A stretch of DNA of 64,000 nt from an uncultured Clostridia bacterium (GTDB lineage Bacteria; Bacillota; Clostridia; Christensenellales; Borkfalkiaceae). Made by a program: the position numbers and the translations under genes. A model generated the notes under the pieces. That model worked only from the letters and a program-made list of their open reading frames with translations. It searched no databases and was not told the DNA's origin. The DNA is taken from the NCBI GenBank assembly GCA_947627575.1, contig CANQWN010000007.1, positions 1-64,000 of the forward strand, in the 5' to 3' direction. This document shows, in pieces, positions 1-64,000 of the stretch (positions are counted from its first letter, which is position 1; each line of letters starts with the position of its first letter).

Positions 1-117
1 TAATCTGATTGCCTTTTCTGTACTTTCTTTTCTTTTCTATGCAGTTGTCAATCTTCTTCCACCCGGCGAAAGTCGGGGCGTTTTTCATAAGAAAAACATC
101 GCTGCCTCAATTGACAG
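1..117 (-). other. Probable rRNA-type leader running off the left edge
   Basis: Transcript leader downstream of the minus-strand promoter at 125-153. Read on the minus strand it contains a short GC hairpin (CCCG...CGGG, about 63-80), then TTGACAACTGCATAG and an A/G-rich tract up to base 1. Box-A-like motifs of the form CTTTGAAAACTG followed by A-rich sequence are familiar from clostridial rRNA leaders and 16S-23S spacers, so an rRNA gene may begin just beyond the window. This is inference; no mature rRNA sequence is visible. A small frame open to the edge (ATG at 88) has no ribosome binding site and is considered less likely. Confidence 0.4.
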
Positions 118-124
118 CTTATAT

Positions 125-153
125 ATATTAGCAAACTAAAAATAAATAGTCAA
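125..153 (-). promoter_or_regulatory. Strong sigma-A promoter with A-tract UP-like element
   Basis: Minus strand -35 TTGACT (148-153), 17-nt spacer, -10 TAATAT (125-130). The sequence just upstream (154-200) is rich in A and T tracts like an UP element. It drives transcription towards base 1, away from the gene at 315-1100. Confidence 0.7.
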
Positions 154-256
154 CTTATTTTTGCGTTTTTTTGGGAAAATTTTATTAAATTTACCTCAAC
201 GCAACTCCCTTTGTTACAAACCACAATATATAGATATATATGCACACAACGTATTG

Positions 257-292
257 TGTAAAACAAAAGGGGCGGCAAAAATTCACCGCCCC
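257..292 (-). terminator. Intrinsic terminator of the TIM-barrel gene
   Basis: Minus-strand stem GGGGCGG / CCGCCCC (269-275 with 286-292) followed by TTTTGTTTT, about 20 nt after the stop codon at 315. Confidence 0.8.
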
Positions 293-314
293 GCCTTTGC
301 CGTTTTATGCCGCG

Positions 315-1100
315 TCAAAATATTTTTGCCGCGGTTTCGTTTATAAATTCAAGGCTGTGCGCCAGCTCGCCCTCATCGCCGTAATTTCCGCCGTAAACCT
401 CTATAAGCGCGGTTCCGTCAAAGCCCGCGTCTTTCAGGCGGGAGAACACTTCGCCGAAATCGGTTATGCCCTTACCCGGGAGGCATATTTTGCCGTCCTC
501 GTCGATATCCGAAAGATGCGCAATGCAAATTGCCCCACGCATATCCGCCAAATAAGCCTGCCAAGGATAGCCCGAACGCCTTGCCTGCTTTATATCGAAC
601 ACACCCGAAAGGGAGGGCAGGCGGGCTTTTAGTCTGCCGAAAACGCCGGGCTTACAGCAGGTGGACCAGCTTACGTTTTCAAGGCACAAATTCACGCCGT
701 AACGGTTGCAGAATTCGCATACGCTTTGCAGGCAGTCGGCAACGGCGTCCTCGTTTTCGCCCTGAACGGCGGCGCGCACAAAGCCGTGCATTACGTAATT
801 TTTGCAACCTAAAAGCTGTGCCGAACGCAAAACCTGATCCAGCCAATAAAATCCGTCGCCCCTGACGCGCGCGGACGGGTTGAAAAGATGAGGTTCAAAA
901 TCGGTGGGCAGGCTGTGCAGGGAAGAAATTTGCAACCCCTGCGCCAAAGGCGCGATTTTTTTTGAAAACTCCGGGCGGTATTCGTAGAATGTGCTTAAAA
1001 ACACTTCCGCGCAAGCCGCGCCGCTATCCTTTATGTACTTCAATGCGTCTTCCGTCTGTCTGCGCCCGAACAGCGACGCCGTAGATATTCCCGTTTGCAT
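315..1100 (-). CDS. Sugar phosphate isomerase/epimerase-like TIM barrel protein
   Basis: A 261-residue protein of the xylose-isomerase-like/AP-endonuclease-2 TIM barrel superfamily. Residues matching the metal-site pattern of that fold are E141 (in CLENVSW), D169 (in GVFDIK), H195 (in AHLSD) and E234 (in ALIEVY). The superfamily includes sugar isomerases, epimerases and endonuclease IV; the substrate here cannot be told from sequence. It is a single-gene unit with its own promoter and terminator. No Shine-Dalgarno precedes the ATG at 1100 and the -10 box ends 6 nt before it, so the message is probably leaderless. The length is complete and no frameshift is seen. Family assignment is fairly secure, exact activity is not. 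Confidence 0.8.
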   Translation of the reverse strand: MQTGISTASLFGRRQTEDALKYIKDSGAACAEVFLSTFYEYRPEFSKKIAPLAQGLQISSLHSLPTDFEPHLFNPSARVRGDGFYWLDQVLRSAQLLGCKNYVMHGFVRAAVQGENEDAVADCLQSVCEFCNRYGVNLCLENVSWSTCCKPGVFGRLKARLPSLSGVFDIKQARRSGYPWQAYLADMRGAICIAHLSDIDEDGKICLPGKGITDFGEVFSRLKDAGFDGTALIEVYGGNYGDEGELAHSLEFINETAAKIF

Positions 1101-1106
1101 ATTTTT

Positions 1107-1135
1107 ATTGTATCATATTCCGCGTAAAAAATCAA
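1107..1135 (-). promoter_or_regulatory. Promoter giving a leaderless mRNA for 315-1100
   Basis: -35 TTGATT (1130-1135), 17-nt spacer, -10 TACAAT (1107-1112), then only AAAAAT before the ATG. Transcription should begin at or within a base or two of the start codon. Confidence 0.7.
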
Positions 1136-1138
1136 CAG

Positions 1139-1450
1139 TCAATTTTTAAGATATGCGGAGAGGGAATAGGCGATATCCCTATCCGCGATTTTGTTTATCG
1201 GGTCGAGGGGAAAACAGGTTTCTGCCCCGCTTTCCGCCTGCGGCGCGGGTTCCGCGCGTTCCCCGCCCGCGGAAGCAGCCGAACGCACCGCCGTAAGCAC
1301 TTCGGATATCTCTTCCGCGCTTTTAAGCGCCGCGCGCATATCCTCGTCGCCCAAACTTTCTATCACGGGCTTAACTTCCGAAATAAGTTTTTGCGCGCCG
1401 CCCGCCTTGCCGCCATACAGAAGCAGGGCGAGTATTATCAAAAGTTGCAT
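1139..1450 (-). CDS. Small membrane-associated protein of unknown function
   Basis: Not recognised. The ATG at 1450 is preferred over one at 1468 because AGAGGTG lies directly before it; this gives 103 residues. It opens with a hydrophobic stretch (LLIILALLLYGG, residues 3-14) that could be a short membrane anchor or uncleaved signal, followed by a mixed-charge helical region and an Ala/Glu/Pro-rich linker around residues 60-80. Its start faces that of the 92-residue gene at 1502 across 51 bp, so the two may share a regulatory region. No catalytic motif is visible. Confidence 0.55.
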   Translation of the reverse strand: MQLLIILALLLYGGKAGGAQKLISEVKPVIESLGDEDMRAALKSAEEISEVLTAVRSAASAGGERAEPAPQAESGAETCFPLDPINKIADRDIAYSLSAYLKN

Positions 1451-1501
1451 AAAATCACCTCTCCGCATACATTGATAGTAATATTATATGCCGAGGGAAC
1501 A

Positions 1502-1780
1502 ATGAAAGATTTTAAAAATTACACGCCCGACGAAAAGCCGGACGGAGATCCGCGCGTAAACAACGCGGTAGAGCTTGCCAAAAATATTTCCCGCGCGATG
1601 AACGGCAAAAGCACGGGACAGCTTTTAAATACGATAGTTGCGGAAGCCGAGCGCGGAAAGCGGGAAGGAACGCTTACCAACGCGGATTTGGATAACTTTT
1701 ACAACGCGCTTTCACCTATGCTTGACGGGTTTAAAAGGAAAAAGTTGAAAGATATAATAGCAAAACTGAAAGCAATTTAA
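1502..1780 (+). CDS. Small hydrophilic protein of unknown function
   Basis: Not recognised. A start at 1502 is supported by GAGGGAAC just upstream and gives 92 residues; the frame extends further 5-prime but overlaps the divergent gene. The protein is charged and probably helical, with no signal peptide or membrane segment. Residues 1-18 are Asp/Pro/Lys rich, and the C-terminal half (FYNALSPMLDGFKRKKLKDI) is basic. The divergent arrangement with the small membrane protein at 1139-1450 hints at, but does not prove, a joint role. Confidence 0.55.
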   Translation: MKDFKNYTPDEKPDGDPRVNNAVELAKNISRAMNGKSTGQLLNTIVAEAERGKREGTLTNADLDNFYNALSPMLDGFKRKKLKDIIAKLKAI

Positions 1781-1781
1781 C

Positions 1782-1807
1782 GCGGGCGGACTGTAAAGTC
1801 CGCCCGC
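1782..1807. terminator. Shared hairpin between converging genes
   Basis: Perfect 11-bp stem GCGGGCGGACT / AGTCCGCCCGC with a 4-nt loop, 1 nt after the stop of the + gene and 3 nt from the stop of cysK. U-runs are poor on both sides, so termination efficiency is uncertain. Confidence 0.55.
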
Positions 1808-1810
1808 AAT

Positions 1811-2725
1811 TCAGATTACGGAAAGATATTTTTCAACCCCGTCGGGGAATATGGTAACTATGTTTTTTCCGTTGTTTTCACGCAAAGCGGCGAGGCGCGC
1901 GGCGGCGCACAGCGCCGCGCCTGAAGATATGCCCGCGGATATACCGTCCGTCCTCATAACCTCTGCGGCGACCGATTTAGCCTCTTCGTCGGAAACGCAA
2001 ATTATCCCGTTGCACGGGGCTTTGGCAAAAAACGGCGGAACAAACCCCGCGCCTATGCCCTGAATACAATGCCGCCCCGCCTTGCCGCCCGAAAGCACGG
2101 GCGAAAGCGACGGTTCCACGGCGTAAATTTTAACTTTACCGTTGCGGGATTTGAGATACCGCCCGACGCCCGCCAACGTTCCTCCCGTGCCCACTCCCGC
2201 TACCAGAATGTCCGCTTGCCCGCTCAAAGCGCGGTAAATTTCGGGACCTGTGGAGACAAAATGCACGGCGGGGTTGGCGGGGTTTTCAAACTGCCCCGCT
2301 ATGAACGCCCCCGAAGTTGCCGAAACAAATTCCTTTGCCGCGGCTATTGCTCCGCCCATACCGTATTCGGCGGGCGTAAGTATTATTTCGCCGCCGTACG
2401 CGCGGATAAGTTTTTGCCTTTCCACGCTCATATTTTCGGGCATTACCAGAACGGCGCGCACTCCCGCCGCCGCGCAAAAAGCCGAAAGCGCAACTCCCGT
2501 GTTGCCGGAAGTAGGCTCTACCACAACCGCGCCCGCGCGCAACCGTCCGCGCCTTTCCGCCTGCCTTAAAATCGCCGCCGCAACCCTGTCCTTTACAGAA
2601 CCGGACGGGTTGAACCCTTCCGCCTTTGCAAATATTTTGGCTTTCAGATTGCGGAACCGCGCGTAACCTTCAAGCGCGATAAGCGGAGTGTTACCCGCCG
2701 CGCCCGCTATACCCAACGTATTCAT
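1811..2725 (-). CDS. cysK: Cysteine synthase (O-acetylserine sulfhydrylase)
   Basis: PLP enzyme making L-cysteine from O-acetylserine and sulfide in the cytoplasm. The 304-residue protein has the CysK signatures: SGSVKDR with PLP lysine K45, the substrate loop PTSGNTG (71-77), the phosphate-binding GVGTGGT and a late SSGAA. Length fits the family. It starts 2 bp after the stop of the desulfurase-like gene at 2728, so the two are cotranscribed and translationally close. The pairing puts cysteine synthesis next to a cysteine-consuming sulfur-mobilising enzyme. CysK versus CysM cannot be separated with certainty, but the motif set favours CysK. Confidence 0.9.
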   Translation of the reverse strand: MNTLGIAGAAGNTPLIALEGYARFRNLKAKIFAKAEGFNPSGSVKDRVAAAILRQAERRGRLRAGAVVVEPTSGNTGVALSAFCAAAGVRAVLVMPENMSVERQKLIRAYGGEIILTPAEYGMGGAIAAAKEFVSATSGAFIAGQFENPANPAVHFVSTGPEIYRALSGQADILVAGVGTGGTLAGVGRYLKSRNGKVKIYAVEPSLSPVLSGGKAGRHCIQGIGAGFVPPFFAKAPCNGIICVSDEEAKSVAAEVMRTDGISAGISSGAALCAAARLAALRENNGKNIVTIFPDGVEKYLSVI

Positions 2726-2727
2726 AT

Positions 2728-3840
2728 CTATCCGCGCGCGAGGGCGCGGACTGCCAAAAGCAGTTTTTCACATTCCTCGCGGGTGTTTTTTGCGCACAGG
2801 GAAGCGCGGATAAGCCCATCGCTTGAAAGGCTTTCGTGCATCATAGGCGCGCAGTGCAATCCGCCGCGGACGCAGATAGAATATTCCTCCGAAAGTCTGT
2901 ACGCCGCTATTTCGGACTGCATATTTTCAAGCGAAAACGCCACTATGCCGTAGGGATTGGGGCGGGAATATACCTTAACCCCCGCGCACGAGGCAAGCGA
3001 GGTTACAAGGCAGTTGGTAAGCGACATAAGCGCTTCGCCGTCCCTTTGCATATTCTCGTTGAGGTACAGCACACCCTCGCCGAGGGAGATGATCGCCGGA
3101 TAGGAAAGCGTTCCGCTTTCCAGCTTGTCGGGGTAAAATTCGGGCATATCTGCGCTGAAACTTTCACTGCCCGTGCCGCCGTATGCAATCGGTTCGGGGT
3201 TTACGCGCGATGAAAAAAGCAACGCGCCGCTGCCCTGTATGCCCAGCATACCCTTGTGCCCCGCCACGGCAAGCGCGTCTATACCGTATTCCGTCATATT
3301 GACGGGGACGTGCCCACACGCCTGCGCGCCGTCGCAGATAAGCAAAGTATCCTTCGGCAAGCCGTCTTTTACGGCGCGTATATCGGGCGCCGCGCCCGTG
3401 ACGTTGGAAGCAAGCGTAACTATTACCGCGCGGGTGGACGGCGTGACAAGCGAAAGTATGTTGCGCGTTGAAATTTCGCCCTCTTCCAGCGGGGCGTATT
3501 TAACCTTTACCCCGCGCTTTTCCAGCGCGCGCAAAGGGCGGAGTACGGAGTTGTGTTCGGCAACGGTGGTAACCGCTTCGTCCCCGCTTTTAAGCACGCC
3601 CAAAAGGGCGATATTCAACGCTTCCGTACAGTTTTTGGTAAAAATAACCCTGTCGTAACTGTCGCCGCCGAAAAAATCGGAAAGCAGACGGCGCACGGCG
3701 TATACCCTTTCCAGACAGGATATGGAAAGGCTGTGCCCGCTTCTGCCGGGATTGGCGGGCGACTGCAACGCCGCGCAGACGGCGGAAATAACCGAATCGG
3801 GTTTGAAACCGCCCGTGGCGGCGTTATCGAAATATATCAT
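2728..3840 (-). CDS. Class V aminotransferase, cysteine desulfurase-like
   Basis: PLP-dependent fold type I enzyme related to SufS/CsdB cysteine desulfurases and selenocysteine lyases. The start at 3840 is chosen because GCAGGAAA precedes it and the product begins IYFDNAATGG, typical of the N-terminally short subfamily; longer frames exist upstream. The PLP lysine is K196 in AVAGHKG, H96 stacks the cofactor, and a candidate catalytic cysteine lies in RGGLHCAP near residue 340, matching the RxGxxCA pattern of SufS. It is first in the operon with cysK and divergent from the DUF3343 gene at 3896. In Clostridia this subfamily often neighbours DUF3343; the exact sulfur or selenium substrate is unknown. 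Confidence 0.8.
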   Translation of the reverse strand: MIYFDNAATGGFKPDSVISAVCAALQSPANPGRSGHSLSISCLERVYAVRRLLSDFFGGDSYDRVIFTKNCTEALNIALLGVLKSGDEAVTTVAEHNSVLRPLRALEKRGVKVKYAPLEEGEISTRNILSLVTPSTRAVIVTLASNVTGAAPDIRAVKDGLPKDTLLICDGAQACGHVPVNMTEYGIDALAVAGHKGMLGIQGSGALLFSSRVNPEPIAYGGTGSESFSADMPEFYPDKLESGTLSYPAIISLGEGVLYLNENMQRDGEALMSLTNCLVTSLASCAGVKVYSRPNPYGIVAFSLENMQSEIAAYRLSEEYSICVRGGLHCAPMMHESLSSDGLIRASLCAKNTREECEKLLLAVRALARG

Positions 3841-3895
3841 ATTTTTTCCTGCAAACATATATTGATAATATATTTTACTATGGCAGGAAAATTTT

Positions 3896-4153
3896 ATGAC
3901 AGAAGTATTGGCGGTTTTCCGCTCGCGCGCGCAGGCGGCGGACTGCAACGCAAAGTTGCGCGGAATGGGCATACCGTGCAGTCTTATAAACACCCCGAAA
4001 GAGGCTAAAATAGGCTGCGGGCTTTCGGTTAAACTTTCTTCGGCGGCGTTCCAAAGGGCGGGAAGAATTATCTCGCGGGCGGGCTATTCCGCATTTTACG
4101 GCTTTTATTCTTTGAGAACGTCCTGCGGAAGAACGCTTATAACCCGCCTTTAA
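3896..4153 (+). CDS. DUF3343 family small protein (putative Se/S carrier-like)
   Basis: An 85-residue protein matching the short DUF3343 family: N-terminal strand TEVLAVFRSRAQA, a central SLINTPKEAKIGCGLSVK segment with a conserved Cys after Gly, and a C-terminal FYGFY. Family members are suspected sulfur or selenium carriers because they sit beside desulfurases and SelD, as here beside the divergent desulfurase. No selD is present in this window. GGCAGGAAAATTTT supplies the ribosome binding site. Function is inferred from context only. Confidence 0.75.
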   Translation: MTEVLAVFRSRAQAADCNAKLRGMGIPCSLINTPKEAKIGCGLSVKLSSAAFQRAGRIISRAGYSAFYGFYSLRTSCGRTLITRL

Positions 4154-4157
4154 TAAC

Positions 4158-4186
4158 TTGATTTGGGGCGCGGAATGTGTTAAAAT
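4158..4186 (+). promoter_or_regulatory. Promoter giving a leaderless mRNA for nth
   Basis: -35 TTGATT (4158-4163), 17-nt spacer, -10 TAAAAT (4181-4186); the ATG begins at 4193, 6 nt after the -10 box, leaving no room for a ribosome binding site on the mRNA. Confidence 0.7.
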
Positions 4187-4192
4187 CGGGGT

Positions 4193-4822
4193 ATGGAAGA
4201 AAAATGCGGAAAAATTTTGGACGAGCTTGCGCGGCTTTATCCCGACGCCGCGCCCGCGTTGCGCTTTGCAAGCCCCTACCAACTGCTTGTGGCGGTTATA
4301 CTTTCGGCGCAATGCACCGACGAGAGGGTGAACAAAGTGACGGCGGAACTTTTTAAACAGCACGGCACGCCGCAAACTATGCTTGCCCTCACGCAGGAAC
4401 AGTTGGAAAAATACATATATTCCTGCGGGTTTTACCATAGCAAGGCGAAACACATACTTTCGGCTACGCGGGACATAGAGGAAAAGTTCGGCGGGGAAGT
4501 GCCCTGCCGACACGAACTGCTTAAAACGCTTGCGGGCGTGGGGCAGAAAACGGCGAACGTGGTTTACGCCGTAGCCTTCGGCGGAGACGCCATAGCGGTG
4601 GATACGCACGTATTCCGCGTTTCCAACAGGTTGGGAATAGCCGCGGGAAACACCCCCGACAAAGTTGAAAAGGGGCTTAACGCCGCCATTCCAAAGCAAT
4701 TATGGTCTAAAGCCCACCACTATCTTATTTATCACGGCAGGCGGGTTTGCCATTCGCAAAAGCCCGACTGCGAAAACTGTACCCTTAATAAATGGTGCGA
4801 TTATTACGCCTCCGTAAAATAA
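4193..4822 (+). CDS. nth: Endonuclease III
   Basis: Base-excision repair glycosylase/AP lyase acting on oxidised pyrimidines. The 209-residue protein has the helix-hairpin-helix LAGVGQKTANVV with catalytic lysine K119, catalytic aspartate D137 in VDTHVFR, and the C-x6-C-x2-C-x5-C iron-sulfur motif at C186, C193, C196 and C202. All key residues are present and the length is standard. It is a single-gene unit, leaderless by promoter position, ending in a strong bidirectional terminator shared with tuf. Confidence 0.95.
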   Translation: MEEKCGKILDELARLYPDAAPALRFASPYQLLVAVILSAQCTDERVNKVTAELFKQHGTPQTMLALTQEQLEKYIYSCGFYHSKAKHILSATRDIEEKFGGEVPCRHELLKTLAGVGQKTANVVYAVAFGGDAIAVDTHVFRVSNRLGIAAGNTPDKVEKGLNAAIPKQLWSKAHHYLIYHGRRVCHSQKPDCENCTLNKWCDYYASVK

Positions 4823-4856
4823 AAAATCCCGTCCGCAAATGCGGACGGGATTTTTT
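4821..4856. terminator. Bidirectional intrinsic terminator between nth and tuf
   Basis: 16-bp stem from 4821-4836 with 4841-4856 around the loop AAAT; A-run on one side and T-run on the other allow termination of nth (+) and tuf (-). It overlaps the nth stop codon. Confidence 0.9.
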
Positions 4857-4881
4857 CGGCTGTAGCCGAAATTATTTACTG

Positions 4882-6099
4882 TTAAAGAACCTTTACGATC
4901 GTGCCGGAACCTACCGTTCTGCCGCCTTCACGGATAGCGAAGCGCAGCTTTTCTTCAACCGCAACGGGTTTGATGAGTTCTACGGTGATTTCAACGTTAT
5001 CGCCGGGCATAACCATTTCAACGCCTGCGGGCAGATCGATGGAACCCGTTACGTCGGTAGTTCTGATGAAGAACTGGGGACGATAGTGATTGAAGAACGG
5101 GGTATGACGGCCGCCTTCTTCCGCTTTAAGGACGTAAACCTGCGCGGTGAACTTGGTTGCGGTTTTAACCGAACCGGGCTTTGCCAAAACCTGACCTTTT
5201 TCGATGCCCTTTCTGTCGATGCCGCGGAGCAATGCGCCGATGTTGAAGCCGGCGATCGCTTCGTCAACGCTCTTGTGGAACATTTCCAAACCGGTTATAA
5301 CGGTGGAAACGGGCTTTTCGATAAGACCTACTATTTCGGCGGGATCGCCTACGTGCGCCTTGCCGCGCTCTACTCTGCCGGTGGCAACGGTGCCGCGGCC
5401 GGAAATGGTGAATACGTCTTCAACGGGAAGCAGGAAGGGCTTATCCGTATCGCGCTGGGGCGTGGGGATGTAAGTGTCGATGGTATCCATAAGATCGATG
5501 ATGCACTTGCATTCGGGGGAAGCGAGAACTTCCGCGTCGCTTGCGGACGAAGAAGCAACTTCCAAAGCCTTCAAAGCCGAACCCTTGATGATGGGAATAT
5601 CGTCGCCGGGGAAGTCGTAGCTGGAAAGGGTGTCCCTGATTTCCATTTCAACGAGTTCCAGAAGTTCGGGGTCGTCCATCTGATCGCATTTGTTGAGGAA
5701 TACGACGATGTAAGGAACGCCTACCTGACGGGCGAGCAGGATGTGCTCTTTCGTCTGGGGCATGGGACCGTCGGTCGCCGCAACTACGAGGATTGCGCCG
5801 TCCATCTGCGCGGCGCCCGTAATCATGTTCTTTACGTAGTCTGCGTGACCCGGGCAGTCAACGTGCGCATAGTGACGCTTGTCCGTCTGATATTCGACGT
5901 GCGCGGTATTTATCGTTATGCCGCGCGCCTTTTCTTCGGGCGCTTTGTCGATTTCGTCGTATCTCATCTTCTCTGCCTGACCCTTGCGAGCCATAACCAT
6001 GGTGATAGCTGCGGTCAGAGTTGTCTTGCCGTGGTCAACATGTCCGATTGTACCGATGTTGACATGGGGCTTGCTGTTGTCATACTTTGCCTTTGCCAT
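4882..6099 (-). CDS. tuf: Elongation factor Tu
   Basis: GTPase that delivers aminoacyl-tRNA to the ribosome A site. The 405-residue protein carries GHVDHGKT (about 19-26), the effector segment [17 protein letters not shown] (about 81-88) and NKCD (about 136-139), followed by the two beta-barrel domains. It is the last gene of the str cluster but is separated from fusA by 173 bp with its own promoter and a structured leader, so it can be transcribed independently. AAAGAGGTAAAAAA precedes the ATG. Confidence 0.98.
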
Positions 6100-6213
6100 T
6101 TTTTTACCTCTTTTTATTTTTTTTATTTTAATGATAACTTCCGTCCTTGCGGACGTCGCAGCTATCTATCATTACCGCTGCAAATAATTTTCCGCCTTTA
6201 AAGGCTTTTAGAT

Positions 6214-6242
6214 ATTATATATTAAATTTCGGAAAAACACAA
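6214..6242 (-). promoter_or_regulatory. Separate promoter for tuf
   Basis: -35 TTGTGT (6237-6242), 17-nt spacer, -10 TATAAT (6214-6219). The roughly 105-nt leader that follows can fold a stem around CGTCC GCAA GGACG near 6145-6160. No clear terminator precedes it, so readthrough from fusA is also possible. Confidence 0.65.
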
Positions 6243-6272
6243 TCAAATTTACGTATAAATAATAAATTTGTG

Positions 6273-8381
6273 TTAAACGGGCTTTTTGGCGCGTTCGCCT
6301 ATAACCTTTTCCGCTATGGACTTGGGAACTTCGGCATAATGGTCGAACTGCATAGTGAACTGTCCGCGCCCCTGCGTCCTCGAACGCAGATCGGTTGCGT
6401 AACCGAACATTTCGGAAAGGGGTACTTCGCAATCCACAACTTTCGCGCCCGCCCTGTCGTCCGTAGAGACGATGGTGCCGCGGCGGGAAGTTACGTTGCC
6501 CATTATATCGCCGAAATAATCGTCGGGGGTGATTATCTCAACCTTCATTATGGGTTCCAAAAGCACGGGGTTGGCTTTTGCCATACCGTCCTTAAAGCCC
6601 ATCGAGCCCGCTATCTGGAACGCCATTTCGGAAGAGTCTACCTCGTGGTAGCTGCCGTCGTAAACCTGAACTTTGAAATCCACCACTTCGTATCCCGCGA
6701 GGAAGCCGTTTTTGGCTGCGCCGCGTATACCTTTATCTATAGCGGGGATATATTCCTTGGGAATGGAACCGCCCACGGTGAGATCTTCAAACGAATAGCC
6801 TTCGCCGGGGTTTGCGGGGATGAGGTGAAGTTTGCAGTGTCCGTACTGACCTTTACCGCCGGACTGACGCTTGTACATACCCTCGCAGTCGACAGCCTTC
6901 CTGATGGTTTCGCGGTAGGCAACCTGGGGCTTGCCCACGTTGGCTTCTACTTTGAATTCCCTCAAAAGTCTGTCTACGATAATGTCGAGGTGAAGTTCGC
7001 CCATGCCGGCGATTATCGTCTGCCCCGTTTCCTGATCGGTGTAGGTTTTGAAGGTGGGGTCCTCTTCGGCGAGCTTTACAAGCGCCATAGTCATCTTTTC
7101 CTGCCCCGCCTTTGTTTTCGGCTCGATTGAAAGCTGGATAACGGGATCGGAGAAAGTCATCTGTTCGAGGACGATGGGATGCTCTTCGTCGCAGAGGGTA
7201 TCGCCCGTAGTGGTATCTTTAAGCCCCACTATCGCGCAGATATCGCCGGAATAAACCTTGGGGATTTCGGTACGGGTGTTGGCGTGCATCTGTACGAGGC
7301 GCCCAACCCTTTCCTTTTTGCCCTTGGTGGAATTGTAGCAGTAAGAGCCCGATTCCAACACGCCGGAATACGCTCTGAAATAAGCCAACCTGCCCACGAA
7401 CGGGTCTGTGGCGATTTTGAAAGCCAAACCGGCAAAGGGTTCGTCGTCGGAAGTTTTTCTCTCTTCCTTTTCGCCCGTTTCGGGATTTACGCCGCTTACG
7501 TGCGCAACGTCCACGGGGGAAGGGAGATAATCGATAACGGCGTCGAGAAGCATCTGAACGCCCTTGTTCCTGTAAGACGAGCCGCAAAGTACGGGCGTGC
7601 ACTTCATAGCTATCGTAGCTTCGCGCAAGCCTTTCCTTATTTCGTCGGGGGTGAGTTCCATTGTTTCGAGGTACTTTTCCATTATCTCGTCATCGCCTTC
7701 GGCGGCGGCTTCCATAACGGCTATATGCGCCTCTTCCGCGGCGGCGCGCATATCTTCGGGTATTTCCGCCTTATGATACTGCTTGCCGTCCTCGGAATCG
7801 TAAATTTCCGCGTTCATTTCCACGAGATCCACTATACCCTTAAAGGTATCTTCCTTGCCTATGGGAAGTTCCACGGGGACGGGATTTGCGGAAAGACGTT
7901 CCTTCATCATCTTTACGGCGCGTTCGAAGTTTGCGCCGTTGATGTCCATTTTGTTTACATATGCGATACGGGGAACGTTGTACTTATCTGCCTGACGCCA
8001 TACGGTTTCGGACTGGGGTTCAACGCCGCCCTTTGCGCAGAAAGTGGCGATTGCGCCGTCGAGTACGCGGAGGGAACGTTCAACTTCTACGGTGAAGTCC
8101 ACGTGTCCCGGCGTATCGATGATGTTTATCCTGCATTCGTCCGCCTTCGTCTTGCCCGACCTTATCCAATGGCAGGTGGTTGCGGCGGAAGTTATGGTTA
8201 TACCTCTTTCCTGTTCCTGCACCATCCAGTCCATCGTCGCCGCGCCGTCGTGCACTTCGCCTATCTTGTGCGTTCTGCCGGTGTAATAAAGTATACGTTC
8301 GGTAGTAGTGGTTTTACCTGCGTCAATATGCGCCATTATACCGATATTTCTGGTATGCGCCAAATCGTATTCTCTTGCCAT
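6273..8381 (-). CDS. fusA: Elongation factor G
   Basis: Ribosomal translocase GTPase. At 702 residues it has the normal five-domain length, with AHIDAGKT near the N-terminus, RGITI effector loop, DTPGHVDF and NKMD. It follows rpsG by 12 bp with GAGGGG before the ATG, so it belongs to the rpsL-rpsG-fusA message. No duplication (fusB or tetM-type changes) is seen. Confidence 0.98.
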
Positions 8382-8393
8382 AAAACCCCTCTA

Positions 8394-8864
8394 TCAGAAT
8401 CTGAAGTGGGCAAACGCCTTGTTTGCTTCCGCCATTCTGTGCGTATCTTCCTTCTTCTTTACGGCGCCGCCCGCATTGTTGTAGGCGTCCATAAGTTCCG
8501 CGGCGAGTTTGCCCGCCATATCGCGCTCGTTGCGCTTTCTGGTGCTTATTACAAGCCAGCGGATAGCCAACGTCTGGCGGCGTTCGGGCCTTATTTCGAT
8601 GGGAACCTGATAGTTTGCGCCGCCGACGCGCCTTGCCTTAACTTCCAGCACGGGCATAATGTTGTTCATTGCCTGCGTGAAAATTTCCATCGCGTCTTTG
8701 CCGAGTTTTTCGCTGATTATATTGAATGCGTCGTAGACTATAGTCTGCGCCGTACCGCGCTTGCCGTCGTACATTATCTGGTTGATAAGTTTGGTAACAA
8801 CCTTTGAATGGTACACGGGATCGGGTAATACGTCCCTCTTGGGGACAGAGCCTCTTCTGGGCAT
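8394..8864 (-). CDS. rpsG: 30S ribosomal protein S7
   Basis: Primary 16S rRNA binding protein of the 30S head. The start at 8864 ([10 protein letters not shown]) is preferred because AACGGAGGTAA precedes it and it gives the usual 156 residues; an upstream in-frame extension lies in the rpsL-rpsG spacer. The motif [11 protein letters not shown] and the C-terminal [10 protein letters not shown] are family hallmarks. Confidence 0.97.
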
Positions 8865-9032
8865 ATTTTTTACCTCCGTTGATTTTTGTGGGATAAATAA
8901 GCTATTGCTTGCCCTTACGGGTAGCAAACCTTCTCCTTCTTGCGAAGAATACTGCCTACTTTTATCGGTTAAAGGGTGGATATATTCCGAAAACAAGTAG
9001 GAAATGTCATGCGGCGTTACGCCGCGGATTTT

Positions 9033-9407
9033 TTAAGCCTTGGGTTTTTTTGCGCCGTAGCGGGAACGCGCCTGCTTCCTTTTGGAAACGCCTGCGGTAT
9101 CCAACGCGCCGCGGATGATATGATAACGGACGCCGGGTAAATCCTTTACACGTCCGCCGCGGATGAGTACGGAAGAGTGTTCCTGCAAGTTATGACCTTC
9201 ACCGGGAATGTAAACGGTACCTTCCTGCTTGTTGGTGAGTCTTACCCTTGCAATCTTTCTGATAGCCGAATTGGGTTTTTTGGGCGTGGTGGTTGTCACC
9301 GAAAGGCAAACGCCGCGCTTTTGGGGGCAGTTGTCCAGAATGGGCGACTTGCTTTTGTAAACCTGCTTCTCTCTGCCGTTTCTTATAAGCTGGTTGATTG
9401 TGGGCAT
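9033..9407 (-). CDS. rpsL: 30S ribosomal protein S12
   Basis: Decoding-centre protein and first gene of the str operon, 124 residues. Residues linked to streptomycin response are wild type: K43 in TPKKPNSA and K88 in RVKDLPG, with D89 available for methylthiolation. AAGGAGGAAC is an ideal ribosome binding site. In many Firmicutes rpoBC lies upstream, but here the upstream gene is recG. Confidence 0.98.
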
Positions 9408-9594
9408 ATTGTTCCTCCTTGTTTTACTCGGTTTTATAAACCTGTGGAATATATCACCTACCGCATACCCTTTAAATGCAATAGAAGTGAAAGCGTTTTG
9501 ATATCGCGCCGGAAATACTTTTCCTTATATTATAATATAAAAAAAGCCGACGCCGTCCGCATAGTACGCCATACTAACGATAACGACAAAGGCT

Positions 9595-9623
9595 ATTTTA
9601 ACAAAGTGAAAAATGTTTGTCAA
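9595..9623 (-). promoter_or_regulatory. str operon promoter and long leader
   Basis: -35 TTGACA (9618-9623), 17-nt spacer, -10 TAAAAT (9595-9600), an almost consensus promoter. The roughly 180-nt leader down to rpsL (9408-9588) contains an AT palindrome (TATATTATAATATA, about 9528-9541) after a GGC-T7 run; I see no clear attenuator and no coding region in the 327-bp gap. Confidence 0.8.
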
Positions 9624-9734
9624 TCAAATTTATGCGATTTAATGAAAAAAAGCGCCCGCTTACAGCCGTTTTGCCGCCATATTAAGGCGTTTTACGTCGA
9701 AAACGCCCTTCACGCATGGGCGGGGCGGCATTTG

Positions 9735-11741
9735 TCAGTTAAGCACCACGTCTTTCAAACTTTCGTACTTTTCCGCGGCAAGCCGTGCAAGCAAGCGCGT
9801 ATCGAACGCCCCCGAAAACGCCTCGTCCGAAAGCGCCTTTGCGGTGAAAACAGCCCCGACGGGGAATTTTAAGTTTTTTATCTCGCTTAAAATCCTGCCG
9901 CTTTGGCGGGTGCCCATAAAATCGCCGCCGCCGCGCATTTTAAGATCTTCCTCCGCAATGGCAAAGCCGTCCGTATTGTTCTTTATAACGGCGAGGCGTT
10001 GCCTCGCTTCCTCTCCGTCCGTGCCGGGAAGCAAAAAGCAATAGCTCTGCTTTTCGCCCCTGCCAACCCTGCCGCGCAGTTGGTGCAGCTGCGAAAGCCC
10101 GAACCTTTCGGCGTTGTAAATTATCATAGTGGTGGCGTCCGGCACGTCCACGCCCACCTCTATCACGGTGGTGGAAACGAGGCAATCGTACTTCTTCTGC
10201 TTGAAATCGTTCATTACCTCGTTCTTTTCGGCGTCCTTCATCTTGCCGTGAAGCAGGGCGATTTTAAGTCCGCGGAGTTTGCCGCACAGTTCCTCGTACA
10301 ATTCGGTAACCGACATTGCGGTGCCCTCCTCGTCGCCCTCTATCCTCGGGCAGACGAAGTAGGTCTGTTCCCCCTCGCGGGCGCGGCGCACGACGTACGC
10401 GTACATATCCTCTATCTTGCGTTCGGGTATAACGGACGTTATCACGGGCTTGCGCGAAGCGGGCTTATCCTTTATCGTGGTGACGTCCAGATCGCCGTAG
10501 AATATCAGCGAAAGGGTGCGGGGTATGGGCGTTGCGGACATTATAAGCACGTCGCACCCCTCCCCCTTTTCTGCAAGGGAGGAACGTTGCGCCACGCCGA
10601 AGCGGTGCTGTTCGTCGCAGACGGCAAGCGCCAAATTTTTAAACGTCACGTCGGGTTGCAATACGGCGTGCGTGCCGCACACTATCTTCACGCTTCCGTC
10701 CGCAAGCCCGCGCTTTACCGCGCGCTTTTCCGCCGCGGGCGTACTGCCCGTAAGCGAAGCCGAAGCATAATCGGGAAAATACTTTTTTATAAGCGCCGCG
10801 TTCTGTTCCGCAAGCACTTCGGTGGGCGCGGTCATCGCCGCCTGATAGCCCGATTCCACCGCCATATATATCGCCGCCAGCGCAACCGCCGTTTTGCCGC
10901 TGCCCACGTCGCCCTGCAAAAGTCTGTTCATCTTGTGCGGGGAACGGAGGTTGGAATATATCTCGTCCACGGCGGCTTTCTGCCCCGCCGTAAACGTAAA
11001 GGGGAAACGGCTTAAAAACCCGTTCAATCGGGCATATGTCACGTCGTATTTGTTCAAACGCGCGTCGTCCCTGCCACCCTTTATAACTTTGAACGCGGAG
11101 ATAAGCATAAAATATTCTTCCACCGCGATGCGGAAGGAACCCTCCTCCACGTCCTTTGCGGTATCGGGCTGATGCACCATTGCGTACGCCCGCGCAAGCG
11201 GGATAAGCGAATACTTTTTGCACAGGGGCAAGGGGATTGCGCTATGCGGGGGAACCGCCGCAACCGCCTGCCTTACAGCCGCGCGCACCACGCCCTGCGT
11301 AAGCTCGCCCGAAAGGGGATAGACGGGTATAAGCCCCTGCAAATTGCGTACCTTGTCCGCCGGTTCAAACGTGGGGTTTACCATACTGCACCCCAACCCG
11401 TACTTGTTTTGCACCCTGCCGTAAAACAGATATTCGCCCGCGCCCAACTTTTGCGCGACGTACGGCTGATTGAACCAGATCGCCGTAAAAAGACAGCCGT
11501 TCTGACTGCACAGCGCCTTGACGAAGGGGCGGCGCGCATAGCGGTTTACTTCCACGTTAAGCACTTCGCACAACGTAAGTATCACGTCGTTGTGGTACGC
11601 CGCGGTGACGGGCGTTACGTGCGTTACGTCGAGATAGTCGCGCGGAAAATGGCGGCATAGCTGTTCCGCCGTAAATATATTCAGCTTATTAAACTGTTTC
11701 TCTCTCTTTTCGGATATATATTTAAGGGAAGAAAGTTTCAT
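9735..11741 (-). CDS. recG: ATP-dependent DNA helicase RecG
   Basis: Superfamily 2 helicase that remodels stalled replication forks and Holliday junctions. An N-terminal OB/wedge region is followed by Walker A GDVGSGKT (residues 280-287 of the longer frame), a DEQH box in CDEQHRFG, SATPIPRTL, and a C-terminal QLRGRVGRG helicase motif. Starts are ambiguous: GTG at 11750 or ATG at 11741; neither has a Shine-Dalgarno. A terminator hairpin sits between it and fakA, so expression may depend on readthrough. The order yloU-fakA-recG matches Bacillus. Confidence 0.95.
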   Translation of the reverse strand: MKLSSLKYISEKREKQFNKLNIFTAEQLCRHFPRDYLDVTHVTPVTAAYHNDVILTLCEVLNVEVNRYARRPFVKALCSQNGCLFTAIWFNQPYVAQKLGAGEYLFYGRVQNKYGLGCSMVNPTFEPADKVRNLQGLIPVYPLSGELTQGVVRAAVRQAVAAVPPHSAIPLPLCKKYSLIPLARAYAMVHQPDTAKDVEEGSFRIAVEEYFMLISAFKVIKGGRDDARLNKYDVTYARLNGFLSRFPFTFTAGQKAAVDEIYSNLRSPHKMNRLLQGDVGSGKTAVALAAIYMAVESGYQAAMTAPTEVLAEQNAALIKKYFPDYASASLTGSTPAAEKRAVKRGLADGSVKIVCGTHAVLQPDVTFKNLALAVCDEQHRFGVAQRSSLAEKGEGCDVLIMSATPIPRTLSLIFYGDLDVTTIKDKPASRKPVITSVIPERKIEDMYAYVVRRAREGEQTYFVCPRIEGDEEGTAMSVTELYEELCGKLRGLKIALLHGKMKDAEKNEVMNDFKQKKYDCLVSTTVIEVGVDVPDATTMIIYNAERFGLSQLHQLRGRVGRGEKQSYCFLLPGTDGEEARQRLAVIKNNTDGFAIAEEDLKMRGGGDFMGTRQSGRILSEIKNLKFPVGAVFTAKALSDEAFSGAFDTRLLARLAAEKYESLKDVVLN

Positions 11742-11751
11742 AAATTTCACG

Positions 11752-11778
11752 AAAAAGGGGAAGACAGAAGTCTTCCCC
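11752..11778 (-). terminator. Terminator/attenuator between fakA and recG
   Basis: Minus-strand stem GGGGAAGAC TTCT GTCTTCCCC followed by TTTTT, 5 nt after the fakA stop and directly before recG. Confidence 0.8.
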
Positions 11779-11783
11779 GCAGA

Positions 11784-13439
11784 TTATTCAAGACTTACCA
11801 TATAGTAGTAGACGGGCTGCCCGCCGTAGTGGCAATCCACGTCGCAACCGGGGAACGTCTCGGCAACCTTTCCCGCAAGGGCGTTGGCGTCGTCCTCGCT
11901 TACCCCCTCGCCGTAATACAGCGTTATCATCTCGTGGTCGTCGTTTTTAAGCGCCTTGATGAGGTGAATGGTAGTGTCGTCAATGTTGTTGCCCTTTGCG
12001 AGAATACGCTTGTTGTCCAGCCCTATTATATCGCCCTCTTTAAGTTTAAACCCGTTCATAGTGGTGTTGCGCACCGCGTAGGTGACAAGTCCGCTTGCCA
12101 CGTTGTCTATGGCGTGGGTCATATTGGTCTTGTTTTCGGGCACGCTCGCCTCCGGGTTGAACGCAAGCGCCGCCGAAAAGCCCTGCGGCACGTTTTTTGT
12201 GGGAATGACGTGTATCGTGCGGTTGTGCACAAGCGCCTTCGCCTGTTCCGCCGCAAGTATTACGTTGGAATTGTTGGGGAACACAAAGACGTTTGAAGCG
12301 TTTATCTTCTGCACCGCGTCCGCAATGTCCTGCGCGGAGGGGTTCATCGTCTGTCCGCCCTCTATCACTCTGTCGCACATCAGGTCTTTGAAAATTTCTT
12401 CCAGCCCGCTGCCCGCGCAGATGGCAAGCATACCCATTTCCTTCTTTTCGGCTTCCAGCTTTGCTTTAAGGGCGCGGTTTTCTTCCAGCATGTTCTCTAT
12501 TTTAAGCCTGTCAAGCTCGCCCAATTCCAGCGCGTAAGTAAGCGCGATGCCCGGGCTGTTGGTATGCACGTGTACTTTTACAAGTTCGAGGTCGCCTATG
12601 CAGATTACGGAATCGCCTATGCTCATCAACTTTTCTTTCAGCTTGTCGATATCCGCAAGGGTTATCATCTGCTTTAAATTAATTATGAAAAATTCCGTGC
12701 AGTAGGCAAATTCGATATCGCCGAGGTCGAGATTGATTATATCGGAATTGTCGCCGAACACGTCCTCGTCGGATTTTTTGGTTTCCGCGGCTTCGGTAGG
12801 CACGCTGTCCGCGCCCAAATCTTCGCCCGTTACGGCAGCCCTGAACCCGCGCATTATCGTCATCAGCCCCACGCCGCCGCTATCCACAACGCCGGCTTTT
12901 TTAAGCACGGGCAAAAGTTCGGGCGTTTGGGCAAGCGCCTCGTCGCCGACGGCTATAAGCGCGTCGAAAAATTCCACAAAGTCCTTGTTTTTGCCGGCAA
13001 GTTTGGCGGCGGATTCGCTCATCATCCTTACAACCGTCAAAATGGTGCCTTCCTTGGGTATGGAAACGGCGGAATACGCCACCTTCGTGCCCGCTTCAAG
13101 CGCCTTTGCGAAAGTTTTTGTATCGAACGAATCCTTCGATTCCTTGATTACCGAACACATGCCGCGCAGAATCTGGGAAGAAATTACGCCCGAATTGCCG
13201 CGCGCGCCCTTCAAAGCGCCCTTGGAAACGGCGTCGCATATTTCCTGAAAGCGGTTGGACATGCAGGCGTTCATTTCCTTTACGGCGGACTGCAAAGTAA
13301 GCGACATATTCGTGCCCGTATCCCCGTCGGGAACGGGGAACACGTTAAGCGCGTCCACCTTTGTTCTGTTTATTTCAAGCATCCTTGCACCCGTCGCAAT
13401 CATCTTGCGAAATTCGGTGCCCGTGATTGTTTTTTGCAT
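11784..13439 (-). CDS. fakA: Fatty acid kinase FakA (DAK2 domain, YloV)
   Basis: ATP-dependent kinase that phosphorylates FakB-bound fatty acids, feeding exogenous acyl chains into phospholipid synthesis. The 551-residue protein has an N-terminal DhaL/DAK2 domain with VFPVPDGDTGTN (metal-binding D38 and D40) and GARGNSGVISSQ, then a C-terminal DegV-like domain. AGGAGAG precedes the ATG. It follows yloU as in Bacillus. A partner of the FakB type is encoded at 41572-42426. Confidence 0.92.
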   Translation of the reverse strand: MQKTITGTEFRKMIATGARMLEINRTKVDALNVFPVPDGDTGTNMSLTLQSAVKEMNACMSNRFQEICDAVSKGALKGARGNSGVISSQILRGMCSVIKESKDSFDTKTFAKALEAGTKVAYSAVSIPKEGTILTVVRMMSESAAKLAGKNKDFVEFFDALIAVGDEALAQTPELLPVLKKAGVVDSGGVGLMTIMRGFRAAVTGEDLGADSVPTEAAETKKSDEDVFGDNSDIINLDLGDIEFAYCTEFFIINLKQMITLADIDKLKEKLMSIGDSVICIGDLELVKVHVHTNSPGIALTYALELGELDRLKIENMLEENRALKAKLEAEKKEMGMLAICAGSGLEEIFKDLMCDRVIEGGQTMNPSAQDIADAVQKINASNVFVFPNNSNVILAAEQAKALVHNRTIHVIPTKNVPQGFSAALAFNPEASVPENKTNMTHAIDNVASGLVTYAVRNTTMNGFKLKEGDIIGLDNKRILAKGNNIDDTTIHLIKALKNDDHEMITLYYGEGVSEDDANALAGKVAETFPGCDVDCHYGGQPVYYYMVSLE

Positions 13440-13506
13440 AACTCTCCTAAAACGAAAGGGTTTACAGTGCCTTTTGCACTAAAAATAGGCGCGCAACCGT
13501 AAAAAA

Positions 13507-13857
13507 TTACAGCTTTACGCCTATGATATTTACGTTTACGGTATCCACAATCATACCCGTAAACTTTTCAAGTTTGTATTTGATAACTTCTTTAAGCGAT
13601 TCGGCAACGGCATTTATCGAAACGCCGTACTTTATAATTACGTAAACGTCTATAAAGATACGGTCGCCCGAAGTTACCACCTTAATCCCTTTGCCGCCGG
13701 GCTGTTTTTTAAGCAGTTCTGACAGCGAATCGGAAAAGCGGCGGGAAACCGTGCTTACTATGCCGTAACATTCCAAAGCGGCGTTTTTTGCAACTTTGGC
13801 GATTGCGGCGTCGGATATAGAAATTTTACCGTACACATTGCTGGTATTTACTGACAT
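13507..13857 (-). CDS. yloU: Asp23/Gls24 family protein (YloU)
   Basis: A 116-residue member of the Asp23/Gls24 family, small envelope-stress-associated cytoplasmic proteins. The start at 13857 has ACAGGTAA upstream; a longer frame to 13911 would cross the promoter. Features are the GKISISDAAIAKVAKNAA opening, the Tyr-Gly-Ile turn and the C-terminal beta strand VDTVNVNIIGV. It is divergent from rpmB and cotranscribed with fakA, conserved across Firmicutes. Confidence 0.88.
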   Translation of the reverse strand: MSVNTSNVYGKISISDAAIAKVAKNAALECYGIVSTVSRRFSDSLSELLKKQPGGKGIKVVTSGDRIFIDVYVIIKYGVSINAVAESLKEVIKYKLEKFTGMIVDTVNVNIIGVKL

Positions 13858-13881
13858 AAAAATTACCTGTCCGTGTAACAT

Positions 13882-13911
13882 TTTATAACATTCGCCCGAA
13901 ATTAGCAACAA
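13882..13911 (-). promoter_or_regulatory. Promoter of yloU-fakA
   Basis: -35 TTGTTG (13906-13911), 18-nt spacer, -10 TATAAA (13882-13887), about 20 nt before the yloU start. Confidence 0.5.
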
Positions 13912-14001
13912 TTTTACGGCGATAATTGGATTTTGAGGATTTTTTTATATAATTTATTTTGCAAATATCCGAAAAAATTAATTACTTGCCGTCGTTTTTG
14001 A

Positions 14002-14030
14002 TTGATTTTTTTTATCCGCCGTGTTATATT
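14002..14030 (+). promoter_or_regulatory. Promoter of rpmB
   Basis: -35 TTGATT (14002-14007), 17-nt spacer with a T-tract, -10 TATATT (14025-14030). The leader of about 60 nt ends in CACGGAGGTG before the ATG at 14099. Confidence 0.65.
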
Positions 14031-14098
14031 AATTTAGGTCGTCGATGTTTACGGCTTTATTTTTAACTTTTGAAATAACCCACGGAGGTGTAAATATT

Positions 14099-14284
14099 AT
14101 GTCGAGAGTATGCAGCGTATGCGGCAAGGGGCAGGCTTCTGGCAACAACGTAAGCCATTCCAAAAGGCGCACGAGAAGGACCTTTAAGGTAAACGTACAA
14201 AAAGTTTCCTACATTAACGCGCAGGGCAAGGCGGTAAGCGGTTACGTTTGCGCAAGGTGCCTTAAAAGCGTAGAGAGGGCATAA
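14099..14284 (+). CDS. rpmB: 50S ribosomal protein L28
   Basis: A 61-residue ribosomal protein starting [11 protein letters not shown]. The start is set by CACGGAGGTG; the frame is open further upstream but lacks a plausible start. Two CxxC pairs (CSVCG near the N-terminus and CARCLK near the C-terminus) make this the zinc-binding form of L28. It is transcribed divergently from yloU-fakA, the arrangement conserved in Firmicutes. Confidence 0.97.
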
Positions 14285-14303
14285 AAAATACCGTTCAGGT
14301 ACG

Positions 14304-14326
14304 GGCGCGGTAAGTTTTGCCGCGCC
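14304..14326 (+). terminator. Hairpin downstream of rpmB
   Basis: Stem GGCGCGG / CCGCGCC with a 9-nt loop followed by TTGAATTTT, a moderate intrinsic terminator 20 nt after the rpmB stop. Confidence 0.55.
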
Positions 14327-14339
14327 TTGAATTTTACAT

Positions 14340-14376
14340 AAAAAAACGCGCCGATATATCCGTGGCGCGCTTTTTT
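14340..14376. terminator. Bidirectional terminator between rpmB and the BspA-like gene
   Basis: Stem CGCGCC / GGCGCG around GATATATCCGT, with an A-run before and a T-run after, usable by both converging units. Confidence 0.75.
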
Positions 14377-14404
14377 ATGTCCGTCATTACGGTTTGTATC
14401 CGTA

Positions 14405-15298
14405 TTACGGGTTGTATCCGTAAACTTTTTTTGCGTTTTTAAGCGCGTCGTTGCCGTTGCCGTCGCCCCCGCTGCGTATAACAAGGTCGTGCTGCCAATA
14501 TTCCTGCGAGCCGCGGAAGTTCACCGTTTTAAGCGTATCCTTATCGTAACTGAACGCGGCGGAATAGGTTTTGTAGCCCGTATTCACTTCCGCCTCCACC
14601 TCTTTAAGCGTGGAAGGCAAGGTAACCGTTTCCAGCGAGAAGCAATAGCCGAAAGCCCCTGCGTGAAGCACCGTAAGCCCCTCGCCCACTTCGGCATATT
14701 TCAACGCGGGACAGTTGTAAAACGCGCCGTAACCTATATCCGTTATCCCGTCCGGCAGGCGCGCCTCTTCCAGCCCGCTTAAATAGAACGCCTCGTCCCC
14801 GATGGTTTTCAACCCCGCGGGGAAAGCGAGGACGGTAAGGTTTTCACAGCCCGTAAACGCGCCGTAGCCTATATCCGTTATCCCGTCCGGCAGGGTTATA
14901 TCCGTAAGTTTTGCGCAGTTGGCAAACGCACCGCGGGGGATTTGCGTAAGCACGCTTCCTTCCTCGAAAACCACCTCTTTCAAACTGCCGCAATGCAGAA
15001 AAGCGGCGTTGCCCAACGTATCCACCGTGGCGGGTATGGTAACTTTTTCAATGCGCGAACCGGCGAAGCCCTCCTGCGCGATTGCGCGCACGGGCTTGCC
15101 GTTATATTCCGCGGGAATAACTATTTCGCCGTCGAGATTGGAAATATATCCCGTATAACCTATGGTATAATACTCTTCGCCGTTTTCATCCACGCCGAGG
15201 GTAAAATCGCGGCTTACCGAACAGCCGGAAAGCAACGGGGCGGCGCATACGGCGGTTACCACCGCGGCGCACAATGCAACGAGAACAAACTTTTTCAT
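14405..15298 (-). CDS. BspA-like leucine-rich repeat lipoprotein
   Basis: A 297-residue secreted lipoprotein. Residues 1-26 form a signal peptide ending in LLSGC, a lipobox. The rest consists of LRR_5/BspA-type repeats such as LPDGITDIGYGAF; this unit occurs twice and the DNA for the two copies (14721-14759 and 14856-14894) differs at only one base, which points to recent internal duplication. Such repeats mediate surface binding in host-associated bacteria; the ligand is unknown. It is a single-gene unit whose leader overlaps the antisense small RNA at 15349-15459. Confidence 0.85.
   Translation of the reverse strand: MKKFVLVALCAAVVTAVCAAPLLSGCSVSRDFTLGVDENGEEYYTIGYTGYISNLDGEIVIPAEYNGKPVRAIAQEGFAGSRIEKVTIPATVDTLGNAAFLHCGSLKEVVFEEGSVLTQIPRGAFANCAKLTDITLPDGITDIGYGAFTGCENLTVLAFPAGLKTIGDEAFYLSGLEEARLPDGITDIGYGAFYNCPALKYAEVGEGLTVLHAGAFGYCFSLETVTLPSTLKEVEAEVNTGYKTYSAAFSYDKDTLKTVNFRGSQEYWQHDLVIRSGGDGNGNDALKNAKKVYGYNP
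14721..14894. repeat. Near-identical internal repeat in the BspA-like gene
   Basis: 39-bp copies at 14721-14759 and 14856-14894 with one mismatch, 135 bp apart (a multiple of 3), encoding two copies of the same leucine-rich unit. Confidence 0.8.
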
Positions 15299-15313
15299 TT
15301 TTTGAAAAACCTA

Positions 15314-15342
15314 TTGACAAATTGTATTATATTGAATATACT
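15314..15342 (+). promoter_or_regulatory. Near-consensus promoter of a small RNA
   Basis: -35 TTGACA (15314-15319), 17-nt spacer, -10 TATACT (15337-15342) on the + strand. No + strand coding gene follows for 10 kb. Confidence 0.8.
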
Positions 15343-15348
15343 ATAAGA

Positions 15349-15459
15349 AAGAGAGGAAAGCGCGCAAGCGTGGAGGCTATCCCGTTTTCGGGAAGGGCTG
15401 TGGGCGAAGGACGAAGGAGATTTTATCTTACCATCGGGCAGCCCCTCTCTTATTTTTTT
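15349..15459 (+). ncRNA. Unassigned structured small RNA (about 111 nt)
   Basis: The predicted start lies 7 nt after the -10 box. The first 8 nt, AAGAGAGG (15349-15356), pair perfectly with CCTCTCTT (15444-15451), and a T7 run follows, so the closing stem also acts as an intrinsic terminator. Inner helices are TCCCG TTTT CGGGA (15380-15393), GGGCTG / CAGCCC (15395-15400 with 15439-15444) and AGAT TTT ATCT (15418-15428). There is no SRP loop motif (GGAAGGnAGCAGC) and the length is short for 6S RNA, so it is left unassigned. It lies antisense to the leader of the BspA-like gene and may regulate it. Confidence 0.6.
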
Positions 15460-15486
15460 GTCTTTCGTAGTTTTCAATCTATGTAT

Positions 15487-15516
15487 AGTATAACACGTAT
15501 CGGGGCGGGATTGCAA
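15487..15516 (-). promoter_or_regulatory. Possible promoter of the BspA-like gene
   Basis: -35 TTGCAA (15511-15516), 18-nt spacer, -10 TATACT (15487-15492). It would give a leader of about 180 nt that is fully complementary to the + strand small RNA. The -35 box lies inside the 16-bp inverted repeat at 15499-15540. Confidence 0.5.
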
Positions 15517-15540
15517 GTAAATTGGCAATCCCGCCCCGAT
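15499..15540. repeat. Perfect 16-bp inverted repeat
   Basis: Arms 15499-15514 and 15525-15540 (ATCGGGGCGGGATTGC and its complement) with a 10-nt loop. No U-run follows on either strand, so it is either a hairpin in RNA or an operator over the -35 box. Confidence 0.75.
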
Positions 15541-15552
15541 AACGTTAAAAAG

Positions 15553-15589
15553 CCGAAAAAAAAGACCGATATGCTATTTACGGCATATC
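15553..15589 (-). terminator. Second terminator of the yicC-thiN operon
   Basis: Minus-strand stem GATATGC / GCATATC (15568-15574 with 15583-15589) followed by a T8 run. Confidence 0.65.
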
Positions 15590-15595
15590 AGCCTT

Positions 15596-15622
15596 AAAAA
15601 AAACCTTACCGCTTTGGGCGGT
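15596..15622 (-). terminator. First terminator of the yicC-thiN operon
   Basis: Minus-strand stem ACCGC CCAAA GCGGT (15608-15622) then AAGG and T8, 13 nt after the thiN stop. Together with the hairpin at 15553 it forms a tandem terminator. Confidence 0.75.
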
Positions 15623-15635
15623 TTTATGCAGATAA

Positions 15636-16238
15636 TCATACTTTGCCCCCGTTCACTATTATCAGAGCCGTGCCGCCGAACGTTATGTAAGCCGATTTGC
15701 CGGACACTATGTTTGAAAGTCCGCGGCAAGAACCGTATACCAGCTTATGCGGATAGGCGTATTTGAACCCTGCACTATCAATTATATGCAGTTCCCCGCC
15801 GAAAGGTAACACCGAAACGGTTTTTCCTGCGTACATTCCCATTTCCGTCCTGCCCGTCGCGGCGAAAATATCGGAGGAATTGTCGTGCATAACGCACTTT
15901 ACATTGCGCGAGCAGGCGAGATACAATAAGTGCAGGTTGCCCAAAAAATGATCTTCCCTGCCGCCCCCGCCGCCGTAAATTTCTATCTCGTCCGCGCCCG
16001 CTTCCAGCATTTTAAGCATAGCTATCTCGCCGTCGGTAAAATCCTTTTCGGCGGGATAAACTTCTTCGGGCGGGGGATAAGGCGCATACCGCGCCGAATC
16101 GAAATCGCCGATGTTTTTATCGATGCGCACCTTGCCGCGCGCCCAATTATACGCCCCGTCGCAACAATATACGAGGGCGTTGACGCAGTTTATGGGCGCA
16201 ATGTGCGCTTCGCCGTTTAAAAGTATTATCCCTTTCAT
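15636..16238 (-). CDS. thiN: Thiamine pyrophosphokinase
   Basis: Converts thiamine to thiamine pyrophosphate with ATP. The start at 16238 overlaps the rpe stop as ATGA and gives 200 residues. Motifs are IGDFDSA, EKDFTDGEIA (the KDxTDxE element) and GGGGGREDHFLGN, which form the active site. It closes the operon, as thiN follows rpe in Bacillus. A longer upstream frame is an overlap with rpe and is rejected. Confidence 0.92.
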   Translation of the reverse strand: MKGIILLNGEAHIAPINCVNALVYCCDGAYNWARGKVRIDKNIGDFDSARYAPYPPPEEVYPAEKDFTDGEIAMLKMLEAGADEIEIYGGGGGREDHFLGNLHLLYLACSRNVKCVMHDNSSDIFAATGRTEMGMYAGKTVSVLPFGGELHIIDSAGFKYAYPHKLVYGSCRGLSNIVSGKSAYITFGGTALIIVNGGKV

Positions 16239-16900
16239 CTCTTCAACGCCGCTATGGTAGCCGCCATATCCGCGGAGCGGAACACCGTGGAACCCGCCAC
16301 AATCACGTTTGCGCCCGCCGCCTTTATGCGCGCGCAGTTTTCCTCGGTAACGCCGCCGTCCACCTCTATATCCATATCGCCCTTGCCTATCGCGGCGGCA
16401 TATTCCCTCGCCGCGGTTATTTTGGAAAGAGTTTCGGGTATGAACTTCTGCCCGCCGTAGCCGGGATATACCGACATAAGCAACACCATATCGCACAGCG
16501 GAAACACGGGGAAAATATTTTCCACGGGCACGTCGGGATTTACCACCGCGCCGCACTTTACGCCGTAGCTTTTAATCATACGCAAAGTTTCTTCGAGATA
16601 GTTGGGCGAAATTTCGGCGCACGCCTTGTAATGCACCGTTATAATGTCTGCGCCCGCTTCCGCAAAAAACTTTATCTGTGTTTTGGGGTGCTTTATCATC
16701 AGATGCGCGTCCAGGGGCAACTTTGTAAGCGGACGGATATTTTTTACCATCTGCCCGCCGAAAGTTATCGGTTCCACAAAACTGCCGTCCATAACGTCGC
16801 AGTGGATGATATCCGCCCCGCACGCTTCCAGCTTTTTCACCGCTTCGCCCATTGCCGAAAAGTCCGCCGAAAGTATGCTCGGCGCAATTTTTATTTGCAT
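16235..16900 (-). CDS. rpe: Ribulose-phosphate 3-epimerase
   Basis: Pentose phosphate pathway TIM barrel enzyme interconverting ribulose-5-phosphate and xylulose-5-phosphate. The ATG at 16900 with GAGAGGTG upstream gives 221 residues; a GTG at 16906 is the alternative. Features are APSILSADF, HCDVMDG (metal-site His and Asp), HLMIKHP, MSVYPGYGGQKF and VDGGVTEEN. It follows rlmN directly; the prpC-prkC-rsgA genes that lie between rlmN and rpe in Bacillus are absent. Confidence 0.95.
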   Translation of the reverse strand: MQIKIAPSILSADFSAMGEAVKKLEACGADIIHCDVMDGSFVEPITFGGQMVKNIRPLTKLPLDAHLMIKHPKTQIKFFAEAGADIITVHYKACAEISPNYLEETLRMIKSYGVKCGAVVNPDVPVENIFPVFPLCDMVLLMSVYPGYGGQKFIPETLSKITAAREYAAAIGKGDMDIEVDGGVTEENCARIKAAGANVIVAGSTVFRSADMAATIAALKR

Positions 16901-16909
16901 AGCCACCTC

Positions 16910-17956
16910 TCAATTCCCGTCTGTATTTTTAAGATGCGAAGCGCGCAACTGCCCGCACGCCCCGCCTATATCTTCGCCCATGCGCCGCCGCAAGGTTGCG
17001 GAAAGCCCACCCGCCTGCAGCGCAGAAAGAAATTCCGCCGCAGTCCGCTCGTCCGCGCCCGAAAGGGCGCGTTCTTCCACCCTGTTCAGCCTTATAAGGT
17101 TTACGTGGCACGGTCTGCCTTTAAGCAACTTTATAAGCCCGCGCGCGTGCGCCGCGTCGCAGTTTTCGCCCGCGATAAGCGCGTATTCGAATATATACCG
17201 CCTGCCCGTGCGCGAAAAATAATAATCGCACCCCGCAAGCACTTCCGCTATCGTATATTTATTTGCCACGGGCATCGTGCGCCGCCTGCCCTCGTCCGTA
17301 ACTTCGTGCAGGGATATCGTCAAAGTAACGGGCAATCCCTCGTCCGCAAGCCTGTATATGGCGGGCGCAATTCCGCAGGTTGAAAGGGATATGTTGCGCA
17401 GGGAAATATTTATCCCCGAAGGACAGCTTATGTTCCTTAAAAACGCCGTCACGTTATCGTAATTATCCAACGGCTCGCCGCTGCCCATAAGCACCACGTT
17501 GGTTACGCCCCGCTTTTTATCCTGCGCATACAGCGCGTTCACAAGCTGAACCTGCGCCGAAATTTCGCCCGAAGTGAGGTCGCGTATCTTCCCGCCGAGG
17601 GTGCTGGCGCAGAACTTACAACCCATTCTGCAACCCACCTGCGTGGAAACGCACTGCGTGTTGCCGTATTTATAGCTCATCAGCACGCCCTCTATCAGAT
17701 TTCCGTCGGCAAGCGAAAACAGAAATTTCCGCGTCCCGTCGGAGGAAACAAGCGTCTTTATTATCCTGACGGGCTCGTCCTCGAACCTTTCCGTAAGCGC
17801 GGCTTTAAGCGAGGCGGGCACGGCGGGCAATTGCGATATGCGCTTGCCGGCGTTCAATCCCGAATATATCTGGCGGGCGCGGTAGGGCTTTTCGCCCATT
17901 TCCGCCATAAGTTTTTCAAGTTGCGCCAAACTTAAATCCTGCAATATATCTTTCAT
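16910..17956 (-). CDS. rlmN: 23S rRNA/tRNA adenine C2-methyltransferase (radical SAM)
   Basis: Methylates A2503 of 23S rRNA and A37 of some tRNAs. The start at 17956 (MKDILQDLSL), 3 bp after the rsmB stop, gives 348 residues; a longer frame runs into rsmB. The radical-SAM cluster is C109-x3-C113-x2-C116, the SAM region has GSGEPLDN, and the C-terminal GGACGQLR holds the methylated cysteine typical of RlmN rather than an unrelated radical SAM enzyme. Confidence 0.95.
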   Translation of the reverse strand: MKDILQDLSLAQLEKLMAEMGEKPYRARQIYSGLNAGKRISQLPAVPASLKAALTERFEDEPVRIIKTLVSSDGTRKFLFSLADGNLIEGVLMSYKYGNTQCVSTQVGCRMGCKFCASTLGGKIRDLTSGEISAQVQLVNALYAQDKKRGVTNVVLMGSGEPLDNYDNVTAFLRNISCPSGINISLRNISLSTCGIAPAIYRLADEGLPVTLTISLHEVTDEGRRRTMPVANKYTIAEVLAGCDYYFSRTGRRYIFEYALIAGENCDAAHARGLIKLLKGRPCHVNLIRLNRVEERALSGADERTAAEFLSALQAGGLSATLRRRMGEDIGGACGQLRASHLKNTDGN

Positions 17957-17958
17957 TT

Positions 17959-19221
17959 TTAAACCGACGCTTTTTCCGCCGCGCCTGCGGGCGGGGGAGG
18001 ATTTTTGCAAAAACAAGCCAAATAAAACCCCGCGCCCAACGAAATGTGCGGCAAAAACTGCAAGCCGCACTCCGTCTTTACGTGCGCCAGCGGGGAATTT
18101 ATTTCAACTTTGGAAAACATAGGGTTTGCGGCGAGAAATTTTTGCGCCACGCCGTCGTTTTCCTCTTTCAGGCAGGAACACGTGGAATAGTACAGCTTTC
18201 CGCCGTCCTTTACGTAGTGCGAACAATTTTGCAGAATTTTAAGCTGTTCTTTGCACAGCGAATCCACGTCCGCCGCCTTTCTGAAAAGTTTTATATCGGG
18301 ATTTTCGTTTATCACGCCCGTTCCCGAACAGGGGCAATCGCACAGCACGCCGCCGAAAGCGCCGCCGAACTGCGGCAGGAAAATTGATGAATCGCACGTA
18401 AGCGCCGTAACGTTTTCCGCGCCCATACGCTTTACGTAGCTTTCGATAAGCTGTACCCTGTGCGGATGCACGTCGCACGCGGTCACCCGCCCGCACTTTG
18501 CGGAAAGCAACACGCTTTTGCCGCCCGGGGCGGCGCAGGCGTCCAGAAAGTTTTCGCAGGGTTCAATAGCTTCGCATATAGCAACGGAACCCACCGACTG
18601 AAAGGTATATTCCCCGCGCGCAAACCCCTCGTCCCGCGTGAAATTGGTATAGATATATACCCCATTGAACGGGGTTTTTATCCGCCCTTCGGCATATTTT
18701 TCGCCGTCCTTTACAAACCTTACGCATATGCCGTGCGACGGCGCGCCGAGTATTTGCGCGGCGGCTTTTTCACCGTATTCTTCGATATACTTTTCCGCAA
18801 GCCACTGCGGCGCGGAATGTGCGAGGGCAAAGCCCCGAACGCCCTGCGGGAGGGCGGGTATTTTATAACTGCGCAAAAACGCGTTTACAAAGCCGGAAGC
18901 GCCCTGTTTGCCCAACTTTTTGGTAAGCCGCACGGCGTAATCCACCACCATATAATCGTGTTTGCCCATAAATTCAAGCATATACAGCGCAATTTTAAGC
19001 ACCAGCTTTACCGCGGCTTTGGGCTGTTTGCCGACGTTGGACGAGATTACGTACGTAAGATATTCGTCCTTTTCAAGCACGCCGTAACATATCCGCACCG
19101 TGCGCGCCTTATTCAAAGGCTCGACGGGGGTTTCGCTTATCGACTGTTTTAAAAATTTTCCGTCCCTGTACACTTTTATCAGCACGAGGTACGGATCGGC
19201 AAGCGGATTAGTCAAGCACAA
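17959..19221 (-). CDS. rsmB: 16S rRNA cytosine-C5 methyltransferase RsmB
   Basis: Methylates C967 of 16S rRNA. An N-terminal NusB-like domain (about 1-140) precedes the methyltransferase domain with DACAAPGGKS, DCPCSGTG (catalytic Cys) and STCS. The start is uncertain: TTG at 19221 overlaps fmt by 14 bp with a G-run immediately before it, which suggests translational coupling. The C-terminus carries an odd Pro-rich tail (NPPPPAGAAE). Order fmt-rsmB-rlmN is as in Bacillus. Confidence 0.92.
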   Translation of the reverse strand: MCLTNPLADPYLVLIKVYRDGKFLKQSISETPVEPLNKARTVRICYGVLEKDEYLTYVISSNVGKQPKAAVKLVLKIALYMLEFMGKHDYMVVDYAVRLTKKLGKQGASGFVNAFLRSYKIPALPQGVRGFALAHSAPQWLAEKYIEEYGEKAAAQILGAPSHGICVRFVKDGEKYAEGRIKTPFNGVYIYTNFTRDEGFARGEYTFQSVGSVAICEAIEPCENFLDACAAPGGKSVLLSAKCGRVTACDVHPHRVQLIESYVKRMGAENVTALTCDSSIFLPQFGGAFGGVLCDCPCSGTGVINENPDIKLFRKAADVDSLCKEQLKILQNCSHYVKDGGKLYYSTCSCLKEENDGVAQKFLAANPMFSKVEINSPLAHVKTECGLQFLPHISLGAGFYLACFCKNPPPPAGAAEKASV

Positions 19222-20134
19222 CCCCCAAACAAATTTTTCTGCCGTTTATCAGGTCGCGCGCGGGCTGTCTCTTTCCGCCCGCCGCCTGTCCTTCGGATAT
19301 TTTCACGGCGCCGCCGCCGCATTTTACTGTGAAACTGCTTTTATCCGCAGATATGCCAACCACTTCGCCGCATTTTCCGTCCCCCGAAAAATCGCAGGGC
19401 TGTGCGGAAAATATGTTGAAAATTTCGCCGCCGAGCATACAATACGCCGCGGGTTGCGGGTCGGAAGCGCGCACAAGGCGGCATATATCCCCCGACGGGC
19501 GCGAAAAATCTATGCGCGCGTCCGCCTTGTTTATCTTTTTGCAATAGGTGGCTTTCGCCTCGTCCTGAATAAGCAACTGCACGTTGCCGTTGCGGATATG
19601 TTCCACCGCTTCCACCGCGGCTTCCGCCGCCAAAGCGGACAACCTTTCCTGCAATTCCCCGTAGGAACTTTCGCCCGTTTTACAGCGTTTTACAAGCAAT
19701 ATACCGCCCGCGTCGAGGGCAAGTTCGGTTTTCATAACGGTAACGCCCGTATATTCTTCGCCCGCATATATCGCCGCCTGAATGGGCGAAGCGCCGCGGA
19801 ATTGCGGCAAAAGCGAGGCGTGCAGATTCCACACCCCGCCGTTAAAACAATTTAAAATTTCCTGCGAGAGCAACTGCCCGTAGGCGCAGGTAATCATTAT
19901 ATCCCCGCCCAGCGCGCGCACTTCCGCCGCGCAATCGCGGATTTTGGGAAAAGCGAAAACGGGCAACCCCGCCGCCTCCGCATACGCCTTTACGGGGGTG
20001 GGGGTAAGAATCTTCTTTCTGCCGACGGGTCTGTCCGGTTGCGTTATTACGGCGCAAACCTCCGCGCCCGCTTCAAGCAACGCCGCAAGGGGCTTAACCG
20101 CAAACTGCGGCGAACCGGCGTAAACTATCCTCAT
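19208..20134 (-). CDS. fmt: Methionyl-tRNA formyltransferase
   Basis: Formylates initiator Met-tRNA using 10-formyl-THF. The start at 20134 (MRIVYAGSPQ) has GGAGGAA upstream, and gives 308 residues. WNLHASLLPQFRGASPIQ and LALDAG contain the catalytic Asn, His and Asp; the C-terminal half has the OB-like tRNA-binding domain. It begins right at the end of def, its partner in N-terminal processing. Confidence 0.95.
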   Translation of the reverse strand: MRIVYAGSPQFAVKPLAALLEAGAEVCAVITQPDRPVGRKKILTPTPVKAYAEAAGLPVFAFPKIRDCAAEVRALGGDIMITCAYGQLLSQEILNCFNGGVWNLHASLLPQFRGASPIQAAIYAGEEYTGVTVMKTELALDAGGILLVKRCKTGESSYGELQERLSALAAEAAVEAVEHIRNGNVQLLIQDEAKATYCKKINKADARIDFSRPSGDICRLVRASDPQPAAYCMLGGEIFNIFSAQPCDFSGDGKCGEVVGISADKSSFTVKCGGGAVKISEGQAAGGKRQPARDLINGRKICLGVVLD

Positions 20135-20135
20135 A

Positions 20136-20600
20136 TCATTCCTCCGGGGGAAGGTCGTGCACTTCCTGCGCCTTGTCGGTATACAGCACGCCGTCGAGAT
20201 GGTCCAGCTCGTGGCAGACGGCGCGCGCAAAAAACCCGTCGCAGGTGAGTTTATGTTTTTTGCCGTTTCTGTCGAAATATGTCGCTTTTACGCGATTGGG
20301 GCGCACCACGGTGCCCTGCTTACCCTTTACGGAAAGGCACCCCTCCGCGCCGCACTGTTCGCCCGAGGCGGAAACTATGACGGGATTTATCATCTCGTAA
20401 TACCCTTCGCCCGCGTCTATAACCACCACGCGGATGGGCACGCCTATCTGCGGGGCAGCCAGCCCCGCGCCGTTTTCCGCGTATAAAGTCTGCTTCATAT
20501 CGCCCAGCAGGGCGTTAAGTTCGCCGCCGAAATTTTTTACCGGGGCGCACTTTTCGCGCAAGACGGGGTCGCCCGTCTGAACCACGTATCTCAATGCCAT
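20136..20600 (-). CDS. def: Peptide deformylase
   Basis: Metalloenzyme removing the N-formyl group from nascent proteins. All three motifs are present in 154 residues: GAGLAAPQIG, EGCLS (metal Cys) and HELDHLDG (metal His pair and catalytic Glu). It lies between priA and fmt in the classical order. Confidence 0.96.
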   Translation of the reverse strand: MALRYVVQTGDPVLREKCAPVKNFGGELNALLGDMKQTLYAENGAGLAAPQIGVPIRVVVIDAGEGYYEMINPVIVSASGEQCGAEGCLSVKGKQGTVVRPNRVKATYFDRNGKKHKLTCDGFFARAVCHELDHLDGVLYTDKAQEVHDLPPEE

Positions 20601-20609
20601 ATTTCCCTC

Positions 20610-22775
20610 TCACGACAGGTTGACGGGATTTTCCTCGACGTAGCAAAACGCCGAAGAAGTTGTGTTTTCAACCGCAATATCGTATATATTTTTAAGCAAC
20701 GCGTCGCTTTTCAGCCGCATAAGCACCTGATAGCGCAACTTGCCCTGTATCTTTTTTATGGGCGAGTGCATCTTGTTCAAAAATAAAAACTCGTCCGGGG
20801 TTTTCCGCCTTAAATTTTCGGTTGCGAGGTACGCGCCCTTCAAACTTTCAAGCGCGGCTTCCGCGCTTCCGGAAACGACCATTATCCTGACGATAAGCGC
20901 GAAGGGCGGAAACAGCGTGGCTTTGCGCAAAGCTATCTCGTTTTTGAAAAAGCCCTCGTAATCGTAATGCGTGGCGTAGCGCAGAATATAATTTTCGGGC
21001 GAGTAAGTTTGCAACACCACTTTGCCCTTTTCGTCCGCCCTGCCGCTTCTGCCCGAAACCTGCGTTATAAGCTGAAAAGTGCGTTCGCCGCTGCGGTAGT
21101 CGGAAAAATGCAGGCTCATATCCGCGTCCAGAATCCCCACGAGGGTAACCGACGGGAAATCGTGCCCCTTTGCAATCATCTGCGTCCCAACAAGGATATC
21201 CGCCTTTTTTTCGCCGAAACTTTTAAGTATTTTATAGTGCCCGTCCTTGCCGGAAACGGTGTCGTTATCCATTCTCAAAAGCGTGGCTTGCGGAAACAGC
21301 TTTTTAAGGTCCGCAACTACGCGCTGGGTGCCCGTGCCGTTATAAAGCAAGTGCCTGCCGCCGCATTCGGGACATTGGGAAGGCATACGGTACTTCGCCC
21401 CGCAATAATGGCATTTAAGGCAATCTTCCTCGCTGTGGTATGTAAGCGTTACGTCGCAATTTTCGCACTTCGCCACATAGCCGCAGTCACGGCAGACAAC
21501 CGTCTGCGAATATCCCCTGCGGTTTAAAAATATTATCGCCTGGTTCCCCGCTTTCAGCGTGCCGTCCAGCTCTTCCCTCAACGCCTGCGAAAAACAGGTG
21601 TTGTTGCCCCTCTTCACTTCGCGGCGCATATCGGCGATTATTATCTCCGGCAAGGGCTTGCTGTTTATCCTGTCCGGCAAAGTTATCAGATTATATTCCC
21701 CGTCGCACGCCTTCATATAGCTTTCCACCGACGGCGTTGCGCTGCCCAAAACAAGTTTACAGCCGTTATATTCCGCGCGCATCGCGGCAATATCCACCGT
21801 GGAATAGCGCGGCGCGGTTTCACTGCAATAGGACGAATCGTGTTCTTCGTCCACAATTATTATGCCTACGTCCGTGAGGGGGGCGAACACCGCGCTTCTT
21901 GCGCCTATGGCTATTTTCGCCTCGCCGGAACGCAACCTCCACCACTCGTCAAACCTTTCGCCCGCGGAAAGTCCGCTGTGCAAAATAGCCGCTTCGCCCT
22001 TGAAGCGGGCGCGCAGCTGCGCAAGCATCTGCGGGGTGAGGGAAATTTCGGGGACGAGGAAAATTGCGGTTTTGCCGCGGGATATGGCGTCGGCAATAAG
22101 CGTGAGATATATTTCAGTCTTTCCGCTGCCCGTAACGCCGTGAATCAGGTTCACCATCTTCCCGCCGTTTTTTACGCTTTCCACCGCCGCGCGTTGCGCT
22201 GTTGTAAGCACGTGCGCGGGCGCGCCGCTTTCCTCTCCCGCGGGCAGGCGGTTCACTTTGCGCTCCTCTGCAATCGCCGCGCCCCTCCTTTCAAGCCCGG
22301 CAACCGCGCTTCTGCCGAACATACGGCAAAGCTGTACAAATTCCGTTTCGCCGTTTTCGGTAAGATACGCGTATGCCTGCGCCTGTTTTTTAGCCGCCGC
22401 GGGCAAGCAAACGCCTTCCGCCGCGCGGACAAACTTCCTCACCGAGGCGCGCACCGTGCCCAAACGCATTTCGGAGGGCAGAAAAAGACGCAACGCCACC
22501 GCTTTCGGAACGCGGTAGCGCGCTGAAATTTTTTGCATAAGCGCAAAACACTCTTCCACCAGCGCGGGAGGCTCGTCAAAAACCTCTTGCACGGGCTTTA
22601 TCTTTTCCTCTGGGTAGGAAGTTTTTTCCGATACGGCTATTACAAAGCCGTCTATCACCCTGCCGCCGAAGGGCACCTTTACCCTGCTGCCTACCTTTAA
22701 GGACGGCGGACAGGAATATTCAAACACCTTGTCCACCTGGCTGTGGGCAACGTCAACGATAATCTGTGCGTACAT
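20610..22775 (-). CDS. priA: Primosomal replication restart helicase PriA
   Basis: Superfamily 2 helicase reloading the replisome at collapsed forks. Walker A GVTGSGKT (213-220), VDEEHDSSY (DEEH box), and the zinc-binding block beginning CRDCGYVAKCENC with eight cysteines are all visible in 721 residues. No Shine-Dalgarno precedes the ATG at 22775. The 54-bp gap to rpoZ holds a small hairpin without U-run. In Bacillus coaBC lies between rpoZ and priA; it is missing here. Confidence 0.96.
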   Translation of the reverse strand: MYAQIIVDVAHSQVDKVFEYSCPPSLKVGSRVKVPFGGRVIDGFVIAVSEKTSYPEEKIKPVQEVFDEPPALVEECFALMQKISARYRVPKAVALRLFLPSEMRLGTVRASVRKFVRAAEGVCLPAAAKKQAQAYAYLTENGETEFVQLCRMFGRSAVAGLERRGAAIAEERKVNRLPAGEESGAPAHVLTTAQRAAVESVKNGGKMVNLIHGVTGSGKTEIYLTLIADAISRGKTAIFLVPEISLTPQMLAQLRARFKGEAAILHSGLSAGERFDEWWRLRSGEAKIAIGARSAVFAPLTDVGIIIVDEEHDSSYCSETAPRYSTVDIAAMRAEYNGCKLVLGSATPSVESYMKACDGEYNLITLPDRINSKPLPEIIIADMRREVKRGNNTCFSQALREELDGTLKAGNQAIIFLNRRGYSQTVVCRDCGYVAKCENCDVTLTYHSEEDCLKCHYCGAKYRMPSQCPECGGRHLLYNGTGTQRVVADLKKLFPQATLLRMDNDTVSGKDGHYKILKSFGEKKADILVGTQMIAKGHDFPSVTLVGILDADMSLHFSDYRSGERTFQLITQVSGRSGRADEKGKVVLQTYSPENYILRYATHYDYEGFFKNEIALRKATLFPPFALIVRIMVVSGSAEAALESLKGAYLATENLRRKTPDEFLFLNKMHSPIKKIQGKLRYQVLMRLKSDALLKNIYDIAVENTTSSAFCYVEENPVNLS

Positions 22776-22829
22776 TTCAGTAAATCACGCGCCCGCGTTT
22801 TGCGGGCGTTTGAACGCGCGCCACGGAAA

Positions 22830-23054
22830 TCAATCCTTGGCGCACTTGATTTTGCCTTCCGCTATTTCCCTGCATGCATAGGAAATTTCCTTGAAATAAT
22901 CGTCCGCCGCCCCGGCGTTGGGGGAAGCGGCGTGCATTTCAAGCGCCTGACGCGCGCGTTTTGCCGCCACTATGCAGAGGCAATAGCGGGATACGGGTTG
23001 TCCGTCCATACTCAATTTTTCCAAAAGTAAATCTACGGGGGGTTCGTTTATCAT
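22830..23054 (-). CDS. rpoZ: RNA polymerase omega subunit
   Basis: A 74-residue omega subunit that stabilises beta-prime. The motif SRYCLCIVAAKRARQAL matches the conserved omega helix. The start overlaps the gmk stop by 4 bp (ATGA), giving tight coupling as in other Firmicutes. Confidence 0.88.
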   Translation of the reverse strand: MINEPPVDLLLEKLSMDGQPVSRYCLCIVAAKRARQALEMHAASPNAGAADDYFKEISYACREIAEGKIKCAKD

Positions 23055-23611
23055 ATCTTCTCTCCTTTCTCTTTAAGGATTATATTTTCAACTTCGTTTA
23101 CGGCTTTTTCAAGGTCGTCGTTTACGACGGTATAGTCGTAATCCGCCGCTCTCGACAGCTCGTAATCCAGCCGCGACAGGCGTTCGGCTATCTTTTCGTG
23201 GTCTTCCGCGCCGCGCTTTAAAAGCCTGTCTATAAGCGACTGCTCGTCCGGAGGGGCGATAAATATAAGCAGAGCCGCGGGGCGGGCATTTTTTAAATTC
23301 AGCGCGCCGTTCACGTCTATTTCCAGAAGCACGTCGCTTTTTTCAAGTTTATCTTCCACAAACTTCCGCGGCGTGCCGTAATAGTACCCGAAATGGTTGT
23401 CGTATTCCAAAAAACCGCCGTTTTCTATCTCTTGTTCAAAATTCTTTTTGTCGGTGAAAAAATAATCTTTGCCGTCGGTTTCGCCGTCGCGGGGAGGACG
23501 GGTTGTGCAGGATACGCTTAACGCGTAATTGCCGCGGGCAAGCAGTTTTTTAACTATCGTGCCCTTGCCTACGCCGGAAGGTCCGGAGATAACTATCAAT
23601 AAATTTTTCAT
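23051..23611 (-). CDS. gmk: Guanylate kinase
   Basis: Converts GMP to GDP. P-loop SGPSGVGKGT (about 9-18), the GMP-binding stretch TTRPPRDGE with Tyr in DYFF, and GTPR are standard in 186 residues. It starts 1 bp after yicC. Confidence 0.97.
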   Translation of the reverse strand: MKNLLIVISGPSGVGKGTIVKKLLARGNYALSVSCTTRPPRDGETDGKDYFFTDKKNFEQEIENGGFLEYDNHFGYYYGTPRKFVEDKLEKSDVLLEIDVNGALNLKNARPAALLIFIAPPDEQSLIDRLLKRGAEDHEKIAERLSRLDYELSRAADYDYTVVNDDLEKAVNEVENIILKEKGEKI

Positions 23612-23612
23612 A

Positions 23613-24488
23613 TTATTCTATGTTTTGAACCTGTTCGCGCACTTTTTCTATTTCGTTTTTAAGCGCAAGCGCGTTTTTTGTAACTTCCAGATCGTTGGAT
23701 TTGGAACAGATCGTGTTTGCCTCGCGGTTGAATTCCTGCACGAGGAAATCCAGCTTTCTGCCCACCAGCCGTTCGGCGCAGATACTTTCAAACTGCCTTA
23801 TATGCGAACGCAGGCGGGTTATTTCCTCGTCTATGTTGCACTTGTCGGCGAACAGCGCCGCTTCGGTAAGCAGTCTGCCCTCGTCGGGTTCCGTCCCTTC
23901 GAGTATCTTTTTTATCTTCGCCGTCAGTTTTTCGCGGTAATTTTCCGCGACGGCGGGCGCGCGTACGGCTATCGCGTTTACAAGTTTTTCTATTTCGGAC
24001 ATCCGCCCCAACATATCTTCGCGCAATTTGGCGCCTTCGGTTTCGCGCATTACGTTCAGGTTATCCAAAGCCAGCGCCAACGCTTCGAAAAGCGCGGAAG
24101 AAAGCTGTTCGTCCGCGGAGGACTGCTCCTCGCATAACAGCACTTCGGGGTAGCGCAGAACGTTGGTTACGGTAAGGTCGTCGGGGATATCGGGGAACAG
24201 CGCGCCCACGCGCTTTGCGGCGGCGACGTACGCCGCGGCGAGATTTTCGTCCACGTAAAGCGTCTTTGTCTTTTCACGCTTGTCCGAAAGGGAAACGTAC
24301 ACGTCGGCGTGCCCGCGGGAAAGTTTTTCGCGCACGGCGTTCCTTATGCCGTCCTCGCAGGCGGAAAACACGCGCGGACATTTTACCGAAACATCGAGAT
24401 AGCGGTTGTTCACCGTCTTTATCTCGGCGCATATCTCTATTCCGCCGCGCTTACATTCCCCCCTGCCGTAGCCCGTCATACTCAACAT
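23613..24488 (-). CDS. yicC: YicC/YloC family endoribonuclease
   Basis: Member of the YicC family, reported in other bacteria to act as an endoribonuclease on RNA including sRNAs. The 291-residue protein has the N-terminal MLSMTGYGRGE signature and the C-terminal SNDLEVTKNALALKNEIEKV signature. It heads the yicC-gmk-rpoZ-priA-def-fmt-rsmB-rlmN-rpe-thiN operon with a consensus promoter and GGAGGTG. RemA, usually between yicC and gmk in Bacillus, is not present. Confidence 0.92.
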   Translation of the reverse strand: MLSMTGYGRGECKRGGIEICAEIKTVNNRYLDVSVKCPRVFSACEDGIRNAVREKLSRGHADVYVSLSDKREKTKTLYVDENLAAAYVAAAKRVGALFPDIPDDLTVTNVLRYPEVLLCEEQSSADEQLSSALFEALALALDNLNVMRETEGAKLREDMLGRMSEIEKLVNAIAVRAPAVAENYREKLTAKIKKILEGTEPDEGRLLTEAALFADKCNIDEEITRLRSHIRQFESICAERLVGRKLDFLVQEFNREANTICSKSNDLEVTKNALALKNEIEKVREQVQNIE

Positions 24489-24529
24489 AATAGCCGCACC
24501 TCCCGCGCCTTTGCGCCGTTTACACTATT

Positions 24530-24558
24530 ATTATAGCAACCCGCCTTAAAAATTTCAA
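24530..24558 (-). promoter_or_regulatory. Promoter of the yicC-to-thiN operon
   Basis: -35 TTGAAA (24553-24558), 17-nt spacer, -10 TATAAT (24530-24535). Leader of about 35 nt ending in GGAGGTG. Confidence 0.8.
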
Positions 24559-24596
24559 GCCTTTACGGGGGAGAAAGTAAAATATATTGCCGTCTT

Positions 24597-25259
24597 TCAA
24601 TAGTCCGCGCGCGGTTCCGAAAACAGCCCCCTCTGGCGGGTGGTCACCACGTGATAACGGTTTTGCGGATTTACTTCAAACATACTTATCCCGCGGGTGC
24701 TGCCCGCTATCGCGCCGTTCACTTCCGAAAAATACGCGGCGTTGCCCGCGCACAGCACTATCGGCACGCCGAAGAGATAGGAATAGGCGCGGATTATAAG
24801 CGGCGGAATTACGTCGCGCACCTGTTCGGCGATGGCTATAATCACGTTACAGCCGCAACTTGCAAGCGATTTTGCGGCGTCGGGGAAAAGCAAATCGTTT
24901 TCGATACACACGCCCACTTTACAGCCCTGCAAGGTGTAAAGCCCGAGGGACGCGCCGCTTTTGAACTGCTCGCCGTCCAGCACGTAAGTCATATCGGATA
25001 TCCCCAAAAGCCTGCCCTTTTCCGCCACGGCGGCGGACTTGCGCAACATCCCGCGGCTGCGGGTTTTACAGCCGCAGATAACCGCGCACCCGCGCGACTT
25101 TGAAAGTTTTGCCGCCGCCTCGAATTTATCGGTTACGCCCTTAAGCTCGCTTTCGTAATCCACTTCGCCCAGACCCGAAAAGCCGAACACGGCGAGATCG
25201 CAATCCGGCAGGGCGGCGGTTATATCCGCCTTTTTACCCGTCGCCACGCAAATTATCAT
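24597..25259 (-). CDS. Nitrilase-fold protein lacking the catalytic triad
   Basis: A 220-residue protein aligning with the carbon-nitrogen hydrolase (nitrilase) fold. The strand that normally reads FPE is F25-G26-F27, the position of the catalytic Lys holds M90, and the block equivalent to GxxICYDLRFPE reads GVCIENDLLFPD, putting E120 at the nucleophile position and a cysteine two residues earlier. All three catalytic residues therefore appear replaced while the frame is intact. It may be a binding or regulatory paralogue. It is a single gene with a leaderless-type promoter, just upstream of the yicC operon on the same strand. Function unknown. Confidence 0.7.
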   Translation of the reverse strand: MIICVATGKKADITAALPDCDLAVFGFSGLGEVDYESELKGVTDKFEAAAKLSKSRGCAVICGCKTRSRGMLRKSAAVAEKGRLLGISDMTYVLDGEQFKSGASLGLYTLQGCKVGVCIENDLLFPDAAKSLASCGCNVIIAIAEQVRDVIPPLIIRAYSYLFGVPIVLCAGNAAYFSEVNGAIAGSTRGISMFEVNPQNRYHVVTTRQRGLFSEPRADY

Positions 25260-25266
25260 ACCATAT

Positions 25267-25296
25267 ATTGTATTTTGCGGACTAAAAATGTGTTAA
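25267..25296 (-). promoter_or_regulatory. Promoter giving a leaderless mRNA for 24597-25259
   Basis: -35 TTAACA (25291-25296), 18-nt spacer, -10 TACAAT (25267-25272); 7 nt separate the -10 box from the ATG at 25259. Confidence 0.6.
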
Positions 25297-25353
25297 AGGT
25301 TTTATCTTCGCGGCGGGCGGCATAGAATATTTTATCGCAAGCGAGGTGTTATT

Positions 25354-26808
25354 TTGAAAAGATTTTTGTCTCTGGCGCTTACCATATGCGCGCTGTGCGC
25401 CGCTACCGCGGTTGCAGGCTGTAAAAAGAAAGAAGTTTCCACGGCGGACGAATACGAAATTTTCGCCATTTACGACGGCGAGGAGGGAAAACTTACCGCA
25501 ACCGTTGATTTTACCTACCGCAACGACACGGGCAATGAAATTTCGGATTTGAAATTCAACCTTTACGGCAACGCCTACCGCGAGGACGCCGCGTTGCAAC
25601 CCGTTTCGGCAAGCTATACGCAGAGGGCGTACTATGCGGGGAAAGATTACGGCGGAATGAAGATTACCGAAGTTGAAAACTGCGCCGGGTGGGAAGTTGC
25701 GGGCGAAGATATGAACCTGCTTACGGTAAACCTGCCTTCCGCGCTTTACCCCGACCAAAAAATTACCGTGAAGATCGATTACGAGCTGGAACTTGCCAAA
25801 GTAAACCACCGCACGGGCATAACGCCCGACACCGTAAACCTCGGCAACTTCTACCCCATACTATGCGCCTACGACCAATCGGGATTTGTGGAATGTCCCT
25901 ATTATTCCTGCGGGGACCCCTTCCTTTCGGAATGTGCCGATTACACCGTAACTTTTGATTTGCCCCCCGAATATACCGCGGCGACAAGCGGAAAGATAGT
26001 TGAAGAAAGTATGCAGGGCGACAGAAAACGGGTGTGTTGCCGTCTGGAAAACGCGCGCGATTTCGCCGCCGTGCTTTCCGACAAATTCCACGTAGCCACA
26101 GCCCAAACGCACGGCGTGGAAGTAAGCTATTACTATGTATCGGACAACAGCCCGGAAGCCTCGCTTAAAGCCGCGACGGAAAGTTTGGAATACTTTTGCG
26201 GAACTTTCGGCGATTACATATACCCCACTCTTTCTGTTGTGCAGACGGGCTTTTGCTACGGCGGAATGGAATACCCCGCGCTTACGATGATAAGCGACGC
26301 GCTGGATTCCGACGACAAAATTTATACGATAGTACACGAAAACGCCCACCAATGGTGGTACGCTATGGTGGGAAGCGACCAGCTTAACTGCGCGTGGCAG
26401 GACGAGGGGCTTGCGGAATACAGCGCGCTGATGTTCTTTGAAAACAACCCCTCCTATTCCTTCACCCGCGTGGGGCTTGTGGGCAACGCCACAAAGGCGT
26501 ACAGGGCGTACTTTACGGTGTACAGCCAGATTTTCGACGGAACGGATACTTCCATGAACAGAAATCTTTCGCAGTACAAAAGCGAGTACGAATACACCAA
26601 CATATCCTACGGGAAAGGGCTGATAATGTTTGAAACCTTGCGCAATTCCATAGGCGACGAAAAGTTTTTGGGCGCGCTTAAAAAATATTTTGCCGAAAAC
26701 AAGTGCAAAATAGCGGGCTACGAACAGCTTTACAGCAGCTTTATAGCTTGCGGCACGGACCTTGAAGGATTTTTCGACAGCTTTATAAAAGGCAAAATAG
26801 TAATTTAA
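25354..26808 (+). CDS. M1-type zinc metallopeptidase lipoprotein
   Basis: Secreted lipoprotein of 484 residues, TTG start at 25354 behind GCGAGGTG. Residues 1-23 are a signal peptide with lipobox VAGC. The core resembles gluzincin aminopeptidases: GGMEYPAL (GAMEN-like exopeptidase loop), zinc motif HENAHQWW near residues 328-335 and the second zinc ligand in WQDEGLAEYS about 20 residues later. It probably trims peptides at the outer membrane face. The N-terminal half is the usual beta-saddle domain. It has no obvious operon partner. Confidence 0.85.
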   Translation: MKRFLSLALTICALCAATAVAGCKKKEVSTADEYEIFAIYDGEEGKLTATVDFTYRNDTGNEISDLKFNLYGNAYREDAALQPVSASYTQRAYYAGKDYGGMKITEVENCAGWEVAGEDMNLLTVNLPSALYPDQKITVKIDYELELAKVNHRTGITPDTVNLGNFYPILCAYDQSGFVECPYYSCGDPFLSECADYTVTFDLPPEYTAATSGKIVEESMQGDRKRVCCRLENARDFAAVLSDKFHVATAQTHGVEVSYYYVSDNSPEASLKAATESLEYFCGTFGDYIYPTLSVVQTGFCYGGMEYPALTMISDALDSDDKIYTIVHENAHQWWYAMVGSDQLNCAWQDEGLAEYSALMFFENNPSYSFTRVGLVGNATKAYRAYFTVYSQIFDGTDTSMNRNLSQYKSEYEYTNISYGKGLIMFETLRNSIGDEKFLGALKKYFAENKCKIAGYEQLYSSFIACGTDLEGFFDSFIKGKIVI

Positions 26809-26816
26809 AAAAATGC

Positions 26817-26845
26817 TTGCATTTGCGCCCCTTATGGGTTATAAT
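26817..26845 (+). promoter_or_regulatory. Promoter giving a leaderless mRNA for corA
   Basis: -35 TTGCAT (26817-26822), 17-nt spacer, -10 TATAAT (26840-26845); the ATG is at 26853, 7 nt downstream. An earlier ATG inside this gap is followed at once by a stop. Confidence 0.75.
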
Positions 26846-26852
26846 GGCGTAG

Positions 26853-27845
26853 ATGATACAGTTTTTTATTACCGACAACGAAGGGAAGCTGGAAAAGCGC
26901 GATACTTTTACGCCCAAATGCTGGGTTGATATGATAAACCCCAGCGACGACGAGTGCGAAAAGGCGGCTGAATTTTGCGGCGTTCCCGAAGATATGATTA
27001 AGGCGGCGTTGGACGAGGAAGAACGCGCCCGTACGGAATTTGACGACGGGTGCAGTCTGTTCCTCGTAGACTGCCCCATAATCAACGAAGAGGACGGGGT
27101 GGACGTTTACGACACCCTGCCCCTTGCCGTTATTTACAACAACAACTGCGTCATCACCGTCTGCCTGAAAGGCAATACCGTGCTTAAAGAATTTATTGTC
27201 GGCAGGACGAAAGTATATACCCAAAAGCCCGTGCATTTTATGCTTACCTTCCTTTTGGGCAACGCAAAGCGTTACCTCTACTGCCTGAAACAGATCGACC
27301 GCAAAAATCACCGCATACAAAGCGAAATGGGCAGGACGATGAGAAACAGCGAGATAGTTCAGCTGTTGGACCTGCAAAATTCGCTTGTGTACTTTTCCAC
27401 CTCCCTCGGCTCGAACACGAGGGTGTACGAAAAACTTTCCAAAGTGGAAGGCGTTGCCACCAGCGAGGAATATCAGGACCTGTATGACGACGTGCTTATC
27501 GAAAGCCGTCAGGCGCTGGAAACCTGCAATATATATAAGAATATTTTAAGCGTGACGATGGACGCGTACGGTTCGGTTATTTCCAACAACGCCAACGGCA
27601 CTATGCGCAAACTTACCATAATCACCATTCTGCTTGCAATCCCCACAATGATTGCGGGGTTCTGGGGAATGAATATGCCCGTCCCGGGCGAAGGTTCGGG
27701 GAACACGCTGTGGTTCTGGCTTGTGATTGCGGGCACGTTTTTGCTTACCCTTGCCGTAGCCTTTATAGTGACGCAGATGGGAATGTATTCCCCCCGCAGA
27801 CAGAGAAAGAGACGTAGGCGGAAGAAGCGCGACGGGGAGATGTGA
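26853..27845 (+). CDS. corA: CorA family magnesium transporter
   Basis: Pentameric Mg2+ channel subunit of 330 residues. A long cytoplasmic domain precedes two C-terminal membrane helices (about 252-272 and 284-308) with the GMN selectivity motif in FWGMNMP between them. The C-terminal tail is very basic (RRQRKRRRRKK). The mRNA seems leaderless. A zinc-ribbon protein begins 2 bp downstream. Confidence 0.93.
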   Translation: MIQFFITDNEGKLEKRDTFTPKCWVDMINPSDDECEKAAEFCGVPEDMIKAALDEEERARTEFDDGCSLFLVDCPIINEEDGVDVYDTLPLAVIYNNNCVITVCLKGNTVLKEFIVGRTKVYTQKPVHFMLTFLLGNAKRYLYCLKQIDRKNHRIQSEMGRTMRNSEIVQLLDLQNSLVYFSTSLGSNTRVYEKLSKVEGVATSEEYQDLYDDVLIESRQALETCNIYKNILSVTMDAYGSVISNNANGTMRKLTIITILLAIPTMIAGFWGMNMPVPGEGSGNTLWFWLVIAGTFLLTLAVAFIVTQMGMYSPRRQRKRRRRKKRDGEM

Positions 27846-27846
27846 A

Positions 27847-28044
27847 ATGCCGCTTTTGCAATACCGTTGCCCCGCGTGCGGCAAAACCTTTGAAGAGCTT
27901 GTAAAAAAATTTACCGACGAGATACATTGCCCCGCGTGCGGCAAAACCGCCGAAAGATGTTACTGCGGCGCAATGTTCACCGCCACGGGCAAGAAAACGC
28001 AAAAATGCAGCGGCAATTGCAGTACCTGCGGCGGCTGTAAATAA
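27847..28044 (+). CDS. FmdB-type zinc-ribbon protein with Cys-rich tail
   Basis: A 65-residue protein with two CPACG knuckles forming an FmdB-like zinc ribbon (residues 8-35), followed by CYCG and an unusual C-terminal tail with CSGNCSTCGGC. Family members are annotated as putative regulators with no firm function. It is cotranscribed with corA (1 nt between stop and start). Confidence 0.75.
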   Translation: MPLLQYRCPACGKTFEELVKKFTDEIHCPACGKTAERCYCGAMFTATGKKTQKCSGNCSTCGGCK

Positions 28045-28051
28045 TTAAGAC

Positions 28052-28078
28052 GGACGGAATTTATTCCGTCCTTTTTTT
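28052..28078 (+). terminator. Terminator of corA-zinc ribbon operon
   Basis: Stem GGACGGAAT / ATTCCGTCC followed by T7. Confidence 0.85.
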
Positions 28079-28081
28079 ATG

Positions 28082-28112
28082 CGCGCGGAATTTTTGCCGC
28101 GCGTTTTTATTT
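28082..28112 (+). terminator. Second tandem hairpin
   Basis: Stem CGCGCGG / CCGCGCG (28082-28088 with 28097-28103) followed by TTTTTATTTATT. Confidence 0.6.
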
Positions 28113-28162
28113 ATTATGTCGCGCGCGTGCGTTTGTCGCCCCGAAAAAATATCGCAACCGCC

Positions 28163-28191
28163 GTATAAAACGCGCGGCAAAAGGCTATAAC
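28163..28191 (+). promoter_or_regulatory. Candidate forespore (sigma-F/G type) promoter
   Basis: GTATA (28163-28167), 15-nt spacer, GGCTATAAC (28183-28191), which resembles the Bacillus sigma-F pattern GywTA-n15-GGnnAnAnT with mismatches at the end of the -10. It lies about 28 nt before the YwmB-like gene; spoIIQ is a sigma-F target in Bacillus. Confidence 0.35.
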
Positions 28192-28218
28192 CCGTATGAA
28201 ACTTTAAGGGGGGCGAAG

Positions 28219-28638
28219 ATGCGGGCGGTAAAACACATTATTTTGGCGGCGTTTGCGGTTGCGCTTTGCGCGTTGCCGGGTTTGCTTAAAACGCGGCTGT
28301 GCTTTGCCGGCGGAACCGACCGGGCGTTCTTTTGCGGGCACACTTCGGCGGACTGCCGCGAGGTGGAATGCGGAAAATTTCCTGCGCTGGAAAGGCTTGC
28401 GCTTAAAGACGTATGCGGCGAAAAAGCCTACTACCCCTCCTTCGACCTCGAAAGTTTTTTAAACGGCGTAAACGGCAAAATTCTGTTTACCGAAGAGTGC
28501 GGCGACGGCGTGAATTACTACTGTTCCGCAAACCTGCCGTACAGCATAACGCTTTACGGCGAAGAGGTGAACCTGCACGTCTTTATGCGCGGCGACGGCG
28601 CAACGGTGGGTTCGCCGATAATTTTCGGCGGATACTGA
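28219..28638 (+). CDS. Exported YwmB-like protein (short)
   Basis: A 139-residue protein with an N-terminal signal or anchor (HIILAAFAVALCALPG) and an otherwise polar sequence. The C-terminal part (VNLHVFMRGDG ... GSPIIFGGY) resembles the end of YwmB, the TATA-binding-fold protein encoded near spoIID/spoIIQ in Bacillus, but the protein is much shorter than YwmB (about 240 residues). Identification leans on the next gene being SpoIIQ-like and is tentative. AAGGGGGG precedes the ATG. Confidence 0.5.
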   Translation: MRAVKHIILAAFAVALCALPGLLKTRLCFAGGTDRAFFCGHTSADCREVECGKFPALERLALKDVCGEKAYYPSFDLESFLNGVNGKILFTEECGDGVNYYCSANLPYSITLYGEEVNLHVFMRGDGATVGSPIIFGGY

Positions 28639-28688
28639 ATAAAACGCTTTTTACCCGTCAATATCTTTTGTGAAGGAGTTTTAAATAT

Positions 28689-29348
28689 ATGAAAGAAGAA
28701 AAAAAGAAAAGCAAAAAGAAAATCTTACTCTACTATTTAATTCTCGGGATCTGCCTGCTTGTCATAGCGGCGGTTACGGTAACCGTTATCTTTGCGGTAA
28801 ACCGCTCGGGAAAGAATAAGTTGACCGCGGACGGCGGCACGCAACAGCAGCCCTCCGAACAGAACCCCGGCAATTCCGGCGGCAGCACAGTAAATCCCCC
28901 CGACGACGAAGAGCCGCAAGACACTTCCTCGGCATACGAATTTTGCCTGCCCGTAGACAACGCGGAAGTTACCACCAAATACGAATTTTACGCCAACGAG
29001 ACCATACACCAATACCGCGACCATATGGGTATGGACTTTAAGGGCAACGCGGGCGACAACGTTATGGCGGCGATAGACGGCACCGTTGTGGAAGTAGGAA
29101 GGGACAACGTGTATTACGGCGGTTACGTAATTATTTCCCACGCGAATAACATACAGACCGTATATAAATTCATCGACCCCGCCGCAGAACTTAAAGTAGG
29201 CGACAAGGTGAACCGCGGCGATGTTATAGGCTGTATAGCCGAAGCCTGCGGGATAGAAAAATATCAGGGCGCGCATTTGCATTTCGAAGTTAAAGAAAAC
29301 GATAAAAATACCGACCCCGCAAATCATCTGAACGGCATTGAAAAATAA
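28689..29348 (+). CDS. SpoIIQ-like M23 family membrane protein
   Basis: A 219-residue protein with a Lys-rich cytoplasmic start, one membrane helix (about 12-38), a Ser/Pro/Gln-rich linker and an M23/LytM domain. The zinc motifs are present: HMGMDF (HxxxD) and HLHFEV (HxH). In Bacillus, SpoIIQ of this architecture anchors the SpoIIIAH channel in the forespore membrane, with LytM residues often degenerate; in clostridial forms they can be intact, as here. A general M23 endopeptidase is the alternative. GAAGGAG gives a good ribosome binding site. Confidence 0.75.
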   Translation: MKEEKKKSKKKILLYYLILGICLLVIAAVTVTVIFAVNRSGKNKLTADGGTQQQPSEQNPGNSGGSTVNPPDDEEPQDTSSAYEFCLPVDNAEVTTKYEFYANETIHQYRDHMGMDFKGNAGDNVMAAIDGTVVEVGRDNVYYGGYVIISHANNIQTVYKFIDPAAELKVGDKVNRGDVIGCIAEACGIEKYQGAHLHFEVKENDKNTDPANHLNGIEK

Positions 29349-29366
29349 TATACCCATCCCCCCGAA

Positions 29367-29403
29367 GCCCCGAGCGCGGTTTTCCGTGCGCGGGGCTTTT
29401 TTT
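29367..29403 (+). terminator. Terminator of the SpoIIQ-like gene
   Basis: Stem GCCCCG(A)GCGCGG / CCGTGCGCGGGGC around TTTT, followed by T7. Confidence 0.85.
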
Positions 29404-29462
29404 ACGCTTTTTTGCGCCGCTTATTTTAATCCCGGGCGGCATATGTAAAATAGTCTATAAAA

Positions 29463-29570
29463 ATGTTATTTTCATTCAAATGTGAAAATTAATTGCAATT
29501 TTAAAATATTAAAAATGAAAATTAACATATTTTATACTTACAAACATAAAATAATGATAGAAAATAACAT
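29463..29570. repeat. Cluster of GAAAAT(T)AACAT repeats in AT-rich DNA
   Basis: Copies: ATGTTATTTTC (29463-29473, inverted), GAAAATTAATT (29484-29494, partial), GAAAATTAACAT (29517-29528) and GAAAATAACAT (29560-29570). They lie within about 200 bp of unusually AT-rich sequence immediately upstream of the microprotein promoter and look like operator or UP-type sites. No coding region is seen from 29404 to 29696. Confidence 0.6.
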
Positions 29571-29602
29571 ATATAAAATTTTTAAAATTTTTTCAACTGT
29601 TA

Positions 29603-29631
29603 TTGACTAACATTTTTTTTAGTGCTAAACT
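29603..29631 (+). promoter_or_regulatory. Promoter of the microprotein locus
   Basis: -35 TTGACT (29603-29608), 17-nt spacer, -10 TAAACT (29626-29631). The transcript would start near 29638 and carry both microprotein genes to the terminator at 30011. Confidence 0.7.
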
Positions 29632-29696
29632 ATGGGCAAATCGAGGGAGGAAATACCCTTGATGCACAAATTAAATCTTTCAGGAGGTTTAAAACA

Positions 29697-29789
29697 ATGA
29701 CTACGATTTACGATATGTTGAACGAGCTGGACGACTGCGCGAAAGGGGTTTCCCCTCTTTCGTACGTAGCTTTGAACTGCGCAAGATAA
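29697..29789 (+). CDS. 30-residue microprotein A, unknown
   Basis: Not recognised. A 30-codon frame starting at 29697 behind a perfect AGGAGG. It begins MTTIYDMLNELDD, has a variable middle (CAKGV) and ends SPLSYVALNCAR. A tandem paralogue at 29893 shares IYDMLNE-x-DD and SPL-x-YVALNCAR, while the matching codons differ mostly at synonymous positions (for example ATT/ATC, TTG/TTA, GAG/GAA, GTA/GTT, AAC/AAT). That pattern indicates selection on the peptide. There is no signal peptide; the N-terminal half is acidic and the C-terminal half mildly hydrophobic, with cysteines at 14 and 28. Confidence 0.7.
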   Translation: MTTIYDMLNELDDCAKGVSPLSYVALNCAR

Positions 29790-29892
29790 TTATAAATATA
29801 ATTTTGTAACCCCTGTTCCGCGCAAGGCTCGGTAAAAAGCCGCGGCGGACATACCCGATCATGAAAATAAGTTTAAAGGAGGTGCCTTTAAT

Positions 29893-29988
29893 ATGTTTAT
29901 CTACGATATGTTAAACGAAATGGACGACGTCAACGGCAGAGAATATATCTCACCTCTGTGCTACGTTGCTCTCAATTGCGCAAGATAA
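29893..29988 (+). CDS. 31-residue microprotein B, paralogue of A
   Basis: Not recognised. A 31-codon frame starting at 29893 behind AAGGAGGTG. It opens MFIYDMLNEMDD, has its own middle (VNGREYI) and ends SPLCYVALNCAR, with cysteines at 23 and 29. The spacer from microprotein A (29790-29892) contains no other clear gene. Both microproteins have strong ribosome binding sites and share one promoter and terminator. Possible roles include a signalling or RiPP-like precursor or a small regulatory protein, but no modifying enzyme or exporter lies beside them, so none is proposed. Confidence 0.7.
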   Translation: MFIYDMLNEMDDVNGREYISPLCYVALNCAR

Positions 29989-30010
29989 TTTTCATTGAAT
30001 AAAAAGATAG

Positions 30011-30049
30011 GTCGGCGTGTAAACATTTTTACGCGCCGACTTATATTTT
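30011..30049 (+). terminator. Terminator of the microprotein locus
   Basis: 13-bp stem (30011-30023 with 30028-30040, one G-T pair) around CATT, followed by TTATATTTTG. It may also serve the converging regulator gene. Confidence 0.8.
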
Positions 30050-30063
30050 GCAAAAAATAATTT

Positions 30064-31395
30064 TCAGATGCGGTTTATCTGTTCCGCGGTTACGCCCGAA
30101 TAGTTTAAAACGGCTTTGCCCCCCGCCCCTTCCACGGGGGCGAACAGGTAATCGGAAACGCACTTCACGTTTATGCCGCGCGCGGCGGCAAGCCTCTTTA
30201 TCTCCCCGTCCGTAAGCGAGGGGATATTTGCTATCATATGCAGTCCGCTTCCGCTGTCCTCAAGCGTCACGCCCTTAAACTTCCCCGCGCGTTCGCACAG
30301 GGTCTGCCGCACGCCGCGGTAATAGTTTTTAAGGCGGTTTAGGTGCCTTTCAAAGTAGCCGCCGTCGATAAGTTTCGCCAAAGTTTTCTGCTCGAACAGC
30401 GGCACAACGCAAGCCGAACTGCCGAACAGGGACAGATATTTTTCGTACAGCGCGGCGGGCAGAACCATATACCCCAACCGCATTGAAGGGGCAAGGCTTT
30501 TGGAAAAGGTGTTCATATATATCACCCTGTCCGCGCCCAACCCGAAAGCGCATTGCAGGGGCTTGCCCGAAAGCCTGAATTCGCTGTCGTAATCGTCCTC
30601 TATAACGTACGCGCCGCGCGAGCGCGCCCAATTGATTATCTTTGCCCTGCTGCCCATAGGCGTAACCGCGCCCGTGGGGAACTGGTGGGAGGGCGAAAAG
30701 TGCAACACGTCCGCCCCCGTTTTTTCAAGTTCTTCCGGGTCAACGCCGTTCGCGCCCACGTTTACGAAGCGGCACTCCGCCCCGTTCAGCTTATATGTGT
30801 TGTAAATTTTATTGTACCCGGGGTTTTCCAGCGCGAAAATTTTATCCCTGCCGAGAAGCTGAACTATTACCCCGTACAGGTATTCCGCCCCCGCGCCTAT
30901 CACCACAAGGCGCGGGTCCACGTCTATGCCGCGCGCACGGTAAAGATAGCCCGCCACCGCGCTTTTAAGTTCGGGGTCGCCGTCGCAGGGCACACGTTCA
31001 AGCAGATGCGCGCCGCAGTCCGAAAGCACGCCGCGCATAAGCCGCGCCCATACCGAAAACGGAAACAGTTCTGCGGGGGGTGCGCCGTGAACGAAGTCCG
31101 CGGTAAATTTTTTCTGTTCGGCGCGTTCGGGCAAAGCCGCGGTTTTTTCGCCGTAAAATTGCACGTTCACGTCCTCTACAAAGTATCCGCTTCTCGGTTC
31201 CGAACGGATATATCCCTCGGCAAGCAACTGCTCGTATGCGGTCTGCACGGTTATTACGCTTACGGAAAGATTTTCGGCGAGGGTGCGTTTGGAGGGCAAC
31301 TTTTCGCCCGCTTTCAGCTTACCGGAAAGTATATCGTTGCGGATATGGCGGTAAAGCGAAAGATATTTGCAACATTGTAACTCGTAAGTAAGCAT
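30064..31395 (-). CDS. MocR/PdxR-type regulator (GntR HTH fused to aminotransferase)
   Basis: A 443-residue transcription factor. Residues 1-75 form a GntR winged helix (LPSKRTLAENLSVSVITVQTAYEQL); the rest is a fold type I aminotransferase-like domain with PLP lysine in NTFSKSLAPSMRLGY. Relatives sense PLP or amino acid adducts and regulate vitamin B6, GABA or amino acid genes. No pdxST lies here, so the target is unknown. A pair of TACGTA boxes overlaps its leader, suggesting autoregulation. AAAGGTG precedes the ATG. Confidence 0.9.
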   Translation of the reverse strand: MLTYELQCCKYLSLYRHIRNDILSGKLKAGEKLPSKRTLAENLSVSVITVQTAYEQLLAEGYIRSEPRSGYFVEDVNVQFYGEKTAALPERAEQKKFTADFVHGAPPAELFPFSVWARLMRGVLSDCGAHLLERVPCDGDPELKSAVAGYLYRARGIDVDPRLVVIGAGAEYLYGVIVQLLGRDKIFALENPGYNKIYNTYKLNGAECRFVNVGANGVDPEELEKTGADVLHFSPSHQFPTGAVTPMGSRAKIINWARSRGAYVIEDDYDSEFRLSGKPLQCAFGLGADRVIYMNTFSKSLAPSMRLGYMVLPAALYEKYLSLFGSSACVVPLFEQKTLAKLIDGGYFERHLNRLKNYYRGVRQTLCERAGKFKGVTLEDSGSGLHMIANIPSLTDGEIKRLAAARGINVKCVSDYLFAPVEGAGGKAVLNYSGVTAEQINRI

Positions 31396-31419
31396 GGCGC
31401 ACCTTTGGTATTAAAAATT

Positions 31420-31436
31420 TACGTAATTGCTACGTA
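31420..31436. promoter_or_regulatory. Putative autoregulatory operator (paired TACGTA)
   Basis: Two palindromic TACGTA boxes (31420-31425 and 31431-31436) separated by 5 nt, just downstream of the -10 box of the MocR-type gene. Confidence 0.5.
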
Positions 31437-31439
31437 TCT

Positions 31440-31468
31440 ATAATATCACAACCTTTGAACGCCGTCAA
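31440..31468 (-). promoter_or_regulatory. Promoter of the MocR-type gene
   Basis: -35 TTGACG (31463-31468), 17-nt spacer, -10 TATTAT (31440-31445). Confidence 0.65.
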
Positions 31469-31471
31469 CGT

Positions 31472-31505
31472 AAAACGCGCGGCGGGAAACATTTCCCGCC
31501 GCGCG
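31472..31505 (-). terminator. Terminator of icd
   Basis: Perfect 14-bp stem (31476-31489 with 31492-31505) with a 2-nt formal loop, followed on the minus strand by TTTTA; 6 nt after the icd stop. Confidence 0.75.
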
Positions 31506-31511
31506 CATATG

Positions 31512-32717
31512 TTACAGCTTTTCGGCTATCTTATTTAAAAATTCGCGCGTGGTAAGCGTTACGGGTTGCACCCCGCGCCGTTTGAACATAGGTATCAGAT
31601 CCCCCGTCATATATCCCGACGAAATAAGTTGCAAAGTACTTTTTTCAAGTTTGCGGCAAAATTGCGGCAGTTTTTCGTCGCCGTCCAGCTCGCCGCGTTT
31701 TTTCAGCGCGCCCGTCCACGCCCAAATGGTAGCCACGGGGTTGGTTGACGTGCTTTCGCCTTTTAAATGCCTGTAATAGTGCCGCGTAACCGTGCCGTGC
31801 GCCGCCTCGTATTCGTACTTTCCGTCCGGAGAAACAAGCACGGAACTCATCATCCCCAGCGAGCCGTACGCCGTTGCCACCATATCGCTCATAACGTCGC
31901 CGTCGTAATTTTTGCATACCCAAAGCATCCCGCCGTCGCTGCGTATAACGCGCGCCACAACGTCGTCTATAAGGGTATACATAAAGTACAGCCCGCGCTT
32001 TTCGTATTCCGCCCTGTACTTTTCGTATATCTCGTTGAATATATCCTTAAAACGGTGGTCGTACGTCTTTGAAATGGTATCCTTTGCGCCCATCCAGACG
32101 GGCAGATTGTTTTCCAGCCCGTAATTGAAACAGCTTTCCGCAAACGCCGCAATGGATTTATCCAGATTGTGCACGCCCTGAATAATCCCCTCTCCGTCGG
32201 CAAAATCGTGTATAAGCGAGCTTTTTATCTGCCTGCCCTCGCTGTCGCACACCACAAGATACGCCTTGCCGCCCTTTTCCACCCTGTCCTCCACGGCGTT
32301 GTAAATGTCGCCGTAGGCGTGGCGGGCTATCGCTATGGGTTTTTTCCAGCCCGGTATGTAGGGGCGTATCCCCTTTACCGTTATGGGCGAGCGGAAAACG
32401 GTTCCGTCCATAATCCGCCTTATCGTGCCGTTGGGACTTGCCCACGCCTTTTTAAGTTTATATTCTTCCACTCTCTGCGCGTTGGGCGTTATCGTGGCGC
32501 ACTTAACCGCCACGCCCAAACGCTTTGCGGCAAGCGCGGCTTGTTCGGTAACCCCGTCGCAGGTGGCGTCGCGGTTCACAAGCCCCAAATCGTAATATTC
32601 CGTTTTCAGGTCGATAAACGGCTTTAAAAGTATATCCTTTATCCAGCCCCACATTACGCGGGTCATCTCGTCCCCGTCCATTTCCACGACGGGCGTGCGC
32701 ATAGAAATTTTAGCCAT
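31512..32717 (-). CDS. icd: NADP-dependent isocitrate dehydrogenase
   Basis: Oxidises isocitrate to 2-oxoglutarate with NADP+. The 401-residue sequence belongs to the dimeric IDH subfamily shared with eukaryotes: TPVVEMDGDEMTR at the N-terminus, SPNGTIRRIMDGTVFR (substrate Ser and Arg), and a metal site in LIDDVVARVIRSDGG and CKNYDGDVMSD. It has its own promoter inside the end of ddl and a GAAAGAGG ribosome binding site. No other TCA gene lies nearby, so it probably serves glutamate synthesis. Confidence 0.95.
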   Translation of the reverse strand: MAKISMRTPVVEMDGDEMTRVMWGWIKDILLKPFIDLKTEYYDLGLVNRDATCDGVTEQAALAAKRLGVAVKCATITPNAQRVEEYKLKKAWASPNGTIRRIMDGTVFRSPITVKGIRPYIPGWKKPIAIARHAYGDIYNAVEDRVEKGGKAYLVVCDSEGRQIKSSLIHDFADGEGIIQGVHNLDKSIAAFAESCFNYGLENNLPVWMGAKDTISKTYDHRFKDIFNEIYEKYRAEYEKRGLYFMYTLIDDVVARVIRSDGGMLWVCKNYDGDVMSDMVATAYGSLGMMSSVLVSPDGKYEYEAAHGTVTRHYYRHLKGESTSTNPVATIWAWTGALKKRGELDGDEKLPQFCRKLEKSTLQLISSGYMTGDLIPMFKRRGVQPVTLTTREFLNKIAEKL

Positions 32718-32736
32718 AGCGTATCCTCTTTCAATG

Positions 32737-32766
32737 ATTATACACTATTTTCCGCGCGTCTTACAA
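32737..32766 (-). promoter_or_regulatory. Promoter of icd
   Basis: -35 TTGTAA (32761-32766, in the last codons of ddl), 18-nt spacer, -10 TATAAT (32737-32742). Confidence 0.6.
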
Positions 32767-33833
32767 GCGTTTAAGGGCACATTATCGAGTATACCCGTGC
32801 GTACGAGGCGTTTTTTGCGCGCCGCCTCCGCGTCCAGCACAGCCCTGCCTATAACCGCGGACAGCACCTGACGGAATTTGGCAAACCCTTCCGAAAGCAG
32901 ATAATACGAAAGCGAGCCGGGCACCGTGTTTACTTCGGATAGGTATACTTCCCCGTCCGAAAGGATGAAGTCGAAGCGCACTATCCCGCGCATATTCAGC
33001 CGCATATATACCTCTTTCACCGTGTTTTTTACGCCTTGCGAAACTTCCGCGGGAATGTCCGCGGGCAACTTGCCCGATGCCCCGCCGCAGTACTTATCTT
33101 CAAACGAAAACACCCCGCCGCCGCACATTGCTTCCTCACATTCGGAAACTATCAGCCCGCCGTCCGTAAGGCAGGCGGCGCAGTTTATTTCGCGCTTGTG
33201 CGAAAAATATTTTTCCACTATTGCCCCGTCGTCGTATTCAAACGCGGCGGCAAGCCCTTCGGTAAGCGCCTGCCTGTCGTCGGCGCGGACTACGCCTATG
33301 CTTGAACCCAGCTTTGCGGGCTTTATTATCAGCGGATAGCCCAACTTTTCGGCTTCCTCCGTTTGGGAAAGCGAGCGCACGTACGCGTATTCCGCCGTCT
33401 TTATGCCCAAAGCCGAAAGCACCAGCTTTGTGTAGTACTTATCCATAAACGCCGCCGATTCGAAAATCCCCGCGGAGGCGAAAGGTATCCCGCACAGCGC
33501 AAACGCGCCCGAAACCCCGCCGCCTTCGCCCAAGCCGCCGTGACAGCAATTCACCGCCGCATACAGCGGCAGAAATTTTTTGGGCTTGCCCCGCCCGAAG
33601 ACGTACACCCCGCCCTTTACCAGCGCGGCGCGGGGCAGGCGAGACATATCCCTTGAAAATGCGCGTATATCGCACAGTTTTTTATCGCACAGCATCTCGC
33701 CGCCGCGGGTTATGAAGAGGGGCACGGGATTATCCCCGCCGCTCTTCAATACGTTTGCCGCCATAGTGCCCGTTATAACCGAAATTTCGCTTTCGTTGGA
33801 TATCCCGCCGAATACCACGGCAATATTTCTCAT
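32745..33833 (-). CDS. ddl: D-alanine--D-alanine ligase
   Basis: ATP-grasp enzyme making the D-Ala-D-Ala dipeptide for peptidoglycan. The 362-residue protein has VVFGGISNESEIS at the N-terminus, IIKPAKLGSSIGV (ATP-grasp) and VRFDFILSDGEVYLSEVNTVPGSLSYY (metal and substrate site). It follows the MurF-like ligase, which uses its product. The ATG at 33833 has GGAGGTG upstream. The tyrosine in PGSLSYY fits a D-Ala rather than D-Lac enzyme only loosely, so vancomycin phenotype is not inferred. Confidence 0.93.
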   Translation of the reverse strand: MRNIAVVFGGISNESEISVITGTMAANVLKSGGDNPVPLFITRGGEMLCDKKLCDIRAFSRDMSRLPRAALVKGGVYVFGRGKPKKFLPLYAAVNCCHGGLGEGGGVSGAFALCGIPFASAGIFESAAFMDKYYTKLVLSALGIKTAEYAYVRSLSQTEEAEKLGYPLIIKPAKLGSSIGVVRADDRQALTEGLAAAFEYDDGAIVEKYFSHKREINCAACLTDGGLIVSECEEAMCGGGVFSFEDKYCGGASGKLPADIPAEVSQGVKNTVKEVYMRLNMRGIVRFDFILSDGEVYLSEVNTVPGSLSYYLLSEGFAKFRQVLSAVIGRAVLDAEAARKKRLVRTGILDNVPLNACKTRGK

Positions 33834-33904
33834 AATAAAAAAATCACCTCCACCCCGAAAATTTTTAGGCTTTGGTGATTTTGAATTTTATTCCTGCGCA
33901 AAAA

Positions 33905-35503
33905 TCAATATATATCGGGCAAATCATTTAAAAACAGCACGGCGTCCCCTTCGGAAAGCACTTCGCCCAGCTTTGATTTTGCGGCTTGCATATCCTTTAC
34001 CACGCAGATATTTTCCTGCAAGCCGCCCGCCTTTAAAAAGCCCTGCTTTATGGGCAAAACAAGTACGTCGCCCACCAGAATGACGTAATCCAACCCGGCA
34101 AGACAGCCGCCCAAGGCGTAATTTTCCTCTTTTTCAAGCACGCCCAATTCCACCAGCCCGGGGGTAACGCAAACCCTCTTCCCGCCGAATGTTTTAAGCG
34201 TTTCCACCGCGGCGCGCGCACCCCTGATATTGCCGTTGTAACCGTCGTCTATTATGTTTATCCCGCCCGACTTTATAAGTTGCAGGCGGTGTTCCACGGG
34301 ACGGATATGCGGCACCGCTTCCGCTATTTCAGAGGGCGTCATGCCGCAGAGATACGCCGCGGAAGCCGCCACGGCGATATTTTCCGCCGAATGTGCGCCC
34401 AACAGGCAGGTTTGCACCGCGTAAGTTTCCCCGCCGACGGTGAGATTGAATTTAACACCGTCGGGCGAAGCGCACACTTCCGAAACCTGCGCCGCGCGGC
34501 GCTTTTTTACGGGATACGCCCCGAAAAGTTCGTAACAATTATCGGCTATAACCGCCTCCTCCCGCGTGGCGGCAAGTATTTCGCCCTTTGCCTTTACCAC
34601 GTTGCGGAAATTGCCGAACGTCAATATATGTTGCGGGCAGACGCCCGTTATCACCGAATAATACGGCGGGCAGACGTCGCACAGCTTTTCAATATCCCCG
34701 ACGTGGCGCGCGCCCATTTCCGCAATGAAATATTCGCAGCCCTGCAAATCGGAATTGTTTACGGTAAGCGCTATCCCCAGCGGAGTATTGTGCGAGCGCG
34801 GCGTGGCTATCGTAGCGTACTTGCGGGAAAGCATTGTGTAAAGTATGTTCTTCACGGTAGTCTTGCCGTAACTGCCCGTTATAGCCACCGTCTTTACCCC
34901 GCTTGCCGCAAGTTTTGCCTTCGCCTTTTTTACGAACCCGCGGTTGTGCGGAACTTCGTAAATCCGCGCAATCAGCCCGGAAAGCGCCAGAACGGGAATT
35001 ATGAGGAGGGGCGCCAGCCCCAGCGGCGCGTACCTGACGAGGCAGAAAATTTTGTTGCCCCACGCCGCGTCCGCGAAATTAAGCAGAGTGACGAAGATGT
35101 AAAGGCATATCGCGCTTACGGTGAAATGCACGGCGATAAGCCTTTTTATCCTCGGCGTAAAGTTAAGCGGCACGCGCAGGGGCGTTTTGAAGTCCACCGC
35201 TATATACACGCCGAAAAACAGCGCGGACGGGACGAGGGAAATAACCGCCGCCCACCCGCCTGCAAAGGCGAAGCACAGCCCGACGACCGCAGACGAAAGC
35301 ACGCACAGCATCGTGAGGAGAACCATGCGCGTAAACTGCATATTGTTGGGCTTTTTAAGCCAGCCGAAAAGTTTTTTGCCGGAATAGCCCGCGGATTGAA
35401 GTATGCCCATCGGGCGCAACGAGGCAAGCGAAAACGCCGCCGCGTAGACCAGCGAAATAAGCACACATTCCACGGTTTTGGACACAGATATGAAAATTCC
35501 CAT
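33905..35503 (-). CDS. MurF-like Mur ligase with N-terminal membrane domain
   Basis: A 532-residue protein (start at 35503, MGIFISVSK). Residues 1-180 contain about five hydrophobic helices (near 10-30, 58-80, 84-103, 120-143, 160-180) instead of the usual soluble MurF N-domain. From residue 200 it is a Mur ligase: P-loop GSYGKTT (210-216), AEMGARHVGDI, NIAVAASAAYLCG, and DDGYNGN, motifs of the UDP-MurNAc-tripeptide D-Ala-D-Ala ligase. Adjacency to ddl supports that role. The membrane fusion is unusual, and another amide ligase role on the membrane is possible. The ribosome binding site is weak (GGGAT). Confidence 0.82.
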   Translation of the reverse strand: MGIFISVSKTVECVLISLVYAAAFSLASLRPMGILQSAGYSGKKLFGWLKKPNNMQFTRMVLLTMLCVLSSAVVGLCFAFAGGWAAVISLVPSALFFGVYIAVDFKTPLRVPLNFTPRIKRLIAVHFTVSAICLYIFVTLLNFADAAWGNKIFCLVRYAPLGLAPLLIIPVLALSGLIARIYEVPHNRGFVKKAKAKLAASGVKTVAITGSYGKTTVKNILYTMLSRKYATIATPRSHNTPLGIALTVNNSDLQGCEYFIAEMGARHVGDIEKLCDVCPPYYSVITGVCPQHILTFGNFRNVVKAKGEILAATREEAVIADNCYELFGAYPVKKRRAAQVSEVCASPDGVKFNLTVGGETYAVQTCLLGAHSAENIAVAASAAYLCGMTPSEIAEAVPHIRPVEHRLQLIKSGGINIIDDGYNGNIRGARAAVETLKTFGGKRVCVTPGLVELGVLEKEENYALGGCLAGLDYVILVGDVLVLPIKQGFLKAGGLQENICVVKDMQAAKSKLGEVLSEGDAVLFLNDLPDIY

Positions 35504-35517
35504 ATATATCCCGTAAA

Positions 35518-36198
35518 TTATAATAAGAAAGCGGCGGCAAGCGAATTGAATTTTTCCGCCTGACTGCAAAAGCAAAAATGCCCGCCTTCCATAAGCGTAA
35601 GTTTTCCGCCGGTAAGCATTGCAAACGCGGCGCCCTCTTCGTCGGGGGGAGTTACGTCGTCCTGCGCGCCGTAGATAAGCAACGTAGGGCAGGTTATCCC
35701 CCTTGCGCAATCCGAAAGATCTTCGTTTACTATAAGTTTATAGCTTTCGCGCATGACGGGCGGAAGCGAACGGTATTCCTCGCTGCCGAAATGCTTTTCC
35801 GCAAACGCGGGGAAAAACTTTTTCACCCGCCTGTAAGCGTTTACCCGCCTGATATATTGCGGCGAACGCTTTTTTACAAGCCCCGCGCCGCCCGTTACAA
35901 GCAGTTTGCCGCACAGATTTTTACGCGCGGAAAACAGCTTGAAAGCAACCCGCGCCCCGAATGAATGGGCGACGACGTACACCTCGCCGTAGCCCGCCGC
36001 CCTTATATACCTTTCCAGCCAAAGCGCATAGTCGCCCACAGACCACGGTTGGGTTATGGGCGCGCTGTTGCCGAAGCCGGGCATATCGGGCGCGTCGCAG
36101 AGAAAATACTTTGAAAAATAATTTATCTGATAGTAAAAACTTTCCTTTTTGGAGAGATAACCGTGCAGGAACAGCAACGGCTTGCCGCCGCCCTTCAC
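35518..36198 (-). CDS. Alpha/beta hydrolase
   Basis: A 226-residue alpha/beta hydrolase of unknown substrate. LLFLHGYL (oxyanion region), the nucleophile elbow AHSFGAR, the late Asp in YGAQDDVTPP and His in EGGHFCF form the triad. The GTG at 36198 is used, but in-frame codons upstream (KILLDGNWVSRT) look native, so translation may begin earlier from a rare codon near the rimI stop. It sits between rimI and the MurF-like gene on the same strand. Confidence 0.85.
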   Translation of the reverse strand: MKGGGKPLLFLHGYLSKKESFYYQINYFSKYFLCDAPDMPGFGNSAPITQPWSVGDYALWLERYIRAAGYGEVYVVAHSFGARVAFKLFSARKNLCGKLLVTGGAGLVKKRSPQYIRRVNAYRRVKKFFPAFAEKHFGSEEYRSLPPVMRESYKLIVNEDLSDCARGITCPTLLIYGAQDDVTPPDEEGAAFAMLTGGKLTLMEGGHFCFCSQAEKFNSLAAAFLL

Positions 36199-36232
36199 CG
36201 TACGCGAAACCCAATTTCCGTCAAGTAAAATT

Positions 36233-36667
36233 TTACATCTCCTTTTTCATTACAAGGCAGTCTTCGCCGTCCGAATAGTAGCGCGTGCGCGCGTATGCGC
36301 CGCAAAACCCGTGCTTTAAATACAGTTCCATAGCCGCGGAGTTGGAAACGCGCACTTCCAGAAACACCGTTTTTACGCCGTTGTTGCGGGCGTAATCCAA
36401 CAGCCCTTCCAAAATTGCAGTGGCAACGCCGCTGTGGCGATAGGGTTCCGACGTGGCGATATTATCTATGTCCGCGCTGTCATACGCCAGCGTAATGCCG
36501 CCGTAGCCCGCTATTTCCCCGTCGTCGTCCGCCACCAGCCCGTAAAAATTTTCCGTTTCATAGCCGGAAGCAAGCATTTTGTACGACCACGGCTCTTGGG
36601 GGAAACATTCCTTTTCCAACTCGGAAATCCGCAATATATCTTCGTATTTCCACTTTCTTATCGTCAT
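36233..36667 (-). CDS. rimI: Ribosomal protein S18 alanine N-acetyltransferase-like GNAT
   Basis: GNAT acetyltransferase of 144 residues (start 36667, ATGA overlap with tsaB). Acetyl-CoA loop region HSGVATAILEGLL and C-terminal YLKHGFCGAYARTRYYSDGEDCLVM match RimI. It is part of the tsaE-tsaB-rimI set typical of Firmicutes, in which tsaD often follows; tsaD is not in this window. Confidence 0.88.
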   Translation of the reverse strand: MTIRKWKYEDILRISELEKECFPQEPWSYKMLASGYETENFYGLVADDDGEIAGYGGITLAYDSADIDNIATSEPYRHSGVATAILEGLLDYARNNGVKTVFLEVRVSNSAAMELYLKHGFCGAYARTRYYSDGEDCLVMKKEM

Positions 36668-37251
36668 TTTCTTCCCTCTTCCGCCTGCGATTTGCGCACG
36701 TACAGCGCAACGGGCGCGCCGTTTGCCGCCCCGCCGCATACCGCGTTTTTAAGGCAGCCGCGTATATCTGTTTTTACGTAATTTGCGAGGGGGAGATCCT
36801 CAAAGCCGTACAGTACAGCGCCCTTTGAAAGTACCGCCGCCCCGTCCAGATAGGCGGGTTCGCACGCAAATTTGCCGTAACCCTTGTAATAGTAAAAGCC
36901 GTGCGCGGCGTCCACCGCTACGCCGAAATCAATATCCTTGACATTATATGCAATCATATCGAAAACGGTTAATCCGCAGGCGGGTTTACCCGTTGCAACC
37001 GCAAAGCCCTTCGCCGCGGAAAGCCCAATCCTTATGCCCGTAAACGAGCCGGGACCGGTTACCGCCGCAAAAAAATCACATTCTTCGGGGGAAAGCGAAA
37101 TTTTATCCATCGCCTCTTCCACCGCCTGCATAAGCCGCACGGAATGGCGCAAAGCGCAATCTTCCTCGAAAACTTCCGCAAAAGCCCCGTTCTTCGCCGC
37201 CGTTACGCACAGATAGCGCGAGGACGTGTCTATCGCAAGAAAATTACTCAT
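36664..37251 (-). CDS. tsaB: tRNA t6A biosynthesis protein TsaB
   Basis: Pseudo-ATPase scaffold for TsaD in formation of t6A37 on ANN-decoding tRNAs. The 195-residue protein starts with LAIDTSSRYLCVT and has VTGPGSFTGIRIGLSAAKG, the TsaB hallmark. It overlaps tsaE by 8 bp and rimI by 4 bp. Confidence 0.93.
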   Translation of the reverse strand: MSNFLAIDTSSRYLCVTAAKNGAFAEVFEEDCALRHSVRLMQAVEEAMDKISLSPEECDFFAAVTGPGSFTGIRIGLSAAKGFAVATGKPACGLTVFDMIAYNVKDIDFGVAVDAAHGFYYYKGYGKFACEPAYLDGAAVLSKGAVLYGFEDLPLANYVKTDIRGCLKNAVCGGAANGAPVALYVRKSQAEEGRK

Positions 37252-37648
37252 ACTCTATCTCCCTCGTATTTTCGCCCGTCTTTTTTATGCGCACCGTCCT
37301 ACAGTTTGCGGGCAATACGGAAAGGCAGTTTTCGTACCATTCCACAACGCAAATCCCGCCGGCGTAGAAATAATCGGTAAGCCCCAACGCCTCCGCCTGC
37401 GCGCCGTCGGAAAGACGGTAGAAATCAAAATGATAAAGTTTGCCCGAATAATCGTTCATATAGGCATAGGTGGGGCTTAAAATTTCGTCCTCTATGCCCA
37501 ACCCCTTTGCAAGCCCCTTGCAAAACTGCGTTTTACCCGCGCCCAGCCCGCCGTGAAGAAGCACCGTGTCCCCCGCTTTAAGGCTTTGGGCGTATTTTTC
37601 GGCAAACCGCGCCGTACTTTCGGGACTGTCCGAATAAAATACCGCCAT
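37244..37648 (-). CDS. tsaE: tRNA t6A biosynthesis ATPase TsaE
   Basis: ATPase that cycles the TsaBD complex. The 134-residue protein has Walker A GGLGAGKT (about 33-40), SPTYAYMNDY, and HFDFYRL plus VVEWYENC. It heads the tsaE-tsaB-rimI-hydrolase-MurF-like group. No ribosome binding site; the -10 box ends 8 nt before the ATG, so the mRNA is likely leaderless. Confidence 0.93.
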   Translation of the reverse strand: MAVFYSDSPESTARFAEKYAQSLKAGDTVLLHGGLGAGKTQFCKGLAKGLGIEDEILSPTYAYMNDYSGKLYHFDFYRLSDGAQAEALGLTDYFYAGGICVVEWYENCLSVLPANCRTVRIKKTGENTREIEYE

Positions 37649-37656
37649 ACGCGTAT

Positions 37657-37685
37657 ATTATACCCCGCCGCCGCTTAATTTGCAA
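37657..37685 (-). promoter_or_regulatory. Promoter giving a leaderless tsaE mRNA
   Basis: -35 TTGCAA (37680-37685), 17-nt spacer, -10 TATAAT (37657-37662), then ATACGCGT and the ATG at 37648. Confidence 0.7.
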
Positions 37686-37733
37686 CTATTATTGCCCGCC
37701 AAACCGCCGCGAGGGGCTATTTTAAAATGCCTC

Positions 37734-37762
37734 TTGTATTTATAGCCGCGTTATGCTATAAT
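37734..37762 (+). promoter_or_regulatory. Promoter of the giant BspA-like gene
   Basis: -35 TTGTAT (37734-37739), 17-nt spacer, -10 TATAAT (37757-37762), divergent from tsaE. Confidence 0.65.
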
Positions 37763-37815
37763 AATAATGACCACTTGTTTTCTACCCGTTTTAAAATACG
37801 ATTTAAGGTAAGATT

Positions 37816-40554
37816 ATGAGAAAAATTTTTTTACTGCTGTCAATCGCAACGCTTGCGTTCTGCGGGATAATATTTTCAAGCTGTTGGCTTAACGCGTTAA
37901 ACTGCAACGGCGCCGATTCCGCCGACGTCGCTTCCGGCTGTGTTTCGGGCTGCGTGAAGTGCAACACGGCTTGCAACGCCTTAAATTCCCCTTCCTCCCG
38001 CGAATACACCGTCATTTTCGACGCCAACGGAGGATATATGTCGGACGCGTACGGGCAACCCGTTACCACCATAACGAAGTACGTAAAAACACTTAACGAT
38101 TACGACGTGGGCTATCTGCCCGAACCCAAAAAATCTTCCGACGAGCAGTATGTTTACACTTTCAGCGGCTGGTTCCGCGACGCAGAGCTTACTACGCCCG
38201 TGGAGGGCAACGCCAAACTTACGGGGGATTGCACCGTATACGCGGGCTATACCGCGTCGCCCACTTATACGTATAATTACTACGAAAAAGACGGCGGATA
38301 TTATGTAAAATGCAACGCAAAAGATTTAACCGAAGTTGTGATTCCCGCCTACTACGAAGGCTTGCCCGTAGTGGGGCTTCCGCCCAACGCGTTCCCTTCC
38401 GGCAACAGCATTAAAAGCATAACTTTGCCTTCCACCCTGAATTATATAAACGACCATGCTTTGGAAGGTTGCGCGCTTGAAACGCTGTATATAGGCGGCA
38501 ACGTGCAGATTATAGGCAGATACTCCGCCGCCTGCTCGCCCAAAAATCTGTACTTCGGCGGCACTGCCGCGGATTGGTGCAACATAAAAAATCCCGCCGA
38601 TTGCCGCATCCTTTACAATGTGGAAAACTTTTATATAGATAACGCGCGGGTAAGCGACTTCGTCGTGCCCGAGGGCGTGACGGAGTTGCAACTTCAAACT
38701 TTCAGTTACGCCTCCTGCTTCGATAGGATAATCATGGCAAGCACGGTGGAAAAAATAGGGTACGTCGCGATAGACCAAATAAGATATTCGCCATTTGAAT
38801 ACTGCACCGCGGATATATTTTGGACAAACGATAATTCCCGTATGACGGCTTTGCCAAAATGTTCTTTCAGGCTTTGGATGGGCAAAACCATATATTTGCC
38901 GTATACCATAACGTCCGTAGGCGAACGGTGCTTTGAATATTGCGAAGAACTTACCGATGTTTACGGCGGCAACATACAGACCGTGGAAGATTTTGCTTTT
39001 TCCGACTGCAAAAACCTGCTTAACGCGGGCGTGTGGGATAACCTTACGGAAGTCGGCGCTTCCGCCTTTGAGGATTGCAAAGCGCTTGCCGCGCCGCCCT
39101 TCGGCAAAAACATAGTTTACGTACACGAAAACGCCTTTAAAAACTGCGCCGCAATGGCGGGCGAAATAGACTGCGCAAACCTTACGCTGATTGATAACGG
39201 CGCGTTTGAAAATTGCGCCGCAATAACCGCCGTAGATATCCCCGGCGGCGTAACGCAGGTGGGCGACGGCGCGTTCAGGGGTTGCGCGGGCGTGCTTACG
39301 CTTACCTTTACGGGCGGCGGCGAGTTGGGCGAGGAAGCCTTTAAGGGGCTTACTTCGCTTACCTCCCTCGATATCGGAAACGCGACATATGCGGGTAAAA
39401 ACTGCTTTGCGGACTGCACCGCGTTGAAAGAAGTAACCGCCGTAAACCCCGCGTTTACCGCAGAATACACCGCGTTTACGGGCGAGGCGCAGTTAAACAG
39501 CGTGCAGGCGTGCGGCGGCGCGCTTACCGCACTTGGCGCAATACCCATAGAAACGCTTTACGTTACAAGCGGCGAAATACCCGCCGACGCATTGAGGGAA
39601 AACCGCCCCGTAGCCAAAGACGGCGACGGCAACGAGACCCCCTATCCGCAGACGGTGCGGCTGGGCGAACAGGTTACCGCTGTGGGCGACAGGGCTTTTT
39701 ACGAAAGCAACGTAAGCTCGGTTACGGTGGACGGGGAAAATATAACTTTGGGCAAAAGTTGTTTTTACAAATGCGACAAACTTAAAAGTTTCCCCTTTGG
39801 CAAGCTATCCAAAATCCCCGAATATTGCTTTTCGTTAAGCGCGATAGAGGGCAACCTCGATTTGGGCGCGTTGCCCGTGGGCGCGGGCGCGTTTGAGGGT
39901 TGCAAGTTAAGCGCAGTAAAACTAAACTGCCAAAACGTCGGCAGGGAAGCGTTTAAAAACTGCGATAAGATTTACGAAATTATTGTGGGGGATTCCGTTA
40001 CGTCGATAGGCATAAGGGCGTTTGAGGGTTGCAATAATGTATCCGACATATATATCGGCTCTTCGGTGAAAACAATCAATTCGGGCGCGTTCAGCCTGAA
40101 AAAATCTTCAACGCAATCGGGCGCATACCTGTACTTCAACGCGGCAAACTGCACCAAAATAGCCGCCGACGGCACGGGTGAAACAAGCGCGTGGGGCGAA
40201 AATTTAAGCGATAAAAATAAATACAAAATAAATATCGGCGAGGTGTATTTCGGCGAAAACGTAACCTCCTTACCCTCCAACGCATTTGCCGATTGCCGTA
40301 TAGAAACTATACAGATAAACATCGGCTTGACAAAATTCGGCAAAAACGCTTTCAGACCTCTTTCGGTTGTCACTGCGTGGCTGACATACGAGGGAACGGA
40401 AACGGAGTGGAAGAATATGAATTCCGACAAAGCGCTGGTAGACGCGGGCTTTAACGACGCAACTATTTTTAAAAAGCTTGTCTGTCCCAAGCAAGAGGAC
40501 TACAATAAAAAGCCCGTTCAATTCAGTTCCCGCATAAACTATACAACCTTTTGA
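37816..40554 (+). CDS. Large BspA-like leucine-rich repeat lipoprotein
   Basis: A 912-residue secreted lipoprotein. Signal peptide 1-22 ends in IIFSSC, a lipobox. A Listeria-Bacteroides type repeat (TVIFDANGGY ... FSGWFRDAEL, about residues 70-140) follows, then many LRR_5/BspA units built on patterns such as AFENCAAITAVDIPGGV. These architectures are surface adhesion modules common in gut and oral bacteria. It is a single-gene unit flanked by tsaE and ribU. The many cysteines in the repeats (GCA, NCA, DCT) belong to the repeat pattern. Confidence 0.88.
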   Translation: MRKIFLLLSIATLAFCGIIFSSCWLNALNCNGADSADVASGCVSGCVKCNTACNALNSPSSREYTVIFDANGGYMSDAYGQPVTTITKYVKTLNDYDVGYLPEPKKSSDEQYVYTFSGWFRDAELTTPVEGNAKLTGDCTVYAGYTASPTYTYNYYEKDGGYYVKCNAKDLTEVVIPAYYEGLPVVGLPPNAFPSGNSIKSITLPSTLNYINDHALEGCALETLYIGGNVQIIGRYSAACSPKNLYFGGTAADWCNIKNPADCRILYNVENFYIDNARVSDFVVPEGVTELQLQTFSYASCFDRIIMASTVEKIGYVAIDQIRYSPFEYCTADIFWTNDNSRMTALPKCSFRLWMGKTIYLPYTITSVGERCFEYCEELTDVYGGNIQTVEDFAFSDCKNLLNAGVWDNLTEVGASAFEDCKALAAPPFGKNIVYVHENAFKNCAAMAGEIDCANLTLIDNGAFENCAAITAVDIPGGVTQVGDGAFRGCAGVLTLTFTGGGELGEEAFKGLTSLTSLDIGNATYAGKNCFADCTALKEVTAVNPAFTAEYTAFTGEAQLNSVQACGGALTALGAIPIETLYVTSGEIPADALRENRPVAKDGDGNETPYPQTVRLGEQVTAVGDRAFYESNVSSVTVDGENITLGKSCFYKCDKLKSFPFGKLSKIPEYCFSLSAIEGNLDLGALPVGAGAFEGCKLSAVKLNCQNVGREAFKNCDKIYEIIVGDSVTSIGIRAFEGCNNVSDIYIGSSVKTINSGAFSLKKSSTQSGAYLYFNAANCTKIAADGTGETSAWGENLSDKNKYKINIGEVYFGENVTSLPSNAFADCRIETIQINIGLTKFGKNAFRPLSVVTAWLTYEGTETEWKNMNSDKALVDAGFNDATIFKKLVCPKQEDYNKKPVQFSSRINYTTF

Positions 40555-40558
40555 AAAC

Positions 40559-40593
40559 GCGCCCCGCGGATTATCCGCGGGGCGCAAATTTTT
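40559..40593. terminator. Bidirectional terminator between BspA-like gene and ribU
   Basis: 12-bp stem GCGCCCCGCGGA / TCCGCGGGGCGC with a 3-nt loop, T6 run on the + side and GTTTTC on the minus side. Confidence 0.8.
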
Positions 40594-40595
40594 TG

Positions 40596-41267
40596 TTATA
40601 TTTGATTTTCTCCGCCGTCCGTCTGTTCTGCGGGGACTTTTTTCGCCTTTTTGCGGCGGGCGAATTTATCGTTGGTAAGTTTTATAAGGCGGGATATCGA
40701 CTTGTACAAAAGCATAACCGCGGCGGTTATAAGCGCGCTTTTTATAAAGTTGAACAGCACCGCCCAATACCATACCGTAAGATAGAAATTCATACCCGAA
40801 GCCCACGAAGAATGGGTGTACAGGTTGAGATAGAACGGGAAAGTAAGCGTATAATTTACGGGCACGGACCACGCCACCTGCGCCAGACAGCCCATAAGCA
40901 AAGCCAAAATAACCCACTTTATGCCCTTGCGGTACTTATAGATAATGGACGGGATAAGCACATAGGGCAACATAATAAGTATGTTTGCAAGTTCGCCCAC
41001 GCCCACCGTCTGCGAAAAGGTAAGCGCGTGCAAAATTTCTTTAAGCACCCCCACTATCACGCCCGCTACGGGCCCCAAAGCAAAGCCCGTAATCATTACG
41101 AAGGTATTTGAAAAATCCACCTTCATAAAGGGCACTGCGGGGAAAAGCGAAAATTCCAGCCACGGCATATACAGCACGTAGGCGAAAGCCGTAAACAAAG
41201 CCATATAAGCCAACCGGGTTGCGGTGAAGTAGGAAGCAAACGCTTCCTTCACGTTTTTGCGTTGCAT
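40596..41267 (-). CDS. ribU: Riboflavin ECF transporter S component
   Basis: Integral membrane substrate-binding subunit of an energy-coupling factor transporter, 223 residues with about six hydrophobic segments. The ATG at 41267 has GAGGTG upstream. Sequences such as LPFVLYMPW-like AYVLYMPWLEFSLFPAVPF, DFSNTFVMITGFALGP and GVLKEILHAL fit the RibU/FolT group; the FMN riboswitch in its leader makes riboflavin the likely substrate. The shared EcfA/T subunits are not in the window. The tail is basic and ends in a polar stretch. Confidence 0.88.
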   Translation of the reverse strand: MQRKNVKEAFASYFTATRLAYMALFTAFAYVLYMPWLEFSLFPAVPFMKVDFSNTFVMITGFALGPVAGVIVGVLKEILHALTFSQTVGVGELANILIMLPYVLIPSIIYKYRKGIKWVILALLMGCLAQVAWSVPVNYTLTFPFYLNLYTHSSWASGMNFYLTVWYWAVLFNFIKSALITAAVMLLYKSISRLIKLTNDKFARRKKAKKVPAEQTDGGENQI

Positions 41268-41312
41268 AAAAAACACCTCTTTGAAAAATATTTTTCAAGC
41301 TGTTCTTTGCAC

Positions 41313-41340
41313 AAAAAATCCGCCCCGAAAAGGGGCGGAC
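41313..41340 (-). terminator. Riboswitch expression-platform terminator
   Basis: Minus-strand stem TCCGCCCC / GGGGCGGA followed by T6, between the FMN aptamer and the ribU start. FMN binding would favour this terminator. Confidence 0.85.
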
Positions 41341-41366
41341 GCAAAATCAAACGGAAAAAACCGCAC

Positions 41367-41480
41367 GTTCTTTTACCATCCGGACTATACCGTCGGTACG
41401 GGAATTGCACCCGTTCGGGAGACTTACGCCTCTTCGCAGACTATACTGCCGGTGGGGAATTGCACCCCGCCCCAAAGAAC
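41367..41480 (-). ncRNA. FMN riboswitch (RFN element)
   Basis: Minus-strand aptamer closed by GTTCTTT / AAAGAAC, with the conserved blocks GGGGTGCAATTCCCCACCGG, CAGTATAGTCTGCGAAG, CGGGTGCAATTCCCGTACCG and ACGGTATAGTCCGGATGG. All conserved RFN stems can be traced. It controls ribU by transcription termination. Confidence 0.95.
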
Positions 41481-41496
41481 AACCTAAATTAACTGT

Positions 41497-41525
41497 ATTA
41501 TAATACGCTTTACGGCGCGTGTCAA
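41497..41525 (-). promoter_or_regulatory. Promoter of the FMN riboswitch-ribU unit
   Basis: -35 TTGACA (41520-41525), 17-nt spacer, -10 TATAAT (41497-41502): full consensus. Confidence 0.85.
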
Positions 41526-41571
41526 GCGTTTGAAGGGCATATCCGCCGCATAGGCGGCGCGCCCAGCCTTA

Positions 41572-42426
41572 TCAGCCCGAAATGAACAGCACGCCTATCG
41601 TATTTCTGCCGCAGTGCCCCGTAACCACGCAACCCGCGGTTGTTTCCAACACTTCCTTAAAGCAGAAGTTGCGGGCGACAAGTTGCTTAACCTCTTCCAC
41701 CAATTCCGCAGGGCACAGCGAATGGGTTATAAAACAACGGGTATCGTCGTACACGGGGTATTGTTTTGCGAGGTCCGCCACGTAATTTTTAACGCACCTT
41801 TGCATATTGCCCATATACTTTTTTACGGCGGAAAGACTGCCCTCCCTCATTGCGATAAGCGGGTGCAGTTTAAGCACTTTTGCGCCCATAAGCGCCGCAA
41901 GCGAGCATCTTCCGCCCTTGTGCAGGTAATCTAACGCGTCCGGCACGAACGAGGTGTTCACCTTGCCGCGCAACGCGTTTACCTTTTCAACTATTTCCGC
42001 GGGCTTTGCGCCGCTTTCCGCCAGATCGCACGCCTTTAAGGCAAGCAACGCCTGCCCCGTGGAAAGCGCCAAAGTATCCACCACGTACACGTTTTTAAAA
42101 CTTTGCGCCGCTATTTTTGCGTTGGAATACGACGACGAGGCTTTAGAGGAAATATCGAAGTGTATCAAACTTCCGCACGATTGAAGTTTTTCCTCAAAAA
42201 ACCGCTTGTATTCCTCTATGGTAGGCGCGGCGGTTTTGGGCAGTTCGCCCGTTTTGTCAACGTAATCGAAGATATCCTGCGGGACGATATCCACCCCGTC
42301 GCAAAACGTCTGCGCGCCCAAAATAACTTTAAGCGGCATAATGCCTATGCCGTAACGGTTTATAAGCTGTTCGCTTAAATCACAGGTTGAATCGGCGGTT
42401 ATCGCCGTCTTTTTTTTGTTATCCAT
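41572..42426 (-). CDS. DegV family fatty-acid-binding protein (FakB-like)
   Basis: A 284-residue DegV/FakB protein that carries a fatty acid and presents it to FakA for phosphorylation. Key features are ITADSTCDLSEQ at the N-terminus, TAAPTIEEY, HFDISSKASSSYSNA and a GGRCSLAAL loop, with the family-typical buried ligand pocket residues. FakA is at 11784-13439. The gene is monocistronic and its mRNA looks leaderless. Confidence 0.9.
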   Translation of the reverse strand: MDNKKKTAITADSTCDLSEQLINRYGIGIMPLKVILGAQTFCDGVDIVPQDIFDYVDKTGELPKTAAPTIEEYKRFFEEKLQSCGSLIHFDISSKASSSYSNAKIAAQSFKNVYVVDTLALSTGQALLALKACDLAESGAKPAEIVEKVNALRGKVNTSFVPDALDYLHKGGRCSLAALMGAKVLKLHPLIAMREGSLSAVKKYMGNMQRCVKNYVADLAKQYPVYDDTRCFITHSLCPAELVEEVKQLVARNFCFKEVLETTAGCVVTGHCGRNTIGVLFISG

Positions 42427-42432
42427 ACCCGC

Positions 42433-42460
42433 ATTATATCACTTGCATAACCGTTTGCAA
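42433..42460 (-). promoter_or_regulatory. Promoter giving a leaderless DegV mRNA
   Basis: -35 TTGCAA (42455-42460), 16-nt spacer, -10 TATAAT (42433-42438), then GCGGGT and the ATG at 42426. GCGGG is too close to the ATG to act as a Shine-Dalgarno. Confidence 0.65.
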
Positions 42461-42490
42461 TACCTATCTTCAAAATTTTACAAAATTTTC

Positions 42491-42521
42491 AAAAAAATAG
42501 GGCGCGGACAACGTCCGCGCC
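42491..42521 (-). terminator. Terminator of glyA
   Basis: Minus-strand stem GGCGCGGAC / GTCCGCGCC followed by CTA and T7, 7 nt after the stop. Confidence 0.85.
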
Positions 42522-42527
42522 GCGTTT

Positions 42528-43778
42528 TTATCTTACGCAATCGGCATAAAGGGGAAATTTGTTGCACAAATTTTTCACTTCCGCGCTGACCTTTTGGTAT
42601 GCGGCTTGCTTTTCCCTGATAATTTGCACTATAAGCCGCGCTATCGTTTTGGCTTCTTCTTCCTTCATACCCCTGCTTGTTATGGCGGGCGTGCCTATCC
42701 TTATGCCGGAAGTTACAAAGGGCTTTTGCGTATCGAAGGGCACCGCGTTTTTGTTTACGGTGATATTAACTTCGTCCAACATAGCCTCCAACTCCTTGCC
42801 GGTTATCCCCTCCTGCATAAGATTTAACAGTATGAGGTGATTATCCGTTCCGCCCGAAACCATCTTCACGCCGCAAGCGGAAAATTCCTCCGCCATTGCC
42901 GCGGCGTTTTTAACTATCTGCGCCTGATACTGCTTGAATTCGGGCGAAAGCGCCTCCTTAAAAGCCACCGCCTTTGCCGCTATTATGTGCATAAGCGGTC
43001 CGCCCTGCACGCCGGGGAAAATGGCTTTATCTATGGCTTTGCCCCACTGTTCCTTGCACATTATCACGCCGCCGCGCGGTCCGCGCAGGGTTTTGTGCGT
43101 TGTGGAAGTTACAAAGTCCGCATAGGGCACGGGCGAGGGGTGCAAGCCCGCGGCAACCAGCCCCGCGATGTGCGCAATATCCACCATCATAAGCGCGCCG
43201 CACTTATCGCAAATTTCGCGTATGCGCGCAAAATCTATCTTGCGCGGGTATGCGCTTGCGCCCGAAATTATAAGTTTGGGCTTACATTCCAGCGCGATTT
43301 TTTCCATTTCGTCGTAATCGATAACCTCTTCGCCCTCTTTTACGCCGTAGGGCACGATATGGAAGTACTTGCCCGAAATATTTACGGGCGAGCCGTGCGA
43401 AAGGTGCCCGCCGTGGGCAAGGTTCATACCCATTACGGTATCGCCCGGGTTGCAGGTTGCAAACAGCACGGCAAGGTTTGCGCTTGCGCCCGAATGGGGC
43501 TGTACGTTGCAATACTCGCAACCGAAAAGCTGTTTAAGCCTTTCCCTTGCAAGATTTTCCGCAATATCCACGCATTGGCAACCGCCGTAGTAGCGGTGCG
43601 CGGGATAACCTTCCGCATATTTGTTTGTAAGGTGACTGCCCGCCGCCGCCATAACCGCAGGCGAAACAAAATTTTCGCTTGCAATCAGCTCGATATTGTT
43701 CTGCTGGCGCATAAGCTCCGCTTTAAGCGCTTCCGCAATTTCGGGGTCGGTTTGTGCAATAAGTGAAATATCTATCAT
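42528..43778 (-). CDS. glyA: Serine hydroxymethyltransferase
   Basis: PLP enzyme interconverting serine and glycine with tetrahydrofolate, the main source of one-carbon units. The 416-residue sequence has [26 protein letters not shown], the PLP lysine in [15 protein letters not shown], and [10 protein letters not shown]. Monocistronic, consensus promoter, GCGAGG ribosome binding site. Confidence 0.97.
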
Positions 43779-43800
43779 TTTTAAAACCTCGCTTTTTTAA

Positions 43801-43829
43801 ATTATACCATAGCGGGGCGGAAGTTTCAA
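43801..43829 (-). promoter_or_regulatory. Promoter of glyA
   Basis: -35 TTGAAA (43824-43829), 17-nt spacer, -10 TATAAT (43801-43806). No purine riboswitch-like leader is present. Confidence 0.8.
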
Positions 43830-43857
43830 GCGTTTGCCGCAAATATTGCCCGTCCGT

Positions 43858-43889
43858 AAAAAAACAACCGCCTGCGTTGCAGGCGGTTG
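43858..43889 (-). terminator. Terminator of the large lipoprotein gene
   Basis: 11-bp stem CAACCGCCTGC / GCAGGCGGTTG with loop of 3, flanked by A-runs on both sides of the plus strand, giving T7 on the minus strand. Confidence 0.9.
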
Positions 43890-43913
43890 TAAAAAAACCT
43901 TTTTTTATTTTAT

Positions 43914-45995
43914 TTAAGCCGCTACGCGCGTAAGGAAGAATCTGGTTCCCTCTACATCAATGCAAACCTCGCCGTAACCTTTTTCCGTTTCGTCGAAGGT
44001 ACCGTAAGGATCCAAATCCGTCAGATAAATAATGTAGCCATAGCTGCCCTGACCGCCTTCAAAATTTATGCCGGAATAGCTTACACTCCAATCGCCGCTG
44101 AACGGACCTCCCTCAACGCTCAATTTGTCTGAAAGGGTAAGGGTATAAGTGCCGTCCGCTTTGAATTCAAAATTTACGGTATCGGCAGTCAAATTAAAAT
44201 CAGGAGCCAATTCGTCGCCTAAATTGTAGATAACGTCTTCCAAAACGGCTTTGTTCACCTTATATTCGCCTACATAGTCGGACGTTATAATGGGGCTTTC
44301 GAACGTCAGTCCGCTGGTAACATGCATACTGCCACCGCCATTTTTGTAATAGAACCAGAGATTTAAACTGTTGTATTTATCCTCATAAGAGTTGTAGGAA
44401 TACCATACTTCTACTCTGTTGAAAAGGTCGTCGTCGAGATCTACGCTATATTCTTTATAGTCGCTGAAATACTTTTTATCGAACATATCCTTTACGGACG
44501 AGGCTGCCGTTGCGCCCGCCGCCTTAAAGCCGTTGTAATACTTTTGCACAGCCTTGGGCAGTTGGGCAAGCACGTCGCCGGTAAGCGCTTCGGAAGATTT
44601 TGTCCATAAGTCTTCGGGGCTATTTCCCTCACGGGTAAACTTTTCGGCATTGCTTCCGTTCATACGGTAGTATTCGTAAGTATATTCGTAAGTAGGATCG
44701 CTGGCGTAATTATGAGTAGTTTTATCACGGACTTCGATACGAGTGCTAACATTAACCATCGCTTCCTTTTTATCCGCGGATACTTCGTAAGAATAGGATA
44801 TGGACTTACTGGTGTATGTTCCGTCGTTGTTATCTACGGGATCGGGATTTACCGAATAACTGAACTGAATGGAATTGGAATTCAAATCGTCGAAAAGCGC
44901 GTCCCAATCGGTCTTTGCCGACATTACTTTATTGGTGTCTTCAGCTTTAACCTTTGCGTCGATATCGGAGGGAAGGGAAACCGAGGTGGAACCTACCGCG
45001 CTTACTTCATAGGAATAACCCTGCGTGATTTCCATCTTCAAGCCGGAAAACATTTCCACTACTTCCGCCTTTGTTTTTGTAGAGCCATCGGGCATGGGAA
45101 CCGATTCCGGAATATATTGCAAATTTGAAGGATCCACTAAATCCTGGGACATCGTATTGGAAATTTCCGCATATTTTACATGCCCGTTATCCGAAGTGAT
45201 TATAAGATTTACGGGTTCTTCATCGTCGAAATCTTCGTAAATTATTTCCGCTTTGTAGGTGGAAGTTGAAGAATCGTACGTGAACAGCTGGGAAATTTCG
45301 GGCAGAGTGCCTGCTACGGAAGCGTTTGTACCCGTTCCCTTGTATATCTCGCTTGTGAGATAATCCATAAATACTGAAGTTTCCACAGCGCCCAAAGCCT
45401 GTTTGGCGTCGTCCGCGGAAGCGTAGCCTTCATAGGTATAGGTATGGTATCCTTCCACGTCTTCAAAGGTTTCCGGATCTTGCATATATTTATTGTAATC
45501 GTATACGGTGACGGATTTATCCTTCGCAACGCTGTATTCCTCTATCACCTTGTCGTCCGCAGGAGAGGCTGTTTCGCCCTCGTCTGTCTCGAATTTACCT
45601 ACAACGCCGTTATTCAGGTCGAATTTGTAAGTGTGCGCTTCAGACGAGACAGTGGGGTTTTCGCTGAATTCGTCGGCATCATCTCCCGTCATAACGAGGT
45701 ACATCTCGTAAGCGGGATCGGTTACGGGCAAAAGTTCGCCGTTTTTTGTAACCGCATAGGAATAAAATTGCTTTTCGGTTACGGTAAAGTTCTTCAAAGC
45801 CGCCGTATCCGAAATCATCTTTTTCCAAGCGGTTTCGTCTACGGAGCTTCCGCCGGGCGTGTTGGTGTTGTTGTTTGTGTTGTTGTTCGTGGTGTTGTTC
45901 GTGTCGTCGTCCTTGCCGCAGGCGGTTAAAGCCATAAGCGAACCCGCCATAACCGCCGCTGCCAACAGCGCGGCAAGCCTTTTCAGTTTTTTCAT
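43914..45995 (-). CDS. Large lipoprotein of unknown function
   Basis: Not recognised. Start at 45995 with CGGAGGTAAG upstream, 693 residues. Signal peptide 1-26 ends LMALTAC (lipobox); it is followed by a low-complexity Asn/Thr linker (about 30-50). The body is acidic, Tyr/Asp/Ser rich and mostly beta-like, with segments such as YEYTYEYYRMNGS and SVSYSGINFEGG. The C-terminal 100 residues (DGTYTLTLSDKLSVEGG ... GDWSV) resemble a lipocalin-like small barrel seen in many Firmicutes lipoproteins, but this is weak. The long structured leader (46000-46220) suggests post-transcriptional control. Confidence 0.7.
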   Translation of the reverse strand: MKKLKRLAALLAAAVMAGSLMALTACGKDDDTNNTTNNNTNNNTNTPGGSSVDETAWKKMISDTAALKNFTVTEKQFYSYAVTKNGELLPVTDPAYEMYLVMTGDDADEFSENPTVSSEAHTYKFDLNNGVVGKFETDEGETASPADDKVIEEYSVAKDKSVTVYDYNKYMQDPETFEDVEGYHTYTYEGYASADDAKQALGAVETSVFMDYLTSEIYKGTGTNASVAGTLPEISQLFTYDSSTSTYKAEIIYEDFDDEEPVNLIITSDNGHVKYAEISNTMSQDLVDPSNLQYIPESVPMPDGSTKTKAEVVEMFSGLKMEITQGYSYEVSAVGSTSVSLPSDIDAKVKAEDTNKVMSAKTDWDALFDDLNSNSIQFSYSVNPDPVDNNDGTYTSKSISYSYEVSADKKEAMVNVSTRIEVRDKTTHNYASDPTYEYTYEYYRMNGSNAEKFTREGNSPEDLWTKSSEALTGDVLAQLPKAVQKYYNGFKAAGATAASSVKDMFDKKYFSDYKEYSVDLDDDLFNRVEVWYSYNSYEDKYNSLNLWFYYKNGGGSMHVTSGLTFESPIITSDYVGEYKVNKAVLEDVIYNLGDELAPDFNLTADTVNFEFKADGTYTLTLSDKLSVEGGPFSGDWSVSYSGINFEGGQGSYGYIIYLTDLDPYGTFDETEKGYGEVCIDVEGTRFFLTRVAA

Positions 45996-46042
45996 TCTTA
46001 CCTCCGTTTGCACTTTTATTTTGTGCAATTAATGATTTTTAT

Positions 46043-46116
46043 GGGGCAGGGATTTATCCCTGCCCCGTGGGGCATGAAGAAATGCCCCACGAAACCGCAA
46101 AAAATTTTTATTGCGG
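46043..46116. repeat. Three tandem hairpins in the lipoprotein leader
   Basis: Hairpins 46043-46066 (11-bp stem GGGGCAGGGAT), 46067-46090 (9-bp stem GTGGGGCAT) and 46095-46116 (6-bp stem CCGCAA) lie back to back. The first two abut exactly, which resembles a REP/BIME-like mobile repeat or a structured 5-prime UTR. No coding sequence is seen from 45996 to 46360. Confidence 0.65.
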
Positions 46117-46226
46117 AATCGGGCAAAGTTTATTATTTTTGTTTGCGCTTTTTACGGGCGCGAACGCAAATGTTTTTGTACGTAACAGGTTGCGGCAACA
46201 CCCGCCGCACCTTATTCCGTAGTTAT

Positions 46227-46255
46227 AATATACTTCTTTTTAATAATTTTGTCAA
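46227..46255 (-). promoter_or_regulatory. Promoter of the large lipoprotein gene
   Basis: -35 TTGACA (46250-46255), 17-nt spacer, -10 TATATT (46227-46232). It implies a leader of about 225 nt. Confidence 0.7.
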
Positions 46256-46322
46256 CTTTATAAACATTATTGTTTAATTATTGTTTCATTGTTTCAATTT
46301 AACAAAACGCCGCGGCGGGCAA

Positions 46323-46353
46323 ATAAAATCCCCCGCCCAAAGCGCGGCGGGGG
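46323..46353 (-). terminator. Terminator of the hslV-hisS-trxA message
   Basis: Minus-strand stem CCCCCGCC / GGCGGGGG (46330-46337 with 46346-46353) followed by ATTTTATTT, 7 nt after the trxA stop. Confidence 0.75.
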
Positions 46354-46360
46354 AAATTTT

Positions 46361-46675
46361 TCAGCCTAAATTTTTAAGCAAAAATTCTTCGGCTTCCTCG
46401 TAGGGCATATAGCCCAATGATTTATCCGCAAGTTCGCCGCCGCGGAATACGCATACGAGGGGTATGCTCATAACCGAATATTCTGCGGCAAGTTCAAAAT
46501 TTTCGTCAATGTCTATTTTTACAAACTCCGCCTTGTTCGCATAGTTTTCCGAAAGGCGTTGCATTACGGGCGCAAGCATTTTGCAGGGTCCGCACCAATT
46601 TGCAAAAAAATCGCATACGACGGGTTTTTCGCCCTTTATAAGCTGCCTGAACTGTTGTGCGTCTATCTGTTCCAT
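46361..46675 (-). CDS. trxA: Thioredoxin
   Basis: A 104-residue thioredoxin with active site W27-C28-G-P-C31 and the cis-proline in SIPLVCVF. Reduces disulfides in cytoplasmic proteins. It follows hisS by 2 bp with GAGG upstream and is the last gene of a long minus-strand run. No trxB is nearby. Confidence 0.95.
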   Translation of the reverse strand: MEQIDAQQFRQLIKGEKPVVCDFFANWCGPCKMLAPVMQRLSENYANKAEFVKIDIDENFELAAEYSVMSIPLVCVFRGGELADKSLGYMPYEEAEEFLLKNLG

Positions 46676-46677
46676 AA

Positions 46678-47934
46678 TTATAACCTCGTCGATAAGTATT
46701 TGTATATTTCGCCGAATTTAACCGCGGAGGAAGTTCCGTCCGCCATATTTTTGATATTTGTTTCGCCCTTTGCAAGCTCGTCCCCGCCGATTACGGCAAC
46801 AAACTTCGCGCCCGTCTTGTCGGCGTATTTCATTTGGGATTTAAGCGAACGTTCCATAAGGTCGCATTCCGCACGTATGCCGTGTTTGCGCAAGCCGCAC
46901 GCCAGCGAAAACGCCTTTTTGCGGCTTTCCGCGTCCATACCCGCAAAGTATATCTGCGTAACGCCGCGGGGAGGAATTTCCACGCCCGTAGCTTCCATAA
47001 GCAACAACAGCCTGTCCAGCCCTGCGGCAAAGCCTATCGCGGGGGTGGGCGCGCCGCCTATCTCGCTTACAAGCCCGTCGTACCTGCCTCCGCCGCACAC
47101 CGCGCCCTGCGCGCCTATCGCGGAAGACACAAATTCAAAAACGGTTTTGGTGTAATAGTCCAGCCCGCGCACTATGCGGGGGTTTACAACGTAGTTTATC
47201 CCCTCTTCGTCCAGAAGTTGCTTTACGGCGGCAAAGTGGGTTTTGCAGTCGTCGCAGAGGTAATCCAAAATGGAGGGCGCTTCCGCCGCTATGCGCTTGC
47301 AGTCCTCTTCCTTGCAGTCAAGCAGGCGCAGGGGGTTGGTTTCGTAGCGGGTGCGGCAGTTGGCGCACAGCTTATCGAGGTGCGGGCGGAAATAGCGTTT
47401 AAGCGCGGCGTTGTATTCCGCGCGGCAGGTTTTACAGCCTATCGAATTTATTTCCAGCCGCACGTCCTTTATTTTAAGCCTTTCGATAAAAGCGGAAGCG
47501 GCGGAAATTGCCTCGGCGTCCGTTTCGGGCGATTGCGCGCCGAAAATTTCCACGCCGAATTGGTGCAGTTCGCGCAGTCTGCCCGCCTGCGGGCGTTCAT
47601 AGCGGAAAGCGGAAGTTATATAATATGTTTTTACGGGCATCGGGCAGGATTCAAGCCCGTTTTCCACAAACAGCCTTACGGCGCCCGCCGTGCCCTCCGG
47701 CTTTAACGTTATCGATCTGCCGCCCTTATCCTCAAAGGTGTACATTTCCTTGTTTACAACGTCCGTGGTTTCGCCCACGCCGCGGCGGAAAAGTTCGGTA
47801 TATTCAAATGTGGGCGTGCGTATCTCGCTTATGCCGTAAAGCGCGGCAACTTCCCGCGCAACGCACTCTATATACTGCCACTTATAACTTTGGTCGGGCA
47901 ACACGTCGCGCGTGCCCTTGGGTTTATTGTACAT
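46678..47934 (-). CDS. hisS: Histidyl-tRNA synthetase
   Basis: Class II aminoacyl-tRNA synthetase, 418 residues. Motif 2 region TLKPEGTAGAVRL, histidine-specific RGLDYYTKTVFEF and GGRYDGLVSEIGG, plus the C-terminal anticodon-binding domain. A cysteine-rich insertion (CKTC ... CANC ... CKEEDC, about 165-210) may bind zinc. No T-box leader is present; it appears cotranscribed with hslVU. AspS, its common partner, is absent. Confidence 0.95.
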   Translation of the reverse strand: MYNKPKGTRDVLPDQSYKWQYIECVAREVAALYGISEIRTPTFEYTELFRRGVGETTDVVNKEMYTFEDKGGRSITLKPEGTAGAVRLFVENGLESCPMPVKTYYITSAFRYERPQAGRLRELHQFGVEIFGAQSPETDAEAISAASAFIERLKIKDVRLEINSIGCKTCRAEYNAALKRYFRPHLDKLCANCRTRYETNPLRLLDCKEEDCKRIAAEAPSILDYLCDDCKTHFAAVKQLLDEEGINYVVNPRIVRGLDYYTKTVFEFVSSAIGAQGAVCGGGRYDGLVSEIGGAPTPAIGFAAGLDRLLLLMEATGVEIPPRGVTQIYFAGMDAESRKKAFSLACGLRKHGIRAECDLMERSLKSQMKYADKTGAKFVAVIGGDELAKGETNIKNMADGTSSAVKFGEIYKYLSTRL

Positions 47935-47949
47935 TTTATTACCTGCCGA

Positions 47950-49260
47950 TTACAGAACGTATTTTTTAAGGTCGCGGTTTTTAACTATGGTGGCAAGGTG
48001 GTCGTCCACGTACTTTGCGTTTATTTCCACGTGCACAATGGGGTAATCGTTGCCGCCCGCGTCGTAAGAAATATCTTCAAGCAGATATTCCATAACGGTG
48101 TGCAGTCTGCGCGCGCCTATATCCTCGCTTGTGGCGTTTATATCCTCCGAAATTTCCGCAATGCGCTCTATCGCGTCCTGCGTGAATTGCAAATCTATGT
48201 TGTCCACCGCAAGCATTGCGGAATACTGCGTGGTAAGCGCGTTTTGGGGCTGGGTTAAAATTTCGGTGAAATCCTGTTTGGTAAGGCTGTTCAAAGTTAC
48301 CTGTATGGGGAACCTGCCCTGCAATTCGGGGATTAAATCTTCCACCTTGGAAACGTGGAACGCGCCCGCCGCAATGAACAGGATATAATCCGTCTTTACG
48401 GGTCCGTACTTCGTCATAACCGTACAGCCCTCCACTATGGGCAAAATGTCGCGCTGAACGCCCTCGCGGGAAACGTCGGGGCCGTGGCTGTCCTTGCCCG
48501 CGATTTTATCTATTTCGTCTATAAATATTATCCCGTCGTTTTCGGCGCGGCGGATGGCTTCGGAATTAAGCGCGTCCTGGTCGATAAGTTTATCCGCTTC
48601 CTCCGCGATAAAAAGATTGCGCGCCTCCGCAACGGTAACTTTGCGCGTCTTCTTTTTGGAAATGCCCATTCCGTTGAAGATAGAGCCGAGGTCGATAGCC
48701 GCCCCGCTGCCCGGGGAAAGTTCAAGCGGTTTGGGGATATCCATAACCGAAACTTCTATAACGGCGTTGTCGTGCTTGCCCGCGTGTATTTCGGTTACAA
48801 GCCTTTCCTCGAACACGTCCTGCGGGGTTTCGCCGCGCTCGCCTTTTTTGGCTTCCGCAAGCGCCTTTGCTATCTTGCGTTCCGCAACGGCGGTGGCTTT
48901 ATAGCTTACTTCCGCCGTCTTTTCTTCCTTTACAAGGCGTATGGCGCATTCGGCAAGGTCGCGCACCATAGATTCCACGTCCCTGCCCACATAGCCCACT
49001 TCCGTGTACTTTGTGGCTTCAACCTTCAAAAAAGGCGCCTTTACCAACTTTGCAAGTCTGCGGGCGATTTCCGTTTTGCCCACGCCCGTAGGTCCCTTCA
49101 TAATTATGTTTTTGGGCGTTATTTCATCCTGCAATTCGGGCGAAAGCATACTTCTTCTGTAACGGTTGCGAAGCGCAATGGCAACCGCCTTTTTGGCTTC
49201 GCTTTGCCCTACTATATATTTATTAAGCTCGTGTACAATCTGTTTGGGGGTAAGATCCAT
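47950..49260 (-). CDS. hslU: ATP-dependent protease ATPase subunit HslU (ClpY)
   Basis: AAA+ unfoldase for the HslV peptidase. Walker A GPTGVGKT (56-63), the pore-loop GYVGRD, an I-domain (about 110-240), and Walker B IIFIDEIDKIAG in 436 residues. It follows hslV by 18 bp. CodY, which follows hslU in Bacillus, is replaced by hisS here. Confidence 0.96.
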   Translation of the reverse strand: MDLTPKQIVHELNKYIVGQSEAKKAVAIALRNRYRRSMLSPELQDEITPKNIIMKGPTGVGKTEIARRLAKLVKAPFLKVEATKYTEVGYVGRDVESMVRDLAECAIRLVKEEKTAEVSYKATAVAERKIAKALAEAKKGERGETPQDVFEERLVTEIHAGKHDNAVIEVSVMDIPKPLELSPGSGAAIDLGSIFNGMGISKKKTRKVTVAEARNLFIAEEADKLIDQDALNSEAIRRAENDGIIFIDEIDKIAGKDSHGPDVSREGVQRDILPIVEGCTVMTKYGPVKTDYILFIAAGAFHVSKVEDLIPELQGRFPIQVTLNSLTKQDFTEILTQPQNALTTQYSAMLAVDNIDLQFTQDAIERIAEISEDINATSEDIGARRLHTVMEYLLEDISYDAGGNDYPIVHVEINAKYVDDHLATIVKNRDLKKYVL

Positions 49261-49278
49261 TTTTTAAACCTCTCATTT

Positions 49279-49818
49279 TCAAATGGTTTCGCATTTAATG
49301 TTGTCGTTTGTGAACACGCATATTTCGCTGGCGATTTTAAGCGCCTTTTTGGCTATTTCCTCCGCGGTGAATTGCGTATTCTGGTACAAAGCGCGCGCCG
49401 CGGCAAGCGCGTAATTGCCGCCGCTGCCTATCGCCGCTATGCCGTCGTCCGGTTCGATAACTTCGCCCGTGCCCGAAACGATAAGCAGGGTGTTACGGTC
49501 GGCTACTATCATAAGCGCTTCCAACTTCCTTACAGCCTTGTCGGAACGCCATAATTCGGCAAGTTCCACAGCCGAACGCATCAGGTTGCCGCTGAATTTG
49601 TTAAGCATACCCTCGAATTTTTCGCTTAATGAAAATGCGTCCGAAACCGAACCGGCAAAACCGAGAATAACTTTGCCGCCGTATATCCTCCTCACTTTCT
49701 GGGCGCCGTTTTTAAAAATTACGCTTTCGCCCATGGTAACCTGTCCGTCGCCCGCTATGGCGGTGGAGCCGTCGCGCTTTACCGCGCATATGGTTGTAGC
49801 GTGAAATTGTGTTTCCAT
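49279..49818 (-). CDS. hslV: ATP-dependent protease peptidase subunit HslV (ClpQ)
   Basis: Proteasome-like threonine peptidase, 179 residues. The sequence [11 protein letters not shown] implies removal of a 7-residue propeptide to expose Thr8 as nucleophile; GDGQVTMG and [10 protein letters not shown] follow as in the family. It is between trmFO and hslU; xerC/codV, normally next to it in Bacillus, is missing. Confidence 0.95.
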
Positions 49819-49821
49819 ATT

Positions 49822-51123
49822 TTACTTCCTTATATTTTCTTTATAAATTTCGATAGCTTCAAGCGCGCGTTGCGCAAGATACGCGTATCGCAGTTTTTTA
49901 TTGGTTATTTTAACTTCCGACGGCGCAAGTATGCCGAAATTTGCGTTCATCGGCTGGTAATCGCCCTCGCACGCGGATATATGCGCGGATAAACCGCCGC
50001 ACACCGTAACGTCGGGCGGAATTATCGTCGGCTTGCCCGATAATTTGCGCAAAGCGTGTATGCCGCAAAGTATGCCGCTTGCCGCGCTTTCCACATAGCC
50101 CTCCACGCCCGTTATCTGCCCCGCCAAAAACACGGTGGGGCGGGATTTAAGCGAAAAATCCGCGTTTAAACACTGCGGCGCGTTTACGTACGTATTGCGG
50201 TGCATTACGCCGTAACGCAAAAATTCGGCGTTTTTCAAGGCGGGTATCATACCGAAAACTCTCTTCTGTTCGCCGTACTTCAAATTTGTTTGAAAGCCCA
50301 CAAGGTTATACGCCGTGCCCGCCGCGTTTTCCTTTCTCAACTGCACAACGGCGTAATACGCCCTGCCTTCCGCGTCCTTCAGCCCGACGGGCTTCATCAT
50401 AGCAAAGCGCAGGGTATCTTTCCCGCGCGCCGCCATTATCTCCACGGGCATACAGCCCTCGAAAATTTCGCGCTTTTCAAACTCGCGCAGGCGCACCCTT
50501 TCGGCGCGGACAAGCTCTTCCGTAAAGCGCAGGTATTCCTCTTCGGTAAGCGGGCAGTTTATATAGTCGTCCCCGCCCTTGCCGTACCTGTCGCCGTAAA
50601 AGCATTTTGAAAAATCTATCCCGTCCCGCGCGATAATCGGCGCGGAGGCGTCGTAGAAGAACAGATTTCCGCCGCACACGCGGGCAATATCTTCCGCAAG
50701 CGGTTCGCAAGTTAAAGGTCCGGTAGCCACAACGGCGCGTTCCTTCGGCGTTTGTTCAACTTCGCCGCATACAAAGGTTATGTTGGGGTGTGAAAGTATT
50801 TTTTCCGTTATATATTGCGAAAACAGCCCCCTGTCCACGGCAAGCGCGCCGCCCGCGGGCACTTTGCATTGTTCCGCCGCCTGCATTGTAAGCGAGGAAA
50901 GCGCGCGCATTTCCTGTTTTAAAAGTCCGCAGGCGTTGCCGAAAACGTCGTTGCTTTTAAGCGAATTGGAACACACCAGCTCGCCGAAATTTTTATCGCT
51001 GTGCGCCGGCGTGAAGCGTTGCGGCTTTATGTCGCGCAAGGTAACTTTTACGCCGTTTTCCGCAAGGTAATACGCCGCTTCGCACCCGGCAAGCCCCGCG
51101 CCTATAACTTCCGCGTCATTCAT
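49822..51123 (-). CDS. trmFO: Folate/FAD-dependent tRNA m5U54 methyltransferase
   Basis: Methylates U54 in the tRNA T-loop using methylene-THF and FAD. The 433-residue protein has the FAD dinucleotide fold EVIGAGLAGCEAAY at the N-terminus, FGELVCSNSLKS, and the late QITGVEGYVESAASG. It overlaps topA by 8 bp, as in most Firmicutes. Confidence 0.95.
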   Translation of the reverse strand: MNDAEVIGAGLAGCEAAYYLAENGVKVTLRDIKPQRFTPAHSDKNFGELVCSNSLKSNDVFGNACGLLKQEMRALSSLTMQAAEQCKVPAGGALAVDRGLFSQYITEKILSHPNITFVCGEVEQTPKERAVVATGPLTCEPLAEDIARVCGGNLFFYDASAPIIARDGIDFSKCFYGDRYGKGGDDYINCPLTEEEYLRFTEELVRAERVRLREFEKREIFEGCMPVEIMAARGKDTLRFAMMKPVGLKDAEGRAYYAVVQLRKENAAGTAYNLVGFQTNLKYGEQKRVFGMIPALKNAEFLRYGVMHRNTYVNAPQCLNADFSLKSRPTVFLAGQITGVEGYVESAASGILCGIHALRKLSGKPTIIPPDVTVCGGLSAHISACEGDYQPMNANFGILAPSEVKITNKKLRYAYLAQRALEAIEIYKENIRK

Positions 51124-53437
51124 TGTCAGGCAGATCTTCGGAATAATCGCATTCCTTTGAAGAACATCTTATCTTGTCGCCCTTCTTTATAAGATAGGCG
51201 TTGCATTTGGGGCATTTTTTGCCCGTGGGTACGTCCCAGCTTAAAAATTTGCACTGCGGGTAGCCCGTGCAACCGTAATAAATTTTGCCCGTTTTGGAGC
51301 GCATCCTGCGCATCGGCTTGCCGCATTCGGGGCAGACGCCGTCCGTCTTTTCGCCCTCGCGCGCCTTGCCGTCCGGCGGGGTTTGCGGGCGTTTTGCGCC
51401 GCATTTGGGACATTCGAGATACGCCCCGTACTTGCCGCGTTTAAGCAGCATCATTCCGCCGCATTCGTGGCATATATCGCCCGTTACCTTCGCGTCTATG
51501 GGCAATATGGAAGAACATTCCGGATAGTTGGGGCAGGCGAGGAATTTGCCGAATTTGCCGCTTTTTACAACCATATTAGCGCCGCATTTGGGGCAACGCA
51601 TTTCCGAAATTTCGGTTTGCGTTTCGCTTATTATGTTGGAACAGGCGGGATAGTTGGAGCAGGCGAGATATTTGCCGTACTTGCCTATGCGGCGGATCAT
51701 ATTGCTGCCGCACTTGCCGCACTTTATATCCGTCATCTCGTCGCCGTCGGTGGAGGCGATGCGCAATTTTTCGGAAAACGAGGGGTAAAAATCGGCTATT
51801 ATCTTGTGCCAATCGCACCCGCCGTCCTCTATCCTGTCCAAACTGTCCTCCATCTTTGCCGTAAAGCCCACGTCCATAACGTCGGTGAAGTAATGCACAA
51901 GCATATCGGTTATCTGGTAAGCCACCTCGGTGGGAGCCATATACTTGCCGTCCTTCTGCACGTAAAGCCTCTTCGTCAGCACCGATATTATGGAAGCGTA
52001 GGTGGAAGGTCTGCCTATGCCCTTTTCTTCCATCGCTTTTACAAGCGAAGCGTCCGTATATCTCTGCGGGGGACGGGTAAACTTCTGTTCCTTTTCCAGC
52101 GAGCAGAGTTTAAGCGGGTCGCCCTCGTGCAGGGGCGGCAAAAGTTTTGAACTTTCCTCTTCGTCGCCGTCTGTTTTGGAAGTTTCCTGATATGCGGCGG
52201 TATACCCCGCGAAAAGCATCGATTTGCCGCTTGCCTTAAACGTATAGCCCGCGCTTTCCGCCTCTATCTGCATGGAATTGTACTGCGCTTCGGTCATCTG
52301 CGAGGCTATAAAGCGGTCGTATACAAGTTTATATACGTTATAGTGTTTTTTATCCAAACTGCCCTTTACGCTGGCAGGGGTAATTTCAAGATTGATGGGG
52401 CGGATTGCCTCGTGCGCGTCCTGCGCGCCCTTTTTGGTGGCGTAATAGTTGGGCTTTTCGGGCGCGTACTCTTCGCCGTAGTTCCGCTTTATGAAGTCTA
52501 TCGCGGAAAGCTGCGCCTCATGCGATACCCGCACGGAGTCGGTACGGATATAGGTTATAAGCGCGATATGGTCGCCGCCGACGTCCATACCTTCGTACAA
52601 ATGCTGCGCCACAAGCATTGTTTCGGGGGAGGACATTCCGTATTTGTTGGAAGCGTCCTGTTGCAAAGAGGAAGTTGTGAAAGGCGCGGGGGCGTGCTGT
52701 TTTACAACCCCTTTTTTCACCTTTGTAACTTTAAATTCGTTTTCCTTTACCTTGCTTTCAAGCTGTAAAGCAAGTTCCTTGCCTATGCTTTTGCCGCTCT
52801 TTTTAAGCTGATATACCGCTTTGAAGGGCGAATATTTAGCCGGCGTATCCTGCAAATATGCGTTGAACTGCCAATACTCTTCGGGCACAAACGCCTGTAT
52901 TTCGCGTTCCCTGTCCACAATAAGCCTCAACGCGACGGACTGCACCCTGCCCGCCGAAAGCCCCGTGCGTATGCGGTTGTTTAAAAGGGGTGAAAGTTTA
53001 TAGCCCACCAGCCTATCCAGAACCCTGCGCGCCTGTTGCGCGTCCACAAGGTTATAATTTATCGTGCGGGGATGTTTAAGCGCATTCTGCACGGCGGCGG
53101 GAGAAATTTCGTTGAATTCGATTCTGTTGGGGCTTTTCGCGTCCAACCCCAACACCGTCTGCAAATGCCAGCTTATAGCCTCGCCCTCGCGGTCGGGGTC
53201 GGTTGCGAGATACACTCTTTCCGCCCTCTTCGCTTCAGCCGAAAGCCGCTTTATAACCTCCTTTTTGTTGGGGGTTATTTCATACCTCGGCTCGAAATTC
53301 TGCGTCACCTTAACGCCCAGCGTCCTTTCGGGCAAATCCCTTACGTGCCCGCCGGAAGCGTCCACCTTGTACTTGCCTTTAAGGTATTTGGAGATTGTCT
53401 TTGCCTTTGAAGGCGATTCCACTATTATCAGGTCCAT
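51116..53437 (-). CDS. topA: DNA topoisomerase I
   Basis: Type IA topoisomerase relaxing negative supercoils, 773 residues. TOPRIM domain with IVESPSKAKTI and acidic triad TDPDREGEA, active-site tyrosine in ITYIRTDSVRVS, followed by five C-terminal zinc-ribbon units (CGKCGSNM, CPKCGANM, CHECGGMM, CPECGKPM, CPKCNAYL). Four or fewer ribbons are more usual. Its position before trmFO is conserved. GAGGATAT precedes the ATG. Confidence 0.96.
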   Translation of the reverse strand: MDLIIVESPSKAKTISKYLKGKYKVDASGGHVRDLPERTLGVKVTQNFEPRYEITPNKKEVIKRLSAEAKRAERVYLATDPDREGEAISWHLQTVLGLDAKSPNRIEFNEISPAAVQNALKHPRTINYNLVDAQQARRVLDRLVGYKLSPLLNNRIRTGLSAGRVQSVALRLIVDREREIQAFVPEEYWQFNAYLQDTPAKYSPFKAVYQLKKSGKSIGKELALQLESKVKENEFKVTKVKKGVVKQHAPAPFTTSSLQQDASNKYGMSSPETMLVAQHLYEGMDVGGDHIALITYIRTDSVRVSHEAQLSAIDFIKRNYGEEYAPEKPNYYATKKGAQDAHEAIRPINLEITPASVKGSLDKKHYNVYKLVYDRFIASQMTEAQYNSMQIEAESAGYTFKASGKSMLFAGYTAAYQETSKTDGDEEESSKLLPPLHEGDPLKLCSLEKEQKFTRPPQRYTDASLVKAMEEKGIGRPSTYASIISVLTKRLYVQKDGKYMAPTEVAYQITDMLVHYFTDVMDVGFTAKMEDSLDRIEDGGCDWHKIIADFYPSFSEKLRIASTDGDEMTDIKCGKCGSNMIRRIGKYGKYLACSNYPACSNIISETQTEISEMRCPKCGANMVVKSGKFGKFLACPNYPECSSILPIDAKVTGDICHECGGMMLLKRGKYGAYLECPKCGAKRPQTPPDGKAREGEKTDGVCPECGKPMRRMRSKTGKIYYGCTGYPQCKFLSWDVPTGKKCPKCNAYLIKKGDKIRCSSKECDYSEDLPDNE

Positions 53438-53458
53438 AATATATCCTCACATATTGCG

Positions 53459-54517
53459 TCAGACTGCGGAAAATCTGTTTCCGCCCAGCCGCGCCACAAA
53501 TCCTTTTATTTCCAGAGAAGAAAGCAACGGAAGCAACATATATACGGGCGTGCCCGTCTTATCGGCAAGGGTCGGCACAAACACTTCGCCCATAGCGCGT
53601 ATAGTTTTAAGCAGCTTTGCCTCTTCTTCGCTTAAATCGCTTTTTCTGCCGCCGAAACTCAATCCGAATTCGCCGAATATATCCTTTTCCGAATCGCACA
53701 GTTTCGCGCCGCGTTTTATAAGCGCGTTACAGCCCGCGCCCGTCTGTATGCCCGGAGTATACGGAAAGGCGAACACCTTTTTGCCGTATTCCGCAAGTTT
53801 TTCCGCCGTAATAAGCGCGCCGCTTTTTTCTCCGGCGGAAACTATCAGTCCGCCCTCGCACAGCCCCGCTATTATCCTGTTCCTCTCGGGGAAGCGGTAG
53901 GCGCGCACGTCGGTCTGCGGCGGGTATTCCGAAACCGCAAGTCCTTTACCCGCAATTTCGTCTATCAGTCGCTTGTTCATTGCGGGATAGGCGTAATCGC
54001 AACCGTACGGCAGAACGCACACGGCGCCCCCGCCTTTAAGCGCGCCCTCCGCGGCGGCTGTATCCGCGCCGTCCGCAATGCCCGTAACCACGGCAAATTG
54101 CGAACACAGGCTTTCGCTTATCCTGCGGCACAGCGCAATCGCCTGCGGAGACGTCCTGCGGGAACCCACCACGGCGAAAAGCCTGCGGGAAAGCAACGAC
54201 GTATCGCCTTTGACGTAAAGCGCCGCGGGCGGATCGGGTATACGTTTCAGAGAGGGCGGGTATTGCTTTGAAAAATACGTAACGCATTTTACGCCTCTCT
54301 TATCCAGCCCGCCCAAAACTTCGCGGCGGTAATCCCCGTCGTAAAACAGGGCTTTCACTTTATTATATACGCCGCCGCCGTGAGTTTTAATCAGTTCAAA
54401 CGATTGTTTTACAAAATCTTCGGGGTTTGCGCGCAAAGCCCGCCTGAACGCCGCGGATATATCCCGCATGCTATCGAACAGTATTACGGCAAGTTCCGCG
54501 GGGGAATATTCCGTCAT
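53459..54517 (-). CDS. dprA: DNA processing protein DprA
   Basis: Loads RecA onto incoming single-stranded DNA in transformation. The ATG at 54517 overlaps the comM stop (ATGA) and gives 352 residues; a TTG at 54532 is less likely. Rossmann-like core with VGSRRTSP, VVTGIADGADTAA, LPYGCDYAYP, and RFPERNRIIAGL, then a C-terminal winged helix. Adjacent comM strengthens a DNA uptake or recombination theme. Confidence 0.93.
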   Translation of the reverse strand: MTEYSPAELAVILFDSMRDISAAFRRALRANPEDFVKQSFELIKTHGGGVYNKVKALFYDGDYRREVLGGLDKRGVKCVTYFSKQYPPSLKRIPDPPAALYVKGDTSLLSRRLFAVVGSRRTSPQAIALCRRISESLCSQFAVVTGIADGADTAAAEGALKGGGAVCVLPYGCDYAYPAMNKRLIDEIAGKGLAVSEYPPQTDVRAYRFPERNRIIAGLCEGGLIVSAGEKSGALITAEKLAEYGKKVFAFPYTPGIQTGAGCNALIKRGAKLCDSEKDIFGEFGLSFGGRKSDLSEEEAKLLKTIRAMGEVFVPTLADKTGTPVYMLLPLLSSLEIKGFVARLGGNRFSAV

Positions 54518-56037
54518 AACTGCGCTTCCCAACTGCGGTAGCCTGCGGCTTCCAACACGTGTTCGGGCAAAATTTCCGCCGAAAGCTGTAAATCGGCTAT
54601 CGTGCGCGCAACTTTTATTATACGCGAGCGGGCGCGCGCCGAAAGGTGCAAAGTTTCAAAAGCCTGCCTTAAAATATCTTCGCATTCCTTTGAAAGTTTG
54701 CAGTATTTTTTAATCTGCCTTTCGCCCATATTCGCGTTTACGGAAATGCCCTCGCCGCGGAACCTTTCGCGCTGTATGGCGCGGGCGCGTTCAACCCTCT
54801 GTTTTACGGCGGCGGAACTTTCCTCTTTGGTATCGGAAGCGAGGTCGTCGTATTCCACGCCGTCCACTTCCACCTGCAAATCTATCCTGTCAAGCAGAGG
54901 TCCCGAAATTTTGCTTCTGTACCTCTGTATCTGCGAGGGGGTGCAGGTGCAGGTTTTATATGCCGAACCCAGATTGCCGCACGGGCAGGGATTCATGCTT
55001 GCGCACAGTATAAAGTCCGCGGGATATGTAACCGCGCCGCCCGCGCGGGTTATCGTTATAACCCTGTCCTCAAGGGGTTGACGCAAAGATTCCAACGCCT
55101 GACGGGAATATTCCGGCAACTCGTCGAGGAACAGCACGCCCTTGTGCGCCTTGGAAATTTCGCCCGCGCGCAATTTGGAATTGCCCCCGCCGCACAGCGA
55201 AACGGTGGTGGCGGTATGGTGGGGCGAACGGAAAGGCCGCAGGGCAACTATCCCCTCTTCGGAAAGTTCGCCCGAAACGGAATGTATCTTCGTAACTTCC
55301 AGCGCCTCTTCAAACGTCATATCCGGCATAATGGTGGGTATGCACCTTGCAAGCAGGGTCTTGCCCGTGCCGGGAGGACCCGAAAGCAGTATGTTGTGCC
55401 CGCCCGCAACGGCAATTTCCAAAGCGCGCTTGGCAACTTTTTGCCCCTTTACCAAACTGAGGTCGTAGTTGTACGTGCGCGAACTTTGCGCCGCCGCAAA
55501 ACTGCGGTGCGGCACGGGATTGAACGTCTTTTCGCCCTTTAAAAATTCAACCGTCTCTTTCAAAGAGCAAAGCGCATAAACTTCGGTATCCTCTATATAG
55601 CTTGCCTCGTTGGCGTTTTTGGAAGGTATTACAAACCTTTTAAACCCTTCCGCCTTTGCGGCTATAAGCATTGGCAATATGCCCGTAACGGGTCGCAATT
55701 CCCCGTCCAAAGCAAGCTCGCCCAAAAATATCACGCCGTCGGTGGGGGCGGAAATTTCGTCCGCCGCTTTAAGTATGCTTATCGCGATAGGCAAATCGTA
55801 ATGCGAGCCTTCCTTTTTTATGTCCGCCGGGGCGAGGTTTACCGTTATCTTGCCCATCGGGAAAAACATTCCGCTGTGCTTCACCGCGGAACGCACCCTT
55901 TCCTTGCTTTCCTTTACGGCGGCGTCCGGCAATCCCACCATATCGAACGCCACAAGCCCCTTGGCTACGTCGGATTCGATTTCCACGGCAACGCCTTCCA
56001 ACCCCTGCAAGGCATAGCTCATTATCTTTGAAAACAT
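54514..56037 (-). CDS. comM: YifB/ComM family Mg chelatase-like AAA ATPase
   Basis: A 507-residue hexameric helicase-like ATPase. ComM promotes branch migration during natural transformation in other species. It has an N-terminal Lon-like domain (MSYALQGLEGVAVEIE ...), Walker A GPPGTGKTLLARC, Walker B LFLDELPEYSR and the C-terminal Mg-chelatase C-domain with LSARARSRI. AAGGGGAAT precedes the ATG. It takes the place of ylqG-sucCD in the Bacillus order. Confidence 0.93.
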   Translation of the reverse strand: MFSKIMSYALQGLEGVAVEIESDVAKGLVAFDMVGLPDAAVKESKERVRSAVKHSGMFFPMGKITVNLAPADIKKEGSHYDLPIAISILKAADEISAPTDGVIFLGELALDGELRPVTGILPMLIAAKAEGFKRFVIPSKNANEASYIEDTEVYALCSLKETVEFLKGEKTFNPVPHRSFAAAQSSRTYNYDLSLVKGQKVAKRALEIAVAGGHNILLSGPPGTGKTLLARCIPTIMPDMTFEEALEVTKIHSVSGELSEEGIVALRPFRSPHHTATTVSLCGGGNSKLRAGEISKAHKGVLFLDELPEYSRQALESLRQPLEDRVITITRAGGAVTYPADFILCASMNPCPCGNLGSAYKTCTCTPSQIQRYRSKISGPLLDRIDLQVEVDGVEYDDLASDTKEESSAAVKQRVERARAIQRERFRGEGISVNANMGERQIKKYCKLSKECEDILRQAFETLHLSARARSRIIKVARTIADLQLSAEILPEHVLEAAGYRSWEAQL

Positions 56038-56085
56038 TTTTTATTCCCCTTAACCTTCCGCGGCGAAATCCTCCGCGGGGCTATC

Positions 56086-56118
56086 AAAAAAGCTCCCGCG
56101 CAAAGCGAGAGCTTTTTT
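56086..56118 (-). terminator. Terminator of rplS
   Basis: Stem AGCTCTCGC / GCGGGAGCT on the minus strand with T6, 4 nt after the rplS stop; A6 on the other side makes it potentially bidirectional. Confidence 0.8.
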
Positions 56119-56121
56119 CTT

Positions 56122-56466
56122 TTATTTACTTTCGGTAATTTTTGCGGCTTTGCCCGTAAGTCCGCGCAGATAATAAAGTTTAGCCCTTCTTACCTTGCCC
56201 TTTCTCACTACCGTAATATAGGCTATTTTAGGCGAATGTATGGGGAACGTTCTTTCCACGCCCACGCCGAACGAAAGCCTGCGCACCGTGAAACTTTCCC
56301 TTATGCCGCCGTGCTTTTTGGCGATTACAACGCCCTCGAAGTTCTGTATTCTTTCCTTTGTTCCTTCGATAACTTTAAAGCCCACCTTTACGGTGTCGCC
56401 TACGTTGAACGAGGGCAAATCCTTCTTCATTCCCTCTTGCTCGATGGCTTCAACCAAACCTTTCAT
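56122..56466 (-). CDS. rplS: 50S ribosomal protein L19
   Basis: A 114-residue protein at the 30S-50S interface. The start at 56466 is set by GGGAGGTATAGG. Motifs: [32 protein letters not shown] and FPIHSPKI. It is the only gene between its own promoter and terminator and lies downstream of rnhB, not directly after trmD as in most Firmicutes. Confidence 0.97.
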
Positions 56467-56527
56467 CTTCCTATACCTCCCTGAAAGCGTGCGTGAATTT
56501 TCAGAGGCGCGCCCGAAGTCGAAATAA

Positions 56528-56556
56528 ATATTACCAAATCCCAACCTAAAATGCAA
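56528..56556 (-). promoter_or_regulatory. Promoter of rplS
   Basis: -35 TTGCAT (56551-56556), 17-nt spacer, -10 TAATAT (56528-56533). Leader of about 55 nt. Confidence 0.75.
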
Positions 56557-56681
56557 CTGTTTTTAAGCGAGTTTTGTGAAAATTGTGTGAAAATTGCGAC
56601 ACACCCTTTTGCAGACGGAACGCACGTTTTACGGCGGCAAACGGGTTATATATTATGGTAAGCCGCCGCCCGCGCCGCGGT

Positions 56682-57275
56682 TTAAACAAATTTACCCGTA
56701 AAAGATTTACGGTGAATGGGGCATATCCCCGCGCGTTTTATCGCGGCGATATGTTCCGCCGTGCCGTAGCCCATATTTTTGCCGAACATATATTCAGGGT
56801 ACTGTTCGGCGTATTCGCACATAAGCGCGTCCCTGTAAACTTTGGCTATTATGGACGCCGCGCCTATCGAAAGGCTTGCCGCGTCGCCCTTTATTATGCT
56901 TTTTTGGGGAATAGCTATATCCAACGTCATATTGCCGTCCACCAAAGCGAAATCGGCGGGTACGGCAAGCCCCTCTATGGCGTTTTTCATACAAAGCCGC
57001 GTTGCCTGCAATATGTTTACGCTGTCGATAATTTGCGGTTCAACGCGGCATATGTTGTAGGCAATTGCTTTTTCACGGATAATTGCGGAAAGTTTTTCCC
57101 GCTTTTTGGGGGAAAGTTTTTTGCTGTCGTCAACCCCCTCGATAATTTCAAGCGGAAGTATCACGGCGGCGCACACTACGGGTCCCGCAAGCGGTCCTCT
57201 GCCCACTTCGTCCACGCCGCACACGGCGGAAAAGCCCTTTGCGGCAAGTTCTCTTTCGTAAAAAAGTTTGTCCAT
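56682..57275 (-). CDS. rnhB: Ribonuclease HII
   Basis: Removes RNA from RNA-DNA hybrids and single ribonucleotides. The 197-residue protein has GVDEVGRGPLAGPV (D and E of the active site), DDSKKLS, LVDG and IIAKVYRD. It starts one base into the rbgA stop codon (TGATG). Confidence 0.96.
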   Translation of the reverse strand: MDKLFYERELAAKGFSAVCGVDEVGRGPLAGPVVCAAVILPLEIIEGVDDSKKLSPKKREKLSAIIREKAIAYNICRVEPQIIDSVNILQATRLCMKNAIEGLAVPADFALVDGNMTLDIAIPQKSIIKGDAASLSIGAASIIAKVYRDALMCEYAEQYPEYMFGKNMGYGTAEHIAAIKRAGICPIHRKSFTGKFV

Positions 57276-58123
57276 CAGAAAACCTCTTCCGCGTCCTTCA
57301 AAGCGTCAAGCGTTATTCTGCCCAACCTGCCTTTTCTGAAATCGTCGATGACGGCGCGTATCCCGCGTTCGTAATCGTATTCCCCGCCGCGGAGCAGGAA
57401 CGAGCGCTTTTCGCACACCCTGTCAAGCATTTCCGCGGGAGTGCCGCCCGTAACCGAATATCTCTCTTCCAGACGGCGCGGATATGATTTCCAAAGCTCT
57501 TCGAGGAGGGAAAGCGCCACTTCGTCGAGGGCGAGGATATCGTCGTTTATGCTGCCCACGTACGCAAGCCGCATCGCCGCGCGCTGATTGCCGAACGCGG
57601 GCGGCATCGTGCCGGGGGTATCGAGAAGTTCGCACCCGCCCAAACGTATCCATTGCTTTCCGCGCGTAACCCCGGCTTTATCGCCCGTGGCGGCGCGTTT
57701 GCCGCCGGCAAGCAGGTTTATAAGCGTGCTTTTGCCCGTATTGGGCACGCCCGCCACCATATATCTGAATGTGCGCGTTACGCCCTTTTCCAACGCCCTG
57801 CCGCGCTTTTCCGCGACGAGAGCGTCCATTGCGGACGTAAGCGCCCTGTTTTGCGAACTGTCCGCAGAGTTCAATTTGACGGCTTTGTAACCTTTGCTTT
57901 TAACGTACGAAAGGATTGCGTCCGCCCGCTCGTCGGCGAGGTCGCACTTGTTGAACACAAGCAAAACGGGCTTTGCGCCCGCCATACGCATAAGCTCGGG
58001 ATTGAAGGAAGCCGCGGGACAGCGCGCGTCCAGCACGAATATCACCCCGTCCGCAAGGGGGAGATTTTCGCGCATCATACGCATCGCCGCCGCCATATGC
58101 CCGGGGAACCACTGTATATTCAT
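57275..58123 (-). CDS. rbgA: Ribosome biogenesis GTPase RbgA (YlqF)
   Basis: Circularly permuted GTPase for late 50S assembly, 282 residues. Motif order is G4 (NKCDLAD), then G1 (GVPNTGKSTLI), then G3 (DTPGTMPP), as in the family; N-terminal WFPGHMAAAMR is diagnostic. AAAGGGGG precedes the ATG. It lies directly after trmD because rplS has moved. Confidence 0.95.
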   Translation of the reverse strand: MNIQWFPGHMAAAMRMMRENLPLADGVIFVLDARCPAASFNPELMRMAGAKPVLLVFNKCDLADERADAILSYVKSKGYKAVKLNSADSSQNRALTSAMDALVAEKRGRALEKGVTRTFRYMVAGVPNTGKSTLINLLAGGKRAATGDKAGVTRGKQWIRLGGCELLDTPGTMPPAFGNQRAAMRLAYVGSINDDILALDEVALSLLEELWKSYPRRLEERYSVTGGTPAEMLDRVCEKRSFLLRGGEYDYERGIRAVIDDFRKGRLGRITLDALKDAEEVF

Positions 58124-58124
58124 A

Positions 58125-58796
58125 TCATTCCCCCTTCAAAAGGTCGGGGCGGCGGGCGCGGGTAAGTTTTTCGCTCTGCTCCCTCCGCCACTTTTCTATT
58201 TCCGCATGATTGCCCGAAAGCAACACCTCGGGCACGGACTCGCCTTCAAATACGGCGGGGCGGGTATACTGCGGGTATTCAAGTCCGCTTTCGCCGAAGG
58301 TTTCGTCCACAAGCGAACGGTCGGCAATTACCCCGTCCACATAGCGCGCTATGCAATCGCAAAGCACCATTGCGGGCAACTCGCCGCCGGTAAGCACATA
58401 ATCGCCTATCGAAATTTCTTCGTCGGTGAACATATCGATGGCGCGCTGGTCCACGCCCTCGTAATGTCCGCATAGCAAAACAAGATGTTCGTAACCCAAC
58501 AGTTCGAACACCTTATCCTGCCTGAACGTTTCGCCTTTCGGCGAAAGGTAAATTCTGCGCGCCTTTCTTTCGGGGTCTACGGCGCGGAAAGCCGCGCCTA
58601 TGGGTTGGGGCATCATCACCATGCCCGCGCCGCCCCCGAAGGGATAATCGTCGCACTTTGCGTGCTTGTTATCGGCATAATCGCGGATATTTACCACTTC
58701 TATTTTAAGTTTTTCGCCGCTTTGCGCCCTGCCGAGTATGCTTTGATACAGCGGCGCGAACATTTCGGGGAAAAGCGTTAAAATCGTGATTTTCAA
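58125..58796 (-). CDS. trmD: tRNA guanine-N1 methyltransferase
   Basis: SPOUT-class enzyme making m1G37. The 223-residue protein has ILTLFPEMF, GGGAGMVMMPQP, CGHYEGVDQRA and GDYVLTGGELPAMV, forming the SAM trefoil knot. It overlaps rimM by 4 bp (ATGA). Confidence 0.97.
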   Translation of the reverse strand: MKITILTLFPEMFAPLYQSILGRAQSGEKLKIEVVNIRDYADNKHAKCDDYPFGGGAGMVMMPQPIGAAFRAVDPERKARRIYLSPKGETFRQDKVFELLGYEHLVLLCGHYEGVDQRAIDMFTDEEISIGDYVLTGGELPAMVLCDCIARYVDGVIADRSLVDETFGESGLEYPQYTRPAVFEGESVPEVLLSGNHAEIEKWRREQSEKLTRARRPDLLKGE

Positions 58797-59290
58797 ACGG
58801 AAACTTCCTTGAAACGCTTGTTGTTGACGATAATTTTTCCGCCCTCCAAATCCACTTCCGCAATCACGCCGTCCGCCGCCGCGAAGCTGACTTCGCCTTT
58901 GGGCGTTTCCAGCGTGTACACGTCTGTCTTTGCGGGCGTGACGGAAACAACTTTGCCTATATATGTTCCCTTTTCGTTGTAAACTTCCAGCCCCTCGAGG
59001 TCCACTATATAATATCTGCCCTCGGGCAGGGGCGGCGCGTCCGAACGGCGGGCAAGCACGTCCTGCCCGCGCAACAGCTCGGCGGCGTTTCTGTCCGCAA
59101 GCCCGCGCAATGCAAGATAGCCGAATTCCCCCTGCGTGCGGCAGGAAAGCACGGCATATTCCGTGCCCGCTATGATAACTTTTGCGAACGCCTTTAAATC
59201 TTCCGCAGAATCGGTAAGCGCTTTAACTTTTATCTCGCCGCGGATACCCTGCGGTTTGAGTACGGAAGCTATCGTCAACAATCCGTCCAT
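58793..59290 (-). CDS. rimM: 16S rRNA processing protein RimM
   Basis: Assists 30S head assembly around S19. 165 residues with IASVLKPQGIRGEIKV and a C-terminal PRC-barrel (YYIVDLEGLEVY). It begins 1 nt after khpA with only a weak ribosome binding site, so coupling is likely. Confidence 0.93.
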   Translation of the reverse strand: MDGLLTIASVLKPQGIRGEIKVKALTDSAEDLKAFAKVIIAGTEYAVLSCRTQGEFGYLALRGLADRNAAELLRGQDVLARRSDAPPLPEGRYYIVDLEGLEVYNEKGTYIGKVVSVTPAKTDVYTLETPKGEVSFAAADGVIAEVDLEGGKIIVNNKRFKEVSV

Positions 59291-59291
59291 T

Positions 59292-59528
59292 TCAGTTTTT
59301 TTCTTTTATTTCCACAACGTATTTTTTGCTGTCGCGAGGGGTGAAAGCCTTTACCAGCGTACGAAGCGCCTTGGCTATCTTACCCTGTTTGCCTATAACT
59401 TTGCCCATATCCGATTCCGCAAGCAAAACGGTAACTACTATCGAGTTATCCTTTTCTTCCACAAGATATTCGGCTTCGTCCTTCTTTTCGGCAAACTGTT
59501 CAACGATATACTTTATCAAATCCAACAT
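59292..59528 (-). CDS. khpA: KH domain RNA-binding protein KhpA
   Basis: A 78-residue single KH domain protein (YlqC). GKVIGKQGKIAKALR carries the GxxG loop (GKQG). Its partner KhpB/Jag binds RNA with it in other Firmicutes and affects cell division. Located between rpsP and rimM as usual; AGAGG ribosome binding site. Confidence 0.93.
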   Translation of the reverse strand: MLDLIKYIVEQFAEKKDEAEYLVEEKDNSIVVTVLLAESDMGKVIGKQGKIAKALRTLVKAFTPRDSKKYVVEIKEKN

Positions 59529-59570
59529 AATTAAACCTCTGTCCTCCGCAACGCGGTTGCGTAAAGATTA

Positions 59571-59870
59571 TCAGTCCTTCTTCTTTTTCTTGTCGTTGGT
59601 TTTGGGCGCGGACAATTTTTTGCTTGCTTCCAGCGCGCCGGCTTTAACGAGGTAGTTTTTAACCGTTTCGGTAGGCTGAACGCCCTTTGCAAGCCACTGC
59701 TTTGCCTTTTCCACGTCGATGTTGATTTCAGCGGGGTCTTTGAGGGGGTCTACGTAACCGATTTTGTCGATATACTCGCCCGACTGCGCCTTGCGCGAAT
59801 CAACTACCACGATGCGATAGAAAGGGGACTTTTTGTCGCCCATTCTCGTCAATCTCATTTTTACTGCCAT
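59571..59870 (-). CDS. rpsP: 30S ribosomal protein S16
   Basis: 99 residues, opening VKMRLTRMGDKKSPFYRIVVVDSR-type with GDKKSPFYRI and IGYVDPLKDP; the C-terminus is Lys/Asp rich (KTNDKKKKKD). GGAGAACG precedes the ATG. Part of ylxM-ffh-rpsP-khpA-rimM-trmD. Confidence 0.97.
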   Translation of the reverse strand: MAVKMRLTRMGDKKSPFYRIVVVDSRKAQSGEYIDKIGYVDPLKDPAEINIDVEKAKQWLAKGVQPTETVKNYLVKAGALEASKKLSAPKTNDKKKKKD

Positions 59871-59900
59871 ATCCGTTCTCCTGTTAATTTTATATTACCC

Positions 59901-61208
59901 TTAAAAGGGCAGGCGGCGTTTGCCGCTTTTAAACTGCTTCATAAGCTGCTTTGTCTGTTCAAACTGTTTAAGCAGCTGATTTATTTCCTGCACGCTTGTG
60001 CCCGAACCCGCGGCTATCCGCTTTTTGCGCGAAGAATTTATTATCGCCGGTTCATGCCTCTCTTTGGGCGTCATTGAAAGTATTATGGCTTTGGTGCGCT
60101 CTATCTTGCTTTCGTCCACGTCGCCCGCGTTTATCTTGTTCCCGCCGGGCATCATCGCAAGCAACGCCTGCGCGCCGCCCATCTTTTTCATACTTTCAAA
60201 CTGTACGAGGAAATCTTCGAGGGTGAAGGTGTTTTCAAGCATCTTCTTCTGCATTTCCCGCGCCTGCTGTTCCGTAACCGCTTCCTGCGCCTTTTCTATA
60301 AGCGACAGCACGTCGCCCATTCCCAAAATGCGGGAAGCCATTCTGTCCGGATAGAAAGGTTCCAGATCGGTAAGTTTTTCGCCCACGCCTATAAATTTTA
60401 CGGGCTTGCCCGTAACCGCTTTTATGGAAAGGCACGCGCCCCCGCGGGTGTCGCCGTCCAGCTTCGTCAAGATTATGCCCGTAATTTCCAACCTTTCGTT
60501 GAAGGTTTTGGCAACGTTTACAGCCACCTGACCCATCATAGAATCGACGGTAAGCAACGTTTCGGTAACTTCCACCGCCTTTTTGATGTTTTCCAGCTCC
60601 CGCATCAGGTTTTCGTCTATTTCCAACCTGCCCGCGGTATCTATTATCACGGTGTCGAAGCCCATCGATTTGGCGTATTCAACCGCCTGTACCGCCGTTT
60701 TTACGGGGTCCTGCGCTCCCTTTTCAAACACTTCCGCGCCGGCGTTTTTGCCCACCACTTTAAGCTGGTTCACCGCCGCGGGGCGATATATGTCGCCCGC
60801 TACAAGCAGGGGCTTTTTGCCGCTTTTTTTAAGGTTGACGGCAAGTTTGCCGCAAAGCGTGGTTTTGCCCGCGCCCTGCAACCCGCACATCATTATAACC
60901 GTGGGCGGCTTGGAAGCAACCGCAAGTTTTTGGTTTGCCGAACCCATCAAAGCGATAAGTTCTTCGTTTACTATCTTTATAACCTGTTGCGCGGGGTTAA
61001 GGCTTTTTAAAATTTCCTGCCCGACCGCCTTTTCGGAAACGTCGGCGCAAAACTTTTTTGCAACCTGTATGTTTACGTCGGCTTCCAAAAGCGCCACGCG
61101 CACCTCGCGCATGGCTGTTTTTATTTCAAGCTCGGTAAGTCTGCCGCGCTTTGTAAGTTTGGAAAATATATGATTTAACCTTTCGGAAAGTGAGGCAAAT
61201 AACGCCAT
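59901..61208 (-). CDS. ffh: Signal recognition particle protein Ffh
   Basis: SRP54 GTPase delivering membrane proteins to SecYEG. The 435-residue protein has an N-domain, G1 GLQGAGKTT (109-117), DTAGRLEIDE, TKLDGDTRGG and a C-terminal Met-rich M domain ending near GKRRLPF. AAGGGGGTG precedes the ATG. The gene for its receptor FtsY, usually upstream of ylxM, is absent. Confidence 0.97.
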   Translation of the reverse strand: MALFASLSERLNHIFSKLTKRGRLTELEIKTAMREVRVALLEADVNIQVAKKFCADVSEKAVGQEILKSLNPAQQVIKIVNEELIALMGSANQKLAVASKPPTVIMMCGLQGAGKTTLCGKLAVNLKKSGKKPLLVAGDIYRPAAVNQLKVVGKNAGAEVFEKGAQDPVKTAVQAVEYAKSMGFDTVIIDTAGRLEIDENLMRELENIKKAVEVTETLLTVDSMMGQVAVNVAKTFNERLEITGIILTKLDGDTRGGACLSIKAVTGKPVKFIGVGEKLTDLEPFYPDRMASRILGMGDVLSLIEKAQEAVTEQQAREMQKKMLENTFTLEDFLVQFESMKKMGGAQALLAMMPGGNKINAGDVDESKIERTKAIILSMTPKERHEPAIINSSRKKRIAAGSGTSVQEINQLLKQFEQTKQLMKQFKSGKRRLPF

Positions 61209-61227
61209 ACGGCACCCCCTTTTTTAT

Positions 61228-61533
61228 TTAACCGCCCTGCGCAAGTTTAAGCGCTTCTTCCATTCCGCCGCCGTCGCCCCCCGCGGCTTTTTCAATCGCC
61301 GCGGATATGCGCGCAAGCCTGTCCGCTATCCCCAACGCCTTTTCGTATTCCTCAAGCTGTTTTTTGCACACTTTGATACATTCCGATACGCCCTGCCGCG
61401 AAATGCCTTTTTCCGCCGCTATCTCCGACAAGGTGAGATCGAGATTGAAATACATATCCGCAATTTCGCGCTGGGTGCGGGTGAAAAGCCCGCCGTACAA
61501 ATCCCACAGCCGCATAAGTTCCAGCTTGCTCAT
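61228..61533 (-). CDS. ylxM: UPF0122 family DNA-binding protein YlxM
   Basis: About 101 residues with a sigma-70 region 4-like helix-turn-helix (LSEIAAEKGISRQGVSECIKVC). YlxM modulates SRP function in some streptococci. Start uncertain: ATG 61533, TTG 61539 or GTG 61542, none with a ribosome binding site. It heads the long translation/SRP operon. Confidence 0.88.
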   Translation of the reverse strand: MSKLELMRLWDLYGGLFTRTQREIADMYFNLDLTLSEIAAEKGISRQGVSECIKVCKKQLEEYEKALGIADRLARISAAIEKAAGGDGGGMEEALKLAQGG

Positions 61534-61557
61534 ATCCAACACGGTAAAGTTAATTTA

Positions 61558-61596
61558 CTTGACAGTATTATAAACGTTTTTTTTAAAGCTGTCAAG
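61558..61596. promoter_or_regulatory. ylxM operon promoter within an inverted repeat
   Basis: Minus-strand -35 TTGACA (61590-61595), 17-nt spacer, -10 TATAAT (61567-61572). CTTGACAG (61558-61565) and CTGTCAAG (61589-61596) form an 8-bp inverted repeat enclosing the promoter, a possible operator. Confidence 0.75.
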
Positions 61597-61697
61597 CGGT
61601 TTTACTTGTCGTGCGCGTTAATTTTTTGTTAATTTGTGCTAAATATATTTATAAATTCACAAACGGCGGGCAGTTGGTATTAAAAATTTTCATTAAA

Positions 61698-61726
61698 TTG
61701 ACACGGCGGTTGGTATGTGCTAAAAT
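61698..61726 (+). promoter_or_regulatory. Promoter of the small unknown gene at 61750
   Basis: -35 TTGACA (61698-61703), 17-nt spacer, -10 TAAAAT (61721-61726). Confidence 0.75.
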
Positions 61727-61749
61727 TTTTCGGGAATTGAGGTTGGATT

Positions 61750-61980
61750 ATGTGCAAAGAAATTGACGGGGTTGTTTACGACACCTTGACGTCTACTGTT
61801 GACAAAAAATTCACCTACGGCGCGCCCGGCGACCCCTATGGCTATGAAGAAACTTTGTATATAACGGGCGAAGGAAGATATTTTGTTTACACCTTCGGCG
61901 GCGAAAAATCAAAATATCCCGTAGAAAATATTTTACCTATAGCGCGGGAAGACGTGAAAGCGTGGATGCTTTCGCACTGA
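61750..61980 (+). CDS. Small protein of unknown function
   Basis: Not recognised. 76 residues, no signal peptide, a compact soluble pattern with alternating beta-like segments (ETLYITGEGRYFVYTFGG) and a C-terminal helix (REDVKAWMLSH). GAGGTTGG precedes the ATG. It is followed 32 bp later by another unknown gene under the same promoter. Confidence 0.65.
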   Translation: MCKEIDGVVYDTLTSTVDKKFTYGAPGDPYGYEETLYITGEGRYFVYTFGGEKSKYPVENILPIAREDVKAWMLSH

Positions 61981-62012
61981 AATTTAAATAATAAATTTGC
62001 GAGGTAAATGAA

Positions 62013-62480
62013 ATGGACGAAGAAAAGAAAGAAAACGAACAGCCCGTACAGGAAGGCGGACAGGAAGGCGAACAGCCCAAAAAAGAGGGGAAAATTTCCG
62101 GCTTTTTCAAAAAATTGGGCAAGAAGATAGAAGATTCCACCTACGATATGCGCGCGGAAAACGATTTTAAATCCAAACACGCGAAATATTGCGTATATTA
62201 CGGCGCTTCCGCATTCTCCCCCAGCTCCGAAATCTACGGCGACGAGACGGACGGAACGGTGCTCGGTTTGGGCGAGGACGAGGATATCAAAGCGGGTTGC
62301 GTGATAGTGCGCGACGGCAGCGACGACGCATATTATATCGACAGCGTGGAAAAAGCGGAAATAACTTACGTATTCGAGGACAAGGAAAACGTTAAGCCCG
62401 CAACAAAAATAAAGATAGGCGCCCCCGCCGAAAAGGTGGAAGTAATTAAAGTGGGCGATAACTATTATATCAAAAAGTAA
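62013..62480 (+). CDS. Protein of unknown function with charged N-terminus
   Basis: Not recognised. 155 residues: residues 1-35 are Glu/Gln/Lys rich and probably disordered, then a helix (GFFKKLGKKIED), then an acidic beta-rich C-terminal domain (IYGDETDGTVLGLGEDED ... VEVIKVGDNYYIKK). No membrane helix. GCGAGGTAA gives the ribosome binding site. Same operon as the 76-residue protein. Confidence 0.65.
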   Translation: MDEEKKENEQPVQEGGQEGEQPKKEGKISGFFKKLGKKIEDSTYDMRAENDFKSKHAKYCVYYGASAFSPSSEIYGDETDGTVLGLGEDEDIKAGCVIVRDGSDDAYYIDSVEKAEITYVFEDKENVKPATKIKIGAPAEKVEVIKVGDNYYIKK

Positions 62481-62493
62481 GCGCAAACAAAAC

Positions 62494-62522
62494 AAAGCCG
62501 CGGCGACAGCCGCGGCTTTTTT
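62494..62522. terminator. Terminator shared by converging units
   Basis: 11-bp stem AAAGCCGCGGC / GCCGCGGCTTT around GACA with T-run on the + strand. Confidence 0.85.
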
Positions 62523-62543
62523 AATGCCTTAAAGCAATGTTAT

Positions 62544-63959
62544 TCAGCTTTCGGTATTTGCGCCCTGCCCCTCTTCACCGCCTTCCGTCTGCGGGGCAAC
62601 GCCATTATCCTCCGGTTGCGCCGTACTTTCGGCAAGCGGCTGCGCAGGCGGCTTTTTGCCGTACAGCACCTTTAAAAGTATGGGCGTAAGTATAGACGAT
62701 ACGAGGATAAGCAGCACCGTCATTATCATAAACGTGGACGGCAGGGCGTATTGCCCCAACGCCTCGGAAGTGACGGTGGAAGTTACGATAAGCGCAACTT
62801 CGCCGCGCGCCATCATTCCCACGCCGCCTATCGCGCTTTCGCGCCAGCTGTATTTAAAGGCTTTTGCAACCGCGCCGCAACCTATGATTTTGCCTATCAG
62901 CCCCATCAGCACGGCGGCGAAAGCAAACAGTATCATCAGCCCGTTGAAGCCCGTAAAGTTTATATTTGAAATGCCTATGTTTGCGAAGAACACGGGCGCA
63001 AACATAGTGTATGTGCTTACTTCCACCTTTTGGTCCGCATATCTGCTGGCGCGGACGTCGGTTGAAAGCACCACCCCGGCGAGGAACGCGCCCGTTATGT
63101 CCGCCACGCCGAAAATTTCCTCCGCTATCCAGCTGTAACCGAAGCAGACGGCTATCGAAAATATCGAAATACGGTGTGTGGTGGGCCAACGCTTATCCAG
63201 CCATTTAAACGCTTTGGAAACTACAAATCCCATCGCTATGGCAAAGATGAAAAAGCATATTATCATAATTATTGTGCCGTATATCGTGCTTTTGAAGGCT
63301 TCAAACGCGTTTGCGGCTTGAACGCCCGCGTTAGCCCTGCCTTTGGCAACGCCCGTGATGACGGAAAGCAACACTATGCCTATCACGTCGTCTATTATCG
63401 CCGCGGAAACTATCGTCGTGCCCAACTTTGTGTTTATCTTACCCAGCTCTTTAAGCACCGAAACGGTTATAGCCACGCTTGTAGCCGTAAGGATAGCGCC
63501 TATGAACACCCCGCGGAAGATTGCCGTTTCGTCCGCCATTCCCAAACCTATCTTACCGAACGGCAGGGAAATGAGGAAGCCCAAAATCATGGGCACCACA
63601 ACGCCCGCGCTTGCCATAAGCACGGCGGCAAGCCCCGTGCTTTTAAGTTCCTTAAGGTTTGTTTCCAGCCCGGTGGAAAACATAAGGAACAGCACGCCTA
63701 TCTTTGCGAAAATGCCCAACACCGTGCTGTCCTTCGGCAGATACAGGAAACTTTTATAGGTTATGCCCTCGCCGGTGAAGCCTATAAGCGAAACGCCTAA
63801 ATTGCCGAAGATGGCGGGACCTATCAAAATACCCGCTATTATATAGCCGAGAACCTGCGGCAAGCCCAGCTTGCGGAATATCAGCCCGAGTGATTTTGTG
63901 GAAAACAATATTATCGCCAGCACCATGCAGAAGCCGATTGCCGAATTACCCGAAAACAT
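62544..63959 (-). CDS. Cation:proton antiporter, CPA2/Kef family
   Basis: A 471-residue membrane protein with roughly a dozen hydrophobic segments (residues 8-430) of the Na+/H+ exchanger fold. Conserved elements include LPQVLGYIIAGILIGP, FSTGLETNL, SAAIIDDVIGIVLL (the membrane-buried Asp pair) and ADITGAFLAGVVLS. It lacks the C-terminal TrkA-N domain of full Kef proteins and ends in a polar Glu/Gln/Pro tail. The transported ion (Na+ or K+) is not decided. GGAGGGATG lies upstream of the ATG at 63959. Confidence 0.88.
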   Translation of the reverse strand: MFSGNSAIGFCMVLAIILFSTKSLGLIFRKLGLPQVLGYIIAGILIGPAIFGNLGVSLIGFTGEGITYKSFLYLPKDSTVLGIFAKIGVLFLMFSTGLETNLKELKSTGLAAVLMASAGVVVPMILGFLISLPFGKIGLGMADETAIFRGVFIGAILTATSVAITVSVLKELGKINTKLGTTIVSAAIIDDVIGIVLLSVITGVAKGRANAGVQAANAFEAFKSTIYGTIIMIICFFIFAIAMGFVVSKAFKWLDKRWPTTHRISIFSIAVCFGYSWIAEEIFGVADITGAFLAGVVLSTDVRASRYADQKVEVSTYTMFAPVFFANIGISNINFTGFNGLMILFAFAAVLMGLIGKIIGCGAVAKAFKYSWRESAIGGVGMMARGEVALIVTSTVTSEALGQYALPSTFMIMTVLLILVSSILTPILLKVLYGKKPPAQPLAESTAQPEDNGVAPQTEGGEEGQGANTES

Positions 63960-64000
63960 ACTTCATCCCTCCGTTTTTTTCCAACGTATTATGGCACTTA

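Follow-up and report, generated by a model that had tools for sequence, protein, structure and literature searches.

We describe a family of microproteins that extends across one genus of Clostridia, is maintained by selection, and lies behind a single constant promoter whose operator is shared with an unlinked gene of the DeoR family; behind this promoter, the microproteins themselves are exchanged between lineages. We give an even chance to the interpretation that the paired promoter sites are bound by the predicted DeoR-family regulator and that the peptides dock onto a host protein in the cell. DNA binding, the sign of regulation, the inducer, high expression, action inside the cell, and the target are what we infer from the DNA.

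The locus lies in the window, the whole 64,000-nucleotide stretch analyzed here (contig CANQWN010000007.1, positions 1 to 64,000). The original prediction described two small frames with AGGAGG sites, a shared promoter, and a strong terminator, and all of these are present (frames at 29697-29789 and 29893-29988). It overlooked the conserved double-palindrome promoter, the hairpin at the 5' end of the message, and the other microproteins that occupy the same place in relatives, and it proposed no mechanism. The features of the locus are the following.

29528..29553, plus strand: far-upstream conserved AT-rich element, with the relatives' consensus TTATC-N-GTATTATCATA (alignment of 45 promoter regions)
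29555..29569, plus strand: palindrome O1, TGATAGAAAATAACA, one mismatch to TGTTA-N5-TAACA (0-1 mismatch in 79/85 promoters)
29598..29612, plus strand: palindrome O2, TGTTATTGACTAACA, over the -35 box, predicted DeoR-type operator (0-1 mismatch in 82/85 promoters)
29603..29631, plus strand: sigma-A type promoter with TTGACT, a 17-nt spacer, and a TG-extended -10 TAAACT (pattern scan and alignment of 45 loci)
29636..29665, plus strand: hairpin at the predicted mRNA 5' end (z -2.95 for 29636-29690)
29682..29687, plus strand: Shine-Dalgarno AGGAGG of ORF A (sequence)
29697..29789, plus strand: ORF A, 30-aa family-1 microprotein (ATG frame; family matches and selection)
29877..29882, plus strand: Shine-Dalgarno AGGAGG of ORF B (sequence)
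29893..29988, plus strand: ORF B, 31-aa family-1 microprotein (ATG frame; family matches and selection)
30007..30044, plus strand: intrinsic terminator hairpin followed by a T-rich tail (-26.4 kcal/mol, z -7.5)

The distance from AGGAGG to ATG is 9-10 nt in both frames. The bare promoter pattern occurs there at chance level (3 found versus 2.8 expected from shuffles). The terminator was recognized by folding against shuffles, of which 0/200 were as stable, and is absent from the pattern-scan list. The neighbors are as originally named, a SpoIIQ-like gene and a MocR regulator: the M23/SpoIIQ-like gene, which has its own terminator, scores 73.7 bits (below its 250-bit cut-off), and the PdxR-type MocR regulator on the opposite strand scores 469.8 bits against a cut-off of 320. 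Directly before the SpoIIQ-like gene is a 139-aa gene (window 28219-28635) with no Pfam match at the cut-off. In a first set of 50 loci, 49 of them fetched for having a family match plus the window, SpoIIQ-like genes are nearby in 27 and PdxR genes in 24, and the position of the locus in the chromosome varies; the 139-aa gene is likewise in 27/50, mostly together with the SpoIIQ-like gene. The absence of an export or modification enzyme beside the locus was borne out, as the window neighbors examined by profile include no maturase, exporter, or immunity gene. That the locus stands alone is correct for its physical neighbors and incomplete otherwise, for the shared operator links it to the unlinked DeoR-family gene.

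We searched for the family in 61 genomes of the same genus and 40 other genomes, using the two window copies as seeds. Matches at E < 0.003 are found in 48/61 same-genus genomes (the window's own included), none with an internal stop, and the 40 genomes outside the genus gave no family match below E 0.01. A contig collection contributes 17 named matching records, labeled uncultured Clostridia and once Christensenella, several of which duplicate contigs of the genus genomes. The first 50 loci carry 80 copies of 27-36 aa; 25 of these loci have a single copy, and the other 25 have between two and four. An ATG start fits 80/80 copies (the script tried ATG first), and within 30 nt upstream AGGAGG is present in 69/80 and GGAGG in 76/80. 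In an enlarged set of 116 family-1 copies from 71 genus genomes (102 loci), two tyrosines are invariant (116/116), the near-C-terminal cysteine is kept in 110, and the last arginine in 100.

The family-1 peptides are under purifying selection. The median pairwise dN/dS is 0.47 (Nei-Gojobori, 1586 pairs with pS of 0.05-0.6), a value to be read as a family average because paralogues are mixed in among the pairs, and the ratio is <1 in 98% of pairs. ORF A and ORF B of the window differ from each other by a pS of 0.66 and a pN of 0.26 over the whole pair. For the conserved blocks of this pair, 7 synonymous and 2 amino acid changes had been claimed; our recount gives 8 synonymous changes and 1 amino acid change. 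Translation and selection on the peptide, which the original prediction had argued from these codons, are well supported by the ATG starts, the ribosome sites, the intact frames, and the dN/dS ratios, and the check that it proposed, conservation in close relatives, came out in its favor.

The statement that the peptides belong to no known family also holds, for Pfam, NCBIfam, PHROGs, PADLOC, the PDB, and the literature searched with their C-terminal letters. Neither window peptide falls in a Pfam or NCBIfam family, and the one Pfam hit (E 0.031) is below the cut-off and spans five residues. There was no match in PHROGs with ORF B or in PADLOC with both window peptides, the PDB searched with the family-1 profile gave none (best E 0.36), and no paper was found with the C-terminal letters. 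Five database proteins, none of them named or with a Pfam domain, came up in protein searches whose reach is limited to close relatives. AlphaFold2 predicts ORF B with moderate confidence as two helices (residues 3-17 and 21-26; mean pLDDT 74), and a Foldseek comparison of this predicted structure with the PDB gave 0 matches and named no fold.

The promoter block is more constant than the peptides behind it. Its order is an AT-rich element, a TGTTA-N5-TAACA palindrome, an A/T tract, a second palindrome over the -35 box, and an extended -10. Among 45 aligned promoter regions, 28 of 121 columns are invariant, 13 of which were imposed by the picking pattern and 15 of which are free of it; the CA of CATA in the far-upstream AT-rich element is invariant. 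A sequence-only covariance model of the block matches 90/93 genus genomes at E 0.05 or better, mostly once per genome, and 82/93 at E < 1e-8, where 44 of the 82 genomes supplied model sequences and 38 did not. In 297 genomes sampled from the order, matches at E < 1e-8 are confined to the genus itself and two sister-genus genomes, and 150 genomes of the family gave the same distribution. The 11 weaker hits (E > 1e-8) that were read, from the genus, the sister genus, and other genera, have no microprotein array by sight. The strict pattern finds no promoter in 14/102 loci, some of which are second fragments or are cut by contig ends and some of which have variant promoters.

The two palindromes, O1 and O2, are 43 bp apart. 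O2 is present with zero or one mismatch in 82/85 promoters, a count to which the picking pattern contributes by fixing part of the right half. O1, on which the pattern imposes nothing, is present at the same stringency in 79/85. Upstream of O2, a spacing of 5 between the half-sites is found in 79/85 promoters versus 2.9 in shuffles, and the other spacings from 0 to 10 reach a maximum of 7/85. The two sister-genus promoters, which are in neither the model nor the picking pattern, keep both O1 and O2 at N5 with one mismatch each and with the same 43-bp step.

The message is predicted to begin with a hairpin. At least four pairs, starting within the first 13 nt after the likely transcription start, can form in 78/88 leaders (a count made without a shuffled control). 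Paired changes are seen at one position as A-T in 31 and G-C in 30 leaders and at another as A-T in 17 and C-G in 17; relative to shuffles the median z is -1.9, with z below -2 in 40/88. The hairpin may serve as a message stabilizer. Five loci (L071, L074, L094, L209, and L210) have no 5' hairpin, and their leader is very short, with the ribosome site almost immediately after the transcription start.

The window's genome has only two exact copies of TGTTA-N5-TAACA, one over the -35 box of the locus and one about 30 bp ahead of the ATG start of a solitary DeoR-family gene on another contig.

Contig 10 of the window's genome, 4691-5446: DeoR-family gene, 252 aa, with HTH_DeoR and DeoRC domains

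Both domains of the product score above their Pfam cut-offs (HTH_DeoR, 53.2 bits; DeoRC, 139.9 bits), and NCBIfam subfamily models match it below their own cut-offs. A reversed-pattern control in this genome gave 3 sites versus the 2 true ones, so the motif alone is not rare, and the weight lies on conservation and position. Since the two sites could be chance, their conservation was tested across the genus. The gene is present in 58/61 genus genomes, with relatives 80-92% identical, and 30 upstream regions were fetched, of which 28 could be anchored and 2 could not. Of the 28, 13 carry an exact copy of the relaxed motif TGTKA-N5-TMACA, versus 0 in shuffles, and 23 carry a copy with at most one mismatch, versus 0.85; most copies lie near -28, -66, and -130. 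No other spacing from 0 to 12 gave an exact match, including spacing 7, which is found within one mismatch in 17/28; five of the 28 regions lack an N5 site even at one mismatch. Upstream of an unrelated conserved gene, used as a control, 1/30 regions had an exact site and 3/30 a site within one mismatch. In the sister genus the sites before the DeoR gene are much less regular. Because the regions are related by descent, the site counts are not independent, and the contrast between spacings is the stronger point. The simplest reading of the sites at the regulator's own gene would be autoregulation.

The regulator is not dedicated to the microprotein locus, because its orthologues are also kept by genus genomes that lack a convincing match to the promoter (G021, G022, G025, G046, G056, G101, and G104) and in other genera, where they are 63-75% identical; more distant relatives are 37-42% identical. 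Several of the genus genomes without a convincing promoter match have exact N5 sites at the DeoR gene. The gene is thus older than the locus; the regulator therefore probably serves other functions as well, and the locus would have come under its control. In 25 genomes there are 135 exact relaxed sites versus 74 control sites, so further targets are possible, and part of the excess lies elsewhere. Of 40 other sites inspected, 8 fall within long frames and 32 do not; four of the latter adjoin pectinesterase-type genes, an assignment checked by Pfam for one of the four proteins. In these four genus genomes (L317, L319, L337, and L338), TGTKA-N5-TMACA stands upstream of the gene with three different spacers, and in three of them a membrane-protein gene, each time of the same kind, is oriented divergently to it. 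The pectinesterase-type genes may be further targets of the same regulator.

Two other assignments were considered and set aside. A uronate/KDPG regulon was suggested by sites at a KDPG/KHG aldolase gene (by Pfam) in two genomes, but 30 orthologous regions gave 1 exact site and 3 within one mismatch. A different conserved block, around ATCCGTTTTGTGTATGGA, lies upstream of a KDPG/KHG aldolase gene (by sight) in L339-L368, pointing to another regulator; the aldolase product behind this block has about 120 extra C-terminal residues. The MocR/PdxR neighbor was set aside as the regulator of the microprotein locus because it is nearby in only 24/50 loci, some of which are cut by contig ends.

The contents of the locus change behind the constant promoter. 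Several genus genomes without a family-1 match keep the promoter, followed by small frames with good ribosome sites. We cataloged chained frames of 15-50 aa with a Shine-Dalgarno-like stretch behind 88 promoters in 80 genomes, among which chance frames are possible. There is one frame behind 37 promoters, two behind 29, three behind 17, four behind 3, five behind 1, and none behind 1, giving 163 peptides with a median of 31 aa. A family-1-like peptide is missing by a loose pattern from 22/88 promoters, one of which, in G004, proved to have such a peptide on reading. The other sets, sorted by sight, include KLLGNM...ARFYLALSN, IFxxLL...LPLVYLALTN, MIYELF...AFINAFLRTM, KINFEKL...FLNSARL, an acidic MFFDFN set, and a basic WLRY set, among others. 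In eight further loci (L190, L191, L194-L197, L138, and L199) a promoter of the same type accompanies another microprotein set, partly as a second locus. An array of five in L212 (3470-3920) opens with three MDMYxNLTQTC-type peptides in tandem, each containing two or three cysteines, and continues with two family-1 copies. Such exchange of peptide types suggests that the targets, or the needs for specificity, differ between species.

The WLRY set follows both sister-genus promoters. Its peptide, basic and 16-22 residues long, has the form M-K/R-F-I-x-W-L-R-Y-x-x-S-L and was seen in L226 (minus strand), L228, L131, L183, and L186; both sister-genus genomes have it as their product, and in three genus genomes the first frame encodes it. 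This form may be the oldest. Profile comparison links family 1 to family 3 (P 2.3e-5) and family 3 to family 2 (P 6.3e-6); families 1 and 2 are linked directly only at 0.09, and families 1 and 8 weakly (4.9e-4). Common descent of all microprotein types was not upheld, as the profile links in this comparison, which covered families 1, 2, 3, and 8, join some sets and not all. Peptides of the other types tried against PHROGs (9), NCBIfam (10), and Pfam (5) gave nothing above the cut-offs.

Across the catalog, in which most peptides are of family 1, the hydrophobicity of the last 12 residues exceeds that of the first half in 143/163 peptides, and K, R, or H occurs within the last four residues in 144/163. 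The median body charge is -4. With respect to type I toxins, the peptides are mostly acidic and their hydrophobic ends are short.

From these sequence features, it is likely that a DeoR-type regulator controls a burst of microproteins that act inside the cell. The DeoR-type protein would sit on O2, over the -35 box, and on O1 and would shut the promoter by blocking polymerase. The step of 43 bp, about four helical turns, could allow looping, as in Escherichia coli DeoR. A metabolite, by analogy with the family probably a phosphorylated sugar, would make the protein let go, and one to five microproteins would then be made in a burst, owing to the extended -10, the A-tract upstream region, the 5' hairpin, and ribosome sites that are near perfect. 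Most of these are acidic in the body and hydrophobic in a short C-terminal segment with a basic end residue, and by analogy with SgrT they may bind and tune a cell protein through this hydrophobic end. We place their action inside the cell because no signal peptide was seen by sight and no exporter occurs among the recurrent neighbors read.

SgrT is a small-protein regulator under sugar-phosphate-responsive control. Like it, the microproteins are short and would act in the cell, and sugar-phosphate control is predicted for them; they differ in coming in several copies and families, and we claim for them neither a sequence relation to SgrT nor a dual-function sRNA. A parallel for the control region comes from an excerpt of PMC5326754, according to which E. 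coli DeoR binds TGTTAGAA-TTCTAACA, loops between separated operators, and responds to deoxyribose-5-phosphate. The E. coli DeoR operators (deo, nupG, and tsx) have the same half-sites, TGTTA and TAACA, and come as two separated operators. As in that system, the DeoR-domain gene has matching sites in its own promoter region. The spacer is N5 here, both in the promoters and upstream of the DeoR gene, versus N6 in E. coli DeoR, whose targets are nucleoside genes; the predicted target here is a microprotein set.

It is rather unlikely, in our view, that the peptides are instead exported without a leader, as species-specific signals or antagonists whose sequences diverge under fixed control. Phenol-soluble modulin operons and leaderless bacteriocins consist of frames of 20-40 aa with their own ribosome sites, often tandem, leaderless, and divergent between species. 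The locus shares with them its short frames (about 30 aa, each preceded by its own ribosome site and, in roughly half of the loci, arranged in tandem), the lack of a visible leader, and strong divergence between species behind a fixed promoter; the basic WLRY-type peptide, at 16-22 aa, also fits secretion. Unlike them, most of the peptides are acidic, as the median body charge attests, with a hydrophobic C-terminal end, and no double-glycine or Sec leader is seen by sight. Eight recurrent neighbor clusters of the 50 loci, read by sight and in two cases by Pfam, include no peptide exporter, and neither these nor the window neighbors examined by profile hold the maturase, exporter, or immunity gene expected beside RiPPs and leaderless bacteriocins. 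The sole transport protein among the clusters is an ECF riboflavin-type S component (by Pfam), beyond the PdxR gene in 11/50 loci; a membrane protein with no Pfam match above the cut-off lies directly downstream in 4/50. An arms race with phages, in which the peptides would be phage derived or antiphage, could explain fast exchange and a variable chromosomal position, but SpoIIQ-like and PdxR genes stay near the locus in about half of the 50 loci. Viral contigs gave no match to the exact promoter pattern or to the family-1 peptide, nor did phage records searched with ORF B, PHROGs with 10 peptides, or PADLOC with the two window peptides, and we regard this origin as very improbable.

A more serious doubt, about as strong as that concerning export, attaches to the identity of the binder: a different protein, such as a redox regulator of the Rex type or another dimeric repressor, might own the palindromes, with the DeoR gene merely another of its targets. 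Shared operators show coregulation and not which protein binds. The Rex motif of Clostridia is TTGTTAA-N4-TTAACAA, that is, N6 between TGTTA and TAACA, and its half-sites TTGTTAANNNNTTAACAA look like those found here, where the spacing is N5. A Rex regulon was rejected on this spacing, as N6 is found upstream of O2 in 0/85 promoters and in the DeoR upstream regions has 0 exact matches and 2/28 within one mismatch. E. coli DeoR, in the excerpt of PMC5326754, uses the same half-sites as the locus, which favors the DeoR-type protein over another repressor. There is also little to recommend the view that the transcript itself functions, as a regulatory RNA protected at its 5' end by the hairpin, with frames that are incidental or dual function. 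The strong terminator and the 5' hairpin, kept with paired changes in the leaders counted above, would suit an RNA, but the codon-level purifying selection and the kept ribosome sites oppose it, and Rfam gave no family at the gathering score over 29340-30070. Least credible of all is an attenuator or arrest switch with the frames as its leader peptides. The short frames, the 5' hairpin, and a promoter bearing operator-like sites might suggest one, but the strong terminator lies behind the frames, the next gene of the window (PdxR) is on the opposite strand, and even the commonest same-strand gene directly downstream occurs in only 4/50 loci.

We return to control by a DeoR-type protein and to microproteins that act inside the cell. 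Somewhat more tentatively than for the regulatory scheme itself, we propose that one DeoR-operated unit, fixed across the genus and reaching the sister genus, is a socket into which lineages fit microproteins of 16-48 residues, duplicating and discarding them, and that these are species-specific modulators triggered by a metabolite. The DeoR family itself is known; a unit that combines a fixed DeoR-type control region with exchangeable microproteins was not found described in the open-licence papers searched (titles and the starts of abstracts).

Small proteins are mostly found singly and without a hint of their control, and here one control region marks a whole repertoire. The promoter can therefore be used as a search tool for proteins near the limits of gene callers: the model reached 82/93 genomes, 38 of them outside its own sequences, versus the five database proteins obtained by protein searches that reach close relatives only. 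The predicted link to a known regulator family offers a direct experimental entry to the system. The pairing of constant DNA with changing peptides also poses an evolutionary question, namely, what drives peptide change under a control that stays still. If the fixed promoter does act as such a socket, each species would have its own metabolite-triggered protein modulators, easily missed by ordinary gene calling.
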